Of a stretch of 64,000 nt of DNA, positions 1 to 64,000 are shown piece by piece. The notes below the pieces were generated by a model. It made no database searches and had not been told where the DNA came from. It saw nothing but the letters and a program-made list of their open reading frames with translations. Both the position numbers and the translations under genes were made by a program. Source of the stretch: Nitrospira defluvii (GTDB taxonomy: Bacteria; Nitrospirota; Nitrospiria; Nitrospirales; Nitrospiraceae); contig FP929003.1 of assembly GCA_000196815.1 (NCBI GenBank), positions 310,001 through 374,000 of the forward strand, read 5' to 3'. Within the stretch, counting starts at the first letter, position 1, and every line of letters begins with the position of its first letter.

Positions 1-117
1 CGGAACAGTGGATGTATTCGATTGATCGCATCCTGATAGTCCGCTGAGGACCCATGCCAGAAGGCAAGCCGTTCCCAGGCGCGCGATAAACTTCAAAAGC
101 TCCGAGCAGGTCAGCAT
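1..117 (-). CDS. Lipoprotein, N-terminal fragment (runs off window)
   Basis: An open frame reads leftward from an ATG at 117 to the window edge without a stop (39 codons). The product begins with a short charged stretch, then a hydrophobic segment ending in a lipobox LSGC (Cys at residue 30), followed by polar DQSNTSTVP, so it is an exported lipoprotein. It is divergent from the LolD/YbbA-type transporter gene. In many bacteria the divergent neighbour of ybbAP is tesA, a GDSL esterase, so an esterase is possible, but only the signal peptide is visible. The family call is inference; the lipoprotein call is directly seen. Confidence 0.6.
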   Translation of the reverse strand, partial: MLTCSELLKFIARLGTACLLAWVLSGLSGCDQSNTSTVP

Positions 118-175
118 CTGTACAGTATAATATGAAATCGTTTTGCGGGTACTCCACGGAGGAATCATCCAAGCA

Positions 176-880
176 ATGATTGCTACTCAGCATGTGACGA
201 TGCAACTGGCCGCAGGCGGTCAGCGGGTGACCATTCTTGACGATGTCACGATAGACATTCCGGAAAAGCAAACGGTGGCGATTATCGGGCCTTCCGGGAG
301 CGGGAAGTCCACACTCTTGGGTCTGATTGCGGGGCTCGACCGACCGACATCCGGAACCATTTGGTTGAACGGGGTCGAGATCACGGCGCTCACTGAGCAG
401 GCGATGGCGCGGCTGCGCTTGGCCAACGTCGGCTATATCTTTCAATCGTTTCATCTCATTCCAACGCTCACGGCTCTGGAAAATGTGTCGATCCCGCTTG
501 AACTCGCGGGTGACTCTCTGGCCTCCAAGCGAGCGGAGGAATTGCTGCACGCTGTCGGGTTGGGACATCGGATGTCGCACTATCCGGTTCAGCTGTCGGG
601 AGGAGAGCAACAGCGGGTCGCAGTGGCGCGTGCGTTTGCCTGTCGTCCGCCGATTCTGCTGGCCGATGAGCCGACCGGCAATCTGGATTCCTCCACAGGC
701 CAGCAAGTGATCGAACTGATCATGGCCTTGCACCGTGATGCCGGGACTTCCCTGGTCTTGGTGACTCATGACCAGCACCTGGCGGCCTCCATGGAACGGG
801 TGATTACGCTCCGCGACGGGCGAGTGGCGTCAGATCGACTCGCCTCACTTCACCAGAGGATGCCTGACCTGGAACCATGA
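176..880 (+). CDS. ABC transporter ATP-binding protein, LolD/YbbA type
   Basis: Cytoplasmic ATPase of a MacB/LolD-family exporter, expected to power the FtsX-like permease encoded next. Visible motifs are Walker [10 protein letters not shown], signature [14 protein letters not shown], Walker B ILLADEPT and the H-loop VTHD. The length of about 234 residues is normal for the family. A TTG at 143 would add eleven residues, but the ATG at 176 gives the conserved N-terminus, with GGAGG 13 bases upstream. A TATAAT lies at 126-131 in the divergent intergenic region, without a good -35. The stop overlaps the permease start as ATGA. Substrate is unknown; lipoprotein or lipid extraction is the family norm. 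Confidence 0.9.
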
Positions 881-3549
881 TTCCCTTCTGGCTCATGATG
901 GCCTGGCGGGAACTACGTTCCGCCTGGCGGCACTTTCTGTACTTCCTCGGCTGCATTGCCCTGGGAGTCGGGGCAGTGGTCGGGGTCTCACTCTTTTCTA
1001 CCAATGTTGAGCGGGCCGTTCTGAAGGAAGCGCGCGGCCTGCTGGGAGGGGACCTGGAGATTCGTCTGTCCAGACCTGTGGGTGCGGCAGGCTCGGCTGT
1101 GCTGCAGGGGCTCACAGAGCGAGGAATCGTACGCACACGAGTGAGTGAACTGGTCGCGATGGTGGCTCGAGTTGATCGCGCACAAGGCACGGCAAATGTG
1201 ACGCAGTTAGTCGAATTGAAAGCGATCGAATCAGGGTATCCGCTGTATGGAATTGTCCGGGTTGAACCTGACCGGCCGCTGATGGAATTGCTGCGCCAAA
1301 CTGGAAACAGTTGTCGAGAGACCTGCCATGGGGCAGTGGTTCAGGAGAGCCTTCTGATTCGGTTGGGGTTGGTCGTGGGCGATGCGATCAAAATCGGACA
1401 GGCGTCATTCCACATTACCGGCGTCATTCATACTGAGCCGGATCGAATGGCGAATATGTTTAGCCTGGGACCGCGTGTGCTGATTTCCCAAGACGGTCTT
1501 GTGGCAGCCGACCTCGTCAAACCAGGAAGTCGCCTTCGCGAACGGCATCTCCTCAAGTTACCCGCTGCCATGGCCCTGACTCCGCTGCTCCATGAGCTCC
1601 GTGGGCGCCTTTCCGCGGAGTCCGCACGGCTGTCTTCCTATCGGGATGCTCAGCCACAGCTCAGACAGTTTCTCGATCAGCTGGCCCGGTACTTGGGGCT
1701 AGTGGGATTGACGGCGTTGTTTGTCGGTGGGATTGGCGTGGCCTTGTCGATTCAAGCGTTTGTTCGGGAAAAACTCCAGTCGATTGCGATTCTCAAGACA
1801 TTGGGCGCCGATACGAAGACCATCATCTATTCGTATCTGGGACAAGCAGTCGGATTGGGATTGCTGGGCAGCGCGGTCGGTATTGGAATAGGGCTCCTGT
1901 TGCAAGCCGTGTTGCCGCAGGCCGTCTCCACCTTGCTTGCGACGGATGTTCTGCAGCAGGTCGAGTTTACGTCCGTGCTGTCTTGGACGGCTCTGGCGCC
2001 GCTCTCGAAGGGCTTGGGCTTGGGGGTGCTGACCACACTCTTGTTCAGTCTGTGGCCGCTCCTGACGATTCGAGCCATCAAGCCCGCGGTCATTTTCAGG
2101 CGTGAGGTAGAGGGGGCAATCCGTCCCGGGGTTCGGCCTGAGACATCGCTGTGGCGCCGCGCGATACGGGTAATCACGGCGGATCCTGTTCGTGCCGTCA
2201 CGGCGTCCGGCATTGGGCTTGGTTTGGCGGGCCTCTCGGTGTGGCAGGCCGGCTCTCTGGCGATCGGGGGGCTGTTTATCGGCGGCCTCCTAGTCGCTGT
2301 AGCGGCGTTAACCGTGACGGCGAAAGCACTCCTCCTCGGGATACGTGCATTGCCCAGCCCGCGCGCGCTTTCCCTGCGCCAGGCACTCGGCAACATTCAA
2401 CGTCCCGGAGGCCAAACTCTGGGGGTGATGGTCTCTATCGGTGTCGGGGTCATGGTGATTCTTGCGATTGCGTTGCTGGAGCAGGCCTTGGTCCGTCAAG
2501 TCGGCGAGAATCGACCGAACGATTCACCGACCTTCTTTTTTGTCGATATTCAGCCGGATCAGGCGGAGGGCTTCTCCGCCTTGGTTCATCGGCACACCGG
2601 CGATATGGCTCCTGATTTGACTCCGCTCGTGCGGTCTCGATTGCATGCGATTAATGGGCACGCGGTCACGGCCGAGCGGGAGTCCGAACAGGAAGACCAA
2701 CCCGGCCAGTCGCGAGAGGAGAAGCGGAAGAACTGGTATGTGAATCGTGAGTACGTGCTGACCTTTCTCGATCAGCCGCCTAAAGACAATAGGATTGTCA
2801 AAGGCGCCTGGTGGAAGCCGGGGCAGGTCTTTCCGCGACCGCAGGTGTCTGTCGAAGAAGAAGCGGCAAAGAGTCTCGGCATTGATGTGGGCACCACGCT
2901 GGACCTCAATATCCAGGGGACGATCATGCGGGCTGAGGTGAGCAGTATCAGAAAGGTCGAGTGGGGAAATTTCTCCACGAATTTCTATATGATCTTTTCA
3001 CCGGGCGCATTGGACGGGGCCCCGATGACCTATGTCGCGACGGTGCGAGTGTCCCCGCAGGATGAGGTGGCGCTGCAGTCGGCCGTGGTCGCCGCGTTTC
3101 CCAACGTGACGGCGATTAACATCGGCGAGGTCTTAAGCAGCTTCGCCCGGGTTCTCGACCGGCTGTCCCTGGCCATCCGAGCGGTGGCGCTGTTTTGTCT
3201 GTTAGCCGGGGCACTCGTCATGGCGGCGGCTCTGGCGGCTACGCGGTATCGTCGTCTCTATGAGGCCGTGATTCTCAAGGCTCTCGGCGCGCCCCGTGCG
3301 TTAATTGCCCGGTCGTTTGCAGCGGAATATGCAGTGCTGGGATGCGTGGCGGGGGTGATCGGCGTCGTCCTGGCCAGCCTCTTTTCGTGGGGGATTCTGC
3401 GCTATATTCTGGAGTTGCCCTGGTCGCTGGAACCGTCATTGCTGGGCATCGGGCTGGGTTGCACCGTCTTGCTCACCCTGGTCGTGGGATTCCTCAGTAC
3501 GTATCGTCTGCTCGGGCAGCCACCCTTGAGCGTGCTTCGGCACGAGTGA
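877..3549 (+). CDS. FtsX-like ABC transporter permease (YbbP-type)
   Basis: Large 890-residue inner-membrane permease. It starts with a transmembrane helix (residues about 15-40), then a periplasmic domain, a block of three helices ending in an FtsX-type region (about 265-400), a second helix pair, another periplasmic domain (about 545-750) and a final FtsX domain with three helices (about 765-885). This double-FtsX arrangement is that of YbbP. Translation is coupled to the ATPase gene through the ATGA overlap, so both form one complex. E. coli YbbP partners YbbA and lies beside tesA. The actual substrate cannot be read from the sequence. Confidence 0.88.
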   Translation: MIPFWLMMAWRELRSAWRHFLYFLGCIALGVGAVVGVSLFSTNVERAVLKEARGLLGGDLEIRLSRPVGAAGSAVLQGLTERGIVRTRVSELVAMVARVDRAQGTANVTQLVELKAIESGYPLYGIVRVEPDRPLMELLRQTGNSCRETCHGAVVQESLLIRLGLVVGDAIKIGQASFHITGVIHTEPDRMANMFSLGPRVLISQDGLVAADLVKPGSRLRERHLLKLPAAMALTPLLHELRGRLSAESARLSSYRDAQPQLRQFLDQLARYLGLVGLTALFVGGIGVALSIQAFVREKLQSIAILKTLGADTKTIIYSYLGQAVGLGLLGSAVGIGIGLLLQAVLPQAVSTLLATDVLQQVEFTSVLSWTALAPLSKGLGLGVLTTLLFSLWPLLTIRAIKPAVIFRREVEGAIRPGVRPETSLWRRAIRVITADPVRAVTASGIGLGLAGLSVWQAGSLAIGGLFIGGLLVAVAALTVTAKALLLGIRALPSPRALSLRQALGNIQRPGGQTLGVMVSIGVGVMVILAIALLEQALVRQVGENRPNDSPTFFFVDIQPDQAEGFSALVHRHTGDMAPDLTPLVRSRLHAINGHAVTAERESEQEDQPGQSREEKRKNWYVNREYVLTFLDQPPKDNRIVKGAWWKPGQVFPRPQVSVEEEAAKSLGIDVGTTLDLNIQGTIMRAEVSSIRKVEWGNFSTNFYMIFSPGALDGAPMTYVATVRVSPQDEVALQSAVVAAFPNVTAINIGEVLSSFARVLDRLSLAIRAVALFCLLAGALVMAAALAATRYRRLYEAVILKALGAPRALIARSFAAEYAVLGCVAGVIGVVLASLFSWGILRYILELPWSLEPSLLGIGLGCTVLLTLVVGFLSTYRLLGQPPLSVLRHE

Positions 3550-3579
3550 CGGCCGGCTTGACGAATCCGACCGTTCCCA

Positions 3580-6171
3580 CTACATCGCTGTGCGTGCCAG
3601 CACGGCGCGAATGGCGTCGCGGTCGCGTTCACGGAATCGCACGGCGATGTGCAGTTGCTCCAGATACTGCTCCAGAGTCTTTCCCCCCAGGTCGATCTTC
3701 CGGGATGCGAAGAACGCTCTGACGTCCCGCTCCAATTCCGGAGTCGAAAGGCCGGTGATCCCCCCGCACATGCGGCGCAGGCCGCTCTTGGGAAACTGCC
3801 GGTCCATGCGCTCCCAATTGGTCTTCACAAACTCCCAGGCTTTTTCACGAATGTACACATTGTGTAAGAGGCTGCTGACGAGGAAGGGCGCATCTTGAGT
3901 GCGGATCTCGTCGGTCAGGGTTTTCGCCAACGTGCGCTCCAGCAGTTCGGGTATCCGGAAGGCCGCGAGTGAAAAGAGATAGCGGCGCTCTTCCTGCGGG
4001 GTGGAGGCCTTGTGGAAGCGGGTGAGAAATTCCTCGTAGCGAGCCGCGTCGCCTGTGAAGGCCAGAATGGAAACGAGCGCCGGGATCACATTGGGGTCGA
4101 TCGGTCGAGTCTGCTGCTGCAGAGCGGTATAGGCTTCCAGCGCCTGGGCTTGCACCGTCTGGTCGCGACCTAATGTGCCCAAGGCGCGAATCATGTCACC
4201 GCGCAGTTCTTTGACGAGATCGCGCTCATCGGCCTGTGGCGTCCATCCCAGATCCTGGAATGTCGGGGTGAGGCGATTGCGTACAAAGGCAGCCAGCAGC
4301 GGTCGATCCTCCTCGCTCAGCAGGTGATTCATGGTGGAGAACGACCCCAACATCACGGCCCAGACATGCGGATCCTGTTCGCCGCGGAAATGTCCCGTCA
4401 AACTGAGATACTCGGTGGGTGACACCATGCCGGCGATGGTGGAGGCCCATGTGTCGTTCAGGAGATTAAACCGTTCCACGGGAGCCATGGTCTGAGGCCC
4501 GGTCTGTTGCAGACCGTTGAGGAGCTCGGTGCTGTATCGAACCCGATAGAATCCGTGCCCGCCTTCGTTCGCCAGTACTGATGTCCAATCCTTCGGGAGC
4601 GGGATACGGTTCTCCCGATCGCTGAGCAGCACACGCCGGGTTTCAGCGCCCTGGGCGGTCTGGATGCGCAACTGTATCGGTACCTGCCAGAGTTGCGCAG
4701 GTGCTCCGGACGATGCCGCCGCAGAGTCTTCCGCATATGTGAAGCGGCGCTGCGTGAGTGTCAGGGTTGAGGAAGAGTCGACGGCGAGCGAGAGTAAGGG
4801 ATATCCCGGCGAGAAGATCCATTCGTTCATGAGTGCCGGAACATTCTGTTGTGAGGCATGCGCGAGCGAGACCCACAGGTCGGTAGTCTCTGCGTTGGCG
4901 TAAGCATGCGTCGTCAAATAGTGGCGGACGCCGTTTCTGAATACCGTCGGACCGATATGCTGTTCCAGCATGCGCAGGACGGAGGCTCCCTTTTCATAGG
5001 TCAGCACGTCGAACATGGCTTCGGCTTCTTTGGGCGCGCGCACGGGGAACTCAATCGGCCTCGTGCTCAGCAAGCCGTCGACCGACAGCGCGGCAGCGCG
5101 TGAGACGCCAAAGGCGGTCCAACGTTCCCACTCCGGTTTCCAGGCGTCGACCACCAGCATTTCCATGAAGGTGGCGAAGGCTTCGTTGAGCCAGAGCCCG
5201 TTCCACCAGGCCATCGTCACGAGGTCGCCGAACCACATGTGGGCATTCTCGTGCGCGACCACGTCTGCGATTCGTCCCTGTTCCGCATGTGTGGCCGTGC
5301 GCTGGTCCAGCAGAAGGGCTGTTTCACGGAACGTGATCGCACCCAGATTTTCCATCGCTCCGGAAGCGAAGTCTGGGATGGCGATGAGATCGAGCTTGTC
5401 GCCCGGATAGGGGATGCCATAGTAGTCGGCAAGAAAATCGAGCGAGTACACGGCGATTTCCTGACCGAACGGGGTCAGGTGTTGTTTGCCGGGCACGGAC
5501 CAGAGGCGGACCGGGGTCTGCCGGGCCATGGTGGGAGCTGTGGCTTGGAGGTTCCCGACGATGAAGGCCACGAGATACGTGGACATCTTCATGGACTCCG
5601 CAAAGCGCAGCACTCGTTTTCCCCCCTCTTGTCGATCGTCCACGATCCGGGTATTCGAGATGGCGGTCAGCGCGGGATCGATGGCCAGGGTGACGGCGAA
5701 GACGGCTTTGAATTGCGGTTCGTCCCAACAGGGGAAGGCCCGCCGCGCGTCAGTCGCTTCGAATTGGGTTGCGGCCAGGCTGTGCGAATTGCCCTGGTCA
5801 TCCTTGTAACTACTGCGATAGAACCCGCGCAATTTATCGTTCAGTGTGCCGCGAAACGCCAGGCTCAATTTCCAGGCGCCGGGTTGAATGGCCGACGGGA
5901 AGGAGATGTGGCATCGCTGGTGCTCTTCATCCATCCGCACGGTCCCGGTGCGCGGCGACGTTGTTTCGCCGGACAGTGTCGCCGTCGAGACTTCCAATTC
6001 GGTCGCATTCAGGAGGATCTCAGTAGTCGGCTCGGTCACCGTCAATGTGACGACCTCGTGGCCGGTGAATGAGTGTGCCTGGAGGTCGGGCTCCATACGC
6101 AAATCGTAATGAGATGGAATGACGTGGCGCGGGAGTCTGTATGGATCGTGAGGCGTCATAGCTATACCCAT
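3580..6171 (-). CDS. M1 family zinc aminopeptidase
   Basis: Metallopeptidase that removes N-terminal residues from peptides. From the start chosen here it has GAMEN (residues 271-275, N-terminus recognition), HENAH (307-311) and the third zinc ligand Glu330 in LWLNE, spaced as in HEXXH-x18-E. The C-terminal half is the ERAP1-like helical domain. Start: ATG at 6171 (or 6159) gives the usual N-terminus (TPHDPYRLPRHVIPSHYDL). A longer frame from ATG 6357 overlaps the rpiA stop as ATGA and adds about 62 weakly conserved-looking residues; translational coupling there is possible. It is the last gene of the sugar-phosphate operon. The 30-base gap to the convergent permease gene shows no terminator. 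Confidence 0.9.
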   Translation of the reverse strand: MGIAMTPHDPYRLPRHVIPSHYDLRMEPDLQAHSFTGHEVVTLTVTEPTTEILLNATELEVSTATLSGETTSPRTGTVRMDEEHQRCHISFPSAIQPGAWKLSLAFRGTLNDKLRGFYRSSYKDDQGNSHSLAATQFEATDARRAFPCWDEPQFKAVFAVTLAIDPALTAISNTRIVDDRQEGGKRVLRFAESMKMSTYLVAFIVGNLQATAPTMARQTPVRLWSVPGKQHLTPFGQEIAVYSLDFLADYYGIPYPGDKLDLIAIPDFASGAMENLGAITFRETALLLDQRTATHAEQGRIADVVAHENAHMWFGDLVTMAWWNGLWLNEAFATFMEMLVVDAWKPEWERWTAFGVSRAAALSVDGLLSTRPIEFPVRAPKEAEAMFDVLTYEKGASVLRMLEQHIGPTVFRNGVRHYLTTHAYANAETTDLWVSLAHASQQNVPALMNEWIFSPGYPLLSLAVDSSSTLTLTQRRFTYAEDSAAASSGAPAQLWQVPIQLRIQTAQGAETRRVLLSDRENRIPLPKDWTSVLANEGGHGFYRVRYSTELLNGLQQTGPQTMAPVERFNLLNDTWASTIAGMVSPTEYLSLTGHFRGEQDPHVWAVMLGSFSTMNHLLSEEDRPLLAAFVRNRLTPTFQDLGWTPQADERDLVKELRGDMIRALGTLGRDQTVQAQALEAYTALQQQTRPIDPNVIPALVSILAFTGDAARYEEFLTRFHKASTPQEERRYLFSLAAFRIPELLERTLAKTLTDEIRTQDAPFLVSSLLHNVYIREKAWEFVKTNWERMDRQFPKSGLRRMCGGITGLSTPELERDVRAFFASRKIDLGGKTLEQYLEQLHIAVRFRERDRDAIRAVLARTAM

Positions 6172-6353
6172 GGTGTGTGTTTTCGACTGTTGATGGTTGT
6201 GCGGTGGATTCGGGCGGCTCCAGGCCGCGGGCATGAAGAACAATGCAGTAGTGCCGTGCCAGGCACCTAACCAGGCTACTGCGTTGGTGAGGAACCGGGT
6301 GGCTAGTAGTGCCGCATGTCGTCGAGTGACGGGACCGTCGGCCTGGTGGCCCT

Positions 6354-7070
6354 TCATGACTCCGCTGCAAGGGTGACATCGGCACCCTGCGCATGGCCGA
6401 CGATCAGGATGCTGGTCCTTCCAATGAACAGTCCGGTTTCAACGATGCCGGGAATCTGGTTGAGTTCTATTTCGAGGGTGGCCGGATCATCGATCTTGGG
6501 CATGTGCAGATCGAGAATCACGTGGCCTGCTTCGGTCTGGAACACGACGCCGTTTCGCTCGCGTAAGACCGCTTTGCCTCCAGAAGTGTGTTCGATGTTT
6601 CGTGCCGTGCTGCCCCATCCGAACGGCACGACTTCAATCGGCAACGGAAAACTTCCGCCGAGCGCCGGCACGAGTTTCGTGTGGTCGACCATCACAATAA
6701 AGCGCTTCGCTGCGGCGGCCACGATTTTTTCCTTGAGCAGCGCGCCTCCGCCGCCTTTCACGAGGTTCAAGGCGGGATCGACCTGGTCGGCTCCGTCGAT
6801 GGCCACATCGATCATCCATGCGTTATCGGATTCGATGAGGGGGATGCCGGATTGCCTGGCCAGAGCCGCTGTGTCGTGGGACGTCGGTACGGCGTGGATT
6901 CGGAGCCCTGCGCGCACCCGTTCGCCGAGCGCGATGATCAGATGCTTCGAGGTACTGCCGGTCCCCAACCCGACGACCATGCCGTCGCGTACATATTCGG
7001 CGGCTTTCATGGCCGCCCGCTGCTTTTCGGAATCGAGATCAGATGATGGTTTCATGATGGATGGTGTCAT
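6354..7070 (-). CDS. rpiA: Ribose-5-phosphate isomerase A
   Basis: Interconverts ribose 5-phosphate and ribulose 5-phosphate in the pentose phosphate pathway. The 238-residue protein shows the family motifs GLGTGSTS (phosphate loop, near residue 35), DGADQVDP, the KGGGGALLKEK catalytic loop and LPIEVVPFGW. ATG 7070 overlaps the upstream glk stop as ATGA, indicating coupling; an ATG five codons further in is the alternative. It sits in the pgi-pgl-glk-rpiA operon. The ribose-side partner rpe is at 47.7 kb in this window. Confidence 0.95.
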   Translation of the reverse strand: MTPSIMKPSSDLDSEKQRAAMKAAEYVRDGMVVGLGTGSTSKHLIIALGERVRAGLRIHAVPTSHDTAALARQSGIPLIESDNAWMIDVAIDGADQVDPALNLVKGGGGALLKEKIVAAAAKRFIVMVDHTKLVPALGGSFPLPIEVVPFGWGSTARNIEHTSGGKAVLRERNGVVFQTEAGHVILDLHMPKIDDPATLEIELNQIPGIVETGLFIGRTSILIVGHAQGADVTLAAES

Positions 7071-8152
7071 GCTGAGGCCGATGATGAGAGTTGTGCCGCC
7101 GTCGAGGCGGCGCCGAGCAGAGCGGTTTTGTCGTTCATCACGACCTTCACCGGGATCTGGCTCATGATCCGTTTGTAACGGCCCTTATTGGTGAATCCGC
7201 GCATAAACGAGCCGTCCTGCAGCTTCTTCAGCAATTTGGGCGCGATCCCGCCGGCGACATAGACTCCGTCGAGTGTAAGCGCCTTGAGCGCCAGGTTGCC
7301 GGCTTCCGCACCGTAAATGGACGCAAATAAATCAAGGGTCTGTTTGGCGATTTCGGCCTGTCCCTTGAGTCCGGCATCGGCAATCTCGGCGGCGGGATTG
7401 CCGACTTTGATCTTCTCCGCCAACCAGGTCGGCTCATTTTTCTTGGTGTCGCGGAGATATTCGTAGATGGCATGAAGGCCCGGCCCGGATACGATGCGTT
7501 CGTAACTCACGTGCAGGTAGCTGCCACGCAGATGGCGAAGCAAGTCGATTTCGCTGTCGCTGTTCGGGGCGAAGTCCGTATGCCCGCCTTCCGACGGCAT
7601 GGGGCGGTAGCGAGTTCCATCCCAATAGAGAATGCATTCACCGAGACCGGTACCGGCCGCGATCAAGGCGAGGGCCTGTTTTTTCTTCGGCGGGGCGCCG
7701 GCGTTCAGCACCACGATTTCATCGGGATTGAGGAGGAGGAGGCCATGGGCCGTTGCTTCGAGATCGTTGAGCAGGCGCACTTGGGGGATGGCGAATCGTT
7801 CCGCAAGTGTCGCTCCATCAATGACCCAGGGAAGATTTGTGGTGCGGCAACGGTTATCGATCACCGGTCCTGCCACGCCGAAGCACGCCGCCGTTAATTT
7901 GATAGGCTCTGGGGGAAGCTCCGGTGCCTCCGTAGTTTCTTCTGCCGGCGCTTCGACGGGCTCGTTTCCCGGCTCGTCTTCTGCCGGGGGCTTGGGCAAC
8001 GGTGCACTGAGAAATTCTTCGATGATTTCTTCGAGGGTCTTATAGTCCGCGCTATGGAAGCTATCTTCCCGCACCGGCTCGACCCGTTCAGTCGTCCAGT
8101 CGTAGAGCGCCAGATTGGTTTTTGTGCCTCCGATATCGCCTGCCAGGATCAT
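7067..8152 (-). CDS. glk: Glucokinase (Glk family) with acidic/Pro-rich insert
   Basis: Phosphorylates glucose to glucose 6-phosphate with ATP. The N-terminal phosphate loop GDIGGTKTNLALYD, the GTGLGE loop and SEGGHTDFAP (sugar-binding Glu/His) are diagnostic of bacterial Glk rather than a ROK protein. At 361 residues it is about 40 longer than the E. coli enzyme. The extra length is mostly an acidic, Pro/Glu-rich segment at residues about 52-85, between the N-terminal strands and the CFGVAGPV strand; such segments are usually flexible linkers. It is coupled to rpiA by ATGA and lies 17 bases after pgl. Confidence 0.93.
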   Translation of the reverse strand: MILAGDIGGTKTNLALYDWTTERVEPVREDSFHSADYKTLEEIIEEFLSAPLPKPPAEDEPGNEPVEAPAEETTEAPELPPEPIKLTAACFGVAGPVIDNRCRTTNLPWVIDGATLAERFAIPQVRLLNDLEATAHGLLLLNPDEIVVLNAGAPPKKKQALALIAAGTGLGECILYWDGTRYRPMPSEGGHTDFAPNSDSEIDLLRHLRGSYLHVSYERIVSGPGLHAIYEYLRDTKKNEPTWLAEKIKVGNPAAEIADAGLKGQAEIAKQTLDLFASIYGAEAGNLALKALTLDGVYVAGGIAPKLLKKLQDGSFMRGFTNKGRYKRIMSQIPVKVVMNDKTALLGAASTAAQLSSSASA

Positions 8153-8169
8153 GGTGCCTCTTGCGTTGA

Positions 8170-8931
8170 CTAATCGTCTGTTGTTGGGGTCAATTCGGAT
8201 GCCGCGGCGTGGTCAAGATACCACAACAGTCGTCCGGTCTCAGGCCGAACCAAGGCTGCGGGATATGGGCCTGGATCACCGGGCCGCTGCTCCAGTACGC
8301 GTCGCACGACTGCGGCTTTGTTCCTTCCGGCGACGAGGAACAGTACCACACTCGCGTGATTGATCACACCTAGGGTGAGAGTCACTCGTGCCCGCGTTCC
8401 CTGGGGAGAAGTACCGGGAACCACCCAACGAGTCCCTTCGGTCAGTGATGCCGTGCCGGGAAAGAGGGACGCGGTGTGGCCATCGTCGCCCATGCCCAGA
8501 AGGACAAGATCCAATTGTGGCCATTGTCCGGGGACGGCTGCAGTGAGGTGGCGCAGGGTAGTTTCGTAGTGAGCTGCCGCCGCTTCAGGCGGGTCTTCGC
8601 CGCGTATCCTGTGAATCTGTGTGGAGGGAATGTGCAAGGGGCTGAACAGCATGGCGTTTGCCATGGCGAAATTGCTGTCGACATGTGTCGGCGGCACGCT
8701 CCGCTCGTCGCCGAACAGAAAGTGCACCTTGCTCCAGTCGAGTTGCTGTGCGTAGTCCTCGCTGGCCAGGATCGAATACAAGGTCTTCGGCGTTGAGCCG
8801 CCCGAGAGAGCCGCGAGGAAACAATTCCGCTGGGTGATCGCCTGCCTGCCCACTTCCAGGAAGAGCTCTGCAGCGGCACGGGTCAGTTCCTGGGTGTCAG
8901 AGAAGCGGTGGATTTCTGGAGCCTGGGACAT
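8170..8931 (-). CDS. pgl: 6-phosphogluconolactonase (DevB/SOL type)
   Basis: Hydrolyses 6-phosphogluconolactone in the oxidative pentose phosphate pathway. Seen: SGGSTPKTLY near the N-terminus, WSKVHFLFGDERSVPP, SNFAMANAMLF, and LDLVLLGMGDDGHTASLFPG, all characteristic of the family. The ATG at 8931 gives a normal N-terminus (MSQAPEIHRFS) and begins one base after the pgi stop. A longer frame would run into pgi and is rejected. The matching dehydrogenases (zwf, gnd) are not in the window. Confidence 0.93.
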   Translation of the reverse strand: MSQAPEIHRFSDTQELTRAAAELFLEVGRQAITQRNCFLAALSGGSTPKTLYSILASEDYAQQLDWSKVHFLFGDERSVPPTHVDSNFAMANAMLFSPLHIPSTQIHRIRGEDPPEAAAAHYETTLRHLTAAVPGQWPQLDLVLLGMGDDGHTASLFPGTASLTEGTRWVVPGTSPQGTRARVTLTLGVINHASVVLFLVAGRNKAAVVRRVLEQRPGDPGPYPAALVRPETGRLLWYLDHAAASELTPTTDD

Positions 8932-8932
8932 G

Positions 8933-10636
8933 TCAACGGTGAGTGCGGCGTTTGGGCAGAGGACGTTTTTTTGCAGCGGGTTTACGACGGCCGGCTTTGG
9001 CCGGGGTGAGCATGGCAATGAGGCTTCGGATGGTGCGCACGGGATTGGGGCCGAGGGCGATACGTACGGCCGGGCGCTGATGCGTCTGCAACGATTGAAG
9101 GTCCCCGACGGCTTGCGCCTGTGCCAGCGTGCCGAAGGAATAGAACTTTTCGGGAACCGGAACGTCAGGTTTCATGCCGTCCACGAATTCGAGGAACAGG
9201 CCGCTGTTCGGGCCGCCTTTGTGGAGTTGGCCTGTGGAATGCAGGTACCGGGGACCATAGCCCGCCGTGGTGGCGATGTGGTGGCGCAGCATCACCGCTT
9301 TGCGCAACGCACGTATCGAAGCATCCAGTTGAGGGCTGGGAGTGGTGTACGCCAGCATGGCCAGGTAGCGATTGGGCGCCGCCTGTTCGAGCAATTGGGT
9401 CAGTGCCTGCTTGGGCGTGAGCATCGGCAGTGAAGGGAATCGTCCCTGCGTCTCAACGTCTTTTAAGACGCGAGCGGTGTTGTCTTTGCTCTCTTGCACG
9501 TTCGGCTGATCGAACGGATGGATGCCGAGCGCATGTCCTGCGACTGCTGTGGCGAATTCCCAACGGAAGAATTCCCCGCCGAGGTCGTAGCGGTCGGCCA
9601 GGTTCAATCGAAATACCGGATGCCCGGCCCGTTGCAGCGCGATGATGGATCGATCCAACGCGGCATTGCGGTCGCCTTTGAGTCGAAGCGCGACGAAGAG
9701 CCGATCGGCTCCATAGGCAGTTGGGGAGGCGAGGGGTTCTCCTGCCACGGGAACGATCCCGGTTCCTTCCTTCCCGGTGCTTTCTGCGAGAAGTTGTTCC
9801 ACCCAGAGTCCAAACGAATTGAGCGCGGGGGAGGTCAGCAGAGTCACCTTGTCGCGCCCTGCCATGGCCATCGCGGCCATCATCCCGCCCAGGGCTGCTC
9901 CCGGGTTGTCCTTCGGCGATGACGTGTTCCGGCAGGATTCACGCATGGTCAGGGCCCGGCTGAGGAGTTTGCCCACGTCGAGTCCCAGCAGTGCGGCGGG
10001 CACCAGGCCAAAGTAGGAGAGGACGGAGTACCGCCCGCCGATGTCCGGCTGATTGGTGAACGTGCGCCAGAACCCGCGCTCGCGCGCCAGCTGTTCGAGT
10101 CCGGTGCCGGGGTCCGTGATGGCGACAAACTGGGCTCCCCCGCGATTGCCTTTAGTCCGCCGGACAAGTTCCCAGAAGTGAGCGAAGAGTGACATCACTT
10201 CAATGGTGCCCCCGGACTTGCTGGCCACGAGAAAGAGGGTTCGCGCCGGTTGAATCGCTTTCGTCACCTGACGGACCCAACCAGGGACGGTGGAGTCCAG
10301 TACCCAGAGTTTGGGGAACCCTTTGGCAGAACCAAATGTGCAGCGGAGGACTTCGGGCCCCAAGCTGCTTCCACCCATTCCGAGAAGCACGACGTCGGTA
10401 ATGCGAGCTTCCCGGGCAGCCTTTGCAAAGCTCCGTAGCTCGGTGAGCCCGTCCTGCATGTGGTCGAGAACCGTCAACCAGCCGAGCCGATTATCGATTT
10501 CGGTCGGACTGGACTTCCAGAGGGTATGGTCTCGTGTCCAGATACGCTCGATCGTATGGCTGCTTGCCAGGTCGTCCAGCGTTTTGCTGATGGTCGGGTT
10601 GTCGAGCAGGAGCGATGCAGTGGGACGGGTCGGCAT
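8933..10636 (-). CDS. pgi: Glucose-6-phosphate isomerase
   Basis: Interconverts glucose 6-phosphate and fructose 6-phosphate. The 567-residue protein has LLGMGGSSLGPEVL, the SKSGGT phosphate-binding loop, HPFDQPNVQESK, and the C-terminal TGQLHKGGPNSGLF segment with the catalytic Lys. The sequence style resembles the isomerase half of the transaldolase/isomerase fusions found in some bacteria, without the transaldolase part. ATG 10636 is preceded by GGAAGAGAG. The C-terminus ends in an unusual Lys/Arg-rich tail of about 22 residues (KAGRRKPAAKKRPLPKRR). First gene of the operon, with a promoter-like sequence just upstream. Confidence 0.93.
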   Translation of the reverse strand: MPTRPTASLLLDNPTISKTLDDLASSHTIERIWTRDHTLWKSSPTEIDNRLGWLTVLDHMQDGLTELRSFAKAAREARITDVVLLGMGGSSLGPEVLRCTFGSAKGFPKLWVLDSTVPGWVRQVTKAIQPARTLFLVASKSGGTIEVMSLFAHFWELVRRTKGNRGGAQFVAITDPGTGLEQLARERGFWRTFTNQPDIGGRYSVLSYFGLVPAALLGLDVGKLLSRALTMRESCRNTSSPKDNPGAALGGMMAAMAMAGRDKVTLLTSPALNSFGLWVEQLLAESTGKEGTGIVPVAGEPLASPTAYGADRLFVALRLKGDRNAALDRSIIALQRAGHPVFRLNLADRYDLGGEFFRWEFATAVAGHALGIHPFDQPNVQESKDNTARVLKDVETQGRFPSLPMLTPKQALTQLLEQAAPNRYLAMLAYTTPSPQLDASIRALRKAVMLRHHIATTAGYGPRYLHSTGQLHKGGPNSGLFLEFVDGMKPDVPVPEKFYSFGTLAQAQAVGDLQSLQTHQRPAVRIALGPNPVRTIRSLIAMLTPAKAGRRKPAAKKRPLPKRRTHR

Positions 10637-10691
10637 AACACGCTCTCTTCCGTTAGTGGAGGAACGAATCGATGGACCTCGGCTCGTTCGT

Positions 10692-10720
10692 ATCTTAGGT
10701 TCGAGCGTGTAAAAAGGCAA
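10692..10720 (-). promoter_or_regulatory. Probable sigma-70 promoter of the pgi operon
   Basis: On the minus strand TTGCCT (10720-10715) and TAAGAT (10697-10692) are separated by 17 bases and lie about 55 bases upstream of the pgi ATG. Position and spacing suit a housekeeping promoter for pgi-pgl-glk-rpiA-aminopeptidase. No operator is evident. Confidence 0.45.
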
Positions 10721-10812
10721 ACGAAGAGAAGCCAGAGGTCGGGTAGGAGTGTCTTGAACGAGGGGGCGTGGTTGCTGTGCGGTTGGAGGGGTCGCGTGGA
10801 AGGATGGGTCTC

Positions 10813-11961
10813 TTAGGTTTCTTCTTCCTGGTCACCCAGATCGGCCAGTACGAGAGAAATGGAATTCTGCGATTCCAGTGCGCCGACAATGGTGACAGGT
10901 GTTCCAACGGAAACTTGGTCAAAGAGCGCAGCAATCTGAGGATTATCCAACAGGATGCTGCCGTACGGTTGATCCGTGATACCTTGTGCGATGCCATGGA
11001 GCTGGATCAGGCCGGGCATATGCTGACTCTTGGGAATCAAGCCTGATTGCTGTGCTTCCTCAAAGCGGCGTCGATCGTCGGCATTGGGATAGTCGAGAAT
11101 CAGGGCGCGGAAATACGGGGTCTGTCCCGACCCGCGTTTGCGGTGAATGCGATATTCGCCTTCGGGCGTTGCGCCGTCGCCGTAGTGCTGTTTCGCCCGG
11201 ATGCCTCGCGACCCCAGGCGGATGGGATAGGTCAATACTTTCTTGCCGTTCTTGTACAGAGACAGCACTCGGTCGGCCTTGCTGATGACAATGGCTTGCG
11301 CACGATGGGTGCGCGACCACTCAATGGTTCGTTGGGCTGATTCTCGCCAGGCTGCAATGAGGTCGTCATCGGCATACCGGCCCAACTCGTTTGTCAGCAA
11401 GGCGGTTTGGGTGAGAAGTATTTTCCCCGCACGATCTGAAGCCTGGATGGCATGGTCGAACTGTCCCTGTTCAATGAACAGGCGAGCTTGTCGTACAAGC
11501 AGTTCGGTTTCAACCGGATGTTCGCCGAGTACCACACGGCTGCCGATATCTCCCACGCGGGTGTTCAAGAGGCGGAGCCGTTGCTCGACCTTGGCGAGTT
11601 TTGTTTCGGCGGTGGTGCGTTGGGCTTGGAGGCGCGTGTTCACGTCGGCCACGAGCTGCGACCCTTCGACTTGCAGGCTTTCCAGGTCGGTCTCCAGCTC
11701 ATTTTCTTCCCACGGCCAACGGACGATATTTTCTTCGGATTGAATGCGGGCTCGTAAAGAGATCCATTGGCGGGAGAATTTTGAATAGGCTTCGGGGCTG
11801 ATGTCGGATGCCCGCAGCGTCACGAGGTCACGATCGATGCTTTCGATGGCTTCTACGAGCTCGTCGGGGACTGTTTCAACGCACCCGCCCACGCTCATCG
11901 ACAGGAGTCCGACGAGGGCTAGGCTACAGAAGGTGCGGCAAAAGTGGTTCAGGCGTCTCAT
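10813..11961 (-). CDS. YkuD-fold lipoprotein with Ser in place of catalytic Cys
   Basis: The N-terminus is a lipoprotein signal ending VGGC (Cys27). A helical, coiled-coil-prone region follows (about 30-210). The C-terminal YkuD-like domain has VLSLYKNGKKVLTYPI, a glycine-rich turn around GDGATPEGEYRI, and LHG (His322). In active L,D-transpeptidases the domain ends with S/H-G-C-I/V-R. Here the aligned stretch is PYGSILLDN, with Ser335 (AGC) at the Cys position and Leu at the Arg position, followed by the typical VSVGTPVTI strand. So it is either a pseudo-enzyme that binds peptidoglycan or an atypical serine variant. It stands alone between the pgi promoter and the rpmH region. Confidence 0.8.
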   Translation of the reverse strand: MRRLNHFCRTFCSLALVGLLSMSVGGCVETVPDELVEAIESIDRDLVTLRASDISPEAYSKFSRQWISLRARIQSEENIVRWPWEENELETDLESLQVEGSQLVADVNTRLQAQRTTAETKLAKVEQRLRLLNTRVGDIGSRVVLGEHPVETELLVRQARLFIEQGQFDHAIQASDRAGKILLTQTALLTNELGRYADDDLIAAWRESAQRTIEWSRTHRAQAIVISKADRVLSLYKNGKKVLTYPIRLGSRGIRAKQHYGDGATPEGEYRIHRKRGSGQTPYFRALILDYPNADDRRRFEEAQQSGLIPKSQHMPGLIQLHGIAQGITDQPYGSILLDNPQIAALFDQVSVGTPVTIVGALESQNSISLVLADLGDQEEET

Positions 11962-12384
11962 TGTTTCATTCTATCCCGCAGGGAGCGATTCTCGCGAACT
12001 CTTCTCGTTTTTGTCACTGACGCGCGCGGACAAGCATGGCCGGTTCAGAATGCATGCATCTGGTTTCTGCGGGAGCATTGCCGGCCGCCAGGCATATCTC
12101 CAATCCGTGGCGGCCCTACAGCTCCGGGCTCTACTCACGCAAGCCGGATGCCAGGGTTGAGATTGTTGCAAGCTGGACCGATTATCTTTCCAGAACAATT
12201 AGTTAGATCAATGCGGCAAGACGCGACCTTTGCCTGTTTCTGTGGCATGTTTGTCACAGTCGGGCAAGAGTGCCTCAAGAGTTCGAGGTGAGTAGCGGTC
12301 GCGCGGTCAGAAACCTTTCCCCATTTCCAGTTCTGATTCTCCTTCCGTGCGCCCTTCCAGGGCTGATTGAAGCGCGCAGGTTGA
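11962..12384. other. Intergenic region upstream of rpmH, no gene seen
   Basis: About 420 bases between the divergent YkuD lipoprotein gene and the rpmH promoter. I see no convincing reading frame, no tRNA and no cluster of DnaA boxes, even though rpmH is often next to dnaA/oriC in other bacteria. Confidence 0.5.
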
Positions 12385-12413
12385 TTGACACCCTCCTGTC
12401 CCGCCCCTATAAT
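12385..12413 (+). promoter_or_regulatory. Consensus sigma-70 promoter of rpmH
   Basis: Perfect TTGACA (12385-12390) and perfect TATAAT (12408-12413) with an optimal 17-base spacer, 44 bases before the rpmH ATG. This is the strongest promoter visible in the window and suits a ribosomal protein gene. It may also drive rnpA and yidD downstream. Confidence 0.9.
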
Positions 12414-12457
12414 GCGGCCTCTTCATTGAAGAATGATCTCTCGACAAGGAGTGCGCA

Positions 12458-12595
12458 ATGTCGTTCACTTTTAAACAACCTTCGAATCTCAAGCGCAAGC
12501 GGGAACATGGATTTCGGAAGCGCATGAGTACCAAGAACGGCCGAAAAGTTATCGCTCGTCGTAGAGCCAAAGGCCGCGCTCGTCTCACCGTCTGA
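12458..12595 (+). CDS. rpmH: 50S ribosomal protein L34
   Basis: Small basic protein of the large ribosomal subunit, 45 residues. It starts [15 protein letters not shown] and contains the L34 hallmark [30 protein letters not shown] precedes the ATG by about 8 bases. It follows a consensus promoter and begins the conserved rpmH-rnpA-yidD-yidC-mnmE order. Confidence 0.97.
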
Positions 12596-12774
12596 TTCTT
12601 TCCTGCCGCTAGGCAATCTGCAAGTAGGCAACATCCAGGTGGTGGATGGTACACCTGGGGTGGGTCCTGTCGTCTTAGCCTGGTCGTAGTAAAAATGCGG
12701 CGACGCACAGTCTTGGCACGTGGCTTCTGGTCTTAGAGGCCTGGTCGGACTGGTGACCCACAGGCAGGTGTGTT

Positions 12775-13143
12775 ATGTCGGCAGGGCAAAGGGCTGTTCC
12801 GTTTTTCTTGAAGCGTAGCCGGGATATCCAGCACATCAAGAAGAACGGCCGACGGGTTTCAACAGGACTATTCAATCTCCAGATTTGTCCGGGCCTGTCC
12901 CAGGATGTGATGTTGGGGATTGTGATCGGGCGACGGTTCGGGACAGCAGTGCGTCGGAATCGGGCAAAGCGCCTGTTTCGGGAATTGGGCCGCGCGGTGC
13001 GCCCGGCATTAGTCCCAGGTCACGCATTTCTCGTGTTTCCGAAGCGAGAGTGCCTGAATCTGCCGTATGCGGAGCTGCAGAACCTATGGCGAGGCACATT
13101 ACAAAGGCAGCGGTTGGCCCGTTTTGGGGAACCCTCGCTCTGA
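12775..13143 (+). CDS. rnpA: Ribonuclease P protein component
   Basis: Protein cofactor of RNase P, which matures tRNA 5' ends. The 122-residue product has the family core: a F[12 protein letters not shown] strand, [23 protein letters not shown] (the basic RNR motif) and the following helix. It lies 179 bases after rpmH with no clear terminator between, and its end overlaps yidD by 58 bases, a common arrangement. Confidence 0.93.
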
Positions 13144-13349
13144 GGCGGCTGTGCATTGTCCTCTTGATGATCTATCGAGCCTGTCTGTCCCCATTGCTCG
13201 GGCCTGCGTGCCGGTTCCATCCCACGTGTTCCGTGTATGCCCAGGATGCCATCGAGCGGTATGGCGTTCTCAAGGGGCTTCTCATGGCGGGTAGGCGCTT
13301 GCTGAAATGTCATCCCTTCCATCCCGGCGGAGTGGACCCGGTACGGTAA
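13086..13349 (+). CDS. yidD: Membrane protein insertion efficiency factor YidD
   Basis: Small inner-membrane-associated protein that assists YidC-dependent insertion. Seen: a hydrophobic amphipathic stretch ([18 protein letters not shown]), [19 protein letters not shown] with the paired cysteines, and [13 protein letters not shown], all diagnostic. The ATG at 13086 overlaps rnpA and gives 87 residues, the usual size. The only later ATG (13167) would cut into the conserved core. yidC follows 46 bases later. Confidence 0.9.
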
Positions 13350-13395
13350 CCGTCGTGGCAATAACTCTTCAGCTTCTGCTCAGTACATAAATCCC

Positions 13396-15138
13396 ATGGA
13401 AAAACGCGTCATCGTCTTCCTCATCGTCTCCCTGGCCGTGATTATCGGTTACGACTACCTGCTCAAAGGCATGGGGCTGTTGCCGCCGTCTGAGCCGGTG
13501 CAGGTGGCTACGAACCCAAGCCCTGCAGCCGAGACAGGCAAGCCTGGGGGGGGGGCGGGAGATTCGGCGAAGTCTGTGAGTGCTGCTCCGGTCTCTTCCG
13601 TGAATGGTGTGCCCGCTTCTCCCGGCAATGCGACCGGGGCGGCAAGTGAAGAGCAAACGGTTGAAGTGGACACGGAACTGTTTCGTGCCAAATTCAGCAA
13701 TCGCGGCGCCGTGCTCAAATCCTGGGAATTGAAGCGATACAGTGCGGCTGTCGAGCAGAGCTCGACGCCTGTGCAGTTGGTCTATAGCGGAGGACGGTTC
13801 AAGGGACCTCTGAGCCTGGTGACCGGGGATCAATCCGTGACCAGCGACCTTGGATCTGCCCTCTATCAGGTCACCCAGGATCTCTCGCATCTCGATAGCG
13901 CGCATCCTGTCGGTCACCTCACCTTCCGGTACCACGATTCCCAGAAGAATGTTGACGTTGAGAAGGAGCTGACCTTTCACCATGGGTCCTACGTGGTGGA
14001 CATTGCGATTCGTACTCAAGGGCTGACGACTCCGGTGGATGTCACTCTCGGCACCAATTTCGGCATTGTGGAGTGGGGGGAAGGTTTCATCGGGCTCATG
14101 GGGTCGGCGTCACTAGTCGACGACAAGGTATTGAAGGAAACGCCGGACGGCGAGGCTGAGCGCAAAGGCGACGTGAAGTGGTCGGCCATTCAGGATAAGT
14201 ATTTCTTAAGCGTGTTGATGCCGCAGAAGGCTTCGGCTGCCCTCGCAAAGAAAGAAGGGGACAAGCTGGTGTCGGCCGGTGTCCGCTTCGCCACGCCCGT
14301 CAATGGGGCGACGATGGCGATGCAACTCTACGCCGGTCCAAAAGAGTATGACACGCTGAAACGCTTGAACGTCGGCCTGGAAGATACGATTGATTTCGGC
14401 TGGTTTGTCTTCGGGAGTTGGGGGTTGGTGAAGGCGGTGGCCAAGCCGATTTTCTATGTGCTGCGATTCCTCTACGAATTTACGCACAACTACGGGGTCA
14501 CGATCATTCTCTTGACCATGCTGATCAAGCTGATGTTCGTGCCGCTGCAATACAAGAGCTACAAGTCCATGAAGCAGATGCAGGTCATCCAGCCGAAAGT
14601 GCTGGCCCTGCAGACGAAGTTCAAGGACGATCGTGAGCGGCTGAACAAGGAGCTGATCAAGCTCTATAAAGATCATCGGGTGAATCCGGTCGGCGGCTGT
14701 CTGCCGATGGTGCTGCAGATGCCGGTCTTCGTGGCGCTGTTCAATATTCTCTACATGACGATCGATCTTCGGCAGGCCCCGTTCATGCTCTGGATCAAAG
14801 ACCTGTCTGTGCAGGATCCCTACTACGTGCTGCCGATCGTCATGGGCGCCACCATGGTCATTCAGCAAAAAATCACTCCGACCACGATGGATCCGACGCA
14901 GGCGAAGATCATGCTGTTTCTGCCGGTGTTCATGACGTTCCTGTTCGTGAATTTTCCTGCCGGATTGGTGCTCTATTGGCTGACGAACAATACGCTCACG
15001 ATCACCCAGCAGGTGGTGACCGAGCGGCTGTTCGGGAAGAAGTGGCAGGTGGCTGCGGCGGATGCCGATGCGGTTACCGGCGACGAACCGAAAGAACAGA
15101 AGAGCAGCGGCAAGCGGCGCAACAGTCCATCCGAGTAA
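13396..15138 (+). CDS. yidC: Membrane protein insertase YidC
   Basis: Inserts membrane proteins with or without the Sec translocon. The 580-residue protein has the Gram-negative layout: N-terminal helix (about 4-22), a linker rich in Pro/Ala/Gly, a large periplasmic beta domain (about 75-330), then the conserved insertase core with YGVTIILLTMLIKLMFVPL, a charged cytoplasmic hairpin, NPVGGCLPMVLQMPVFVALF and LPVFMTFLFVNFPAGLVLYW. The tail is basic. Start ATG 13396. Confidence 0.96.
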   Translation: MEKRVIVFLIVSLAVIIGYDYLLKGMGLLPPSEPVQVATNPSPAAETGKPGGGAGDSAKSVSAAPVSSVNGVPASPGNATGAASEEQTVEVDTELFRAKFSNRGAVLKSWELKRYSAAVEQSSTPVQLVYSGGRFKGPLSLVTGDQSVTSDLGSALYQVTQDLSHLDSAHPVGHLTFRYHDSQKNVDVEKELTFHHGSYVVDIAIRTQGLTTPVDVTLGTNFGIVEWGEGFIGLMGSASLVDDKVLKETPDGEAERKGDVKWSAIQDKYFLSVLMPQKASAALAKKEGDKLVSAGVRFATPVNGATMAMQLYAGPKEYDTLKRLNVGLEDTIDFGWFVFGSWGLVKAVAKPIFYVLRFLYEFTHNYGVTIILLTMLIKLMFVPLQYKSYKSMKQMQVIQPKVLALQTKFKDDRERLNKELIKLYKDHRVNPVGGCLPMVLQMPVFVALFNILYMTIDLRQAPFMLWIKDLSVQDPYYVLPIVMGATMVIQQKITPTTMDPTQAKIMLFLPVFMTFLFVNFPAGLVLYWLTNNTLTITQQVVTERLFGKKWQVAAADADAVTGDEPKEQKSSGKRRNSPSE

Positions 15139-15159
15139 TTCCACGCGATTGGGTGCGTC

Positions 15160-16590
15160 ATGCATGGCGCGCTGGACGATACGATCTGTGCTATCGCCAC
15201 CCCTCCCGGCGAAGGTGGAATCGGGGTGGTCCGCATCAGCGGGCTTCACGCCTGTGATGTCGCTTCTCAAGTCGTACGCCTCCGGTCCGGCAAATCCCTT
15301 CACGACCTTCGAACTCATGTCATGGCGCTGGCGGACGTAGGCTCCCCCGGTGCGACACGCGCCGTTCCGTACCGTACGGAATCACGCCCGCATGGGGTGC
15401 TCGATGAAGCGCTTGTCGTCGTGATGAGGGGGCCGCATTCGTATACCGGCGAGGATGTCGTCGAGGTGCAGTGCCATGGGGGGCCGGTCGTGCTGGATCA
15501 GCTGTGCCGGAGCCTGATATCCGCAGGGGCCAGGCTGGCTGAGCCGGGAGAGTTTACCAAGCGCGCCTTCCTCAATGGACGATTGGACCTGGCGCAGGCC
15601 GAGGCCGTGCTCGATACCATTCGTGCGAAGACTGCGCGCAGTCTGGCGATTGCCCAATCCCAGCGGCGCGGTGAATTGTCCCGTGAGGTGGAGGAGACGA
15701 GGTCGGGTTTAGTCGTGGCGTTGGCGCATATCGAAGCGGCGCTCGATTTTGCCGAGGAGGATATTGCATTCGTTCGGCAGGACGAACTTCTGCGGCTCCT
15801 TGACGAGACTTTGATTAAGCTGCGGGGTTTGGTTCAGTCCGGGGAGGAAGGCCGGATCTGGAGAGAAGGCGCCGCAGTGGCGATTCTCGGACGTCCAAAC
15901 GTCGGCAAGTCGAGTTTGATGAATGCCCTGTTGCGGAGCGATCGCGCGATCGTCACCCCGATTCCCGGCACGACGCGGGATTTGTTGGAGGAGGTCGTCA
16001 ATATCCACGGCATTCCCGTGCGACTCTTCGACACGGCCGGCATCCGCACCACGGATGACCCGGTCGAAACCGAGGGCATTCGTCGGAGCCACCTCGCATG
16101 GGAAGACGCGGATCTGGCGCTGATTCTTCTGGACAGCTCGCAACCGATGCTGGAAAGCGATCTGTTGTTGCTTCGTCGTTCGGAGGCTGCGCGGGCGTTG
16201 CTGGTCCTGAATAAGTGCGATCTGCCATCTCGCATCTCGAAAGAAGACCTTACCCGCGTCTGCCCCGTGAGCGCCGGTCTGTTCGAAATCTCTGCAAAAA
16301 TGCACATCGGGCTGGATGGATTGCGGGATGCGATCAGCAGCCGATTGATGCCGAGGGGTTTAGAGTCCCGGGAAGGGGTTCTTGTGACCAATCTCCGGCA
16401 TGCTGCTGCCTTCGAGCGTGCCCTGCAAGGGGTGGAGCAGGCCAGACAGTCGGTGGACGCGGGACGTGCGGGCGAATTGGTGGCCATGGATCTTCGCATT
16501 GCCGCCGATGCCTTAGGTGAAATCACCGGTGCTATCACCACCGATGAGATTCTGGAGCGGATATTCGCCGAGTTTTGTATCGGGAAATGA
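15160..16590 (+). CDS. mnmE: tRNA uridine-5-carboxymethylaminomethyl modification GTPase
   Basis: With MnmG it makes the cmnm5/nm5 modification at U34 of tRNAs. Domains in order: N-terminal folate-binding domain with [12 protein letters not shown], the helical domain, and an inserted G domain with [10 protein letters not shown] (G1), PGTTRD (G2), DTAG (G3) and NKCD (G4). The protein ends in the catalytic CIGK. 476 residues is a little over the usual 450. mnmG follows within 14 bases, so both partners are co-expressed. Confidence 0.96.
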
Positions 16591-16603
16591 AAGGATTCTT
16601 GTC

Positions 16604-18478
16604 GTGAGTGAACAGTGTGACGTCATCGTCGTCGGGGGTGGCCATGCCGGGTGTGAAGCGGCGCTGGCCGCAGCCCGCATGGGGGCGCGTACGATCCTGC
16701 TCACGATGGATCCTGACCGGATCGCTCAGATGTCCTGCAATCCTGCGATCGGCGGCATTGCCAAGGGACATCTCGTCAAGGAGATCGATGCGTTGGGCGG
16801 AGAAATGGGGCGGAATACCGACCAGGCCGGCATCCAGTTTCGCATGATCAACACCAGCAAGGGTCCTGCGGTCCGTGCCTTGCGCGCGCAATGCGATAAA
16901 AAGGTCTATCGCGAAGTCATGCAGCGCACGCTCCGTGCGCAGCCGGCACTTGAGATCAGGGGCGGGACGGTTGATCGCATTCTCACCAGAGCGGGCGGCG
17001 TCACCGGGATTGTGACGGATGCCGGCGTATCTATTCATGCGCGGGCAGTGGTGCTCACCTCGGGCACGTTCCTGAAGGGATTGATCCATATTGGTCTCAA
17101 TCATTTTCCCGCCGGTCGAGCCGGGGAGGCCTCCGCGGAGCACCTGTCCGATTGCATGCGTGATTTTGGCTTTGAGGTTGGCCGGTTGAAGACTGGAACT
17201 CCGCCCCGACTCGACCGGGATTCTATCGATTTTTCTGTGATGGAGGTGCAGCCGGGAGACGATCCTCCACCGCCGTTTTCTTACCGGACACGGCGTGTGT
17301 CCTTGCCACAGGTGCCCTGCCACTTGACGTACACGAATTCTCAAACGCATGATATTATTGCGAAAAATATTGATAGATCGCCCTTGTTCAGCGGGGTGAT
17401 TGATTCTATCGGTCCCCGGTATTGCCCCTCGATCGAGGATAAGGTCGTGAGATTTGCCGATAAAGACCGGCATCAAATCTTCATTGAGCCGGAAGGGTTG
17501 GATACGAACGAATTTTACCCGAATGGAATTTCAACCAGTCTCCCGGTCGATGTGCAGGCAGCCATCCTGAAGACCATTCCCGGGCTTGAGCAGACGAGAA
17601 TGCTGAAGCCTGGGTATGCGGTCGAGTACGATTATTTTCCTCCCCGCCAACTTCACAATTCGCTCGAGACGAAATTGGTTGCCGGGCTCTACCATGCCGG
17701 CCAAATCAACGGGACTTCCGGATATGAAGAGGCCGGTGCCCAGGGAATCATGGCCGGAATAAATGCCGCCCTGAAGCTGCGGGGTGAAGCGCCGCTCGTG
17801 CTGGATCGGTCGCAGGCCTATATTGGCGTGTTAATTGATGATTTAATCACGAAAGATGCCAGGGAACCCTACCGCATGTTCACTTCGCGTGCGGAATACC
17901 GACTATTGCTCCGCCATGACAATGCCGATCTTCGCTTAATGGATCTCGGACACCGCATCGGGTTGGTATCTGATGAGATGCACGGGAAGCTGGAGGCAAA
18001 GCGGTTTGCCATTGAACGGGAAGTTCAGCGTCTTAAGGAAACCAGGCCGAAAATAACGTCTGATGTGAAGCGGCTCATGGAGGAGGCGGAGGTAGGAGCT
18101 GTGGGGCCAACCCAATCTTTGGCTGAAATCCTCCGGCGTCAGGAAATGAGCTACAACAAGATCGTCGCAGTGTTCGGTGGCGCTGATATTGATGATCCTG
18201 ACATCACCGAAGCGATTCAGCTCGAAGTGAAATACGAAGGCTATATTAAGCGGCAGCTGCAGCAAATTCAGCGATCAGAGAAGTTAGAGCACCGCGCCAT
18301 CCCCGATCAGTTTGATTATGACGGAATCACCGGTTTTTCGAGCGAAGTCAGGGAAAAACTTAAGCGGGTGAAGCCGGCATCGGTAGGGCAGGCTTCGCGT
18401 ATTTCCGGTGTAACACCTGCAGCTATTTCCCTTTTGCTGGTTGCAATCGAGAGACATCGTCGGCAACCATCGGCATGA
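16604..18478 (+). CDS. mnmG: tRNA uridine-5-carboxymethylaminomethyl modification enzyme, FAD subunit
   Basis: FAD-dependent partner of MnmE. Residues about 5-20 form the dinucleotide fold [14 protein letters not shown]. Also seen are [37 protein letters not shown], and [16 protein letters not shown]. 624 residues is normal. The GTG at 16604 follows AAGGA and is preferred over an in-frame upstream start inside mnmE. The first quarter is very GC-rich (over 70% near 16.65 kb), while from about 17.34 kb onward the gene turns AT-rich, continuing into rsmG. Confidence 0.96.
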
Positions 18479-18574
18479 AATGGACGTACCGGATCGCATG
18501 GATAGAGGTAATGTGACCTTATGTCCGACTCATAGGGAAAAACTTGCTTGACCGCCCAGGTTATTTTCGCGTAA

Positions 18575-19240
18575 GTGTTCCACGTGGAACAGGACGAAAT
18601 TCAGTTCGCAAAATCACTTCAGTCCCTCGCAGCGGATCTCTCTAGCTCCATTCCTGATCTCTCCATCTCTTATTTCTTTCGCTATCTCGTTGAGTTGAAG
18701 AAGTGGAATAAAGCCATTAATCTCACGGCCATCGACGATGATCGAGAGGTCCTGGTGAAGCATTTTATTGACTCAATTGCTGGCCTTAAAGTCATTGATA
18801 TTAATGATGAAACTGAGTTGCTTGATGTTGGGGCCGGGGCTGGATTTCCTGCCCTTCCTCTCAAGTTTGTACGGCCTGAGCTGTCGGTTGAGTTGCTCGA
18901 TCCGAACGAAAAGAAGGGTGCATTCTTGCGGTACGTCGTGGGAACGCTTGGTCTGGTAGGTGCGACGGTTGCGACGGCCAAACTGGAAGATTATGCCAGT
19001 CGAGGGAATGTTCAGGCGCGATTTGACTACATCGTGGTCAGGGCCTTTAAGGTTGATGAGTGTGGATTGGCGCTCTCGACACTTCTGAAGCCGGACGGAA
19101 AACTTGTTTTATACCGTGCGGAGAGGGTTCCTAGAGGTTTTGAGCTTACCGGCCTTGCTTTGATAGAGGAAGTCGAGTATGAGCTTCCTGCTAAGTACGG
19201 TCATCGAGTGTTGTCGGTTTTTTCAAAGTCATCTGGATGA
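18575..19240 (+). CDS. rsmG: 16S rRNA (guanine-N7) methyltransferase RsmG
   Basis: Methylates G527 of 16S rRNA with SAM. Seen: LKKWNKAINLTAI near residue 42, KHFIDSIAGL, the SAM-binding LLDVGAGAGFPALPLKFV and LLDPNEKKGAFL. 221 residues from GTG 18575; the alternative GTG 18584 trims three codons. Either start lies inside parS site 1. No strong ribosome binding site is visible. GC content is only about 40-45%, clearly below its neighbours, and the gene sits exactly between the two parS sites. Confidence 0.93.
   Translation: MFHVEQDEIQFAKSLQSLAADLSSSIPDLSISYFFRYLVELKKWNKAINLTAIDDDREVLVKHFIDSIAGLKVIDINDETELLDVGAGAGFPALPLKFVRPELSVELLDPNEKKGAFLRYVVGTLGLVGATVATAKLEDYASRGNVQARFDYIVVRAFKVDECGLALSTLLKPDGKLVLYRAERVPRGFELTGLALIEEVEYELPAKYGHRVLSVFSKSSG
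18576..18591. promoter_or_regulatory. parS centromere site 1
   Basis: Perfect 16-base palindrome TGTTCCACGTGGAACA, matching the chromosomal parS consensus bound by ParB/Spo0J. It overlaps the candidate start codons of rsmG (GTG 18575 and GTG 18584), so ParB bound here could affect rsmG expression. It lies about 0.7 kb upstream of parA. Confidence 0.93.
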
Positions 19241-19245
19241 GATGG

Positions 19246-19261
19246 TGTTCCACGTGGAACA
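19246..19261. promoter_or_regulatory. parS centromere site 2
   Basis: Second perfect copy of TGTTCCACGTGGAACA, five bases after the rsmG stop and 44 bases before the parA ATG. The two sites are 670 bases apart and bracket rsmG. The position in the parA leader would let ParB bind next to the parAB promoter region. Confidence 0.93.
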
Positions 19262-19304
19262 TTGGGGGCGCGCATATCTTTAGCTGAGTGGATAGGGGAA
19301 CTAC

Positions 19305-20081
19305 ATGGCTCGAATCATAGCTGTTGCAAATCAAAAGGGTGGGGTGGGGAAAACGACCACCTCTGTGAACCTTGCCGCAGCGTTGGCAATCGAGGGAGGA
19401 TCAGTTCTCCTCGTCGATATTGACCCTCAGGGAAACGCGACCAGCGGGCTTGGTGTCGACGCCATGTCGCTCACGAAGACGATCTACAATGTATTGATTA
19501 GTAAAGAGAGTATTGAGTCTCTCGCCATGCAGACCGGGGTGAATGGATTATCGATCGTCCCGGCAAATTCCCATCTCGCCGGTGCAGAGGTCGAGCTGGT
19601 GAATATGGAGGACCGTGAGCAGCGACTGAAAGAGGCCCTGGCTGACGTGTCGGACCGCTACGACACCATACTGCTGGATTGTCCGCCCGCCCTGGGCCTT
19701 CTGACCATCAATGCGATGGTCGCGGCGCATTCCGTGCTGATCCCGGTGCAATGCGAATACTATGCGATGGAAGGCCTTGGTCGGTTGATGGAGAGTATTC
19801 AGCGTCTTCGGCAATCCCTGAACCCTGGATTGGAAATCGAGGGCATCGTGCTCACGATGTACGATGCGCGCAATTCGCTGGCCCGCCAGGTGGTCGAACA
19901 GATTCGCGGGCATTTCGGGGCCAGCGTGTACCAAACGATGATTCCGCGCAATGTGACGTTGGCCGAGGCACCGAGCTACGGTCGCCCGGCGTTGTTGTAC
20001 AACATGGCATCAGCCGGTGCTCAAGCCTATCTTTCCCTAGCCAAGGAGTTTGTGGTCCATGGAGAAAAAAGCCCTCGGTAG
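19305..20081 (+). CDS. parA: Chromosome partitioning ATPase ParA/Soj
   Basis: Walker-type ATPase that moves ParB-parS complexes. It has the deviant Walker A KGGVGKTTTSVNLA (residues about 11-24), DIDPQGNATSGLG, and LLDCPPALGLLTINA. The length of 258 residues and the absence of an N-terminal helix-turn-helix mark a chromosomal Soj type. AGGGGAAC precedes the ATG. The 3' end overlaps parB by 23 bases, so expression is coupled. Confidence 0.96.
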   Translation: MARIIAVANQKGGVGKTTTSVNLAAALAIEGGSVLLVDIDPQGNATSGLGVDAMSLTKTIYNVLISKESIESLAMQTGVNGLSIVPANSHLAGAEVELVNMEDREQRLKEALADVSDRYDTILLDCPPALGLLTINAMVAAHSVLIPVQCEYYAMEGLGRLMESIQRLRQSLNPGLEIEGIVLTMYDARNSLARQVVEQIRGHFGASVYQTMIPRNVTLAEAPSYGRPALLYNMASAGAQAYLSLAKEFVVHGEKSPR

Positions 20082-20910
20082 AGGACTCGACGCGCTATTG
20101 CCGACCGGTCGAACCACGGCCGAGCCGGAACGTGGCGACGTGCAGGAATTGCGGCTTGAAGCCATTGTTCCGAACCGCTTCCAGCCTCGGCAGCAGTTCT
20201 CCGAAGTCGAACTGGCTGAGTTGACCGCCTCGTTGAAGCAGAACGGCCTGCTGCAACCCATTCTGGTGCGTCGAAAAGGCGATGGCATTTATGAGTTAAT
20301 TGCAGGCGAGAGACGCTTGAGAGCTGCTAAGTTGGCGGGAATGCAGAAGATTCCAGCTCTTGTTCGAAACGTGTCCGATCAGGAGTCTATGGTGTTGGCG
20401 TTAGTGGAGAACCTCCAGCGGGACGACCTGAATCCCATGGAGACCGCACGGGCGTACCAACGCATGCTGAATGAATTCGGGCTGACCCAGGAGGCGATTG
20501 CTCAGAAGGTGGCGTGCGATCGGTCGTCCGTGGCGAACCTGCTGCGGTTGATGTCGCTCCCCTCCGAGGTGCAGCACATGATCGAATCCGATCAGCTCTC
20601 TACAGGTCATGCCAAGGTCATTCTCGGGCTCATGACACCAGCCGCGCAGATCAGTCTGGCGACGCAGATTGTGGATGGGCAACTCTCGGTTCGTGAAGCT
20701 GAGCGGTTGGTGCAGGAACACGCTGAAGCCAGGAAGCCGGGCAAGCGTCCGGTTCGTGCGCCATTGCGGTCGGACCTTGAGGAGCGATTGCAGAAACGTC
20801 TGGGCACCAGGGTGGATGTGCAGAGGGGGCGGCGCGGCGGTAAGATCGTCATTCATTACTTTTCGCCTGAAGAATTGGACGGCGTCGTCGAGCGGTTGCT
20901 CGATTCATAG
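20059..20910 (+). CDS. parB: Chromosome partitioning protein ParB/Spo0J
   Basis: CTP-dependent clamp that loads at parS. The N-terminus KALGRGLDALLP is the ParA-stimulating motif. The ParB/Srx domain has PNRFQPRQQF and the CTP-binding GERRLRAAKLAG, with LVENLQRDDLNPMETA. The helix-turn-helix includes EAIAQKVACDRSSVANLLRLM, and the C-terminal dimerisation domain ends the 283-residue protein. ATG 20059 follows AAGGAG. Two parS sites lie just upstream. Confidence 0.96.
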   Translation: MEKKALGRGLDALLPTGRTTAEPERGDVQELRLEAIVPNRFQPRQQFSEVELAELTASLKQNGLLQPILVRRKGDGIYELIAGERRLRAAKLAGMQKIPALVRNVSDQESMVLALVENLQRDDLNPMETARAYQRMLNEFGLTQEAIAQKVACDRSSVANLLRLMSLPSEVQHMIESDQLSTGHAKVILGLMTPAAQISLATQIVDGQLSVREAERLVQEHAEARKPGKRPVRAPLRSDLEERLQKRLGTRVDVQRGRRGGKIVIHYFSPEELDGVVERLLDS

Positions 20911-21057
20911 TCGAGACATTTTCAGGGCAGATTTTCTTGGAATGACCGGAGTAGAATGCCGTCAGAATTTTTGAACGGGGAGTGACATCGGGCGGCTATA
21001 GCAGTCATGTCCTTCGGTCAGTGCGTGAGTTGTTGTTATTTGTGGGAGGTGTAACAA

Positions 21058-21546
21058 ATGGCGTGGATCAATAAGGACAAACAGGACGGGAAGCGTCAGG
21101 CAGGACAAAGCGAGGGAACTGAAATGGAAAATTTGGAGTCTACGGCACCACGCGAGGGAAACGAAGAAATTAATGCCTTTGTCGGGAAGGGCGTCAGCTT
21201 CAAGGGCGTCATCTCCTATAACGGCACCGTACGCATCGATGGCAATCTTGACGGAGAGATTCATACCGAAGGGGTGTTGCTGGTCGGTGAGGATGCCGTC
21301 CTGACGGCAAAGATCACGGCCGGTACCGTGGTGTGCAAGGGGAAGATCACCGGCGACATCAGCGCCCGGGAGAAGGTGAAGTTGCGCGCCCCTGCCGTAG
21401 TCAATGCCGGCGTAAAGGCGCCGCTGCTGGCTATGGAGGAAGGGGTGGTCTTCAACGGCACGTTGGAGATGAGCCAGTCAGGCTCGCGCGAGCCGCAGGG
21501 GCAGGGATCCACGCGCGGCCAGGGCGTCAAGTTGGTCAACGGATAA
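21058..21546 (+). CDS. Bactofilin (polymer-forming cytoskeletal protein) 1
   Basis: Cytoskeletal protein that forms nucleotide-free filaments from a right-handed beta-helix. The 162-residue product has a polar N-terminal tail (1-38), then the bactofilin core starting NAFVGKGVSFKGVISYNGTV with repeated G-x-I/V-x-G turns (IDGNLDGEIHTEG, GKITGDI) to about residue 140, and a Gly/Gln-rich tail. GGGAGG lies about 9 bases before the ATG. It follows parB by 147 bases, which suggests a link with chromosome segregation as reported for Myxococcus bactofilins. Confidence 0.93.
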   Translation: MAWINKDKQDGKRQAGQSEGTEMENLESTAPREGNEEINAFVGKGVSFKGVISYNGTVRIDGNLDGEIHTEGVLLVGEDAVLTAKITAGTVVCKGKITGDISAREKVKLRAPAVVNAGVKAPLLAMEEGVVFNGTLEMSQSGSREPQGQGSTRGQGVKLVNG

Positions 21547-21669
21547 CGTTGGCACAACGACGAATTCGTTGGACAGAGTGCGGCTTGCCTTGTAAGCCAG
21601 AGGTAGGCAGAGGAAGGTTCCATTCAGTGGCGCCCCGGTTTCTAGGATGCGTGGGGTGCGCGAAGGAGG

Positions 21670-22131
21670 ATGCCGATGTGGGGTGAGACCAAAAAGCAGC
21701 CGGTCGCGGAAGACGATAAGTTTACCTTCCTCGGCAAGGGCACCAGCTTCAAGGGCATTGTCACGTTTGATGGCACCGTCCGAATCGATGGCCGGGTCGA
21801 GGGAGAAGTGCATACGGGCGGGGCGGTGATCGTCGGCGAAAGCGCCGTCATCAAGGGTGTGATTGCCGCCGGGTCCGTCTCGATCAGCGGGCGCGTGAAG
21901 GGGTCGGTGACGGCACTGCAGAGGGTCGAGATTCAAAAGCCGGGGATTCTCATCGGGGATATCCAGAGCCCGGTGATCATGATCGAGGAAGGCGCGCATT
22001 TTCACGGCATGAGCAATATGGGCGCTGAGAAGTGGACGGAGGACGAGTCTTCTGAGTTCGGTGCTCCGCAGGATCCCGGCGTACGCGACCTCGTGGCCCA
22101 TCGCGGCAAAGTCAAAACGCAAGAGCCGTAA
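21670..22131 (+). CDS. Bactofilin 2 (tandem paralogue)
   Basis: Second bactofilin, 153 residues, clearly homologous to the previous gene: KFTFLGKGTSFKGIVTFDGTVRIDG matches its core. It lacks the long N-terminal tail and has a different acidic C-terminal tail (about 120-153), so the two may copolymerise but recruit different partners. AGGAGG precedes ATG 21670 (ATG 21676 is also possible). mnmA follows 31 bases later. Confidence 0.93.
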   Translation: MPMWGETKKQPVAEDDKFTFLGKGTSFKGIVTFDGTVRIDGRVEGEVHTGGAVIVGESAVIKGVIAAGSVSISGRVKGSVTALQRVEIQKPGILIGDIQSPVIMIEEGAHFHGMSNMGAEKWTEDESSEFGAPQDPGVRDLVAHRGKVKTQEP

Positions 22132-22162
22132 GTGCTCGGCGCATTCTTCCCCCGGTAAATTT

Positions 22163-23245
22163 ATGGCACGTCAGACCGTACTGCTAGGCATGAGCGGCGG
22201 AGTGGACAGCTCCGTCGCGGCGTCGCTCCTCGTACAGCAGGGATACGATGTCCACGGCATCACGCTCCAGGTATGGGAGCATGAGGATGACCAGATCGCC
22301 GTCTCCAAGCGCTGGGAAGAGCGGGGATGCTGCAAGATCGGCATCGCGAAGTATGTCGCGCAGCGTCTACGTATTCCGTATGAGGTGGTCGATCGGCGCG
22401 AAGTCTTTCAGCAGGGCGTGATCGATGATTTCGTCGCCGGGTATGCTTCCGGCACCACGCCCAACCCCTGCGTGCGGTGCAATGAGCGGGTGAAATTGCG
22501 CTCCCTCTACGCCTTGGCGCAAGAGCGAGGCATGGACCATGTGGCGACGGGGCACTATGCTCGCGTGCAGCAGGTCAATGGACAGTGGTCGCTGCACCGG
22601 GCGCTCGATGCGCGCAAGGACCAGAGTTACTTTCTCTATCGAATCAATCCCGCCTGGTTGCCGCGGTTACTCTTTCCGGTGGGCCATATGCAGAAGTGTG
22701 ATGTGTGGCAGGAGGCCGAATCGCTTGGATTGCCCGTTGAGGAACTCAAGGAAAGCCAAGAGATTTGTTTCGTGAGCCACGGTGACTATCGAACGTTCAT
22801 CGAGCAGGAAATGCCGGAGGCCAAGAAGCCCGGCTCCTTTGTGGGCGTGGATGGCGAGGTTCTCGGGCAACACGCGGGCATCGCGTTCTATACGCCCGGG
22901 CAACGCCGCGGCCTGGGTATTGCCGTGGGGCAGCGGTTGTATGTGCAGAAAGTGGTACCTGAGTCGGGGCAAGTGGTGTTATGTGCGGAAGATCAGCTAG
23001 TGCAGTCGGAGTGTCAGGTCGCCGATCTTAGTCTGTTTGATCACGCCCTCGGTCGGCAGCCGGTCGTGGCGGACGTGAAGGTTCGTTACGCCACGCCTCC
23101 CTGCCAGGCAACCCTTCTGCCGTCTGAAATCGGCACGCTTCAGGTTCGATTTCACCAGCCGCAACGCGCGCTGAGTCCAGGTCAATCCGCCGTGTTTTAT
23201 GATGGCGACCGGGTACTCGGTGGCGGCATCATTCAGCGATCATAG
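22163..23245 (+). CDS. mnmA: tRNA-specific 2-thiouridylase
   Basis: Puts sulfur on U34 of tRNAs for Glu, Gln and Lys. The N-terminus carries the PP-loop GMSGGVDSSVAA. Two catalytic cysteines are visible in the usual contexts, NPCVRCNERVK and SQEICFV, along with ATGHYARV and the KDQSYFLY block. The C-terminal beta-barrel ends GQSAVFYDGDRVLGGGII. ATG 22163 gives the canonical start. With mnmE and mnmG also in the window, most of the U34 modification set is here. Confidence 0.96.
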   Translation: MARQTVLLGMSGGVDSSVAASLLVQQGYDVHGITLQVWEHEDDQIAVSKRWEERGCCKIGIAKYVAQRLRIPYEVVDRREVFQQGVIDDFVAGYASGTTPNPCVRCNERVKLRSLYALAQERGMDHVATGHYARVQQVNGQWSLHRALDARKDQSYFLYRINPAWLPRLLFPVGHMQKCDVWQEAESLGLPVEELKESQEICFVSHGDYRTFIEQEMPEAKKPGSFVGVDGEVLGQHAGIAFYTPGQRRGLGIAVGQRLYVQKVVPESGQVVLCAEDQLVQSECQVADLSLFDHALGRQPVVADVKVRYATPPCQATLLPSEIGTLQVRFHQPQRALSPGQSAVFYDGDRVLGGGIIQRS

Positions 23246-23385
23246 CCCGTGCTCACCCTCCAGATTTTTCCCAGTGAATCAATTTTGGGAGCCGGGGGCT
23301 CAATGGAAGCCTTGCGCGAGCGGCACCGGCGCGGGTCTCATGTTTGTTGCGATGTCTCATCTTCAGTCTCCCCGCGCATCACTTC

Positions 23386-23415
23386 TTGACAGTACCCGCT
23401 TTTGAATGCTAACTT
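23386..23415 (+). promoter_or_regulatory. Possible promoter of the atpHAGDC operon
   Basis: TTGACA at 23386-23391 followed after 18 bases by TAACTT (23410-23415), about 80 bases before the atpH start. The -35 is perfect and the -10 is poor. The 250-base gap after mnmA otherwise shows no gene. Confidence 0.4.
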
Positions 23416-23494
23416 GGCGCGCTTTTTGTCGTGCCCACCGCACGCAAGCTTCCCGTTTGATCAAAACACGGTTAACCGTAGCGGATAGTCCATT

Positions 23495-24034
23495 GTGATT
23501 AAGACAGCCGTCGCACGTCGATACGCAAAAGCTCTGTTCGAACTTCTTGATACCCCAAGCATCGAGCCTGCCCGCTCGGCGTTGAACGGGCTGGGAGAGG
23601 CCTTCACGCAGTCCGCTGCGTTACGCCATGCCATCGCTTCTCCTGTGTTCCCGGAAGAGACCAAATTGGGTGCGCTGAGTGAATTGGCCACTCGACTCGG
23701 ATGCCCGCCGGTCGGCCAGAGATTTCTCGAACTCTTGGTCAAAAAGAATCGGGTCAGTTTCCTGCCGGACATCGCTGAGGCCTTCGCCAAGCTCGTGGAT
23801 CAATCCAAGGGCACGCAGCAAGTGCTCGTGTCATCCGCGAATGCCTTGCCCGCGGCCGAGCAGGATCGGATCACCACCCGATTGCGCGATCTTTTACAGC
23901 GCGACGTCGATGTCACCTTCCATACAGAACCTGAACATGTCGCCGGCCTCCACATTCGCCTGGGTAGCACCGTCGTAGACAGCACGGTCCGGGGCCGACT
24001 GAGCGCCATGCAGCGTGTGTTGACCAAGGAGTAG
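23495..24034 (+). CDS. atpH: ATP synthase F1 subunit delta
   Basis: Links the F1 head to the peripheral stalk. The 179-residue protein starts [16 protein letters not shown], the typical delta N-terminus, and ends with the conserved [18 protein letters not shown]. The start is GTG 23495. The gene opens an F1-only cluster; atpB, atpE and atpF are not upstream, where mnmA lies instead. Two bases separate it from atpA. Confidence 0.94.
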
Positions 24035-24036
24035 CC

Positions 24037-25554
24037 ATGCAGATCAAGGCAGAAGAGATCAGCTCCATCATTAAAGAGAAGATCAAGGGCTTCGATCAAC
24101 AGGTCGATGTCAGCCAGACGGGTTCCGTCATTCAGGTCGGAGACGGCATCGCGAAAATCTACGGACTCGACGGAGCGATGGCCGGAGAAATGCTTGAGTT
24201 TCCGGGCGGCCTGTACGGCATCGCGTTGAATCTCGAAGAAGACAATGTCGGCGCCGTGTTGATGGGTGACGATGTCGGGATCAAGGAAGGCGATCCGGTC
24301 AAGCGCACCGGCCGTATTGCAGAAATCCCGGTCGGTGAAGCGTTGATCGGACGGGTGGTGAACGCGATCGGTCAGCCGATCGATGGCAAGGGCCCGATCA
24401 ACTCCCAACATTCTTCCCGTATCGAAGTCGTGGCACCCGGTGTGAACACGAGACAGTCGGTGCGTGAGCCGCTGCAGACGGGCATCAAGGCCATCGACGC
24501 CATGATCCCCATCGGTCGTGGTCAGCGTGAGTTGATCATTGGAGACCGGCAGACCGGAAAAACAGCTATCGCCGTCGATACCATCATCAACCAGAAGGGA
24601 CTCGGCGTATTCTGTATCTATGTCGCCGTCGGTCAGAAACGTTCGACGGTGGCGCGCGTGGTCAAGACCCTCGAGGAAAATCACGCCATGGAATACACCA
24701 TGGTCGTGGCGGCGACGGCCAGCGATCCGGCGCCGATGCAGTTCCTGGCCCCCTTCTCCGGCGCCGCGATCGGTGAATATTTCCGCGACAACGGCAAGCA
24801 TGCGTTGATTGTGTACGACGATTTGTCCAAGCACGCGGTGGCCTATCGGCAGCTGTCCTTGCTGCTGCGCCGTCCGCCTGGTCGTGAAGCCTATCCGGGC
24901 GACGTGTTTTATCTGCACTCCCGGTTATTGGAGCGCGCGGCAAAGTTGAGCGACAAACTTGGCGGCGGCAGCCTGACGGCCCTGCCGATCATTGAAACCC
25001 AAGCCGGTGACGTGTCGGCGTACATTCCGACTAACGTCATTTCAATTACAGATGGACAGATCTACCTGGGCAGCGACTTGTTCTATTCCGGTATCCGTCC
25101 CGCGATTAACGTGGGATTGTCGGTGTCCCGCGTCGGCGGATCCGCGCAGATCAAAACCATGAAACAGGTGGCCGGTACTCTCCGGTTGGACCTCGCACAA
25201 TATCGTGAAATGGCGGCGTTCTCCCAGTTCGGGAGCGAACTTGACAAGGCCACTCAGATGCAGCTCGCCCGTGGCGTGCGTATGGTGGAATTGCTCAAGC
25301 AAGGGCAATACAAGCCGATGCCGGTTGCCGATCAAGTCCTGTCGATTTACGCAGGCGTCAACGGATTCCTGGACGATGTGCCTGTGGACAAGGTGTTGCA
25401 ATTCGAGGCGGACCTACTCCATTACGTGGCGCAGAATCACCAGGACATGCGCAAAGACATTGCCACGGTCGGAAAGATCGACGACAAGGTCGGCGGCAAG
25501 CTGAAAGAGATCATTGCGACCTTTAAGCAGAAGATGGGCTACGGAGCAAAATAG
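24037..25554 (+). CDS. atpA: ATP synthase F1 subunit alpha
   Basis: Non-catalytic nucleotide-binding subunit of the F1 hexamer. P-loop GDRQTGKTA (near residue 170), then [13 protein letters not shown] and the arginine-finger region [17 protein letters not shown]. 505 residues is standard. The start is two bases after atpH. Confidence 0.98.
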
Positions 25555-25581
25555 CGATCAGTCTTCACCTTCAGCCTTGAG

Positions 25582-25609
25582 CTGAGGTCTGAGCGCTGAC
25601 TGCTGAGAG
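25582..25609 (+). repeat. Four degenerate heptanucleotide repeats (CTGAnnn)
   Basis: Between atpA and atpG four 7-base units follow one another: CTGAGGT, CTGAGCG, CTGACTG, CTGAGAG. The array ends 9 bases before the atpG ATG, so it overlaps the expected ribosome-binding region. Confidence 0.6.
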
Positions 25610-25618
25610 CGGACAAGA

Positions 25619-26506
25619 ATGCCGAGCTTACAATCTCTACGGCGGAAAATCGCCGCCTTCAAGAATACGCAAAAAATTACGAAGGCCATGAAAATGGTCG
25701 CGGCCGCGAAGCTCAAGCGTTCGCAGGACCGTATTCTGGCTGCGAGGCCCTACGCCCATAAAATGCGTGGCGTGCTCAGCAATCTCAGTCAGCGCGTCAA
25801 TCGTACCTCCCATCCCCTGCTTCAAAAGCGCGAGGGGAAGAAAATCGAAATTCTCGTTGTCACGAGCGATCGCGGGCTGTGCGGCGGATTCAACGGCAAT
25901 ATCGTACGGAAGAGCTCCGAGTTCGTCCGGCAGTGCGAAGCGCAGGGACTTTCGGTCAACCTCAGCCTGATCGGACGCAAAGGACGGGATTATTTCCGCC
26001 GTCGCTCCTGGCCGATCCGGCAGGAGTGGACCGGAATCTTCGACAAGCTGACCTTTGAGCATGCCATCGATATCGGCGGCGACCTGACGGAAAATTTTGT
26101 GAAGGGTACGTTCGACGAACTCTACGTCGTCTACAACGAGTTCAAGTCCGCGATCCAGCAGCGGGTGATCGTCGAGAAATTATTCCCCATCGATGCGGCC
26201 GCCGAATTTGGTGCGGCGCCGAGTGCGACCGGGCAGTCTGCAGTCGGCGGCAGTTACTTGTATGAGCCGGACGAGGGCGAGCTTCTGAATGCCTTGGTGC
26301 CGAAGCATTTTCAGATTCAAGCCTACCGCATCCTTCTGGAGTCGGCGGCGGCCGAGCACGGGGCACGCATGGCAGCCATGGACGGTGCGACTCGCAATGC
26401 AGGGCAACTCATCAAGAAAGTCACCTTGTATTACAACAAGACTCGCCAGGCGGCTATCACCAAAGAACTCATGGACATCGTGGGCGGCGCAGAAGCCCTG
26501 AAATAA
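25619..26506 (+). CDS. atpG: ATP synthase F1 subunit gamma
   Basis: Rotating central-stalk subunit. The N-terminus SLRRKIAAFKNTQKITKAMKMVAAAKL and the C-terminal NAGQLIKKVTLYYNKTRQAAITKEL are the two long coiled-coil helices of gamma; TSDRGLCGGFN lies in the central domain. 295 residues is slightly long. A clear AGGAGG-type site is missing; the region just upstream is the heptad repeat. Confidence 0.97.
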   Translation: MPSLQSLRRKIAAFKNTQKITKAMKMVAAAKLKRSQDRILAARPYAHKMRGVLSNLSQRVNRTSHPLLQKREGKKIEILVVTSDRGLCGGFNGNIVRKSSEFVRQCEAQGLSVNLSLIGRKGRDYFRRRSWPIRQEWTGIFDKLTFEHAIDIGGDLTENFVKGTFDELYVVYNEFKSAIQQRVIVEKLFPIDAAAEFGAAPSATGQSAVGGSYLYEPDEGELLNALVPKHFQIQAYRILLESAAAEHGARMAAMDGATRNAGQLIKKVTLYYNKTRQAAITKELMDIVGGAEALK

Positions 26507-26520
26507 AAAGTGGAATGAGG

Positions 26521-28016
<1,496 letters not shown>

Positions 28017-28131
28017 CAGCCAGGTGTCCTTGTGCTCGCAGACCGCGCACGCTCAGAAGGTGCTCGGTCGATGCGCGCACGGCAGGGCATCCTGACCGTT
28101 AGCCATTTCGTTAGAGAGCAGGAAAAGGACA

Positions 28132-28554
28132 ATGGCTGGAAAGATTTTACTAGAAGTCGTGACGCCGGAGAAGTTGCTCCTGAGCCAGGAGGTCGATGAA
28201 GTCATCGCTCCGGGTAGCGAGGGAGAATTCGGCGTTCTGCCTGGACACTGCCATCTTCTCTCCAGCCTGCGCATCGGAGAGCTGCGATACAAGACTCAGG
28301 ACGCGTGGCACTATATGTCGATCCTGTGGGGTTACGCCGAGGTGACACCAGCCAAAGTCACCGTTATGGCCGAAATTGCCGAGAAGGCCGAAGACATCGA
28401 TGTCGGTCGTGCGCAACAGGCCGTCGAAAAGGCCGAGCAGCGGCTGCAGGCCGGTGGGCTCCCTTCAGAAGTGAAAGAAGCTCAGATCAGTCTCGAAAAG
28501 GCTCGTCTCCGAAAAAAGATCGCGGACCGTGCCAAGAAATCCGGGCACGCCTAA
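28132..28554 (+). CDS. atpC: ATP synthase F1 subunit epsilon
   Basis: Regulatory central-stalk subunit. N-terminal beta-sandwich with LEVVTPEKLLLSQEVDEVIAPG, GEFGVLPGH, and a C-terminal helical hairpin (about 85-140) rich in Ala/Glu/Lys that can inhibit ATP hydrolysis in this family. 140 residues. It ends the atp cluster after a 115-base spacer. Confidence 0.95.
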   Translation: MAGKILLEVVTPEKLLLSQEVDEVIAPGSEGEFGVLPGHCHLLSSLRIGELRYKTQDAWHYMSILWGYAEVTPAKVTVMAEIAEKAEDIDVGRAQQAVEKAEQRLQAGGLPSEVKEAQISLEKARLRKKIADRAKKSGHA

Positions 28555-28622
28555 CCTCTCTTCCCGATACGTCACGTAGTCTGTCCATTGCTCCTCCCTG
28601 ATCCGTTGTCGGGTGACGTCAG

Positions 28623-29507
28623 GTGTTACGAACCACGTCATTGAATTCTTGCTTCCTTGGTCTCGCGATCCTCTTCTGTCTCGGCTGTGCCGGGCCGATA
28701 TTAACAAGTCGAGTCATTGAACAGGACTCCTCCTGGTTTGTGCGGCTCGACTCCTTTCTCGATGCCGGCAGCGCATCCCCACGGTATGATCATCCGAGTG
28801 TGTGGAGGGATGAAGAACTCTCCGCCATCCTCAGCCGATTGATCCTTCAAGAACGAGTCGGCCTGATGGATAACGCGAGACCGCCGCGTTCTGTCTTCTC
28901 GTTGGAAGAGATCAACCTCCTTGTGCCCACCGTTCGGAAGTCTTTTCAAGAAGCGACGCCCCATGAATGGATCGTCTTTACGCTTGCCGGGCAACAAGGC
29001 ACAGGTCGAGAAACCACGTCCGGCGGAATGTTTGTTGAAGAGGGTAAGCTCCATCTGGTGATCGCGAATCATCGACTCCCGCTCCCGGCGAATTCCCAAG
29101 AACTTGCACATGTGCGGGCGAATCCTCTCTACTCCGTTCAAGGCAGCGGTGGCGTCCTGTCGTTTGATTCACCCAGATATGTGATCGCCACCAAAGCCAA
29201 TTGGTCAGGCGGACATCGAGCATCGGCCAGCGAAGTGATCCTCGATCACGCTGAATTTCTCTCTTCCCTCCACCGTACGGGGTCGGCGCTAACCTCCCTG
29301 CCTGCGGGTGGATCACCGGGGTCAGTCGCTGCGACTGAATCTGATATCCGACGGCCGGGACCATCCAGCTCCGGGCAGGTGGAATCGGAAGGGAATGTTT
29401 ATCGACTACGGGAAGAGATCGAACGACTGAAGCAGCAACTCGCGGAGAAGGACGCAGAGCTTGATCGATTAAAGCGTCGCGAAATCCGTAGCATACCAAC
29501 TCCGTGA
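28623..29507 (+). CDS. Lipoprotein of unknown function with C-terminal coiled coil
   Basis: 294 residues from GTG 28623. A signal peptide with lipobox CLGC (Cys22) marks a lipoprotein. The central part (about 35-210) has mixed beta-type sequence with no motif I recognise. A Ser/Pro/Gly-rich linker (about 215-255) leads to a C-terminal heptad region (REEIERLKQQLAEKDAEL) predicted as coiled coil, so it probably oligomerises or tethers a partner. It follows atpC in the same direction after 68 bases and may be transcribed with it. I do not recognise a family. Confidence 0.7.
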   Translation: MLRTTSLNSCFLGLAILFCLGCAGPILTSRVIEQDSSWFVRLDSFLDAGSASPRYDHPSVWRDEELSAILSRLILQERVGLMDNARPPRSVFSLEEINLLVPTVRKSFQEATPHEWIVFTLAGQQGTGRETTSGGMFVEEGKLHLVIANHRLPLPANSQELAHVRANPLYSVQGSGGVLSFDSPRYVIATKANWSGGHRASASEVILDHAEFLSSLHRTGSALTSLPAGGSPGSVAATESDIRRPGPSSSGQVESEGNVYRLREEIERLKQQLAEKDAELDRLKRREIRSIPTP

Positions 29508-29567
29508 TCCGTACTCCTCCCTGGAGCAGACTCGCAGGGTTGCAGGTGAAGGACCGGACCTGTTCCC

Positions 29568-29597
29568 ACCGGCAGGATCGTGGTACGTCCTGCCGGT
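29568..29597. terminator. Stem-loop between convergent genes
   Basis: ACCGGCAGGA (29568-29577) and TCCTGCCGGT (29588-29597) form a perfect 10-bp stem with a 10-base loop, between the convergent lipoprotein and haem-protein genes. No T-tract follows on either strand. A bidirectional terminator or 3'-end protecting hairpin is the likely role. Confidence 0.5.
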
Positions 29598-29641
29598 ATG
29601 GTCGTGGCGCCTGAATGACGGAGTGCCGAACATTCACGGCA

Positions 29642-30238
29642 TTATTGTCCGACGGGGATCGTAATCACGATGGCACCCATCACGTCATTCAGCTTGAAAT
29701 CACGTTTGGGACTGTCGGGATGCGCGTTGTGGCAACCGAGGCAGGCTTGGGTGGCTGCGAGATCGGCATACACCGCTTGAAAATAGCGTGTCTCCCCGAT
29801 CTTCATAAAGCCGGTGTGGGGTCGATTCGGTTGCGTCAAGATGGTTCCGAGCCCGGCCTTCTCAAGCTCGTTCCCCGCAACATTGCGCTTGTTGATCGGC
29901 CACAGACTGATCAGGCGATATTGGATGCCCAGGCCTTTCTTGGCGATGTACCGTCCTGACTCCATCAGGAACTGAGCCGGTAGGGGCAGCGTATTCTTCT
30001 GCTCCCAGTTCTCCGATGCCACGACCACACCCTTTGTTTGCAAGCGCTCGACGACATGTCTGGTGTACACATCACGGTCTGCTTCAATGACGGCGTGGAT
30101 GTAATTGGCTACCGTTTCGATGGGCAGAGTGACAGGCGCATTCTCAGCCAGTGCTCGACTAGGCCACAACACCGTCGCGCCGACTAATGCGAATCCCAGC
30201 ACCGTCGCGACCCGCAGCAATTTTTGAAAGGATGTCAT
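29642..30238 (-). CDS. Exported c-type haem protein, Tll0287-like (DUF3365)
   Basis: 198 residues from ATG 30238, which has a strong AAGGAGG site. The signal peptide ends near ALAENA (about residue 31). The domain matches the Tll0287/DUF3365 haem sensor family: TLPIETVANYIHAVIEADRDVY, TKGVVVAS, PLPAQFL, and a C-terminal haem-binding CLGCH in ACLGCHNAHPDSP. No transmembrane anchor, kinase or cyclase domain follows, so it is a stand-alone periplasmic haem protein. Redox or gas sensing is known for relatives; function here is inferred only. Confidence 0.85.
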   Translation of the reverse strand: MTSFQKLLRVATVLGFALVGATVLWPSRALAENAPVTLPIETVANYIHAVIEADRDVYTRHVVERLQTKGVVVASENWEQKNTLPLPAQFLMESGRYIAKKGLGIQYRLISLWPINKRNVAGNELEKAGLGTILTQPNRPHTGFMKIGETRYFQAVYADLAATQACLGCHNAHPDSPKRDFKLNDVMGAIVITIPVGQ

Positions 30239-30764
30239 GACAACCTCCTTGTGGTGCACACGGGTGGTCCGGTCTGGCCGGCGCACCACGTGGGCAGATG
30301 AATGGCACAGTACGGTCTGGCCCGTGAGTGCTTGCGAAAGTGGGAGGACAGACGAAATCGCTTGCCGGGCGAATGAGGAGAATAGGATAAGTATCGAACC
30401 AGATGAAGGGAGGAGCGATGAGCCGGGTTGCCGGCCCTATCGATGGCCTCCTGGAGAAGCGACCGGTCGTGGGAAGGTACCGAAGGCATTGCCCCAGCTC
30501 CTTGCCCGTACGAACCAGCGTGCCCGCAAGATCATACGATGATGTATCCTACTCCGGAGTCAAGGGGTTGTCCAATGCGGAGATTGCACGTATTGAAGTG
30601 ATCCTGCACTCACACATCTGCCAGTTCAGCCTCGCGGAAAACTCTCGCGCTGCAGGTCGTTGATCACCACGGACTGATTTCAACGACGCACTTGATAGGG
30701 CCGAACCATGTAAGAACTTCTTCGATTGCATTCGGTTACCATGCTGCCGTAGCGTAGCCCCTCT
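30239..30764. other. Intergenic region, no supported gene
   Basis: About 525 bases between the divergent haem-protein gene and the first pseudouridine synthase. A short frame 30418-30663 has GGGAGGA close to its ATG, but its product resembles nothing and lacks coding character. No hairpin or RNA gene recognised. Confidence 0.4.
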
Positions 30765-31727
30765 ATGCAGACGGAATTTATCATCTCCGCCGGGGAGCAG
30801 CCCAAACGGTTGGATGTCTTCCTCGTACAACGCGAGCCGAAGCTCTCGCGCGCGGCCTTGCAGCGGATGATTACAGCGGGCTGGGTGCGGGTGAATAGTC
30901 ACATCGCCAAATCGAGTCAGCGCATCAGGGCTGGAGATGTCATTGTCTTTGATACTCCCCAGCCAGCCCCATTACGCATCGCTGGCGAGACACAACAGTT
31001 GGAGGTCCTGTTTGAGGATCATGCGTGTCTGGTGCTGAATAAGCCCGCCGGGATCGTGACCCACCCGTCCCCTGGACATTGGTCCAATACACTGCTGAAT
31101 GCATTGCTGGACCATTGCGCCCGCGGAGGCGGGGCCGCGACACCGGGCGTCGTGCATCGGTTGGATAAAGACACATCCGGAGTGATGGTGGTGGCCAAGA
31201 CAGAGGAGGCGCACCGAAAACTGTCGGAGCAGTTCGAACGGCATTCCATTACCCGTCAGTATGAAGCGCTGGTCGTGGGTGTGCCGGCTCAATCGGAAGG
31301 CCGGATCGAGGCGGCGCTTGGTCCGGATCGGCACCATCCCAAACGCACCTCAACCCAGACGCTTCAGCCGAAACCTGCGGTCACAGACTATCGAGTCGAA
31401 GAGGTGTTCGACAAGGTGGCCGCCCGCCTCGTGCTCAGTCCACACACAGGTCGCACGCACCAAATAAGGGCGCATCTTCACGTCATCGGCCATCCCATCC
31501 TCGGTGACCGATCCTACGGGGGTGAGCGAGTCGGTGCGATAGCGGGGTATGAGATTCCGCGGGTCATGCTGCATGCTCGTACGCTGGGGTTCAGGCATCC
31601 TGCCACCGGGCTGTATGGCGAGTGGACGGCCGACGTTCCGCCTGATTTTCAGGCCGTACGACAAGGGCTCTATGCCGGGCGGCCATTCGCGCCGATGGGT
31701 GACGAGCGGTTAGAGCGAGAGGCCTGA
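30765..31727 (+). CDS. RluD-family 23S rRNA pseudouridine synthase 1
   Basis: Isomerises uridine to pseudouridine in rRNA. N-terminal S4 RNA-binding domain (about 12-75: RLDVFLVQREPKLSRAALQRMI), then the catalytic domain with LVLNKPAGIVTHPS, the active-site motif HRLDKDTSGVMVVAK (catalytic Asp) and HTGRTHQIRAHL. 320 residues. It is a paralogue of the gene at 32.6-33.5 kb. Its last 18 bases overlap the convergent PilZ gene. Which of the two is true RluD cannot be decided by eye. Confidence 0.93.
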   Translation: MQTEFIISAGEQPKRLDVFLVQREPKLSRAALQRMITAGWVRVNSHIAKSSQRIRAGDVIVFDTPQPAPLRIAGETQQLEVLFEDHACLVLNKPAGIVTHPSPGHWSNTLLNALLDHCARGGGAATPGVVHRLDKDTSGVMVVAKTEEAHRKLSEQFERHSITRQYEALVVGVPAQSEGRIEAALGPDRHHPKRTSTQTLQPKPAVTDYRVEEVFDKVAARLVLSPHTGRTHQIRAHLHVIGHPILGDRSYGGERVGAIAGYEIPRVMLHARTLGFRHPATGLYGEWTADVPPDFQAVRQGLYAGRPFAPMGDERLEREA

Positions 31728-32195
31728 GATGTCTCGGTCGAGGTGTTGGCGCTGAACGAGGAAGTAGGGGAACCGGCCGAAGGCGAGGCGGCAACCGACC
31801 AGGTAGCGCGGATGCGTGGCGCCCACCGGGAGGTGAGTGGACCAGCGCACCTCGAACAACGTCAGTGAGCGTTGTCGCTGCAGTGCCGGATTCTGAAGAC
31901 TGAGTAGTTGTCTGCTCTGCGGCTTTTGGTCAAGGAGCAGGAGAATGCCGTCCGAACTGACATTCAACGAATAGGCCTTCCCGAGTAGTGTGGAGGCGTC
32001 GGAGCCTTGTCCTTCCATCAACTCGTAAGTGCAAGGAGTCCTGACGGCGAAGCGAGTGTCGATGCGCCGGTCGCGTACGGAGGGCGGCATGGGCTGCTCA
32101 GTCCGGTTGTCCACAATGGGGGGCAGAGCTTCCGTTGTCGGAACGAACGTGTCTTGCAGCGACTTGAGGATTCTGTGGATAAAATCAGCAGCCAT
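31710..32195 (-). CDS. PilZ-like c-di-GMP-binding domain protein
   Basis: 161 residues. After a variable N-terminus, RRIDTRFAVRTPCTYEL (about 42-58) resembles the PilZ RxxxR segment plus first strand. LNVSSDGILLLL matches the D/N-x-S-x-x-G motif, followed by a C-terminal sheet with EVRWSTHLP and YLVGCRLAFG. It probably binds c-di-GMP and signals to a partner. It converges on and overlaps the first pseudouridine synthase. A diguanylate cyclase is encoded at 41.7 kb. A perfect DnaA-box sequence lies in its 5' coding end and is judged chance. Confidence 0.75.
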   Translation of the reverse strand: MAADFIHRILKSLQDTFVPTTEALPPIVDNRTEQPMPPSVRDRRIDTRFAVRTPCTYELMEGQGSDASTLLGKAYSLNVSSDGILLLLDQKPQSRQLLSLQNPALQRQRSLTLFEVRWSTHLPVGATHPRYLVGCRLAFGRFPYFLVQRQHLDRDISGLSL

Positions 32196-32557
32196 TGGAT
32201 CGTCACAATCTCCACATGTTGAAGCGGCAAACTCTCTCTCTAAATAAGCAAGTCAGGTGCCTGTGGCGAGAGGCACAGGCATGATGCTAACAACATGAAT
32301 TTTTTCTGGGATGCGAGTGTGCCATCATGCGACACCATGGGGATGCGCAGAAACATGGTGTCAAATCCAACGCACCACTGACAGAAATGAACGACCATAC
32401 GTACAGTCGTGCGGGGGTTAAAAGCCGCGACGAGGCAGCGCAACATGTGGATGGATTGTGGACGACATGTGTGTGAAGTGTGTAGAGGATGGGGACGGAG
32501 CGGGCACCTTGTGTTTGACCAGCCTCTGTGGCAGCCTATGACCACGCATGTTGCAGG
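32196..32557. other. Divergent intergenic region with one hairpin
   Basis: About 360 bases between the PilZ gene and the second pseudouridine synthase. It holds a CT microsatellite (CTCTCTCTC near 32232) and a perfect 8-bp stem TGCCTGTG/CACAGGCA (32258-32265 with 32274-32281). No reading frame of interest. Confidence 0.45.
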
Positions 32558-33541
32558 ATGTCAGGCAGTCACCACGTGAATAGGGTCAGCACCACTCCGG
32601 TTGAAATTGTTGTGACCGGTGGAGAATCGTCGAAGCGGATCGATGTCTTCCTTGCCAATCGCGACCCGACCTTCTCTCGCTCGGCCTTGCAGCGTTTGAT
32701 CGGGGAAGGGCGCATTCTCATCAATGGGCAGACAATCCGGCCGAGCCAGAAGATCAAACCTGGTGACCGCATCCGCCTGGAGGTGCCGCGGCCTGAACCG
32801 CTGGACCTCAAACCCGAAGCCATCCCGTTTGATATTCTCCACGAAGATGCGGAGTTGCTCGTGCTCCATAAGCCGGCCGGCCTCGTGGTACACCCCGCGC
32901 CCGGGAACTGGTCAGGGACGTTGGTGAATGCGCTCCTGCATCACTTCGCCACATCGGGCGTCACTCCGTCGCATATTGGAGGCAAGGAGCGTCCTGGCCT
33001 CGTACACCGGTTGGATAAGGAAACATCCGGGGTGATGGTGATTGCCAAAACGGACCAGGCGCATCGCGCACTGGCTGCGCAGTTCAAACTCCACACGATC
33101 ACCAGGGTGTATGAAGCCTTGATTTGGGGGGTCCCCAAGAAGGGCCATGGCCTCATTGAACTGGCGATCGGGCGCGATACCAAAGAGCGGAAAAAGTTTT
33201 CGGCGCGGACGACCAAGCCAAAACCCTCGGCGACCGACTATCAGGTGGAGGAGCGGTACGGCAAGATCGCGGCCTATGTGCGCCTCTTTCCCAGAACGGG
33301 ACGCACGCATCAGCTGCGGGTCCATCTCACGTCAATCGATCATCCCATTCTCGGGGATAAGACATACGGCGGGGCCAAAGTGATGTCGGTGGCCGGGGTG
33401 ACGATTCCCCGGGTCATGCTCCACGCGCGCACGCTGGGATTTACGCATCCCAACGGCGGGGAGTATCATGAGTTCGATGTGCCCTGTCCGCCTGATATGG
33501 AGCAGGTGCAGGATCTTCTTCGCGCCGCCATGGCGCATTAG
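32558..33541 (+). CDS. RluD-family 23S rRNA pseudouridine synthase 2
   Basis: Second family member, 327 residues from ATG 32558 (a GTG at 32528 would add ten). S4 domain KRIDVFLANRDPTFSRSALQRLI, catalytic LVLHKPAGLVVHPA, active-site HRLDKETSGVMVIAK, and RTGRTHQLRVHL. Closely similar to the first copy along its whole length, implying an old local duplication with the PilZ gene between them. RluC/RluD-type specificity on 23S rRNA is expected. Confidence 0.93.
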   Translation: MSGSHHVNRVSTTPVEIVVTGGESSKRIDVFLANRDPTFSRSALQRLIGEGRILINGQTIRPSQKIKPGDRIRLEVPRPEPLDLKPEAIPFDILHEDAELLVLHKPAGLVVHPAPGNWSGTLVNALLHHFATSGVTPSHIGGKERPGLVHRLDKETSGVMVIAKTDQAHRALAAQFKLHTITRVYEALIWGVPKKGHGLIELAIGRDTKERKKFSARTTKPKPSATDYQVEERYGKIAAYVRLFPRTGRTHQLRVHLTSIDHPILGDKTYGGAKVMSVAGVTIPRVMLHARTLGFTHPNGGEYHEFDVPCPPDMEQVQDLLRAAMAH

Positions 33542-33555
33542 CGCGATGGGGGAAC

Positions 33556-33657
33556 AGTCTGCCAGCGGAGTGCTCGCATCGCTCAGAAGCTCACCGTACA
33601 GCTCGAGTACGATTCGCTTCTTCGCTCGCTGTAGCCTTGCTGGACGGTAATTTTGCG
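33556..33657. repeat. Imperfect palindromic intergenic element
   Basis: About 100 bases after the second pseudouridine synthase form a long imperfect inverted repeat. AGAAGC (33585-33590) pairs with GCTTCT (33616-33621), GTAC (33596-33599) with GTAC (33607-33610), CTCGCATCGCT with a related arm near 33622-33631, and TGCCAGC with GCTGGAC at the ends. It looks like a dispersed REP-type element; only this copy is in the window. Confidence 0.45.
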
Positions 33658-33821
33658 CATCCTGCGGTGATTCTGCGCCGATACGGCACGTAGGCCGATC
33701 GCGATATATGATGCAAAAATAAGTTTTTTCGTGGCCTGCCAGGAGTTCCGGGTGATCGGCCTGGGCCAGATTGAAGCACATGCCGAACATGACGGTCAGC
33801 GAGAGTGAGGAGTGACGAACG

Positions 33822-34244
33822 ATGGAAACCAGTGCCGTGCTTGATCGGATCGGTGAGCTGATCGCGCAGCTCAAAGGGTACGCCTCCAAATTGCCGCCGG
33901 TAGTACATCTCGCGTCGGTGCCGACAGGGGTCAAGCCGAAACCCGAGGCGGTGGAGGTGTTCGAGCAGGCCCTCCTGCGGTTTCGGGAGCAAAGCGGCCG
34001 CTCTCCGTTTAAAAGTCTGCAGGATTATCTGATCGAGTCGCTCGAAGCGTTCGAGGTCGGCAATGTGCTGGGGGTAGTTCAGCCGCTGCTGGCTGTCCTG
34101 GATCAGGTCGAGCGCATGCATCGGGACAAGGAGATCAAGGTCAGTCCGGCCGAAGAGAAGCGGATGGGGGAGTATCGCGCGGCATTGGTCAAGATCCTGC
34201 CGGGTAGTCAGCCGGAATTGGAGGGGGCAGGGCGGGGTATGTGA
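33822..34244 (+). CDS. Small helical protein of unknown function
   Basis: 140 residues, mostly predicted helical, no signal peptide, no membrane segment and no cysteines. Notable stretches: LDRIGELIAQLKGYASKLPPVVH at the N-terminus, RSPFKSLQDYLIESLEAFEVG in the middle, and a charged RDKEIKVSPAEEKRMGEY near the end. GAGGAG lies upstream of the ATG. Codon use fits the neighbourhood. I do not recognise a family. The convergent gene is a small zinc-ribbon protein. Confidence 0.65.
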   Translation: METSAVLDRIGELIAQLKGYASKLPPVVHLASVPTGVKPKPEAVEVFEQALLRFREQSGRSPFKSLQDYLIESLEAFEVGNVLGVVQPLLAVLDQVERMHRDKEIKVSPAEEKRMGEYRAALVKILPGSQPELEGAGRGM

Positions 34245-34255
34245 CGCTCGAATCG

Positions 34256-34294
34256 GCCCTGTTCAATCGAGCCCGATCATCCGTTGAACAGGGC
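34256..34294. terminator. Stem-loop between convergent genes
   Basis: GCCCTGTTCAA (34256-34266) and TTGAACAGGGC (34284-34294) give a perfect 11-bp stem with a 17-base loop in the 58-base gap between two convergent genes. No T-run on either strand. Probably a shared transcript-end hairpin. Confidence 0.5.
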
Positions 34295-34302
34295 GGGAGC
34301 GG

Positions 34303-34482
34303 TCAATGGCCCATCTTCGGGCCGGCGGCGTTGGCGCCGGCGGTCACCAGCTGGAAGCGGACGGTCGATCCACAGTGCGGACATTTCGCGCGGACCGTTT
34401 CCTCGTCGAGGACGTCGTAATGGTCCTCCTTCAGCCACATCAATTGAAAACACTTCGGGCAGCTTCGCACTTGCGTTCCCAT
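34303..34482 (-). CDS. Small zinc-ribbon protein, 59 residues
   Basis: Read leftward from ATG 34482 to TGA 34303. The product has two CxxC knuckles, SCPKC (Cys8, Cys11) and KCPHC (Cys34, Cys37), spaced as in a zinc ribbon, followed by STVRFQLV and a short Ala/Gly tail. AGGGGAAG lies 5-6 bases before the ATG. The cysteine spacing strongly favours a real gene. Function unknown; many such ribbons are nucleic-acid or protein adaptors. Confidence 0.75.
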   Translation of the reverse strand: MGTQVRSCPKCFQLMWLKEDHYDVLDEETVRAKCPHCGSTVRFQLVTAGANAAGPKMGH

Positions 34483-34545
34483 GGTCTTCCCCTTACACTA
34501 CGGTTAACCGACTGACGCCGTTCGGAGGGACTAATTTAGTACAAG

Positions 34546-34989
34546 ATGCCTCCCGCTCTCAAGACCGATCAGCATCCCATCACCTTCTCCGACCGCAACG
34601 ATTTCGACGCTGCACAACTGATTCATTTGTACCGGCAGTCGCCCTGGGCGAAGCATCGTGCCCTTGAGCAGGCGCAGGCGATGTTGGCGAAGACGGATGT
34701 GGTCATCTCGGCCTGGGACGGCCCTCGCCTGGTGGGCTTTGGCCGTGTGCTGACCGACTACGTCTTCCGGGCGTCGATTTGGGACGTGATCGTCGATCGC
34801 GACTATCAGGGACGAAAGATCGGCACCGAGATTGTGCGACGGATTCTCGACCATCCCACCCTTCAGCAGGTTGAACTGTTCTGGCTCTGCACGCGCATGC
34901 CGGGGTTTTATGAACGGCTCGGGTTCAGCGCGAAAGAGCAGACCGGCATGGTCTGGTCTCGAAAGAAGGCGGATCCTCCGCCGCAATAG
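34546..34989 (+). CDS. GNAT family N-acetyltransferase
   Basis: 147 residues with the GNAT fold: PRLVGFGRVLTDYVFRASIWDVIVDRDYQGRKIGTEIVRRIL contains the acetyl-CoA pyrophosphate loop (QGRKIG), and FYERLGFSAKEQTGM is the usual C-terminal motif. Substrate cannot be inferred; the size suits small acetyltransferases acting on amines or protein N-termini. Confidence 0.9.
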   Translation: MPPALKTDQHPITFSDRNDFDAAQLIHLYRQSPWAKHRALEQAQAMLAKTDVVISAWDGPRLVGFGRVLTDYVFRASIWDVIVDRDYQGRKIGTEIVRRILDHPTLQQVELFWLCTRMPGFYERLGFSAKEQTGMVWSRKKADPPPQ

Positions 34990-35095
34990 TCCATCCGCAT
35001 CGAACCGTTTCCTTCTAGGCACGCATCCAACCCCAGTCGACGATCCCTGGATCGCCCATCCTTGCCGGTGAGACGCAGGGGCCTGCCCGCTTGTT

Positions 35096-35917
35096 CTATG
35101 CCGGCTGAATTCGATGTAACCGTTTGGGTGAACAACAGACCGCGAGAAAGAACAGGCTCGTGGCCAAGAGAACAATAGAGGGCCCGGAGGGAAGATCAAA
35201 GGCATAGGAGAGCAGCACGCCGCTTACGGCGCAGAAGATGCCAATGAGCATGGAGTAGAGCGTCATCTGAGTCAGGCTGTGCGTGAGCTGGTACGCGGTA
35301 GATGCGGGGATCAGAATCATCGCAAACACGAGAATCGCTCCGACCGTCTTCAGCGCAATGACCACAGTGAGTGCCACGAGAGTCAGGAGGAGGTAGAAGA
35401 TTTGCCGCGCGGGGATGCCGGACGCTGCCGCCATCTCCTGGTCGAAGGCGATGAAATACAGTTCCTTCGAGAGTAGTAGGATCGTTCCCAGCACCACCAC
35501 GCTGAGCCCGCCGATGGTCATGAGTTCTTCCGTGGTCACGGAAAGCACGCTGCCGAACAGGTACCCGTAGACCTCGGGGTTATAGGTCTTCATGAGTCCG
35601 AGGAAGAGTATGGCCAGCGCCATAGTAGCGGTGTACAGGATGCCGATGGACACGTCCAGCTTCATCCGCCCCTTCTCCTCGACCCAGCCTGTGATCCAGA
35701 CCGTCGTCAGTCCGAACACGATCGCAAGGCTGAGCGGGGGGAGGCCGAGGAGATAGGCGAGGGTGACACCGGCAAATGCGGCATGGGCGGTTCCGGCCCC
35801 TGCGAACGCGAGGCCCCGCAAGACGACGAAGACGCCGATGACGGAGCAGACCGCGCCCACCAATGCGGCGGCCAGAAGGGAGCGTTGCATGAAATCGTAG
35901 GCGAGCAGTTCGAGCAT
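35096..35917 (-). CDS. znuB: Metal ABC transporter permease (ZnuB-like)
   Basis: 273 residues with eight or so hydrophobic helices and the ABC-3 family signature GLAFAGAGTAHAAFAGVTLAYLLG near residue 35, plus FDQEMAAASGIP, the loop that contacts the ATPase. The unit takes up zinc or manganese. It is third in the order binding protein-ATPase-permease, separated from the ATPase gene by a 278-base gap holding a repeat element. Zn versus Mn specificity is not certain. Confidence 0.88.
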   Translation of the reverse strand: MLELLAYDFMQRSLLAAALVGAVCSVIGVFVVLRGLAFAGAGTAHAAFAGVTLAYLLGLPPLSLAIVFGLTTVWITGWVEEKGRMKLDVSIGILYTATMALAILFLGLMKTYNPEVYGYLFGSVLSVTTEELMTIGGLSVVVLGTILLLSKELYFIAFDQEMAAASGIPARQIFYLLLTLVALTVVIALKTVGAILVFAMILIPASTAYQLTHSLTQMTLYSMLIGIFCAVSGVLLSYAFDLPSGPSIVLLATSLFFLAVCCSPKRLHRIQPA

Positions 35918-35976
35918 CGTAGTCTGTGGTGAGCTGGTGATCTCGTGAATGAGTGAGTGTGATGACTGATTCTAGT

Positions 35977-36145
35977 CCGGACTATTCATGAACCTGCTCC
36001 GGCGTCCGATCCTCTCGCCCGGCAAGGCTGTTCTCGTTTGGCCTCCTCGACGGACTGCAAGTACGCTTGCGTCGGCCGCACGTGCGAGAAGCCCAGGCGG
36101 GATTCCGTCTCAAACGCCTCGCGAGGGCATTCGTGAATAATCCGG
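35977..36145. mobile_element. MITE-like repeat with terminal inverted repeats
   Basis: A 169-base non-coding segment bounded by CCGGACTATTCATGAA (35977-35992) and TTCGTGAATAATCCGG (36130-36145), which are inverted copies matching at 14 of 16 positions. It sits between znuC and znuB, widening an otherwise compact operon. No transposase frame inside; a 67-codon Arg-rich frame across it is not believable. The look is that of a miniature inverted-repeat element. Confidence 0.55.
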
Positions 36146-36195
36146 GCTCGGCCCTCGAATCAGGACCGTCGCCGGATGGATTCATCGTATATGCG

Positions 36196-36975
36196 TCAGT
36201 GGTGATGGTAATCCTCGACGAGAACGAAGTCCTTGTCCGTAATAACCAGTTCTTTCCCGTAGACCTGACTCAGAATTTCAGGCTTCAGAACCTCTTGCGG
36301 CGGCCCTTCGGCAAAGAGCTTCGTCTTGAGCAACACCAACCGGTCCACCCGCGACCGGATCATGTTAATGTCGTGAGTGATCATGAGAATGGTCAGCTTC
36401 AGCTCTTGATGCAGCTGCTGGATCAACTCCACCACACTATGCTGCGCGGTGAGGTCCAATCCGGTCGTCGGCTCGTCCAACAAGAGAATTCGGGGTTGCT
36501 GCGCCAGCGCGCGCGCGATGAACACCCGTTGCTGCTGTCCACCGGAAAGCGCCCCCAAGGCGGACTCTCTGTGATGATCCATGCCGACCTGGGCCAGCGC
36601 CTGACGCGCGATGTCCCGATCCTTTCGTGACGGTCGCCGGAAGAGGCCGAGCGCGCCGTATCGTCCCATCATGGTCGCTTCCAGCACGGTCACGGGAAAG
36701 TTCCTGTCGATCATGCCTTTTTGCGGCAGATAACCGATGAGTGCTCGATGGTGACAGCGGAGTTCTTCGCAGGCACAGTCGAGGACACGGAGCGTTCCGC
36801 TCAGCGGAGCCATCAAGCCGAGCACGGCGCGACACAGGGTCGTTTTCCCGGATCCATTGGGGCCGATCACGCCGACAAATTCCGATTCCGGAATGGTCAG
36901 GGAGATGTCTTCCAAGGCCACGATGCCGGGAAAACCGAAGGTGGCATGGTTAAAACGAATGATGGGATGGGTCAT
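36196..36975 (-). CDS. znuC: Metal ABC transporter ATP-binding protein (ZnuC-like)
   Basis: 259-residue ATPase: Walker A GPNGSGKTTL, Q-loop YLPQKGMIDRNFPV, signature LSGGQQQRVFIARALA, Walker B ILLLDEPTTGLD and H-loop MITHDI. The IDRNFPVTV segment after the Q-loop is typical of metal-uptake ATPases. It lies between the binding-protein and permease genes. Confidence 0.92.
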   Translation of the reverse strand: MTHPIIRFNHATFGFPGIVALEDISLTIPESEFVGVIGPNGSGKTTLCRAVLGLMAPLSGTLRVLDCACEELRCHHRALIGYLPQKGMIDRNFPVTVLEATMMGRYGALGLFRRPSRKDRDIARQALAQVGMDHHRESALGALSGGQQQRVFIARALAQQPRILLLDEPTTGLDLTAQHSVVELIQQLHQELKLTILMITHDINMIRSRVDRLVLLKTKLFAEGPPQEVLKPEILSQVYGKELVITDKDFVLVEDYHHH

Positions 36976-37035
36976 GCGCGGCGGTGTGCGTTGAAATTGC
37001 TGGTTCGTTAGTCGATGTCCGGGTGGCTGCGGCGG

Positions 37036-37962
37036 TCAGGTCTGTTCAAGCGCCTGAGCCAATTGGAGCACATTATAGCGGAGCATGTCGAGGTAGGTCT
37101 CCGTCCCCGGTAACCCTCCGGGCAAGGTCGTCAACACGGCGATACGGGCGCCGGTTTCCCGGGCCAGCAGCTGCGGAACTTTCTGGTTCAGTTGTACCTC
37201 GGAGATAATCACGCGGACGTGGTCTCGTTTGATGGTTTCAATCAATGTATGTAGATGCCGCGCGGAAGGTTCTCCTCCCGGTTGTGTCTGGATCGTCCCG
37301 GCGATGTGCAGATCGTAGCGTCGGGCAAAGTAGGGCCAGGCCGGGTGGTGAACGATCACCGCGCGGTTCGGCAATGAGCGGAGCAGGGCCAGTGATTCGT
37401 CCTGCACGCGCGCGAGCGCCTGGAGGTACGCCGCGGTGTTGGTCCGATAGTCGATTGCATGGGGTGGGTCTGCGGCGACCATGGCCTCGGAAATGTGGCG
37501 GACCATTGTGGCTGCGGCTGCCGGATCCAGCCAGACATGCGGATTCCCCGCCGCGTGCTCGTGCGAATGGAGCGTCCCTGCGGACTGGGGGTGATCCCGG
37601 ATCAACTCGATGTCTTTGGATGTCGTCACAACCCGCAACGAGCCATTGCCGGCGTTCTTCACCAGTGAGGACACCCAGACTTCGAGCCCGGCCCCGACTT
37701 CGAACAAGAGCGCGGCTTTGCGAACCGCGACAAGATCGCTTGGTTTCGGCGAATAGGTATGCTCACTCTCATACCCGGTCATGAGCGAGGTCACATGCAC
37801 ATACGAGCCGCCGATCTGTTGCACCCAATCCTTCAGGACCGGGAGCGTCACAACAACACGAAGCGGTTCCGCAGCGGATGCAGCCGAAGCTATCGCGGAG
37901 GAGCTCCATTCACAGGGCATCGCAAATGCGAGAAGCAGGGTCAGGACGATCAGGCGAAACAT
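37036..37962 (-). CDS. znuA: Periplasmic metal-binding protein (ZnuA/TroA family)
   Basis: Captures metal for the ZnuBC complex. Signal peptide at residues 1-31 from ATG 37962 (a TTG at 37998 is the alternative). Metal ligands expected in the family are visible as His in GYESEHTYSPKPSD, His in GNPHVWLDP, and His in VIVHHPAWPYFARRY. The usual fourth ligand Asp near the C-terminus (LDPL) is replaced by TTLPGG, so the site may be three-His. A short HSHEHAAGNPH stretch is a mini His-rich loop. Nothing resembling a Zur box was found upstream. Confidence 0.88.
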   Translation of the reverse strand: MFRLIVLTLLLAFAMPCEWSSSAIASAASAAEPLRVVVTLPVLKDWVQQIGGSYVHVTSLMTGYESEHTYSPKPSDLVAVRKAALLFEVGAGLEVWVSSLVKNAGNGSLRVVTTSKDIELIRDHPQSAGTLHSHEHAAGNPHVWLDPAAAATMVRHISEAMVAADPPHAIDYRTNTAAYLQALARVQDESLALLRSLPNRAVIVHHPAWPYFARRYDLHIAGTIQTQPGGEPSARHLHTLIETIKRDHVRVIISEVQLNQKVPQLLARETGARIAVLTTLPGGLPGTETYLDMLRYNVLQLAQALEQT

Positions 37963-38123
37963 CCGGCGGACGGTAACACCCGATTTCTGCAAAGTCAACG
38001 CGAAGGCCGGTGGAGATTGTGCCCGGATGATACGCGCGATGCTTGACCCGTTGCCGGGGTTTCGATTAGCGTAGCGAACCGAACAGGAAAAATCTCCCGG
38101 TTGTGTGCCGGAGAAGGGGCGCG

Positions 38124-39308
38124 ATGAAAGTTGTCGGACTCATGTCCGGGACATCGGCGGATGGTGTGGACGCAGCGCTGGTCAGTATCGTCCGGCGCGG
38201 CGGGACGCCGCGGATCACCCCCCTGGCATTTGCCTCCCTGCCGTACCCGCGTTCGCTCCAGCAACGAATTGTTGAACTCTCGCTCCATGGCTGCGTGGAC
38301 GACATCTGCCACCTGAACACGTATCTCGGGGAACTGTTTGCCAAGGCGGCTCTGCGGGTCATTCAGCAATCGAAATGCCGCCCGGCCGACATTGATTTGA
38401 TCGGATCGCACGGCCAAACGATTCACCATTTGCCGAAGGGACGACGTGAGCCTGGTGTCGGGTTGGTCCGGTCCACCCTGCAGATCGGTGAGCCGGCTGT
38501 GATCGCGGAACGCACGGGCATCACCACCGTGGCGAATTTCAGGCCACGTGATATGGCGGCTGGCGGGGAGGGGGCGCCGCTGGTTCCCTATGCCCATGCG
38601 GTGGCCTTCGGTCATGCGCGTCGAGGGCGTCTCGTGGTGAATATCGGTGGAATCGGCAATGTGACCTATCTGCCGCCGGGCGGTGGTGTCGCCGACCTCC
38701 GCGCGTTCGACACCGGCCCCGGGAACATGGTGCTGGACGCCATTGTGCACGAATCGTCGAAGGGGCAGAGTGCCTACGACGCCGGAGGCCGACGCGCCCG
38801 CAAGGGGACGGTGAACCGGGCGCTGCTCACCAAGCTCATGGCCCATCCATTCCTCACGCGGTGTCCGCCCAAGTCGACCGGTCGGGAAGAGTTCGGTGCG
38901 CCGTTCGTTCGGAACCTCCTCGCGACACAGCGTCAGGCGCGTCTGACAGTCGAGGATCTGCTGGCGACCTGTGCCGCTTGGACGGCGGAGGCGATCGGTT
39001 CGTCCCGACGGTGGGTCACCGGCGAGATCCATGATGTCATCGTCGGTGGTGGCGGTGTGTACAATCGCGCCATTATGGCCTCCCTCCGGCAGGTATTTGA
39101 GCCGACGCCCGTGTTGACGTTTGACGAATGTGGATGGAGCAGTAAGGCCTTTGAAGCGACGGCGTTCGCGCTGCTGGCGTATGACACGTATCACGGACAG
39201 TGCACCAATGTGCCGCAGGCGACGGGGGCCCATCACCCCGTGCTTCTCGGCGCTGTGGTGCCGGGGTCCCCTCACATGCTGACGAAATGGGCGCGTCTCG
39301 CCCGCTGA
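38124..39308 (+). CDS. anmK: Anhydro-N-acetylmuramic acid kinase
   Basis: Converts 1,6-anhydroMurNAc to MurNAc 6-phosphate during cell-wall recycling. Starts MKVVGLMSGTSADGVDAALV, then IGSHGQTIHHLP, NIGGIGNVTYLP, FDTGPGNMVLDA and a late IVGGGGVYN loop. 394 residues. GAGAAGGGG precedes ATG 38124. Divergent from znuA. A lytic transglycosylase that could supply anhydro sugars lies 4 kb away. Confidence 0.94.
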   Translation: MKVVGLMSGTSADGVDAALVSIVRRGGTPRITPLAFASLPYPRSLQQRIVELSLHGCVDDICHLNTYLGELFAKAALRVIQQSKCRPADIDLIGSHGQTIHHLPKGRREPGVGLVRSTLQIGEPAVIAERTGITTVANFRPRDMAAGGEGAPLVPYAHAVAFGHARRGRLVVNIGGIGNVTYLPPGGGVADLRAFDTGPGNMVLDAIVHESSKGQSAYDAGGRRARKGTVNRALLTKLMAHPFLTRCPPKSTGREEFGAPFVRNLLATQRQARLTVEDLLATCAAWTAEAIGSSRRWVTGEIHDVIVGGGGVYNRAIMASLRQVFEPTPVLTFDECGWSSKAFEATAFALLAYDTYHGQCTNVPQATGAHHPVLLGAVVPGSPHMLTKWARLAR

Positions 39309-39323
39309 TCCGATTGGCTTGTC

Positions 39324-39842
39324 ATGGAATTGCTGTATCCTATCCTTGGTATCGGGGCGCTGGTGTTTCTGGGAAGCCTGGCGTGGGAAAGTTTTGGGCG
39401 GCGGCGTTCACCTGGCGCGCTCACGACAGAGGCTCCTGCCGGTATGAGTTTTAAGGTCAAGCCGTTGCTGACCGACCAGGAAGTGCAGCTCTACAATCTG
39501 CTGCGCCTCGCCGTGGAAGACCGGTATCTGCTGTTCACGCAGATTCCTCTGTGGAGTCTGCTGGATTTGCGTCTTCCCTCGGGAACGCCGCCTGCCGAGA
39601 CGTTGCGGGAGCTTGCGCTGAAACGCGCCACCTTTGTGCTGGTGCACCCGGGCAGCCGTTTAGTTGAGAAGGTGGTGCAAGTCGAGCGGCCGGTGCCGGA
39701 TGATGCACCGGACGGGTCGCACGATTCACTCTTTGAGTCGGCGCTTCGTGCGGCAGGGGTGCAACTTGTGCGGCTGAGCCCGCTGCATGCCTATACGGTT
39801 CCCGGACTCGTCACCGTACTGGATCTTGCCGATCCGGAATAA
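39324..39842 (+). CDS. Membrane-anchored DUF2726 protein
   Basis: 172 residues: an N-terminal transmembrane helix (about 3-20), a short linker, then the DUF2726-like core beginning KPLLTDQEVQLYNLLRLAVED with FTQIPLWSLLDLR. Members are thought to be distantly related to restriction-type folds and often carry a zinc ribbon, which is absent here. Starts 15 bases after anmK. Function unknown. Confidence 0.75.
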   Translation: MELLYPILGIGALVFLGSLAWESFGRRRSPGALTTEAPAGMSFKVKPLLTDQEVQLYNLLRLAVEDRYLLFTQIPLWSLLDLRLPSGTPPAETLRELALKRATFVLVHPGSRLVEKVVQVERPVPDDAPDGSHDSLFESALRAAGVQLVRLSPLHAYTVPGLVTVLDLADPE

Positions 39843-39892
39843 CGCCGGTTCGACTGCCGACGGGGCTGTGCCGAAAGGGTGCGCAATCCGGA

Positions 39893-40414
39893 TCAGCTTG
39901 GCTCGGCAGCGACCGGTTCATCCTTTGCGGCAGCGGCCTCCAGGGCCTTGCGAGCTACTTCGGCTTCCGCGCTATCTGGATACTGGCCCGTCACTCGCTC
40001 GAACATCATCTGCGCTTTGTCCCGGTCTCCTTGCTTCGTGTAGATCTGCCCGATCTTGAGCGTCGAGGCGGCGAGTTTCTGGCTCATCGGATAATCGGAG
40101 ATGAGGCTATAGAACGAGTCCAGCGCGTCTTTGTAGCGTCCCATACGGTACTGGCACTCGCCTTTCCAATATTGAGCGTTGGCGGACAGCGAGGATTGCC
40201 CGTGGAGTTCGAGGAAGAAGCGAAACCCGGCGAGGGCCGCGGGATAGTCCTTGTGGCGGAACTCTTCCATCACGCGATCGTAGAGGCGGTGCGCATCATC
40301 AGGCGGTTGAGGTGACGCGGCGAACAGAGTTGGAACGGTCGTGAAGTTGCCGATCAACGCCAAGATGACACAGATGCCTCGCACCGGACCGAGCTTGACA
40401 TGAGTCCTAGTCAT
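39893..40414 (-). CDS. Exported TPR protein, CpoB/YbgF- or BamD-like
   Basis: 173 residues from ATG 40414, preceded by AAAGAGGGG. A signal peptide runs to about residue 33 (ALIGNFTTVPTLFAAS). Tetratricopeptide-type helical pairs follow: YDRVMEEFRHKDYPAALAGFRFFLELH, AQYWKGECQYRMGRYKDALDSFYSLI, and LKIGQIYTKQGDRDKAQMMFERVTGQYP. This is the C-terminal domain pattern of CpoB (Tol-Pal partner). The tail is acidic/Ala-rich. tol-pal genes are not adjacent. Confidence 0.82.
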   Translation of the reverse strand: MTRTHVKLGPVRGICVILALIGNFTTVPTLFAASPQPPDDAHRLYDRVMEEFRHKDYPAALAGFRFFLELHGQSSLSANAQYWKGECQYRMGRYKDALDSFYSLISDYPMSQKLAASTLKIGQIYTKQGDRDKAQMMFERVTGQYPDSAEAEVARKALEAAAAKDEPVAAEPS

Positions 40415-40741
40415 GAGTGCCCCTCTTTCTTCTCTGTTGGCAGAGCCTGGGTTCACGCGGTCGTTGTGCCTTTCGATATGAAAGAATCGCACCAGCGAGG
40501 CTCGACGGGGGAACCCGTTGTGAAATTGTATAGTTCGGGTGGAATTGAAGGTGGAGTCGCCCGGATCTGCCGGAACAACAGGGGCGGAAAACAGACAGCA
40601 ATGTACGGAAGTCGCCAGCCCTGCGGCGGTGGTCGGGCAAGTTGACAGATCGCATCTTTTCACTTGTTGTCGGTTAGCATGCAACCGGCCATGGCGGCGG
40701 GTATGCTGATTCCGAGTCTATAGAGGATCGAGACAGTCAGT
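40415..40741. other. Divergent intergenic region
   Basis: About 330 bases between the TPR gene and the beta-helix gene. A TTGACA at 40642-40647 points towards the beta-helix gene but lacks a good -10 at the right distance. No gene or RNA recognised. Confidence 0.4.
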
Positions 40742-41575
40742 ATGGAAAGACCACAGGAGTCAGGCGCGGTCGGTGGTCGAGGGGAGCCGCTCGGCGAGCC
40801 ACCTCTCAATCCGAAGGGGGGCCGGACGTTGATCGTCGACGCCCGCGATCCCCACGCGTACATCAGGCCGAGCGCGGCACTGAAAGACGCCGGTGAGACC
40901 GATCAGATCTTCATTCGACCGGGAGTGTATGAAGACAAAGTCTTTGTCGCGGACCGCCCCGTGCTCCTTATCGGTGCCGGGCGTGATCACGTGCAGATTT
41001 ACAGCCGGCGTGGGGGGCCGCTCTATCTCCAGCGGGTCCCCTCGGGCATGATCAGCGGGATCACCTTCCGGTATGTGGGCAGTGATCAACATTCCGCAAT
41101 CAACGTTCTGGACTCCGTCTGCACGATTACGCAATGCCGGGCGACGGAAGGTGTGTTGTCCGGAGTGGTAATTTATGGTCCTGAGGCCCGTGCGACATTT
41201 GTCGATAATGAGGTCTGTTACAACCGCGAGTCAGGCATTTTTGTCTTTGCGGGCGCGCAACCGCGTGTGGCCCAAAACCAGTGTTATGGGAATCATCATT
41301 TCGGCTTGGCCGTGCGAGACCCCGGCAGCCATCCGGAATGTGTGCGCAATGTGTGCCACAGCAACATGCTCAGCGGGATCCTTCTGTTCCATCATGCGGA
41401 GGCGCTCCTGCTCGACAACACCTGTCGGGGCAACCAGCACTGGGGGTTGGTCATGACCCCGGATACTCATCCGACTCCGCCTCGCGAGGACTTGGTCACG
41501 TCCAATGTGTTGCTGCCGAATCCCCGAGGGTCGTTGGTCGTGACGGAACAGCCTCTCGCCGATATCGGTCGGTAA
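40742..41575 (+). CDS. Right-handed parallel beta-helix repeat protein
   Basis: 277 residues without a signal peptide. From about residue 28 it shows the periplasmic copper-binding/pectate-lyase-like (NosD, DUF1565) pattern: AALKDAGETDQIFIRPGVYED, then coils such as ATFVDNEVCYNRESGIFVF, VAQNQCYGNHHFGLAV, VRNVCHSNMLSGILLF and LLDNTCRGNQHWGLVM, each about 22-23 residues. Many relatives are polysaccharide-active or scaffold proteins; no catalytic residues are evident here. Confidence 0.82.
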   Translation: MERPQESGAVGGRGEPLGEPPLNPKGGRTLIVDARDPHAYIRPSAALKDAGETDQIFIRPGVYEDKVFVADRPVLLIGAGRDHVQIYSRRGGPLYLQRVPSGMISGITFRYVGSDQHSAINVLDSVCTITQCRATEGVLSGVVIYGPEARATFVDNEVCYNRESGIFVFAGAQPRVAQNQCYGNHHFGLAVRDPGSHPECVRNVCHSNMLSGILLFHHAEALLLDNTCRGNQHWGLVMTPDTHPTPPREDLVTSNVLLPNPRGSLVVTEQPLADIGR

Positions 41576-41654
41576 GCCGATGCGTGATGTTCCGGATAGT
41601 TCTGTTGCGGCGGTCGATGGCTGAAGGAAGGATGCGTCCTGACGCGGCGTCTCG

Positions 41655-42587
41655 CTACCGTACCGGGGCAGGGGTACCGGAGGGAGGTTGTCCGGTCGTG
41701 GAATGAAAGTGAAATCGGCTCCCACCTTGCTGCTTGGCGGCATACATGGCCTTATCGGCATGTCTGAGCAGTTCGTCGATATCTTCATCGTCTAACGGGT
41801 AGAGCGTGATGCCGATGCTCACGCCGATCGAGATCCGGTGCGGTCCGATCTCGAACGGGGTGCTGATCGACTCCACGATTCTTTTGGCCACCACGAGGAC
41901 ATCGGCGACGCCGGAAATACCTTCCAGGATGGCGGTGAACTCATCGCCACCCATGCGCGCGACGGTATCCACTTCACGAACGCATTCCAGTAGTCGGGTC
42001 GCCACGACTTTCAGCAATTGATCCCCCACATCGTGCCCGAGCGTATCATTGACGGCTTTGAATCGATCCAGGTCGAGCAACATGATCGCCAGGGGATGAT
42101 CTTTCCGCTTGCTGCGCGCCATGGCATGGATTAAGCGGTCGCGGAAGAGGGCGCGGTTGATCAGGCCGGTAAGCTGATCGTGCTGGGCAAGATAGGTCAA
42201 GCGTTCCTGTGCCCGCTTGCGTTCGATGGCATAGAGAATCGAGCGTGCAAGAAACTCGGTTCCGCCTTCTCCCTTCACCAGATAATCCTGGGCCCCGTGT
42301 TGCAGCGCTTTGAGGGCCAGCGGGTGATCATCGTGCCCGCTCAGGACCACCACCGGCACGCCCGGACTGGTCGCTAAGACCTGGGTTACGGTACTCAAGC
42401 CATGGGTGTCGGGAAGGGAGAGATCGAGGAGCACCACATCGAACCGGTCCCGGCTCAATCTGGTCAAGCCTTCCGCCAGAATGGGGGCATGGGTGATCTC
42501 GAACTGGTCGAGCGGCCATTCGGCCAGGAGGTCTCGGGTGAGCTGGGCATCGACGGGATTGTCTTCGACCAACAACAGTTTGATCAT
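41655..42587 (-). CDS. Response regulator with GGDEF diguanylate cyclase output
   Basis: Receiver domain at residues 1-120 (MIKLLLVEDNPVDAQLTRDLL, phospho-acceptor Asp in VVLLDLSLPD, Lys in DYLVKGEGG), then a GGDEF domain (about 135-300) with LDLDRFKAVNDTLGH and intact GGDEF. An inhibitory I-site RxxD (REVD) sits five residues before GGDEF. So it should make c-di-GMP under phosphorylation control with product feedback. No partner kinase in the window; a PilZ protein is encoded at 31.7 kb. ATG 42587 chosen over an upstream in-frame start. Confidence 0.93.
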   Translation of the reverse strand: MIKLLLVEDNPVDAQLTRDLLAEWPLDQFEITHAPILAEGLTRLSRDRFDVVLLDLSLPDTHGLSTVTQVLATSPGVPVVVLSGHDDHPLALKALQHGAQDYLVKGEGGTEFLARSILYAIERKRAQERLTYLAQHDQLTGLINRALFRDRLIHAMARSKRKDHPLAIMLLDLDRFKAVNDTLGHDVGDQLLKVVATRLLECVREVDTVARMGGDEFTAILEGISGVADVLVVAKRIVESISTPFEIGPHRISIGVSIGITLYPLDDEDIDELLRHADKAMYAAKQQGGSRFHFHSTTGQPPSGTPAPVR

Positions 42588-43220
42588 CGGTGCGTGCTCG
42601 CGTCCGTAAGACAGTCTGGCGAGGCGATGTGCTGCGCACAAGCGGATGGCCGACAGATCATCGTGATGCTGCGCGCCGGAATTGTCGGGTGTGGAATGTT
42701 CATCTCAAATGGTGGTGACTGCCGAGGGGCGTATTCAGTGCGGGAATCTCCCTGTGGCTCCAGACGGTGCACGATTGAAAGGCCGGCCCGAAATCGATTC
42801 TAGCACGTCACTCCGACGCTTCAAACAAGAGCGCACTTCTTCACGATGATCGTGCCTGATCTGCCGGCATGCCCCGCGCCCTGGGTTGACCGACACTGCC
42901 CCATGTGAAGACACCTCCTCAGTTCGAGGCTACAGGTGCGTGTCCTGCCCGCACACCCGCGATGGCTCGTCACGTTAGGAACGGATAGCAACGAAACAGA
43001 GAGCAAAATCCGGCCAAATGGTGACACAAAACGGTTCGATGCCTCTCCCCCCTCAGCAGTGGAACGACTTCTTGTGAACACTCTAAACGCACGAAGTTAC
43101 TGGAGCTGCCCGCTTTTGTACACGTCAGGACGATGGCATGAAAGCTGCGCTTCAGCCTGGGGTTCGCGACGCTGTGGATTCCCCGGCTAGGGGTTGCTGC
43201 GGGAACAAGAGGAGGAAGAG
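42588..43220. other. Divergent intergenic region, no gene seen
   Basis: About 630 bases between the cyclase gene and the transglycosylase gene. Short frames exist on both strands but none looks coding. I searched for a c-di-GMP riboswitch-like fold and saw none. AT content rises around 42.97-43.09 kb. Confidence 0.4.
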
Positions 43221-43994
43221 ATGGATCACGAAAAAGCCGTCCGGCAGGAGTTGCGAGTAGCGAGCCATAACCTTGGCGACCAGAGTCACGAGGGCCGGTG
43301 CACGACTGCCGGTTGGGCGGTTCCCCTAGTACTGGCGGGGGTACTGGCGGCCGGAGAGTCCGCTTCTGCTGACAGCGAAATTTATGGCTACGTGGGGCCG
43401 AGCGGGGTGTTCGAAATGACCAATGTCCCGACCGACCAACGGTTTCGTTCGGCGGAATCGCAGGTGCGCCGCCTGCCGCACCGGGCCTCGGCGGAGGAAG
43501 TGGAGGAGGCGGTCAAGCGCTACGCCTTTCAGTTTCAACTTCATCCCGCTTTGCTGCTGGCGGTGATCAAGGCGGAGTCGGACTTTAATCCCACCGTCAT
43601 TTCACGATCCGGAGCGGTTGGGCTGATGCAACTGATACCCGAAACCGCCATCAGGCACGGGGTCCTCAATCTCTATGACACCGGCGACAACATTCGAGGC
43701 GGCGCGAGGCACCTGCGGTACTTACTGGATCGATTTAACGGGAATGTGCGGTTGGCGGTCGCTGCGTACAATGCGGGGGAACGTCGCGTGGAACGGTATC
43801 GCGCCATTCCACCCTATCCGGAAACCCGCGACTATGTCAGGAAAGTGATGATCTACTACAAGAGCTTCCGTGGTGACTACCAGGCCAGTCCCGGGAAGGC
43901 CGTGTTGTTGGCCATGCACCACAAGCCGCTGCAACTTGAGTCATTGCCCGTCACCACGGATGTGCGAAGCTCACGACCCGGTGCCGGGAAGTAA
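43221..43994 (+). CDS. Lytic transglycosylase (SLT domain)
   Basis: 257 residues from ATG 43221, after GAGGAGGAAGAG. A signal-like hydrophobic segment (about 32-50, AVPLVLAGVLAAGESASA) precedes a short DUF4124-like strand (SEIYGYVGPSGVFEMTN). The SLT domain follows with the catalytic Glu in LLLAVIKAESDFNPTVIS, then SGAVGLMQLIPETA, NIRGGARHLRYLL and VAAYNAGERRVERY. It cleaves peptidoglycan to anhydro-muropeptides, which AnmK could recycle. Confidence 0.92.
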   Translation: MDHEKAVRQELRVASHNLGDQSHEGRCTTAGWAVPLVLAGVLAAGESASADSEIYGYVGPSGVFEMTNVPTDQRFRSAESQVRRLPHRASAEEVEEAVKRYAFQFQLHPALLLAVIKAESDFNPTVISRSGAVGLMQLIPETAIRHGVLNLYDTGDNIRGGARHLRYLLDRFNGNVRLAVAAYNAGERRVERYRAIPPYPETRDYVRKVMIYYKSFRGDYQASPGKAVLLAMHHKPLQLESLPVTTDVRSSRPGAGK

Positions 43995-44113
43995 CGATAT
44001 CTCGCCTGGCAGTCTGTTCTCTGCATCGATGACAAGGGCCACGCAAGCAGGGGCGCCGCAAATAGATGCGTTGAGGAAGCACTCGTTGATCGGGATGCGT
44101 TTTCGTGAAGACG

Positions 44114-44785
44114 TTACTGCAGATAGCCGGGAGGTAAGGAGTTGAGCATTAACGCATCCGGCATCGCGCACAGATCTCTGATCACCGTGTCTAAAGCGGT
44201 AGTATTGTGCGATTGCACAGTGAACGCTTCTCGCTCCACATAATAAGGATTGATCCGGGAAAGTGTCTCATTGATGTAGAGTGACTGATGGGTCAATAGA
44301 CCATGCCGTAACGCGTCACCGGGCAAGGTATCCGCATGATATTGGCAGATTCCGCAAAGCGCGGGATGGGCCTGAAGAAATTCTTCCAACCGCCATTCAT
44401 AATCCAGAAGTGTTGAAAAATCTTTCTCAGGGCCGAACTCCACGCTCATATCACCCGTAGTCCACAGACCTTGATAGCCGTCCCTCAATGCCTGGTTCAA
44501 GGCCTGTTCAAGCATTCCTAACATTCGATCAACATTGAGACGCCCCTCCATGAGGTGGGTGTTGTCAGAGGACAACACGAGACTGCCTTTCGCGACTTCT
44601 TGTGTGACATCGATCCCGGCGGCGAGCAGATAGGGGTGCGTGCAGGCCACTCTGGACGGACCATCGAGATACAAGCAGCGATAATTCTCGGTCAACTTTT
44701 GACGTATGATCGCCGAAATTCCCGGCAGATACGGTGTGAGAGGGCCCTTATAAATCAGGCACCGGTGACGAGGGAGTGGTGACAT
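44114..44785 (-). CDS. MEDS-domain (DcmR-like) sensory protein
   Basis: 223 residues matching the MEDS domain: an N-terminal RHRCLIYKGP, then LYLDGPSRV, LVLSSDNTHLMEGRLNVDRMLGMLEQAL, GLWTTGDMSVEFGPEKDFSTLLDYEWRLEEFLQ, and ALCGICQYHADTLP. This Walker-B-like RecA relative is found in DcmR-type regulators and beside histidine kinases; here it stands alone with no DNA-binding or kinase domain. The gene is less GC-rich than its surroundings and sits near a tRNA, so transfer is possible. Confidence 0.8.
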   Translation of the reverse strand: MSPLPRHRCLIYKGPLTPYLPGISAIIRQKLTENYRCLYLDGPSRVACTHPYLLAAGIDVTQEVAKGSLVLSSDNTHLMEGRLNVDRMLGMLEQALNQALRDGYQGLWTTGDMSVEFGPEKDFSTLLDYEWRLEEFLQAHPALCGICQYHADTLPGDALRHGLLTHQSLYINETLSRINPYYVEREAFTVQSHNTTALDTVIRDLCAMPDALMLNSLPPGYLQ

Positions 44786-45142
44786 ACAATCCAGGGGAAA
44801 CCGGGCTGCCGCAATTCATTCGATGCAATGCGAGCCCTGGTATTGACTGAATTCAATTCAGCCCATGATCGGAGTCTTACTCACAACCTGTGCATTACAT
44901 CACATAGCGACATTTGATTCTGCAAAATTGAATAAATCGTCGGATTGGGGCAACTTCCGTGCAATCCCAGCCATGAGGTTCTATCCCCGGGGGACCTGAT
45001 TTCATGAATGCGGCGGATGGGTGGAGATCTTGAATCGCATTCCGGCAGGAGGTAGCACAAATTTAGCACAATCGGCTTCTCGCACGAGTGCCGAGGTCAG
45101 AGCTGAAACCGCTGTATGCGGTTGAAAGAGAAGAGCGAAGGT
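44786..45142. other. AT-richer intergenic region with a palindrome
   Basis: About 360 bases upstream of the MEDS gene and next to the initiator tRNA. It contains the palindrome CTGAATTCAATTCAG (44847-44861), a candidate operator about 60 bases upstream of the MEDS start, and a direct repeat of TAGCACAA (two copies near 45055-45070). No gene recognised. Confidence 0.45.
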
Positions 45143-45219
<77 letters not shown>

Positions 45220-45306
45220 ACCGGATACTAACAGGCGTGTGAAACGAGAGTCAAGGAACGTCCGGGGAGAATTGCATTCGCGAGAGCAGAATGATAAAGC
45301 GTGAGC

Positions 45307-46257
45307 ATGCGTATTGTATTTATGGGGACTCCTGACTTTGCCGTGCCTTCCCTGGAGGCCTTGCTCAAGTCGGAACATCAGGTGGTCGGTGTGGTCACTC
45401 AGCCTGATCGGCCGAAGGGGCGCGGGCAGGAAGTGGTCTTCTCGCCCGTGAAAATTGTCTGCCAGCGGGAGGGGATTCCGGTGCTCCAGCCCCTCAAGAT
45501 GAAAGATCCTGCCTTTCTCGACGCCTTGCGGCATTGGACGCCGGATGTCATTGCCGTCACGGCTTATGGACGCATTCTTCCTCCGGCAATTCTGGCGTTG
45601 CCGCCTCGTGGCTGCATCAACGTGCATGGGTCGCTTCTCCCGAAGTACCGTGGGGCAGGGCCTATTCAATGGGCCATTATCAGGGGAGAACAGGTGACCG
45701 GCATTACGACCATGTTTATGGCGGAAGGGATGGATACCGGCGACATGTTGTTGCAGGAAACGGTGGAGATCCGTTCCGACGATACAGCGGGCACGCTGGC
45801 CCCTCGGCTGGCCGAGGTCGGCGGGCGACTGTTGGTTGAAACTTTGCGCCGCCTTGAGGCCGGCACGCTGACGCCGCAACCGCAGGATGATGCACAAGCG
45901 ACCATGGCGCCATTGCTCAAGAAGGAAGACGGTATGGTCGAGTGGACCTTGCCGGCCACGGAGATTGCGAACCGTGTGCGCGGGCTGTCTCCCTGGCCCG
46001 GCGCGTATACCTATGTGAACGGCGAACGGTGGGGGCTTTGGCGTGTGGCGGTGGGGGAGGAGGTTTCCGGTGCCGCTCCCGGGACGGTGACGAAAGTGAG
46101 CAAGGATCGAGTTGAGGTGGCGACCGGCGAAGGGACGATCCAGCTCATCGACATTCAACCATCCAATAGCCGACGGATGACGATGGCGCAGTATCTGGCC
46201 GGCCATCGACTGACCGAGGGCCTCACGCTGCAAGCTATCCCTCCATCGCAAAACTAA
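45307..46257 (+). CDS. fmt: Methionyl-tRNA formyltransferase
   Basis: Formylates Met on initiator tRNA. Seen: RIVFMGTPDFAVPSLEALL, VTQPDRPKGRG, the catalytic region CINVHGSLLPKYRGAGPIQWAII, and GITTMFMAEGMDTGDML. 316 residues from ATG 45307; a GTG at 45301 adds two. No strong ribosome site. Peptide deformylase, often next to fmt, is absent; rsmB follows after 60 bases, as in many genomes. Confidence 0.95.
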   Translation: MRIVFMGTPDFAVPSLEALLKSEHQVVGVVTQPDRPKGRGQEVVFSPVKIVCQREGIPVLQPLKMKDPAFLDALRHWTPDVIAVTAYGRILPPAILALPPRGCINVHGSLLPKYRGAGPIQWAIIRGEQVTGITTMFMAEGMDTGDMLLQETVEIRSDDTAGTLAPRLAEVGGRLLVETLRRLEAGTLTPQPQDDAQATMAPLLKKEDGMVEWTLPATEIANRVRGLSPWPGAYTYVNGERWGLWRVAVGEEVSGAAPGTVTKVSKDRVEVATGEGTIQLIDIQPSNSRRMTMAQYLAGHRLTEGLTLQAIPPSQN

Positions 46258-46317
46258 TCGCACGCCCATCAGCGCATTCTATCGACTATCTTCTCGCCAT
46301 GATCATCCTTTCCGAAC

Positions 46318-47730
46318 ATGGCATCTGATCTTCCCCCATCAAAATCACGCGGGGTTGTATCTGCCGGGCGACGCGCGGCCATGAGGGCGTTGCTGGCGAT
46401 CGACACAGCGGGCATGTTGGGAGACGATCTGTTCGATCAGGTGTCCTCGCGCGAAGCGTTGGATCTGCGCGATCGGGCCTTCATGGTCGAGCTCGTGCGC
46501 GGCGTGTTGCGGTATCGAGCCACTCTCGACTGGCGCCTGGGTCTGTTGTCGGATCGGCGCATCACGAAACTTCCCACCTTGGTTCAGACCATTCTGCGTC
46601 TCGGTGCCTATCAACTCCTATACTTGGACCGGGTTCCAGATTCCGCTGCCGTGAACGAGTCTGTGCAGATGACGAAGCAGCAGAGCCGTCGTCTGGGGCG
46701 GGATTGGAGCGGCTTTGTGAATGCGGTGCTCAGGGCGCTGCTTCGATCCCCCGAACCGGCCTGGCCCGATGCGGGAAGCGATCCCGTTGTGGCCTTGGCT
46801 GTGCGGTATTCCTGTCCTGCCTGGCTCGTGGAGCGTTGGTGTCGTCGCTTGGGTGCCGAGCGCGCTGAGGTCTTGTGCCGTGCGTCGGTAGAGGCGCCTC
46901 CGCTGACGCTGCGTGTGAATACGCTTCGAACATCCCGCTCGGCATTGCTGGCCGACTTGGCTGCGGCGCAGGTGGAGGCTAACCCGACGTCAGTCAGCGA
47001 AGTCGGCCTTCAGCTGTCTCGTTCCTGCGCGGTCATCGATCTGCCGGGATACGCGGAGGGGCGGTTCTATGTGGAGGATGAAGCGGGGCAGCTGATTCCG
47101 TTGTTGTTGGATGTGCAGCCGGGGCAACGGGCGCTGGACGCCTGCGCGGCGCCGGGTGGAAAGGCCACCCACCTGGCAGCGCTCATGGAGAATCAGGGCG
47201 AGATTGTGGCGGTGGACCGAGTCTCGTCGAGACTCGATCTTGTGATGGCCAATTGCCGCCGTCTCGGAGTGAAGATTCTGACGCCGCTGGCCGGCGATTT
47301 GCGCGCGCTGGTCGGTGCAGAAATCGCGTCGCATCCGATGTTGTCCCGACCGTTCGACCGCATTCTGCTGGATGCTCCGTGCAGCGGCCTCGGTGTGTTG
47401 CGGCGCCATCCGGAAGGGAAGTGGTATAAGACGCCGGAATCCATCGCGCAGCATCGGCGGATGCAGGTGGAATTGCTCGCAGTGACGAGCCGTCTCTTGC
47501 GACCCGGAGGGGTGTTGGTCTATAGTGCTTGCTCGATCGAACCGGAAGAAACCGAGTCGATCATTGACGAGTTTTGTCAGGCTCATCATCAATTTCAGCG
47601 TGAGTCGATCGCGCCCTGGTTGCCCCCGGCCGGACTGCCGTTCGTGACCCCGCGAGGGGATCTGTCTACGATGGCCAATAGTAAGAGGATGGACCTGTTT
47701 TTCGCCGCCCGCGTGCGGAGGAGCGAGTGA
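46318..47730 (+). CDS. rsmB: 16S rRNA (cytosine-C5) methyltransferase RsmB
   Basis: Methylates C967 of 16S rRNA. N-terminal NusB-like RNA-binding domain (about 15-145), then the SAM-dependent domain with ALDACAAPGGKATHLA, ILLDAPCSGLGVLRRHPEGKW (Pro-Cys pair) and LVYSACSIEPEE with the second catalytic Cys. 470 residues. The stop overlaps the rpe ATG by one base (TGATG). Confidence 0.95.
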   Translation: MASDLPPSKSRGVVSAGRRAAMRALLAIDTAGMLGDDLFDQVSSREALDLRDRAFMVELVRGVLRYRATLDWRLGLLSDRRITKLPTLVQTILRLGAYQLLYLDRVPDSAAVNESVQMTKQQSRRLGRDWSGFVNAVLRALLRSPEPAWPDAGSDPVVALAVRYSCPAWLVERWCRRLGAERAEVLCRASVEAPPLTLRVNTLRTSRSALLADLAAAQVEANPTSVSEVGLQLSRSCAVIDLPGYAEGRFYVEDEAGQLIPLLLDVQPGQRALDACAAPGGKATHLAALMENQGEIVAVDRVSSRLDLVMANCRRLGVKILTPLAGDLRALVGAEIASHPMLSRPFDRILLDAPCSGLGVLRRHPEGKWYKTPESIAQHRRMQVELLAVTSRLLRPGGVLVYSACSIEPEETESIIDEFCQAHHQFQRESIAPWLPPAGLPFVTPRGDLSTMANSKRMDLFFAARVRRSE

Positions 47731-48434
47731 TGGCCGGTCGGACAGTACGTATTGCCCCCTCCATTCTATCGGCGGATTTTGCGCGCCTGGCCGAAGAAGT
47801 GGCACGGGTGGAGGACGCCGGAGCCGACTGGTTGCACATCGATGTCATGGACGGGCACTTCGTGCCGAACCTGACCGTCGGACCGCCGATCGTCGAAGCC
47901 TTGAGAAAAGTCACCACCCTTCCGTTGGATGTGCATCTGATGATGACGAATCCGGATGCGTTTATCGGGGAGTTTGCCGAAGCGGGCGCCGATTATCTGA
48001 CCGTGCATGTGGAAACTTGCCCGCACCTGCATCGGACGGTGCAGTCGATCAAAGAACGAGGCGTGAAGGCGGGTGTGACGTTGAACCCTGCCACGCCGGC
48101 CGGGACCCTTTCGGAAATCGTCCGCGATGCCGATCTCATCCTCATCATGTCGGTCAATCCCGGATTCGGCGGGCAGAAGTTTATTGCCTCATCGTTGCAC
48201 AAGATCGCCGAGGTCAGGGCTCTGATCGATCGTTCCGGGAGCCGGGCGCTTCTGGAGGTAGACGGAGGTGTGAAGCCGGACAACGTCAAAGAGATTCTCG
48301 CCGCCGGAGCCGAGGTGCTGGTTGCAGGGTCAGCCGTATTTTCAACGGATGACTATACCGCTGCCATAACGGCGCTCAGAGCCGGGCATGAGCCTGCCGC
48401 CCGCACCGCGAGGGTTGCAACCGCTCATCGATAG
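47730..48434 (+). CDS. rpe: Ribulose-phosphate 3-epimerase
   Basis: Interconverts ribulose and xylulose 5-phosphates. TIM-barrel motifs: RIAPSILSADFARL, ADWLHIDVMDGHFVPNLTVGP (metal-binding His/Asp), VDVHLM-type LDVHLMMTNP, LIMSVNPGFGGQKF, and LEVDGGVKPDNV. 234 residues from ATG 47730, coupled to rsmB by TGATG. The C-terminus has a short basic extension. Confidence 0.95.
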   Translation: MAGRTVRIAPSILSADFARLAEEVARVEDAGADWLHIDVMDGHFVPNLTVGPPIVEALRKVTTLPLDVHLMMTNPDAFIGEFAEAGADYLTVHVETCPHLHRTVQSIKERGVKAGVTLNPATPAGTLSEIVRDADLILIMSVNPGFGGQKFIASSLHKIAEVRALIDRSGSRALLEVDGGVKPDNVKEILAAGAEVLVAGSAVFSTDDYTAAITALRAGHEPAARTARVATAHR

Positions 48435-48461
48435 AAGAGGCATCGGACCACACCCTTGTTC

Positions 48462-50006
48462 ATGGATAATCTTCATCCCCTCGAAAGCAAAGTGCTGCTG
48501 GCGTTGATCCGGCAGCCGGATGGGCCTCCTACGCTCGATCAACTTGAGGCATCCACCGGGCTGGAGCCGTCGCAGTTGAGCATGGCCGTGGAATGGCTGC
48601 TTGCCAAATCGCTGATCGCCGTTCATTCGGAAACCGTTGCCCATATCGCTTCCCTGACCCCGATCGGCGAATTGTTTTTTGAGAAATATGCCCCGATTGA
48701 GCGAGTGCTTTCTGCGGCGCGGGAAGCCGGCCAGACGGGGAAACGTCTCACGATTCAGGATATTCAGGTCAAGGAAGCACTCGAACCGTCGGATGTGAGT
48801 AAGGCGGTCGGCACCCTCAAAAAAGAGGGTGCGATCCTGATCGTCCAGGGCGGGTGCATTGAAAGTACCGGCCGCAATAGTGCCACGGCCGAGGCCATGC
48901 GTTCGTTGTTGCAGGAACTGCGGAGCGGCCAGCGGGAGTTGCAGTCTTTTTCCGAGCCGCTTCGGAACGTGCTCCAACAACATGCGGTGAAGCGCGGAAA
49001 CGCGCGTGAGCCGTTCCGGATCGATGAGCGGGTCACCCGGTCATTTGTGCTGACCCCTGCCGGGAAGGATGTGGCAGACCAATTGTCGCGCGACGGTGTG
49101 GCGGAAGAGGTCTCGCAGCTGACGCCGGAGTTGCTGAAGGAAGGTGCCTGGCGGACGAAACGGTTTCGGAAATATACGATCAGTTTGCGGGCCCCGAGAA
49201 TCGCGGCCGGGAAACGCCATCCCTATCGAGAGTTTCTGGATCTCGTCAAACTCAAGCTGGTCAGTATGGGTTTCCAGGAAATGCGCGGGACGCTCGTGGA
49301 GACCGAGTTCTGGAATATGGACGCGCTGTTCATGCCGCAGTTTCATCCGGCCCGCGACATTCATGATGTCTATTTCGTGAAAAATCCGACCCATGCCCGC
49401 ACAATCGCCGAGCCGTACCTGACGCAGGTGACGCAGGTACATGAAAAAGGGACGGGCGCCGGATCGACGGGCTGGGGCTATACCTTCGATGCCGAGCGGG
49501 CGAAACGGCTGGTGTTGCGGAGCCAAGGCACCGCGGTGTCGGCGAGGACATTGGCGTCCGGCGCGTCCGTGCCGGGGAAATATTTTTCGATCGCCCGCTG
49601 CTTTCGTTACGATCAGGTGGATGCGACCCATGCCACTGACTTCTTTCAGGTGGAGGGCATCGTGTTGGGTGCGGATATTAACTTCCGGACCCTGCTCGGG
49701 TTGCTGAATCTGTTCGCCCGGGAAGTGGCGCAAGCCAAGGAAGTGAAATTTCTTCCGGCCTATTTCCCATTCACCGAGCCGTCGGTCGAAATGCATGTGC
49801 GCCATCCGAAGCTAGGGTGGATGGAATTGGGGGGCGCCGGATTATTCCGGCCTGAAGTGACGACCCCGCTCGGTGTCTCTGTGCCGGTCATTGCCTGGGG
49901 CCTTGGCCTCGATCGTATGGCGATGGTGGCGCTGGGGATTCACGACATTCGCGATCTGTTCTCGGCCGACCTTGAATTCATACGCACCATGCGGGGAAGT
50001 TTTTAG
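48462..50006 (+). CDS. pheS: Phenylalanyl-tRNA synthetase alpha subunit, archaeal/eukaryotic type
   Basis: Catalytic subunit of the PheRS heterotetramer. At 514 residues it is far longer than the usual bacterial alpha (about 340). It has N-terminal winged-helix modules (about 1-230), as in archaeal/eukaryotic enzymes, and the archaeal-style motif 3 ELGGAGLFRPEV...IAWGLGLDRMAM instead of the bacterial form. Motif 2 is ARCFRYDQVDATHATDFFQVEG. ATG 48462 chosen over TTG 48456. It is 12 bases from pheT. Archaeal-type PheRS is known in spirochaetes; here it suggests acquisition by transfer. Confidence 0.93.
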   Translation: MDNLHPLESKVLLALIRQPDGPPTLDQLEASTGLEPSQLSMAVEWLLAKSLIAVHSETVAHIASLTPIGELFFEKYAPIERVLSAAREAGQTGKRLTIQDIQVKEALEPSDVSKAVGTLKKEGAILIVQGGCIESTGRNSATAEAMRSLLQELRSGQRELQSFSEPLRNVLQQHAVKRGNAREPFRIDERVTRSFVLTPAGKDVADQLSRDGVAEEVSQLTPELLKEGAWRTKRFRKYTISLRAPRIAAGKRHPYREFLDLVKLKLVSMGFQEMRGTLVETEFWNMDALFMPQFHPARDIHDVYFVKNPTHARTIAEPYLTQVTQVHEKGTGAGSTGWGYTFDAERAKRLVLRSQGTAVSARTLASGASVPGKYFSIARCFRYDQVDATHATDFFQVEGIVLGADINFRTLLGLLNLFAREVAQAKEVKFLPAYFPFTEPSVEMHVRHPKLGWMELGGAGLFRPEVTTPLGVSVPVIAWGLGLDRMAMVALGIHDIRDLFSADLEFIRTMRGSF

Positions 50007-50018
50007 GACGACGACACT

Positions 50019-51737
50019 ATGCCCACTATTTCCCTTCAACGAGACGATCTCGAAGCCTTGATCGCCGGGCCGGACGAGAAACCGGCGAGGATCCCGCTCG
50101 ATCAGCTTGAGCAATGGCTGATGTTGGTGAAGGGAGAGCTGAAGGGGCACAATGCAGAGACCGGCGAGCTGCGGATCGAGCTGCAAGACAGCAACCGTCC
50201 AGACTTGTGGTGCTGCGAAGGCATCGCCAGGCAGATTCGGATCAAGCAGCGTGGCTCGGCGATTTCCTATCCCTTCTTCAAGAAGCCGAAGGGGGTTGCG
50301 GGGAAGCTGGTCGTGGCGCAGGGAATGGACCAGGTTCGTCCCTACGTGGCCGCTTGCACGGCGGTCGGGTATCGCGTGACGGCATCCGGCCTGACGCAAC
50401 TCATCCAAACGCAGGAAAAGTTAGCCGATATTTTTGGGCGCAAGCGGCGGTCGGTCTCGATCGGCTTGTACCGTTTAGCTCCCATCGTGTTTCCCGTCTC
50501 CTACGATCTGGTTAAGCCTGATGATGTGCGATTCACGCCGCTCGGCATGGAAACCATGATGACGCTCCGGGAGATCCTCATGGTTCATCCCAAAGGCGTG
50601 GAATATGGCGGCATTGTCGGTGGCCACGACCGGCTCCCTGTGCTGCGGGACGCGAAGGGGCAGGTGTTGTCCTTCCCCCCGATCATCAACAGCCTGGAAA
50701 TCGGCGAGGTTCAGGTTGGGGATCATGAATTGTTTGTCGAAGTGACGGGGACCGATCTTTCGATGGTCGCGCTGACCCTCAATATTTTTGCCGCCAATCT
50801 CGCGGATCGCGGTGCGGTGATCACGCCGATCGACATTCACTCGCCGGTGAAAACCAGTTTCGGGCGGCGCTGGAGCACACCGATCGATTTCGGGGCACCC
50901 CGGACAATTCCTCTCAAGGCCATCGAGTCGGCGTTGGGAGAGGCCCTGGGTGGAAAGGAAGTTACCTCTGCGCTCAAGTCCTATGGGTATACCGTAAAGT
51001 CGGCCGGGCAAAAGGTGGCTGTACAACTACCGCCCTACCGCAACGATCTGCTGCATACGGTTGATGTGGTGGAGGATGTGGCCATCAGTCAGGGATACGC
51101 CAGGTTTGCTCCCGTCATGCCCTCGCAGTTCACGGTGGGCGGGCTGTCGCGTTTGGAGCAGATGGCCGACCGGGTTCGGCATCTCATGGTGGGGCTGGAA
51201 TTCCAGGAAATCATTTCCAACATCATGGGCTCTCATCAGGACTTTTGCACACGTATGCGTCTGGACGGCACCGAGTGGGCGAAGGTGGTGGAAGTGGATA
51301 ACGTGATGTCTCTCAGCTACTCCTGCCTGCGCCAGTGGATTACGCCATCGTTGTTGCAGGTGGAAGCCAATTCAAGCCGGGCCTTCTATCCGCACCGCAT
51401 GTTTGAGGTCGGGGAAGTGGCTATTCCTGAAGCGAGCGTCGATGTCGGGTCCCGGACCGTGACGATGTTGGGTGCCGTGATCGCCCATGCCGGTGCGCAC
51501 TTCTCAGAAATTCATTCCTGTTTGGATCTGCTGCTGTATTACCTGGATCGCCCCTTTACCCTGGAGCCGGTTGAGCATCCCTCATTTCTCGATGGTCGAG
51601 CAGGGAAGATTGTCTCAAACGGGCGGGTGATCGGGTTGTTGGGCGAGCTGCATCCCGAGGTGCTGGAGCACTGGCAAATCGGGGTTCCGGCGGTGGCGCT
51701 GGAGTTGGAGATCGATCGACTGCTGGAAGAGGTGTGA
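50019..51737 (+). CDS. pheT: Phenylalanyl-tRNA synthetase beta subunit, archaeal/eukaryotic type
   Basis: Structural and editing subunit. 572 residues, against about 800 in ordinary bacteria; the bacterial N-terminal EMAP-like and C-terminal anticodon-binding extensions are missing. The N-terminus PTISLQRDDLEALIAG, then SNRPDLWCCEGIARQIR, PPYRNDLLHTVDVVEDVAISQGY and FYPHRMFEVGEVA fit archaeal/eukaryotic beta. Both subunits match in type, so the pair was presumably acquired together. Confidence 0.93.
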   Translation: MPTISLQRDDLEALIAGPDEKPARIPLDQLEQWLMLVKGELKGHNAETGELRIELQDSNRPDLWCCEGIARQIRIKQRGSAISYPFFKKPKGVAGKLVVAQGMDQVRPYVAACTAVGYRVTASGLTQLIQTQEKLADIFGRKRRSVSIGLYRLAPIVFPVSYDLVKPDDVRFTPLGMETMMTLREILMVHPKGVEYGGIVGGHDRLPVLRDAKGQVLSFPPIINSLEIGEVQVGDHELFVEVTGTDLSMVALTLNIFAANLADRGAVITPIDIHSPVKTSFGRRWSTPIDFGAPRTIPLKAIESALGEALGGKEVTSALKSYGYTVKSAGQKVAVQLPPYRNDLLHTVDVVEDVAISQGYARFAPVMPSQFTVGGLSRLEQMADRVRHLMVGLEFQEIISNIMGSHQDFCTRMRLDGTEWAKVVEVDNVMSLSYSCLRQWITPSLLQVEANSSRAFYPHRMFEVGEVAIPEASVDVGSRTVTMLGAVIAHAGAHFSEIHSCLDLLLYYLDRPFTLEPVEHPSFLDGRAGKIVSNGRVIGLLGELHPEVLEHWQIGVPAVALELEIDRLLEEV

Positions 51738-51768
51738 CGGGAGAATCCGTTCGATCAGGATTCTCCCG
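51738..51768. terminator. Stem-loop between convergent pheT and rplT
   Basis: CGGGAGAATCC (51738-51748) and GGATTCTCCCG (51758-51768) form a perfect 11-bp stem with a 9-base loop, starting directly after the pheT stop. No T-tract follows on either strand. It probably serves both convergent operons. Confidence 0.6.
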
Positions 51769-51796
51769 CCACAGAACGTGTGCGCGGACGTAACCG

Positions 51797-52165
51797 TTAG
51801 CTCGCCGCAGTTGCGAGTTGCTGCTTGGCCACCCCGACAAGTTTCTCGAATCCCGCCATATCCCGGATCGCCATATCGGACAGCACTTTCCGATCCAGCA
51901 GGATATTCGCCTTCTTCAGGGCGTTCATGAAGCGGCTATAGGCGATCCCATGCAGGCGGGTCGCAGCGCTGATGCGTGCGATCCAGAGCTGGCGGAAATC
52001 GCGCTTGCGATGCTTTCGTCCGACGTAGGCATAGGCCTGCCCCTTGTCGACCGATTCGGTTGCTGATCGGAACAGCCGGCTCTTTGCGCCATACTGGCCT
52101 TTCGCCAGTTTCAGGCGTTTCTTTCGCCGCTGTCGTGTTTTCGGACCACCTTTTGTACGAGGCAT
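51797..52165 (-). CDS. rplT: 50S ribosomal protein L20
   Basis: 122-residue basic protein starting MPRTKGGPKTRQRRKKRLKLAKGQYGA (unusual TKGG in place of the common VKRG), then RKHRKRDFRQLWIARISAATR and GIAYSRFMNAL. Last gene of thrS-infC-rpmI-rplT. In many bacteria pheST follows it; here it is met by inverted archaeal-type pheST. Confidence 0.97.
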   Translation of the reverse strand: MPRTKGGPKTRQRRKKRLKLAKGQYGAKSRLFRSATESVDKGQAYAYVGRKHRKRDFRQLWIARISAATRLHGIAYSRFMNALKKANILLDRKVLSDMAIRDMAGFEKLVGVAKQQLATAAS

Positions 52166-52210
52166 CGGGAGCTACTCCTTTTTCAGATCCTGTTCACGGA
52201 ACAATCGTGG

Positions 52211-52408
52211 TTACTGTGGAATAATGCGGTTCAGTGCTGGGGTCGAAGCAGAGGAGACCTCAACGGCCCCCTTCAGGTTCCGCTTGCGATCGCGCGGCTT
52301 TCCGGTGAGCAAGTGCCTACCGCCGGCCTTCCGACGAACCAGCTTCCCCGTTCCTGTGCGTCGAAACCGCTTCTTCGCGCCACTGTGGGTTTTCATTTTG
52401 ATTTTCAT
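52211..52408 (-). CDS. rpmI: 50S ribosomal protein L35
   Basis: 65 residues: [37 protein letters not shown], a standard L35 start (an ATG four codons in is possible), with a slightly longer C-terminus ([17 protein letters not shown]). Between infC and rplT with short gaps. Confidence 0.96.
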
Positions 52409-52441
52409 GCTCTCATTCCTTCCTTGTGTGCGCTCGGCACA

Positions 52442-52948
52442 CTATTTGGGAGCCAGAATCATGATCAGGCTCCGCCCTTCCATTCGTGGCGCAAACTCCA
52501 CGGTCCCTGCTTCCGTACATTCCTTAATGACGCTGGCCATCATTGTGCGGCCCATCTCCTGATTGGCCATTTCGCGTCCGCGATAGGTCAATGTCACTTT
52601 GGTCTTGTTGCCGTCGGCCAGAAATTCCTTGATCTGGCGGATCTTGATCTCGAGGTCATGCTTGTCGGTGCGGGGACGAAGCTTAATCTCTTTGACCTGC
52701 GTCGACTTCTGGTGACGCCGGCTCTGGTGATCTTTCTTGCTGAGTTCGAATTTGTACTTCCCATAGTCCATGATGCGGCAAACCGGCGGCTGCGAGGTCG
52801 GAGCCACCTCAACAAGGTCGTAGCCCCCCTCCTGGGCCTTGTTAAAGGCCTCTACGGTCGGCAGTATTCCCAGTTGCTCGCCTTCAGGACCGATGACTCG
52901 AACTTCCCGAATCCTGATTTCCCGGTTTACACGTAATTTAGGGACGAT
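52442..52948 (-). CDS. infC: Translation initiation factor IF-3 with AUC start codon
   Basis: Full-length IF3, 168 residues. The conserved N-terminus PKLRVNREIRIREVRVIG can only be reached if translation begins between the thrS stop TGA (52954-52952) and the Lys codon; the codons there are CCT, ATC, GTC, CCT. ATC at 52948-52946 is the only plausible start, with GAGGTGA six bases upstream (GAGG core) inside the thrS end. The first ordinary ATG (52807) would delete the N-domain. E. coli infC uses AUU and is autoregulated through it, so the same logic is expected here. The C-domain has VAPTSQPPVCRIMDYGKYKFE. Confidence 0.92.
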   Translation of the reverse strand: MVPKLRVNREIRIREVRVIGPEGEQLGILPTVEAFNKAQEGGYDLVEVAPTSQPPVCRIMDYGKYKFELSKKDHQSRRHQKSTQVKEIKLRPRTDKHDLEIKIRQIKEFLADGNKTKVTLTYRGREMANQEMGRTMMASVIKECTEAGTVEFAPRMEGRSLIMILAPK

Positions 52949-52951
52949 AGG

Positions 52952-54907
52952 TCACCTCGTTTGTGAATGGGTTGCCGTTTGACGCAATGTGTGATTCGCA
53001 TCCGTGCGAAGCAGTTCCAGAAAGGCTTCGATCGGCATGCTCCCGTGATTCGCGCCGCTCCGGCCGCGAACCGCTACCATGCCGCTCTGCACTTCTTTGT
53101 CTCCCACGACCAGCATATATGGGATTTTGTTCTTTTCCGCCTCGCGGATCTTAAAGCCGATCTTCTCGTTGCGGAGGTCCGCCTCAACTCGAAATCCGTG
53201 GCTCTTGAGCGTGGAGACGATCTTCGCCGCAAATTCCTGCTGGTTGTCGGTGATCGTGAGCACCACGGCCTGTACTGGGGCCAGCCAGGTGGGGAAGGCG
53301 CCCGCATAGTGCTCGATCAGGATGCCGAAGAAGCGTTCGATGGAGCCCATGAGCGCCCGATGAATCATAATCGGCTGATGCGCCTTGCCGTCTTCGCCGG
53401 TGTACGCAAGCTTGAACCGCTCCGGATTGTTGAAGTCGACCTGGACTGTCGAACATTGCCAGGAGCGTCCGAGGACGTCTTTAATCTTGATGTCGATCTT
53501 TGGGCCATAGAAGACCCCTTCGCCGGGATCCACTTCGTAGGCCACACCGCGGCTCTTAAGCGCCGCTTCCAGGGCATTGGTGGCGATGGTCCAGTTCTCT
53601 TCAGAGCCGACGGACTTATCCGGACGGGTCGAGAGGTACACTTCAAACTCGGTAAAGCCGAAGGTGCCGAGGACGAAAAATGTGAAGTCCAGTACGCGGC
53701 TGACTTCGGCTTCGATCTGATCAGGACGGCAAAATAGATGCGCGTCGTCCTGGGTAAACCCACGGACACGCAGCAGGCCGTGCAGCACACCCGTGCGTTC
53801 ATAGCGGTAGACGGTCCCTAACTCGCCGTAACGGATCGGCAAATCCCGATAACTTCGCATGTGGGATTTGTAGATCATGATATGGAAGGGGCAGTTCATC
53901 GGCTTGAGTTGATACTCGCTGCCTTCCAGTTTCATCGATGCGAACATGTTTTCGCGGTAGTAATCCACATGCCCGCTGGTCTTCCACAGGTCCAGGCGGG
54001 CGACATGGGGCGAATACACCAGGTCGTAGCCGTCCTTGATATGTTGCTCACGCCAGAAGTTTTCGATCAGCAGCCGGATCAGCGAGCCCTTGGGGTGCCA
54101 CAGCACGAGGCCGGGACCGATCTCGTCCTGAATCGTAATCAGGTCCAGTTCCTTGCCGAGTTTCCGATGGTCGCGGCGCTTGATCTCTTCTAACTTCGCG
54201 AGATGGGCATCGAGTTCTTTTTTGGTCGGGAAGGACGTGCCGTAGACCCGCTGCAACATCGGGTTGCGCTCGTCGCCCCGCCAGTACGCGCCTCCGGTGG
54301 ACAGCAGCTTGAAAGCCCCGACGTATCCGGTGGTAGGGAGGTGCGGCCCGCGACAGAGGTCAACGAACTCTCCTTGACGATATAGCGAGATGGGAGACGC
54401 ATCGTCGAAGCTATTGATCAGCTCTACTTTGTAGCCTTCCCCGCGTTCCTGGAAGAACTTGATGGCATCCTGCTTGGATAGTTCGCTTCGGGTGACCGTC
54501 AGGCCACGTTTCATAATCTCAATGGCGCGCGCCTCGATCTTTTCCAGATCTTCAGGCGTGAACGGTCGATCGAAAGCGAAGTCGTAATAGAACCCATCGT
54601 CCAATGCCGGGCCGATCGTGAGCTGGGCGGTCGGGAATACTTCCTTCACGGCCTGCGCCATGATGTGGGTGCTGCTGTGGCGATAGACCTCGCGCCCCTC
54701 GGGAGACTCGAAGGTCAGGGCCTCGATGGTGGCGTCTTGCTCCAACGGACGCGACAGGTCCATTGGCTCGCCATTGATCTTCGCAGCCAGCACCTTGGCA
54801 TCGAGGCGTCCACCTTCCGGAGTGAGAGCCTCTCGGACGGTGCATCCTGCTGGTACTTGTTTTCGAGTTCCGTCAGGAAGGGTAATCTGAATGAGCTGTG
54901 AGGCCAC
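52952..54907 (-). CDS. thrS: Threonyl-tRNA synthetase
   Basis: Class II synthetase, about 651 residues. N-terminal TGS domain (IQITLPDGTRKQVPAGCTVREAL), editing domain with HSSTHIMAQAVKEVFP, catalytic domain with MNCPFHIMIYKSH, RYGELGTVYRYERTGVLHGLLRVRGFTQDDAHLFCRPDQ and the zinc-ligand pattern, then the anticodon-binding domain. Start: GTG 54907 has AGGA nine bases upstream; TTG 54916 would add three residues. Its 3' end carries the infC ribosome site. Confidence 0.95.
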   Translation of the reverse strand: MASQLIQITLPDGTRKQVPAGCTVREALTPEGGRLDAKVLAAKINGEPMDLSRPLEQDATIEALTFESPEGREVYRHSSTHIMAQAVKEVFPTAQLTIGPALDDGFYYDFAFDRPFTPEDLEKIEARAIEIMKRGLTVTRSELSKQDAIKFFQERGEGYKVELINSFDDASPISLYRQGEFVDLCRGPHLPTTGYVGAFKLLSTGGAYWRGDERNPMLQRVYGTSFPTKKELDAHLAKLEEIKRRDHRKLGKELDLITIQDEIGPGLVLWHPKGSLIRLLIENFWREQHIKDGYDLVYSPHVARLDLWKTSGHVDYYRENMFASMKLEGSEYQLKPMNCPFHIMIYKSHMRSYRDLPIRYGELGTVYRYERTGVLHGLLRVRGFTQDDAHLFCRPDQIEAEVSRVLDFTFFVLGTFGFTEFEVYLSTRPDKSVGSEENWTIATNALEAALKSRGVAYEVDPGEGVFYGPKIDIKIKDVLGRSWQCSTVQVDFNNPERFKLAYTGEDGKAHQPIMIHRALMGSIERFFGILIEHYAGAFPTWLAPVQAVVLTITDNQQEFAAKIVSTLKSHGFRVEADLRNEKIGFKIREAEKNKIPYMLVVGDKEVQSGMVAVRGRSGANHGSMPIEAFLELLRTDANHTLRQTATHSQTR

Positions 54908-54993
54908 TCCGGTCAATCCTACAAAAAATACAACGCCGTGCCGACGACCATGCTGCCGGTAGTCGGATCACGAACTGTGCGCAAGAAGAAAAA

Positions 54994-55068
54994 TGGTAGG
55001 CGCGGACGGTCTTGAACCGTCGACCTCTACCGTGTCAAGGTAGCGCTCTCCCCCTGAGCTACGCGCCT
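54994..55068 (-). tRNA. tRNA-Val (GAC)
   Basis: Read on the minus strand 55068 to 54994 it forms a 75-base cloverleaf with encoded CCA: acceptor AGGCGCG/CGCGCCT, anticodon loop TTGACAC with anticodon GAC (Val), T-arm GACGGTTCAAGACCGTC. It lies about 90 bases upstream of thrS on the same strand and may be processed from a shared transcript. Confidence 0.96.
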
Positions 55069-55127
55069 ATCGCCCGGCGATGCTAATACAGCCTCACCAG
55101 GAGTGTCAAGGAAACCCGGCCGCAAGA

Positions 55128-55163
55128 CAGGCTTTTCTCTTTCCCATCCGGAGGAGAAGCCTG
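55128..55163 (-). terminator. Possible terminator of the HU gene
   Basis: CAGGCTT (55128-55134) pairs with AAGCCTG (55157-55163), with an additional weak inner CTC/GAG pairing, 40 bases after the HU stop on the minus strand and before tRNA-Val. Only a short T-containing stretch follows. Confidence 0.35.
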
Positions 55164-55201
55164 CTCGCCGGTCAGGCATCATCGGGCGTATCAGCAAGGG
55201 T

Positions 55202-55474
55202 CTACTTGACCGCTGCTTTGAGTTCTTTGCCGGCCGAAAACTTGGGAATGCGGGCGGCAGGAATCTTCAATGCTTCCCCGGTTCGTGGATTGCGTCCCAT
55301 CCTGGCCTTGCGTTTTGAAATCGTAAACGTCCCGAAATTCACCAGCGTCACGCGTTTCCCTTTCTTGAGCGACGTGGTGACGGCTCCGGTGAAGGCCTCG
55401 AGCGCTACTGTTGCGGCGACCTTGGTGATTCCGGCGCTGTTCGCCATTTTTGCGATCAATTCTTCCTTGGTCAT
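55202..55474 (-). CDS. hup: HU-family nucleoid protein
   Basis: 90 residues: MTKEELIAKMANSAGITKVAATVALEAF, VTLVNFGTFTISKRKARMGRNPRTGEALKIPA with the DNA-minor-groove beta-arm, and KFSAGKELKAAVK. GGAGGG precedes the ATG. Standard HU rather than IHF by the arm sequence, although the two are hard to separate by eye. Confidence 0.95.
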   Translation of the reverse strand: MTKEELIAKMANSAGITKVAATVALEAFTGAVTTSLKKGKRVTLVNFGTFTISKRKARMGRNPRTGEALKIPAARIPKFSAGKELKAAVK

Positions 55475-55570
55475 TGCTTCCCTCCGTTGGTGGTTGGCGA
55501 CCGGTGGATATATGGGCGTATAGATTCTACGCCTCTGGTGAGGTGCTGATGAGTTGAGATGTGCGCGAAT

Positions 55571-56161
55571 CTAGCTCGCCCTGGCGCGTTTGACCGGAAT
55601 ATCAAGATCGAGGATCTTTTTTCTCAACGTGTTTCGATTCAGTCCGAGCAGCTCTGCGGCTTGAATCTGGTTCCCCTTGGTCTCTCGCAGGGTCAGCAGG
55701 ATCAACGGGCGTTCGACGGCGGCGATCAGCATCGGATGGAGGTTTCTTCCGGAGCCGTTGCGCATCCCTTTGACGAAATCGCCGACTTTATGTTCCAGAA
55801 TAGACTCCAGACACGCCGACTGCCCCGGTCCATTTCCATTGGATAACGACAGGTCTGCCTTGGGAGCTTTGGCCGCGTGGAGTGACGTTGCCGTCCGTTT
55901 CAGCACGGTTCGAGAGCCTACGACCAAGAGCGTGCGAGCAGGATCGATCCCCCCCAACAATTTCCCGAGATCTGGAGCAGACTGTGCTTTCGATTCTACG
56001 ATGACGGCATCGTACGCACGCTTTGCCGAGTCCTTTGGAAACGACAATCCGTCACGGCCGATGGTGACCGCTTGCTCGCCGAACAGGTCCTTGTAGTGTG
56101 TCTGGATCTCGCTGTCCGTGCTAAGCAAGAGAATATTCAATGTCGATGAACGCAGCGTCAT
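55571..56161 (-). CDS. Fis-type helix-turn-helix protein with degenerate receiver-like domain
   Basis: 196 residues. The first 85 look like a receiver fold (LNILLLSTDSEIQTHYKDLF, AYDAVIVESK, TLLVVGS) without a recognisable phospho-acceptor Asp/acidic set. A Ser/Gly linker leads to a C-terminal Fis/NtrC-type helix-turn-helix (about 140-190: LILLTLRETKGNQIQAAELLGLNRNTLRKKILDL). So it is either a DNA-architectural Fis-like factor or an orphan atypical regulator. It is divergent from the Rrf2 gene and lies behind HU. Confidence 0.8.
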   Translation of the reverse strand: MTLRSSTLNILLLSTDSEIQTHYKDLFGEQAVTIGRDGLSFPKDSAKRAYDAVIVESKAQSAPDLGKLLGGIDPARTLLVVGSRTVLKRTATSLHAAKAPKADLSLSNGNGPGQSACLESILEHKVGDFVKGMRNGSGRNLHPMLIAAVERPLILLTLRETKGNQIQAAELLGLNRNTLRKKILDLDIPVKRARAS

Positions 56162-56500
56162 GAAGGTACCGAGGAAGAAGAGGGCGGGATTATTGCTCAG
56201 GCCCTAGATGATGTCAATGACGAAAAATGCATTGTCATCGCATGTAGACGACAGGGGTGACCGCATGATGCACGGGCGCGGTCGTGACTGGTTTCTGTCA
56301 CCATTTCGTCGCCGGCTGAAGGCACTGTACCGGCGAACCACGGTTCTTTAATGGGAATCGCTTGCACGGGTGACCGTCTGAGGCAAGTCACGAGCGGTTG
56401 GGTTCCAACGGCATGATGGGTGGTGTGCATCTACCCTGCTTGACAGGAAAGTTCCGCACAAGGTATAGAGATCCATGAATCCCCATCGGAATACTCGCAA
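56162..56500. other. Divergent regulatory region of the sulfur operon
   Basis: About 340 bases between the Fis-like and Rrf2 genes. It contains the Rrf2-side promoter (listed separately) and several short imperfect repeats, such as AATGAC/GTCAT around 56216-56240, which could be operator elements. No gene recognised. Confidence 0.45.
56440..56469 (+). promoter_or_regulatory. Promoter of the Rrf2-sulfite reductase-cys operon
   Basis: TTGACA (56440-56445) and TATAGA (56464-56469) with an 18-base spacer, 31 bases before the Rrf2 ATG. A regulator binding over this region could autoregulate the whole operon. Confidence 0.65.
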
Positions 56501-56953
56501 ATGAAAGTGAGCCTTCGAGCGACCTACGGAATTATTGCCGCCGTGGATCTTGCGCTTCACCATGCCGAACAGCCTGTCTGCGCCAAGTCGATTGCTAAGC
56601 GACAGGCGATTCCGGCCCGGTTCCTCGAGCAGGTGCTTCATGCGATGAAGAAAGCCGGGGTGGTGGCAAGTCAGCGCGGGGCTCAAGGCGGGTACGTGTT
56701 GAGCCGTAAGCCCTCGGAACTCTCCGTGGCAGACATTCTCGATGCACTAGAGGGCCCGCTTCTCACGACAAATGGAGAGGGTGGTCCGAAACATTCGTCT
56801 TCGCGTGGAGCCAAGCAGGAGGCGCTGCTCGCTCACATTTGGGATCGTGTGAAACGGGCGGAATTGAGCGTTCTTTCGGAAGTGACGGTCGAAGAGTTAG
56901 CCAAGCGTCAGCGGTCCCTCGATGAGCAACACACGTTGATGTACCACATTTGA
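56501..56953 (+). CDS. Rrf2-family transcriptional regulator, probably of sulfur assimilation
   Basis: 150 residues. N-terminal winged helix MKVSLRATYGIIAAVDLALHH, KSIAKRQAIPARFLEQVLHAMKKAGVVASQRGAQGGYVLSRKP is the classic Rrf2 block. Only one Cys (in PVCAKS) is present, so the three-Cys Fe-S site of IscR/NsrR is missing; this is the situation in CymR-type cysteine regulators. It is 54 bases upstream of the sulfite reductase gene and in the same direction, which supports a role in sulfate assimilation control. Confidence 0.88.
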   Translation: MKVSLRATYGIIAAVDLALHHAEQPVCAKSIAKRQAIPARFLEQVLHAMKKAGVVASQRGAQGGYVLSRKPSELSVADILDALEGPLLTTNGEGGPKHSSSRGAKQEALLAHIWDRVKRAELSVLSEVTVEELAKRQRSLDEQHTLMYHI

Positions 56954-57007
56954 AACAGTGTGAATGATGCCTATGCAGATCATCCCCCAACCGGTGAGGT
57001 TCTCATA

Positions 57008-59503
57008 ATGACTCCTAATACAGTGGCTCTCCGTCCAGCGATCAAAACGGAGCCCATTCCGGCCCATATAGTGGAAGAAATTGAAACGTTTGAAGCGGAG
57101 GCCCATCGGGTTCTCGCGGGAGATCTCTCCACCGATATCTTCAAACCGTTCCGTCTGCAATACGGCATCTATGGCCAGCGTCAGCCTGGTGTGCAGATGT
57201 TCCGCATCAAAATCCCTTTCGGCGGGCTGACGGCCAATCAATTGCGACAGGTCGCTGAGTTGGCCGATCGGTATGCCACAGGTGTCGGCCATGTCACCAC
57301 GCGCCAGGATATTCAATTGCACTTTGTGGAGCTCAAGCATGTTCCCGAGATGATGCGTTTGTTGGCCTCAGTTGGGCTGACGACGCGCGAGGCCTGCGCG
57401 AATACCGTGCGGAACGTCACGGCTTGCCATTTGGCGGGGGTGTGCCAAGGGGAGGTGTTCGATGTCACGCCGTATGCGAAGACGGTGGCCTATCATCTCC
57501 TGCGCAATCCGTTGAATCAGAGTCTCCCGCGGAAATTCAAGATTGCATTGTCCGGATGCCGGCAGGATTGCGCACTCACCCCTATTCACGACATCGGTTT
57601 ACTCGCGGCTAAACGGGCCGACGGGACTATCGGCTTCCGGGTGGTGGCAGGCGGTGGACTGGGATCGACGCCCCGCATGGCCCAGGTGTTGCGAGAATTT
57701 ACGCCGATGGACGAATTGCTCCCGACCATCGAAGCCGTGATCAAGGTGTTCGACACGCTGGGGAACCGTAAGAATCGCAACAAGGCCCGCATGAAGTTCG
57801 TCATCGAAAAACTCGGGTTCGACGAATTCAAGCGTCGCTGGGAGGCAGCGTATGCGGCCATGGGGTATGCCGTGCCCACGCACGAGCCGATCAAGCTGCT
57901 GGAGTATGCCGATGCGCCGCCACTCATTATGCCGACCAAGGCAGGCGTCCTGTCCAACGGTCATGGCAACGGGAGCGGGAACGATGCCGTCTCACTCAAT
58001 GGCCAGGTCTCTGCGTTTCAGGCCTGGAAGCGCACCAATGTCGTGCCGCAGCGGCAGGATGGTTTTGCGACGGCGGCGATTAAGTTGCCGATGGGTGATC
58101 TGACAGGCGACCAAATGTGGGGGGTCGCAGACCTGGCCGAACGGTATTCGAACGGCAACATCCGGACGACCATCAATCAGAACATGGTCATCCGGTGGAT
58201 TCCCGAGAGACGGCTGGAGGAGTTCTACCAGGAACTGGTGCAGCACAGTTTGGGGGATCCCGGCGCGGAACTCGTCGAAGACATCATCGCCTGCCCGGGC
58301 ACCGATACCTGCGGACTGGGAATCACCTCGTCCAAGGGCATGGCCAGGGCGTTGGCGGAAGTGTTTCCCGCCGGCCAGGTCCCGGAAGATCTCAGGGATG
58401 TGAGCGTGAAGATCAGCGGGTGCCACAACTCCTGCGCCCAGCACCATATTGCCACCATCGGGTTGCACGGAGTCGGTAAACGTCTTGGCGAACATACAGC
58501 TCCCCATTACGAGCTGCACCTCGGCGGGCATGTGGACGGCACGCCGAAGATCGGACAATTGGCGGTCAAATTGCCCGCGAAGAGTGTTCCGGCGGCGGTG
58601 CGCCATCTGGTCGACGTCTATCGTCGGGATCGAAAGGCGGGTGAGAGCCTCCAGTCGTTCATCGCGCGTGTCGGGAAGAATGTTCTCAAGGACGAACTCA
58701 TTCCCTACACGATCGTTCCGCCGTACGAGCAGGATTCGACCTATTACTACGACTGGGAAGGCGAGGCGGAATTCGTGCTGGAGGATCTGGGCCCAGGCGA
58801 GTGCGCGGGTGGCGCCTTGGAGATGATCGACGACCGGATGTTAGAGGCGGATCAGGAGCTCTATCAGGCGAAATTGCTGGTTGAGAAACATCAGTATGCC
58901 TTGTCGGTGAATAAGTCGTATCGTGCGGTACTGGCGGCGGCGAAAGGTCTGTTGGTGACCGAAGGCCTTGATCCGGCCACTGATGCAGAAACCTTCCAGG
59001 AGTTCGATCAGCGACTGGCCAGCAAAGGGATCGTTCCGGCCACCTATAAGAATCTTGGTGCGCAAGTCGGCGACCTTGGATCTAAGGACGCGACTGCCGA
59101 GGCCGCGACGGAGAAAATGGCCTTCGCCAAGCGGTTTCTCGCTGTCTGTCGGGCAGCCACCGAACAAATGGGGAAGGATCTCAAGTTAGCGCAGGTGAAG
59201 GAAGAATCCGTGCCCGCTGCAACTCCTGTTGCGGCGCCTGCTTCGCCTGCACCCGTTGCCGCGGCTCAGGCGCCTGTGTACGATCTGCGCGGTGTGGCCT
59301 GCCCGATGAACTATGTGAAAACGAAATTGAAATTGGAAATGATGGATAACGGTGAGCAGCTGGAAGTCTGGCTCGACGCCGGAGAGCCTATACGTAACGT
59401 GCCGATGAGCTTGCGCAATGACGGGCACAAGATCCTGGACGAGGGGCCGTTGGAGCCTGAGGCCAAGCATTTCAAAATTCTTGTGGAAAAGGTCGAGGGG
59501 TAA
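57008..59503 (+). CDS. Sulfite reductase (siroheme, 4Fe-4S) fused to a TusA-like domain
   Basis: 831 residues from ATG 57008. Two tandem ferredoxin-like/siroheme half-repeats. Both halves have a full C-x5-C/C-x3-C set: Cys140, 146, 184, 188 and Cys429, 435, 472, 476 (the latter in ACPGTDTCG and SGCHNSCAQHH). Ordinary assimilatory enzymes keep only the second. After a glycine/acidic linker comes a helical segment (about 620-735, ALEMIDDRMLEADQELYQAKLL, resembling a HEPN-type bundle), an Ala/Pro linker and a TusA domain (about 755-831) with CP motif RGVACPMNYVKTK, Cys765. Probably reduces sulfite and hands sulfur to the TusA cysteine. Nitrite reduction cannot be excluded, but the cys neighbours favour sulfite. 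Confidence 0.88.
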   Translation: MTPNTVALRPAIKTEPIPAHIVEEIETFEAEAHRVLAGDLSTDIFKPFRLQYGIYGQRQPGVQMFRIKIPFGGLTANQLRQVAELADRYATGVGHVTTRQDIQLHFVELKHVPEMMRLLASVGLTTREACANTVRNVTACHLAGVCQGEVFDVTPYAKTVAYHLLRNPLNQSLPRKFKIALSGCRQDCALTPIHDIGLLAAKRADGTIGFRVVAGGGLGSTPRMAQVLREFTPMDELLPTIEAVIKVFDTLGNRKNRNKARMKFVIEKLGFDEFKRRWEAAYAAMGYAVPTHEPIKLLEYADAPPLIMPTKAGVLSNGHGNGSGNDAVSLNGQVSAFQAWKRTNVVPQRQDGFATAAIKLPMGDLTGDQMWGVADLAERYSNGNIRTTINQNMVIRWIPERRLEEFYQELVQHSLGDPGAELVEDIIACPGTDTCGLGITSSKGMARALAEVFPAGQVPEDLRDVSVKISGCHNSCAQHHIATIGLHGVGKRLGEHTAPHYELHLGGHVDGTPKIGQLAVKLPAKSVPAAVRHLVDVYRRDRKAGESLQSFIARVGKNVLKDELIPYTIVPPYEQDSTYYYDWEGEAEFVLEDLGPGECAGGALEMIDDRMLEADQELYQAKLLVEKHQYALSVNKSYRAVLAAAKGLLVTEGLDPATDAETFQEFDQRLASKGIVPATYKNLGAQVGDLGSKDATAEAATEKMAFAKRFLAVCRAATEQMGKDLKLAQVKEESVPAATPVAAPASPAPVAAAQAPVYDLRGVACPMNYVKTKLKLEMMDNGEQLEVWLDAGEPIRNVPMSLRNDGHKILDEGPLEPEAKHFKILVEKVEG

Positions 59504-59508
59504 GAAGG

Positions 59509-60231
59509 GTGAACGAAACACAACAGCCCGCTGAGCGACCCTCCGACGCAGAGCTGAAGGCGCTGAGTGATTCGTTTGAATCCCAGCAGCCATGGGACCT
59601 GCTGGAGTACGCGTTGAAGACCTACCGGCAGCGCATTGTGCTGGCCTGCAGTTTCGGGGCGGAGGATGTCGCTCTGGTTGATATGGTGCATCGCATCGAT
59701 CCGGACGCACCGCTTTTTTATCTGGATACGGATTTTCTGTTTCCCGAAACCTTCGACGTGCGTGATCGCATTATCGCGCGGTACGGGTTGAAGCCGGCGC
59801 AGGTCATTCAAATGAAATCTCTGTTGACGCCGGAACAACAGGCTGCCCGACATGGCACCATGTTGTGGGCCAGCAAGCCGGACCAGTGCTGTGAGCTCCG
59901 GAAAATCGAACCGCTCACTCGTATTCTCGGCGAGTACGCGGCTTGGATCACCGGGATCCGGCGAGACCAGGCTCCCACAAGGGCGAATGCCGGATTGATC
60001 GAGTGGGACAAGAAATTCAACCTGGTCAAAGTGAATCCCCTGGCCCGATGGAGCAGTGAAAACGTCTGGACGTATCTGCAACTCCATGAGGTGCCCTATA
60101 ACACGTTACACGACCGCAATTACCCCAGCATCGGCTGTACCCACTGTACGGCGCCTGTCCTTCCGGGAGACGATCCGCGTTCCGGTCGGTGGAAGAATTT
60201 CGGCAAGACCGAGTGCGGGCTGCACAAGTAA
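59509..60231 (+). CDS. cysH: Adenylylsulfate (APS) reductase, Fe-S type
   Basis: Reduces APS to sulfite with thioredoxin-type reductant. 240 residues from GTG 59509, five bases after the previous stop, with AAGAAGG upstream. The CC...CxxC cluster ligands are present (Cys127, Cys128, Cys210, Cys213), which mark the APS-reducing form rather than PAPS reductase, and the catalytic Cys236 lies in TECGLH. The substrate loop CSFGAEDVALVD is N-terminal. Confidence 0.94.
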   Translation: MNETQQPAERPSDAELKALSDSFESQQPWDLLEYALKTYRQRIVLACSFGAEDVALVDMVHRIDPDAPLFYLDTDFLFPETFDVRDRIIARYGLKPAQVIQMKSLLTPEQQAARHGTMLWASKPDQCCELRKIEPLTRILGEYAAWITGIRRDQAPTRANAGLIEWDKKFNLVKVNPLARWSSENVWTYLQLHEVPYNTLHDRNYPSIGCTHCTAPVLPGDDPRSGRWKNFGKTECGLHK

Positions 60232-60272
60232 CATCATCGTCACCCTAAAATTAGACAAGGTCATTACCATCC

Positions 60273-61340
60273 ATGCAACATCTGCTCGCCAAAGTCGCTA
60301 AAGGTCAAAAAACATCCAAGGATCTCACGTGGGAAGAGGCCAAACAGGCCATGCGCCTCATGATCGAGGGAACCGCGACCCCTGCTCAAATAGGGGCGTT
60401 CCTCACGGCCATGCGATTCAAGTCGGAATCGGTCACAGAATTAGCGGCCTTCACCGCGACCGCGCGACAATATGTGCCGCCGGTCCCGGTCCGTTCCGGG
60501 CTCGGAGTCGTCGATGTGCCCGTCTATGCGGGGAAGCGCGAAACCTTTCACGCCATCCTTCCCGCTGCCATTGTCGCGGCGGCCGCCGGAGCGGTGTTAC
60601 TGCTGCACGGAGTGGATGGGCCTCCGGACAGGCTGGGCATCTCGTCCGTCCTGAAGCTTCTGGGCATACCGGTCGATATGACCGCCAAGTCGGTCGGAGC
60701 CGAATTGGAAAAGAAGGGATTCGCCTACCTGGACCTGGCGCTGTATCACCCTCCGGTGAGCCGGTTTCTGGAAATGAGACAGGAGCTGGGCGTGCGCAAT
60801 TTCTTTCATCCCGTGGCTCGTATGCTCAATCCCGCCCGCGCGACCTCGCAGGTGATCGGGCTGTCGCATCCGCCTTACTTTGAAAAGACGATCGAGGCGT
60901 TGCGTATGTTGAGTTGTCCGCGCGCATTGGTCATTCGCGGGGTCGAAGGGGATCCGGAACTCTCGATCGGCAATTCCACGCGACTCTTGGAACTCAAGGA
61001 CGAGCGCATCACCCCATTTACCTTCCAGCCGAAGGATGCGGGCTTGTCGATGGCGACCTTCCGTGAAATGGCCGGGTTTCCGGTCGAGCAGCGGGAGCGG
61101 GAGGCCGATCTGATCAAGCGGCTCCTCGCGAACGAAATCCAGGGCGGGCAACGGGACTGGGTCCTCCTCAATGCGGCCATGTTGCTTTACGCCGCCGGCA
61201 AGGGGACGTCGATTACTGGAAATCTCGGGGCCGCCAGAAGCGCCTTGGAGTCCGGCCTGGCCAAGGCCAAACTGGCTGAATTGGTGGCGGTCGCCGGGTC
61301 GAGCGCGGGACACGCGCCGAAGGTAGGCATTTCAGCGTAA
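60273..61340 (+). CDS. TrpD-like phosphoribosyltransferase-fold protein in a cys operon
   Basis: 355 residues, homologous to anthranilate phosphoribosyltransferase (TrpD2/YbiB type). N-terminal helical domain with LTWEEAKQAMRLMIEGTATPAQIGAFLTAMRFK, then the nucleoside-phosphorylase-like alpha/beta domain. The diagnostic TrpD KHGNR-type motif is replaced by LLLHGVDG and the glycine-rich diphosphate loop by VYAGKRETFHA, so it probably does not make tryptophan precursors. It sits between cysH and cysD with short gaps and must be co-expressed with sulfate assimilation. Function unknown. Confidence 0.85.
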   Translation: MQHLLAKVAKGQKTSKDLTWEEAKQAMRLMIEGTATPAQIGAFLTAMRFKSESVTELAAFTATARQYVPPVPVRSGLGVVDVPVYAGKRETFHAILPAAIVAAAAGAVLLLHGVDGPPDRLGISSVLKLLGIPVDMTAKSVGAELEKKGFAYLDLALYHPPVSRFLEMRQELGVRNFFHPVARMLNPARATSQVIGLSHPPYFEKTIEALRMLSCPRALVIRGVEGDPELSIGNSTRLLELKDERITPFTFQPKDAGLSMATFREMAGFPVEQREREADLIKRLLANEIQGGQRDWVLLNAAMLLYAAGKGTSITGNLGAARSALESGLAKAKLAELVAVAGSSAGHAPKVGISA

Positions 61341-61357
61341 ACGGAAGAGTGTGAATC

Positions 61358-62155
61358 ATGAAACATTTGCGTCAACTCGAAGATCAAAGCGTCTATATCC
61401 TTCGGGAAGCCTACAAGCATTTCAATCATCTCGCCATGCTCTGGTCGATGGGCAAGGATTCGACCGTGCTCCTGTGGCTGGCCCGCAAGGCCTTTTTCGG
61501 GCACGTGCCGTTTCCCTTGCTGCACGTGGATACGAGTTACAAGATTCCGGCGATGATTGAATATCGCGACCGGATTGCCCGCGAGTGGCGCCTCAATCTG
61601 GTGGTGGGCCAAAACAAGGAGGCCCTGGCCGCCGGGATGAACCATACGTTGGGGCGTGATGTCTGCTGTACCGCCCTCAAGACGACGGCCATGAAGAATC
61701 TGGTCGAAGAAAAAGGGTATACCGGCATCATTCTCGGTGTTCGGGCGGATGAAGACAGCACCAGGGCGAAGGAGCGATATTTTTCTCCGCGCGATAAACA
61801 CGGGGATTGGGATTTTCGCGACCAGCCGCCGGAATTATGGGATCAGTTCAAGACCACGTTTCCCCCGGGCACGCATATCCGGATTCATCCGCTCCTTGAT
61901 TGGACCGAGATCAACATCTGGGAATACATCAAGCATGAGAGCATCCCCTTCATGGATCTCTATCTGGACAGGGGGGATGGCACACGGTATCGAAGTTTGG
62001 GCTGCGCGCCCTGTACCATGCCGATCAAATCCACGGCGAAGACTGTCGATGAGATTATTACGGAGCTGCGTGGAAGTAATGTGGCGGAGCGAGCCGGCCG
62101 CGCGCAGGATGCGGGGCGGGGTATGGAGATGCTCCGGAAGAAGGGGTACATGTGA
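61358..62155 (+). CDS. cysD: Sulfate adenylyltransferase subunit 2
   Basis: Makes APS from sulfate and ATP together with CysN. 265 residues: PP-loop [56 protein letters not shown], and ending [16 protein letters not shown]. 17 bases after the TrpD-like gene and 79 before cysN. Confidence 0.95.
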
Positions 62156-62234
62156 GGCGGCCTATGCCGGATAGCAGGCGAGCCTTCGAGCGATCACGAT
62201 CATGAACCAGGGTTCCATTGAACGAGTGAATCAT

Positions 62235-64000
62235 ATGACACAGCACGAACAGAGCAAGCCGCAAGAGAGTCTCAATATCGTCATCGTGGGCCATGTGGAT
62301 CATGGGAAATCCACGCTGGTGGGACGACTCTATGCCGATACGGGCTCGTTGCCGGAAGGCAAAGTGGAAAAGGTGCAGGCGATCTGTCGCCAGCAGGGTA
62401 AGGAATTTGAGTACGCGTTCTTGTTCGACGCGTTTCTTGAAGAGCAGGAGCAGGGCATCACGATTGATACGGCACGTACGTTCTTCATCTGGAACGGGCG
62501 GCAGTACATCATTATCGACGCGCCGGGGCACAAGGAGTTTTTGAAGAACATGATCTCGGGCGCAGCCCGGGCCGAAGCCGCGCTGCTGCTTATCGACGCA
62601 TTGGAAGGCGTGCGCGAACAATCCAAGAAGCATGGCTACCTCCTGTCGCTGCTGGGCGTGACGCAGTTTGCGGTGGTGGTCAATAAAATGGATCTGGTCG
62701 GGTATCGGCAGGATGTGTTCGACGGAATCGAAAAGGAATATCGGGAATTTCTGGGTCAGTTCCGTGCGGTTCCCCAACAGATGATTCCGGTCAGCGCGAA
62801 GATGGGTGACAACATCGCGACGCGCAGCAGCCACATGAACTGGTATCAGGGGCCGACAGTGCTGGAGACGCTGGCTCTCTTTAAGAAGGAGCAGGTTCGC
62901 TCGGAACAGCCGCTCCGGTTTCCATTGCAGGACGTCTATAAGTTCGATGCCCGACGGATTCTGGCCGGCCGTATCACAGCCGGCCGTTTGAAGGTCGGAG
63001 ATCAGCTGGTGTTTTCGCCATCGAACAAGACTGCGGTGGTGCAATCGCTTGAAGGGTTCAATGTCGATCCACCGCGGAGCGACGCGCAAGCCGGAGAGTC
63101 GGTCGGCATTACGCTCGACGAACAGATTTTTGTGGAACGTGGAGAAATCGCATCCCATCGGGATTCCATTCCGCTTGTCTCGACGGCGATTCGCGTGAAT
63201 CTATTTTGGATGGGCAGGCGGCCCTTGGAGAAGGGGCGGAAATACGTGTTGCGGCTTGCCACGCGGGAAGTCGCCTGCGAGGTGGCCGCAATTCATCGGA
63301 TTATCGACACCGCTGATCTGGCTCAGCTGCAGGAAAGCCAGTCGGTGGCCAAGAATCAGGTCGCCGAATTGACTCTGCGGGTGAAGTCGCCGCTCGCATT
63401 TGATCTGTCGTCATCATTCGAGGCCACGGGCCGGTTTGTGCTGGTCGATGAGTACGATATTGCCGGGGGCGGGATCATTACCGAGTTGGTGCATGACGAA
63501 CAGGAAGGGCTGCGGGAAGAGGCGAGGCAACGGGAATATGCGTGGCTCACGGGCGATGTCCGGGCTGAGGACCGGGCCCGACAATACGGCCATCGGGCCG
63601 CCATTGTGTTGTTCACCGGCTCGGCTCAGACGGGCAAGACGTTTCTTGCACGACGGGTGGAAGCTTTGCTGGTTGCCGATAGCCGCCACGCCTATCTGCT
63701 GGAAGGCGAGAATCTGTTGCAGGGATTGGATGCGGATCTGTCTGCCGCCGATCCGTCTTTTGCCGCCGAGCGTGTGCGCCGATACGGGGAAGTCGCCAGG
63801 TTGCTCATTGATACGGGGCTCATCGTCGTGTCCACGAGCAAAACCTTTGGTATCAACTATCAGCGGATGGCGGAGATGATACGGACGTTGGTGCAACCGG
63901 CCCCGGTTCTTGCGGTACACATGAGCCGGGCAGGGGAAGAGCCGCCGCCGAATACGGATTTGCACTTTGCCGGCCCGCAGGACTTCGACGCGGCTGCGCG
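62235..64000 (+). CDS. cysN: Sulfate adenylyltransferase subunit 1, fused to a degenerate APS-kinase-like domain (3' end outside window)
   Basis: Opens at ATG 62235 (an in-frame ATG at 62202 is possible) and stays open to the window edge. The GTPase part has [10 protein letters not shown] (G1), DAPGHKEFL (G3) and NKMDLV (G4), then beta-barrel domains to about residue 415. From about 455 a CysC-like domain begins: P-loop GSAQTGKT (462-469) instead of GxSGx[14 protein letters not shown] where active APS kinases read LDGDNVRHGL, and [21 protein letters not shown]. The changed DGDN (to EGEN) and lost Arg suggest a non-catalytic kinase tail. Since CysH here is the APS-using type, PAPS would not be needed. 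Confidence 0.93.

Follow-up and report, generated by a model that had tools for sequence, protein, structure and literature searches.

A Putative Assimilatory Sulfite Reductase of Nitrospira with Two Complete Cysteine Sets and a Fused TusA Domain

A locus in the genome of Nitrospira defluvii encodes a sulfite reductase (SiR) that carries a complete set of four cysteines in each of its two homologous halves and a TusA domain at its C terminus. It raises the question of whether one or two siroheme-[4Fe-4S] centers are present in a single chain, and whether the fused domain takes over the reduced sulfur. We analyzed a window of 64,000 nucleotides (contig FP929003.1, positions 310,001 to 374,000) located in a single-contig genome of 4,317,083 bases. 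All coordinates given below refer to this window, and all features in it lie on the plus strand.

Results

The SiR reading frame (57008-59503) encodes 831 amino acids, with a GTGAGG-like ribosome-binding site located about 10 nt 5' of the ATG at 57008. Of 61 relatives, 59 carry a match, and chance or an annotation artefact was thus rejected. The translation contains 12 cysteines (residues 130, 140, 146, 184, 188, 429, 435, 472, 476, 599, 714, and 765) and is organized as SiR half 1 (aa 50-290, 57155-57877), SiR half 2 (aa 336-560, 58013-58687), a GEC tail, a HEPN-like helical domain (58814-59164), and a TusA domain (59279-59491). The Pfam families NIR_SIR and NIR_SIR_ferr each match the protein in two stretches, and in the C-terminal part TusA is recognized clearly (E = 3e-15) and HEPN weakly (E = 6e-5). 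We compared an AlphaFold2 model (mean pLDDT 78, with values below 50 at the GEC motif) to known structures using Foldseek. This confirmed the fold: Mycobacterium tuberculosis NirA (1zj8) ranked first, followed by plant NiR/SiR and Escherichia coli SiRHP, and the C-terminal domains matched a HEPN structure (2hsb, TM 0.76) and TusA (3lvj), respectively. An R-x4-6-H RNase motif was not found in the HEPN-like domain (aa 603-719), and an active HEPN nuclease was rejected for this reason.

The SiR gene is preceded by a CymR-like regulator of the Rrf2 family (56501-56953) and followed by CysH, a PAPS/APS reductase (59509-60231), a TrpD-like glycosyltransferase-3 family protein (60273-61340), and the small and large subunits of ATP sulfurylase, CysD (61358-62155) and CysN (62202-64000, continuing beyond the window end). 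The order Rrf2-SiR-CysH-TrpD-like-CysD-CysN is retained across Nitrospirales, where CysH, CysD, and CysN accompany SiR in nearly all loci long enough to show the operon. The TrpD-like protein is a conserved member as well, placing a glycosyltransferase-3 protein inside a sulfate-assimilation operon throughout this order. Lys178 of the protein is found as in sulfite reductases, with an Asn at this position in the separate NirA paralogue of the same genome. Based on the operon with CysH, CysD, and CysN and on Lys178, we assign the 831-aa protein as the assimilatory sulfite reductase of Nitrospira, which would reduce sulfite to sulfide.

Scores against curated equivalog profiles remain below their cut-offs for NirA (287.8 versus 523 bits) and CysI (141 versus 757 bits) as well as for dsrA and dsrB (47 and 81 bits versus 393 and 342). 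By these profiles, the protein groups with NirA/CysI and not with Dsr, and a DsrA-DsrB fusion was rejected on the scores. We also rejected a CysH-SiR fusion in one homologue (L055), the N-terminal extension of which is an open frame without CysH similarity.

We next compared the two halves. Their profiles align with E values of 1e-26 (local) and 1e-31 (global) in hhalign, and C140/C146/C184/C188 fall in the same columns as C429/C435/C472/C476. Translation and profile alignment together confirm the earlier reading that both half-repeats contain C-x5-C/C-x3-C motifs, in half 1 at C140-x5-C146 (57425-57445) and C184-x3-C188 (57557-57571), and in half 2 at C429-x5-C435 (58292-58312) and C472-x3-C476 (58421-58435). 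By homology, the half-2 motifs would provide the catalytic [4Fe-4S] ligands, with C476 as the bridging residue. That the half-1 set is missing from known relatives was likewise confirmed, as neither 1zj8 nor tobacco nitrite reductase (3b0h) has a cysteine in those columns. The first-pass annotation had further suggested that a Dsr-like ancestor had been fused; two homologous halves that both retain all their ligands are consistent with a duplicated and fused ancestor yet to lose one site, a general scenario already published (PMC10229431). The Dsr-like character is not supported, the Dsr profiles scoring far weaker.

How widely the half-1 cysteines are retained was assessed in 121 non-redundant representatives (<80% identity) from Nitrospirota, Nitrospinota, Poribacteria, Acidobacteriota, Chloroflexota, Omnitrophota, Actinomycetota, Myxococcota, and others. 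The half-2 cysteines are invariant in all classes. All four half-1 cysteines are present in 63 representatives, some of them in 33, and none in 25, and the set is retained throughout Nitrospirota. Such retention is not a matter of chance: under independence, 21 representatives would be expected to keep all four half-1 cysteines and 1.5 to keep none, shared ancestry inflating both excesses. In a tree-based pair test with 11 independent pairs differing in C140, C184 was concordant in about 8 and opposite in none (median p = 0.008); the other half-1 cysteine pairs showed the same trend with p > 0.05. Complete sets are found to either side of the midpoint of the unrooted tree, along which this state changes 14 times. 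It is thus probable from these distributions that the half-1 set is ancestral and has been lost repeatedly, usually as a set. The last two half-1 cysteines are spaced by x2 to x5 among relatives, in contrast to the fixed x3 of half 2. In a class that keeps C140 and C184 (L040, L117, L119, L136, L163-L169, and L196-L205), position 146 is Ser or Ala and position 188 is His, the latter in 20/20 members, possibly representing a natural ligand exchange at a metal site. A further SiR-like paralogue, with half-1 cysteines in a C-x2-C arrangement and no GEC motif, is encoded in other Nitrospirota (L056-L059), where its open frames measure about 1,075-1,100 aa.

The anion-binding residues of half 1 are Arg66 (57203-57205), Arg135 (57410-57412), and Lys176 and Lys178 of a Lys-x-Lys motif (57533-57541), which from our alignment and E. 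coli numbering we take to be the counterparts of Arg83, Arg153, Lys215, and Lys217 of SiRHP. All four are invariant in every family class. At their mirror-site counterparts in half 2 (positions 357, 424, 464, and 466), the family alignment shows variable rather than conserved basic residues. Only a handful of residues co-vary with the half-1 set, most of them hydrophobic or small (e.g. L360, L505, and G92). Within half 2, the hydrophobic L360 and L505 are the sole clear trackers, no polar half-2 residue follows the half-1 cysteines in the family alignment, and R386, Q391, and N474 are equally conserved in lineages lacking these cysteines.

The GEC motif containing Cys599 (58796-58804) is near-universal in the family. 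Short members, found among loci L064-L224, lack the extra domains and end in GECAx, placing the GEC cysteine third from last. This position suggests, by analogy to DsrC or CysH, that it may act as a swinging C-terminal cysteine. The CP-motif cysteine of TusA (Cys765, codon 59300-59302) is present in every fused TusA domain of the family. A majority of the sampled members carry no TusA, and a separate TusA is also encoded in the Nitrospira genome. We rejected a link between TusA and the second set of cysteines: 30 of the 63 members with a full half-1 set have no TusA, a clade of about 10 homologues has TusA without any half-1 cysteine, and the two are independent traits. Many TusA-less homologues are evidently functional, as are many that lack the half-1 set, which weighs against our working model.

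We then inspected gene neighborhoods. A ThiF gene is located within 2.5 kb of 12/24 TusA-bearing but only 1/75 TusA-less representatives (Fisher p = 3e-8, a value that ignores ancestry and comes mostly from related lineages). ThiF next to a TusA-bearing SiR is confined to a few lineages, and in Nitrospira it is unlinked. An Omnitrophota locus (L135) carries, in this order, ThiS-PALP, SiR-TusA, ThrC-like PALP, and ThiF. Here, the ThiS-PALP fusion gene overlaps the start of SiR-TusA, forming a translationally coupled pair (1204-4678 of the locus). The Nitrospira genome contains an unlinked cluster at about 1.72 Mb with the order ThiS, PALP, ThiF, ThrC-like PALP, ThiS, ThiF, and JAB, which likely represents a thiocarboxylate-dependent cysteine pathway. 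This cluster (L232, 4051-9565; about 1,720,050-1,725,565 of the genome) thus holds two each of ThiS-like, ThiF, and PALP genes and a JAB peptidase. Operons combining SirA (TusA), SiR, and a rhodanese-less E1 have been described, as has a fusion of ThiS to SiR (Iyer et al. 2006, PMC1779556). The earlier proposal that TusA serves as a sulfur carrier for the reductase is supported, with the gene neighborhoods in its favor.

Discussion

We favor a single catalytic siroheme-[4Fe-4S] center together with an auxiliary metal site in half 1, probably an Fe-S site. The two siroheme-[4Fe-4S] centers envisaged in the first-pass annotation were not borne out, as the mirror anion-binding positions are not conserved as basic and no polar half-2 residue tracks the cysteines. 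On this basis, nothing points to a second sulfite site, and hardly anything to a second siroheme. A milder version, in which half 2 is catalytic and the half-1 cysteines hold a second, structural siroheme center as in DsrA, would account for a half-1 ligand set that is complete, co-retained, and aligned with that of half 2, and the non-catalytic siroheme site that persists in DsrA indicates that absent anion-binding residues alone do not rule out siroheme (PMC10229431). Yet R386, Q391, and N474 are kept regardless of the half-1 cysteines, the mirror positions are not conserved as basic, and both the C-x2 to x5-C spacing and His188 fit poorly with a bridging thiolate, so that we regard a structural siroheme as decidedly improbable. 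The half-1 cysteines could instead bind no cofactor, bind zinc, or form disulfides, either as a decaying relic or as a structural or redox-switch site. The set has indeed been lost repeatedly while the enzyme persists, its spacing drifts, partial sets such as C-CC and -CC- occur, and few other residues co-vary. A full set in roughly half of the representatives, in several phyla and on either side of the midpoint, is hard to reconcile with decay, the all-or-none pattern lies well above the prediction for independent loss, and the His188 found in all 20 members of its class resembles ligand exchange more than erosion. We thus consider a relic, zinc, or disulfide site rather unlikely.

A conceptual problem with sulfur hand-over to TusA is that six-electron reduction of sulfite yields sulfide, and formation of a persulfide thus requires either an early-released intermediate or re-oxidation. 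TusA may merely be tethered to the reductase or may serve tRNA or cofactor sulfuration, with sulfide being freely released to cysteine synthase. Sulfide is what most canonical assimilatory SiRs release, and the many family members without TusA, like the separate TusA of the genome, are compatible with such a role. This reading remains on the doubtful side, given that the CP cysteine is conserved in all fused TusA domains, that ThiF is enriched near TusA-bearing members, and that SirA/TusA is part of published SiR-ThiS-E1 operons (PMC1779556). It is likely that the enzyme functions in the protein-bound delivery of sulfur to cysteine synthesis.

Our working model combines one catalytic center, an auxiliary half-1 site, and a sulfur relay from Cys599 via Cys765 to ThiS, and we judge the chance that all three parts hold to be about even. 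By homology, Cys429, Cys435, Cys472, and Cys476 of half 2 would hold the catalytic cluster, and Arg66, Arg99, Arg135, Lys176, and Lys178 of half 1 would bind sulfite and the siroheme carboxylates. The half-1 cysteines would represent a duplicate ligand set that was not lost and would most likely bind metal in an auxiliary, non-catalytic role, probably as an Fe-S cluster that has no working siroheme beside it. Reduced sulfur would be accepted by Cys599 in the tail, passed as a persulfide to Cys765 of TusA, and from there to a ThiS-like carrier whose C terminus has been adenylated by a rhodanese-less ThiF-type enzyme. As the gene neighborhoods suggest, the resulting ThiS thiocarboxylate would then be converted into cysteine by a CysO/CysM-like PALP enzyme.

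By the accepted account, assimilatory SiRs arose by duplication and fusion, followed by loss of one of two metal sites (PMC10229431). The widespread family to which the Nitrospira SiR belongs looks like an intermediate stage of this evolution. Because both ligand sets are kept in many phyla and one has been lost repeatedly, the loss can be followed in extant enzymes. A stronger version would be a living intermediate with two metal centers, possibly two siroheme-[4Fe-4S] centers as in DsrAB, that passes sulfur from siroheme to the tail cysteine, TusA, and ThiS and never releases sulfide; we think this unlikely. If the tail cysteine and TusA do carry sulfur, it would travel in covalently bound form on its way from sulfite into cysteine, bypassing free sulfide, in abundant nitrite oxidizers. 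No member of the family is found among solved structures, and we found no paper in the open-access literature on a SiR-TusA fusion or on a SiR with two ligand sets.

Comparison with Known Systems

The assimilatory NirA/SiR enzymes (1zj8, 3b0h, maize SiR, and E. coli SiRHP) share with Nitrospira SiR the two Fer-NiR_SIR halves, the half-2 cysteines, and the half-1 anion binders at about 25% identity. They differ in that 1zj8 and 3b0h have no half-1 cysteines, that the aligned solved chains have no GEC tail, and that HEPN-like and TusA domains are absent. DsrAB likewise consists of two homologous units that both carry a set of cluster ligands, and its sulfur is passed to a cysteine carrier, DsrC. 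In contrast to Nitrospira SiR, these units are separate subunits with inserted ferredoxin domains, their sequence match is very weak, and the DsrB motif differs (PMC10229431). The F420-dependent sulfite reductase Fsr has a single C-x5-C/C-x3-C unit, similar to each half of Nitrospira SiR, and is regarded as near the pre-duplication state (PMC10229431). In Fsr, by contrast, this half is not fused to a second one but linked to an F420 oxidase, and TusA is absent. Wolinella succinogenes has a HcyS/HcyF-Sir pathway. Class 4e operons, which include an actinobacterial ThiS-SiR fusion (PMC1779556), and the M. tuberculosis CysO-CysM-Mec+ system have SiR, CysH, ATP sulfurylase, SirA/TusA, a rhodanese-less E1, a ThiS-like carrier, cysteine synthase, and JAB in common with Nitrospira, where, in contrast to Class 4e, TusA is fused to SiR itself and the ThiS, ThiF, PALP, and JAB genes are unlinked.
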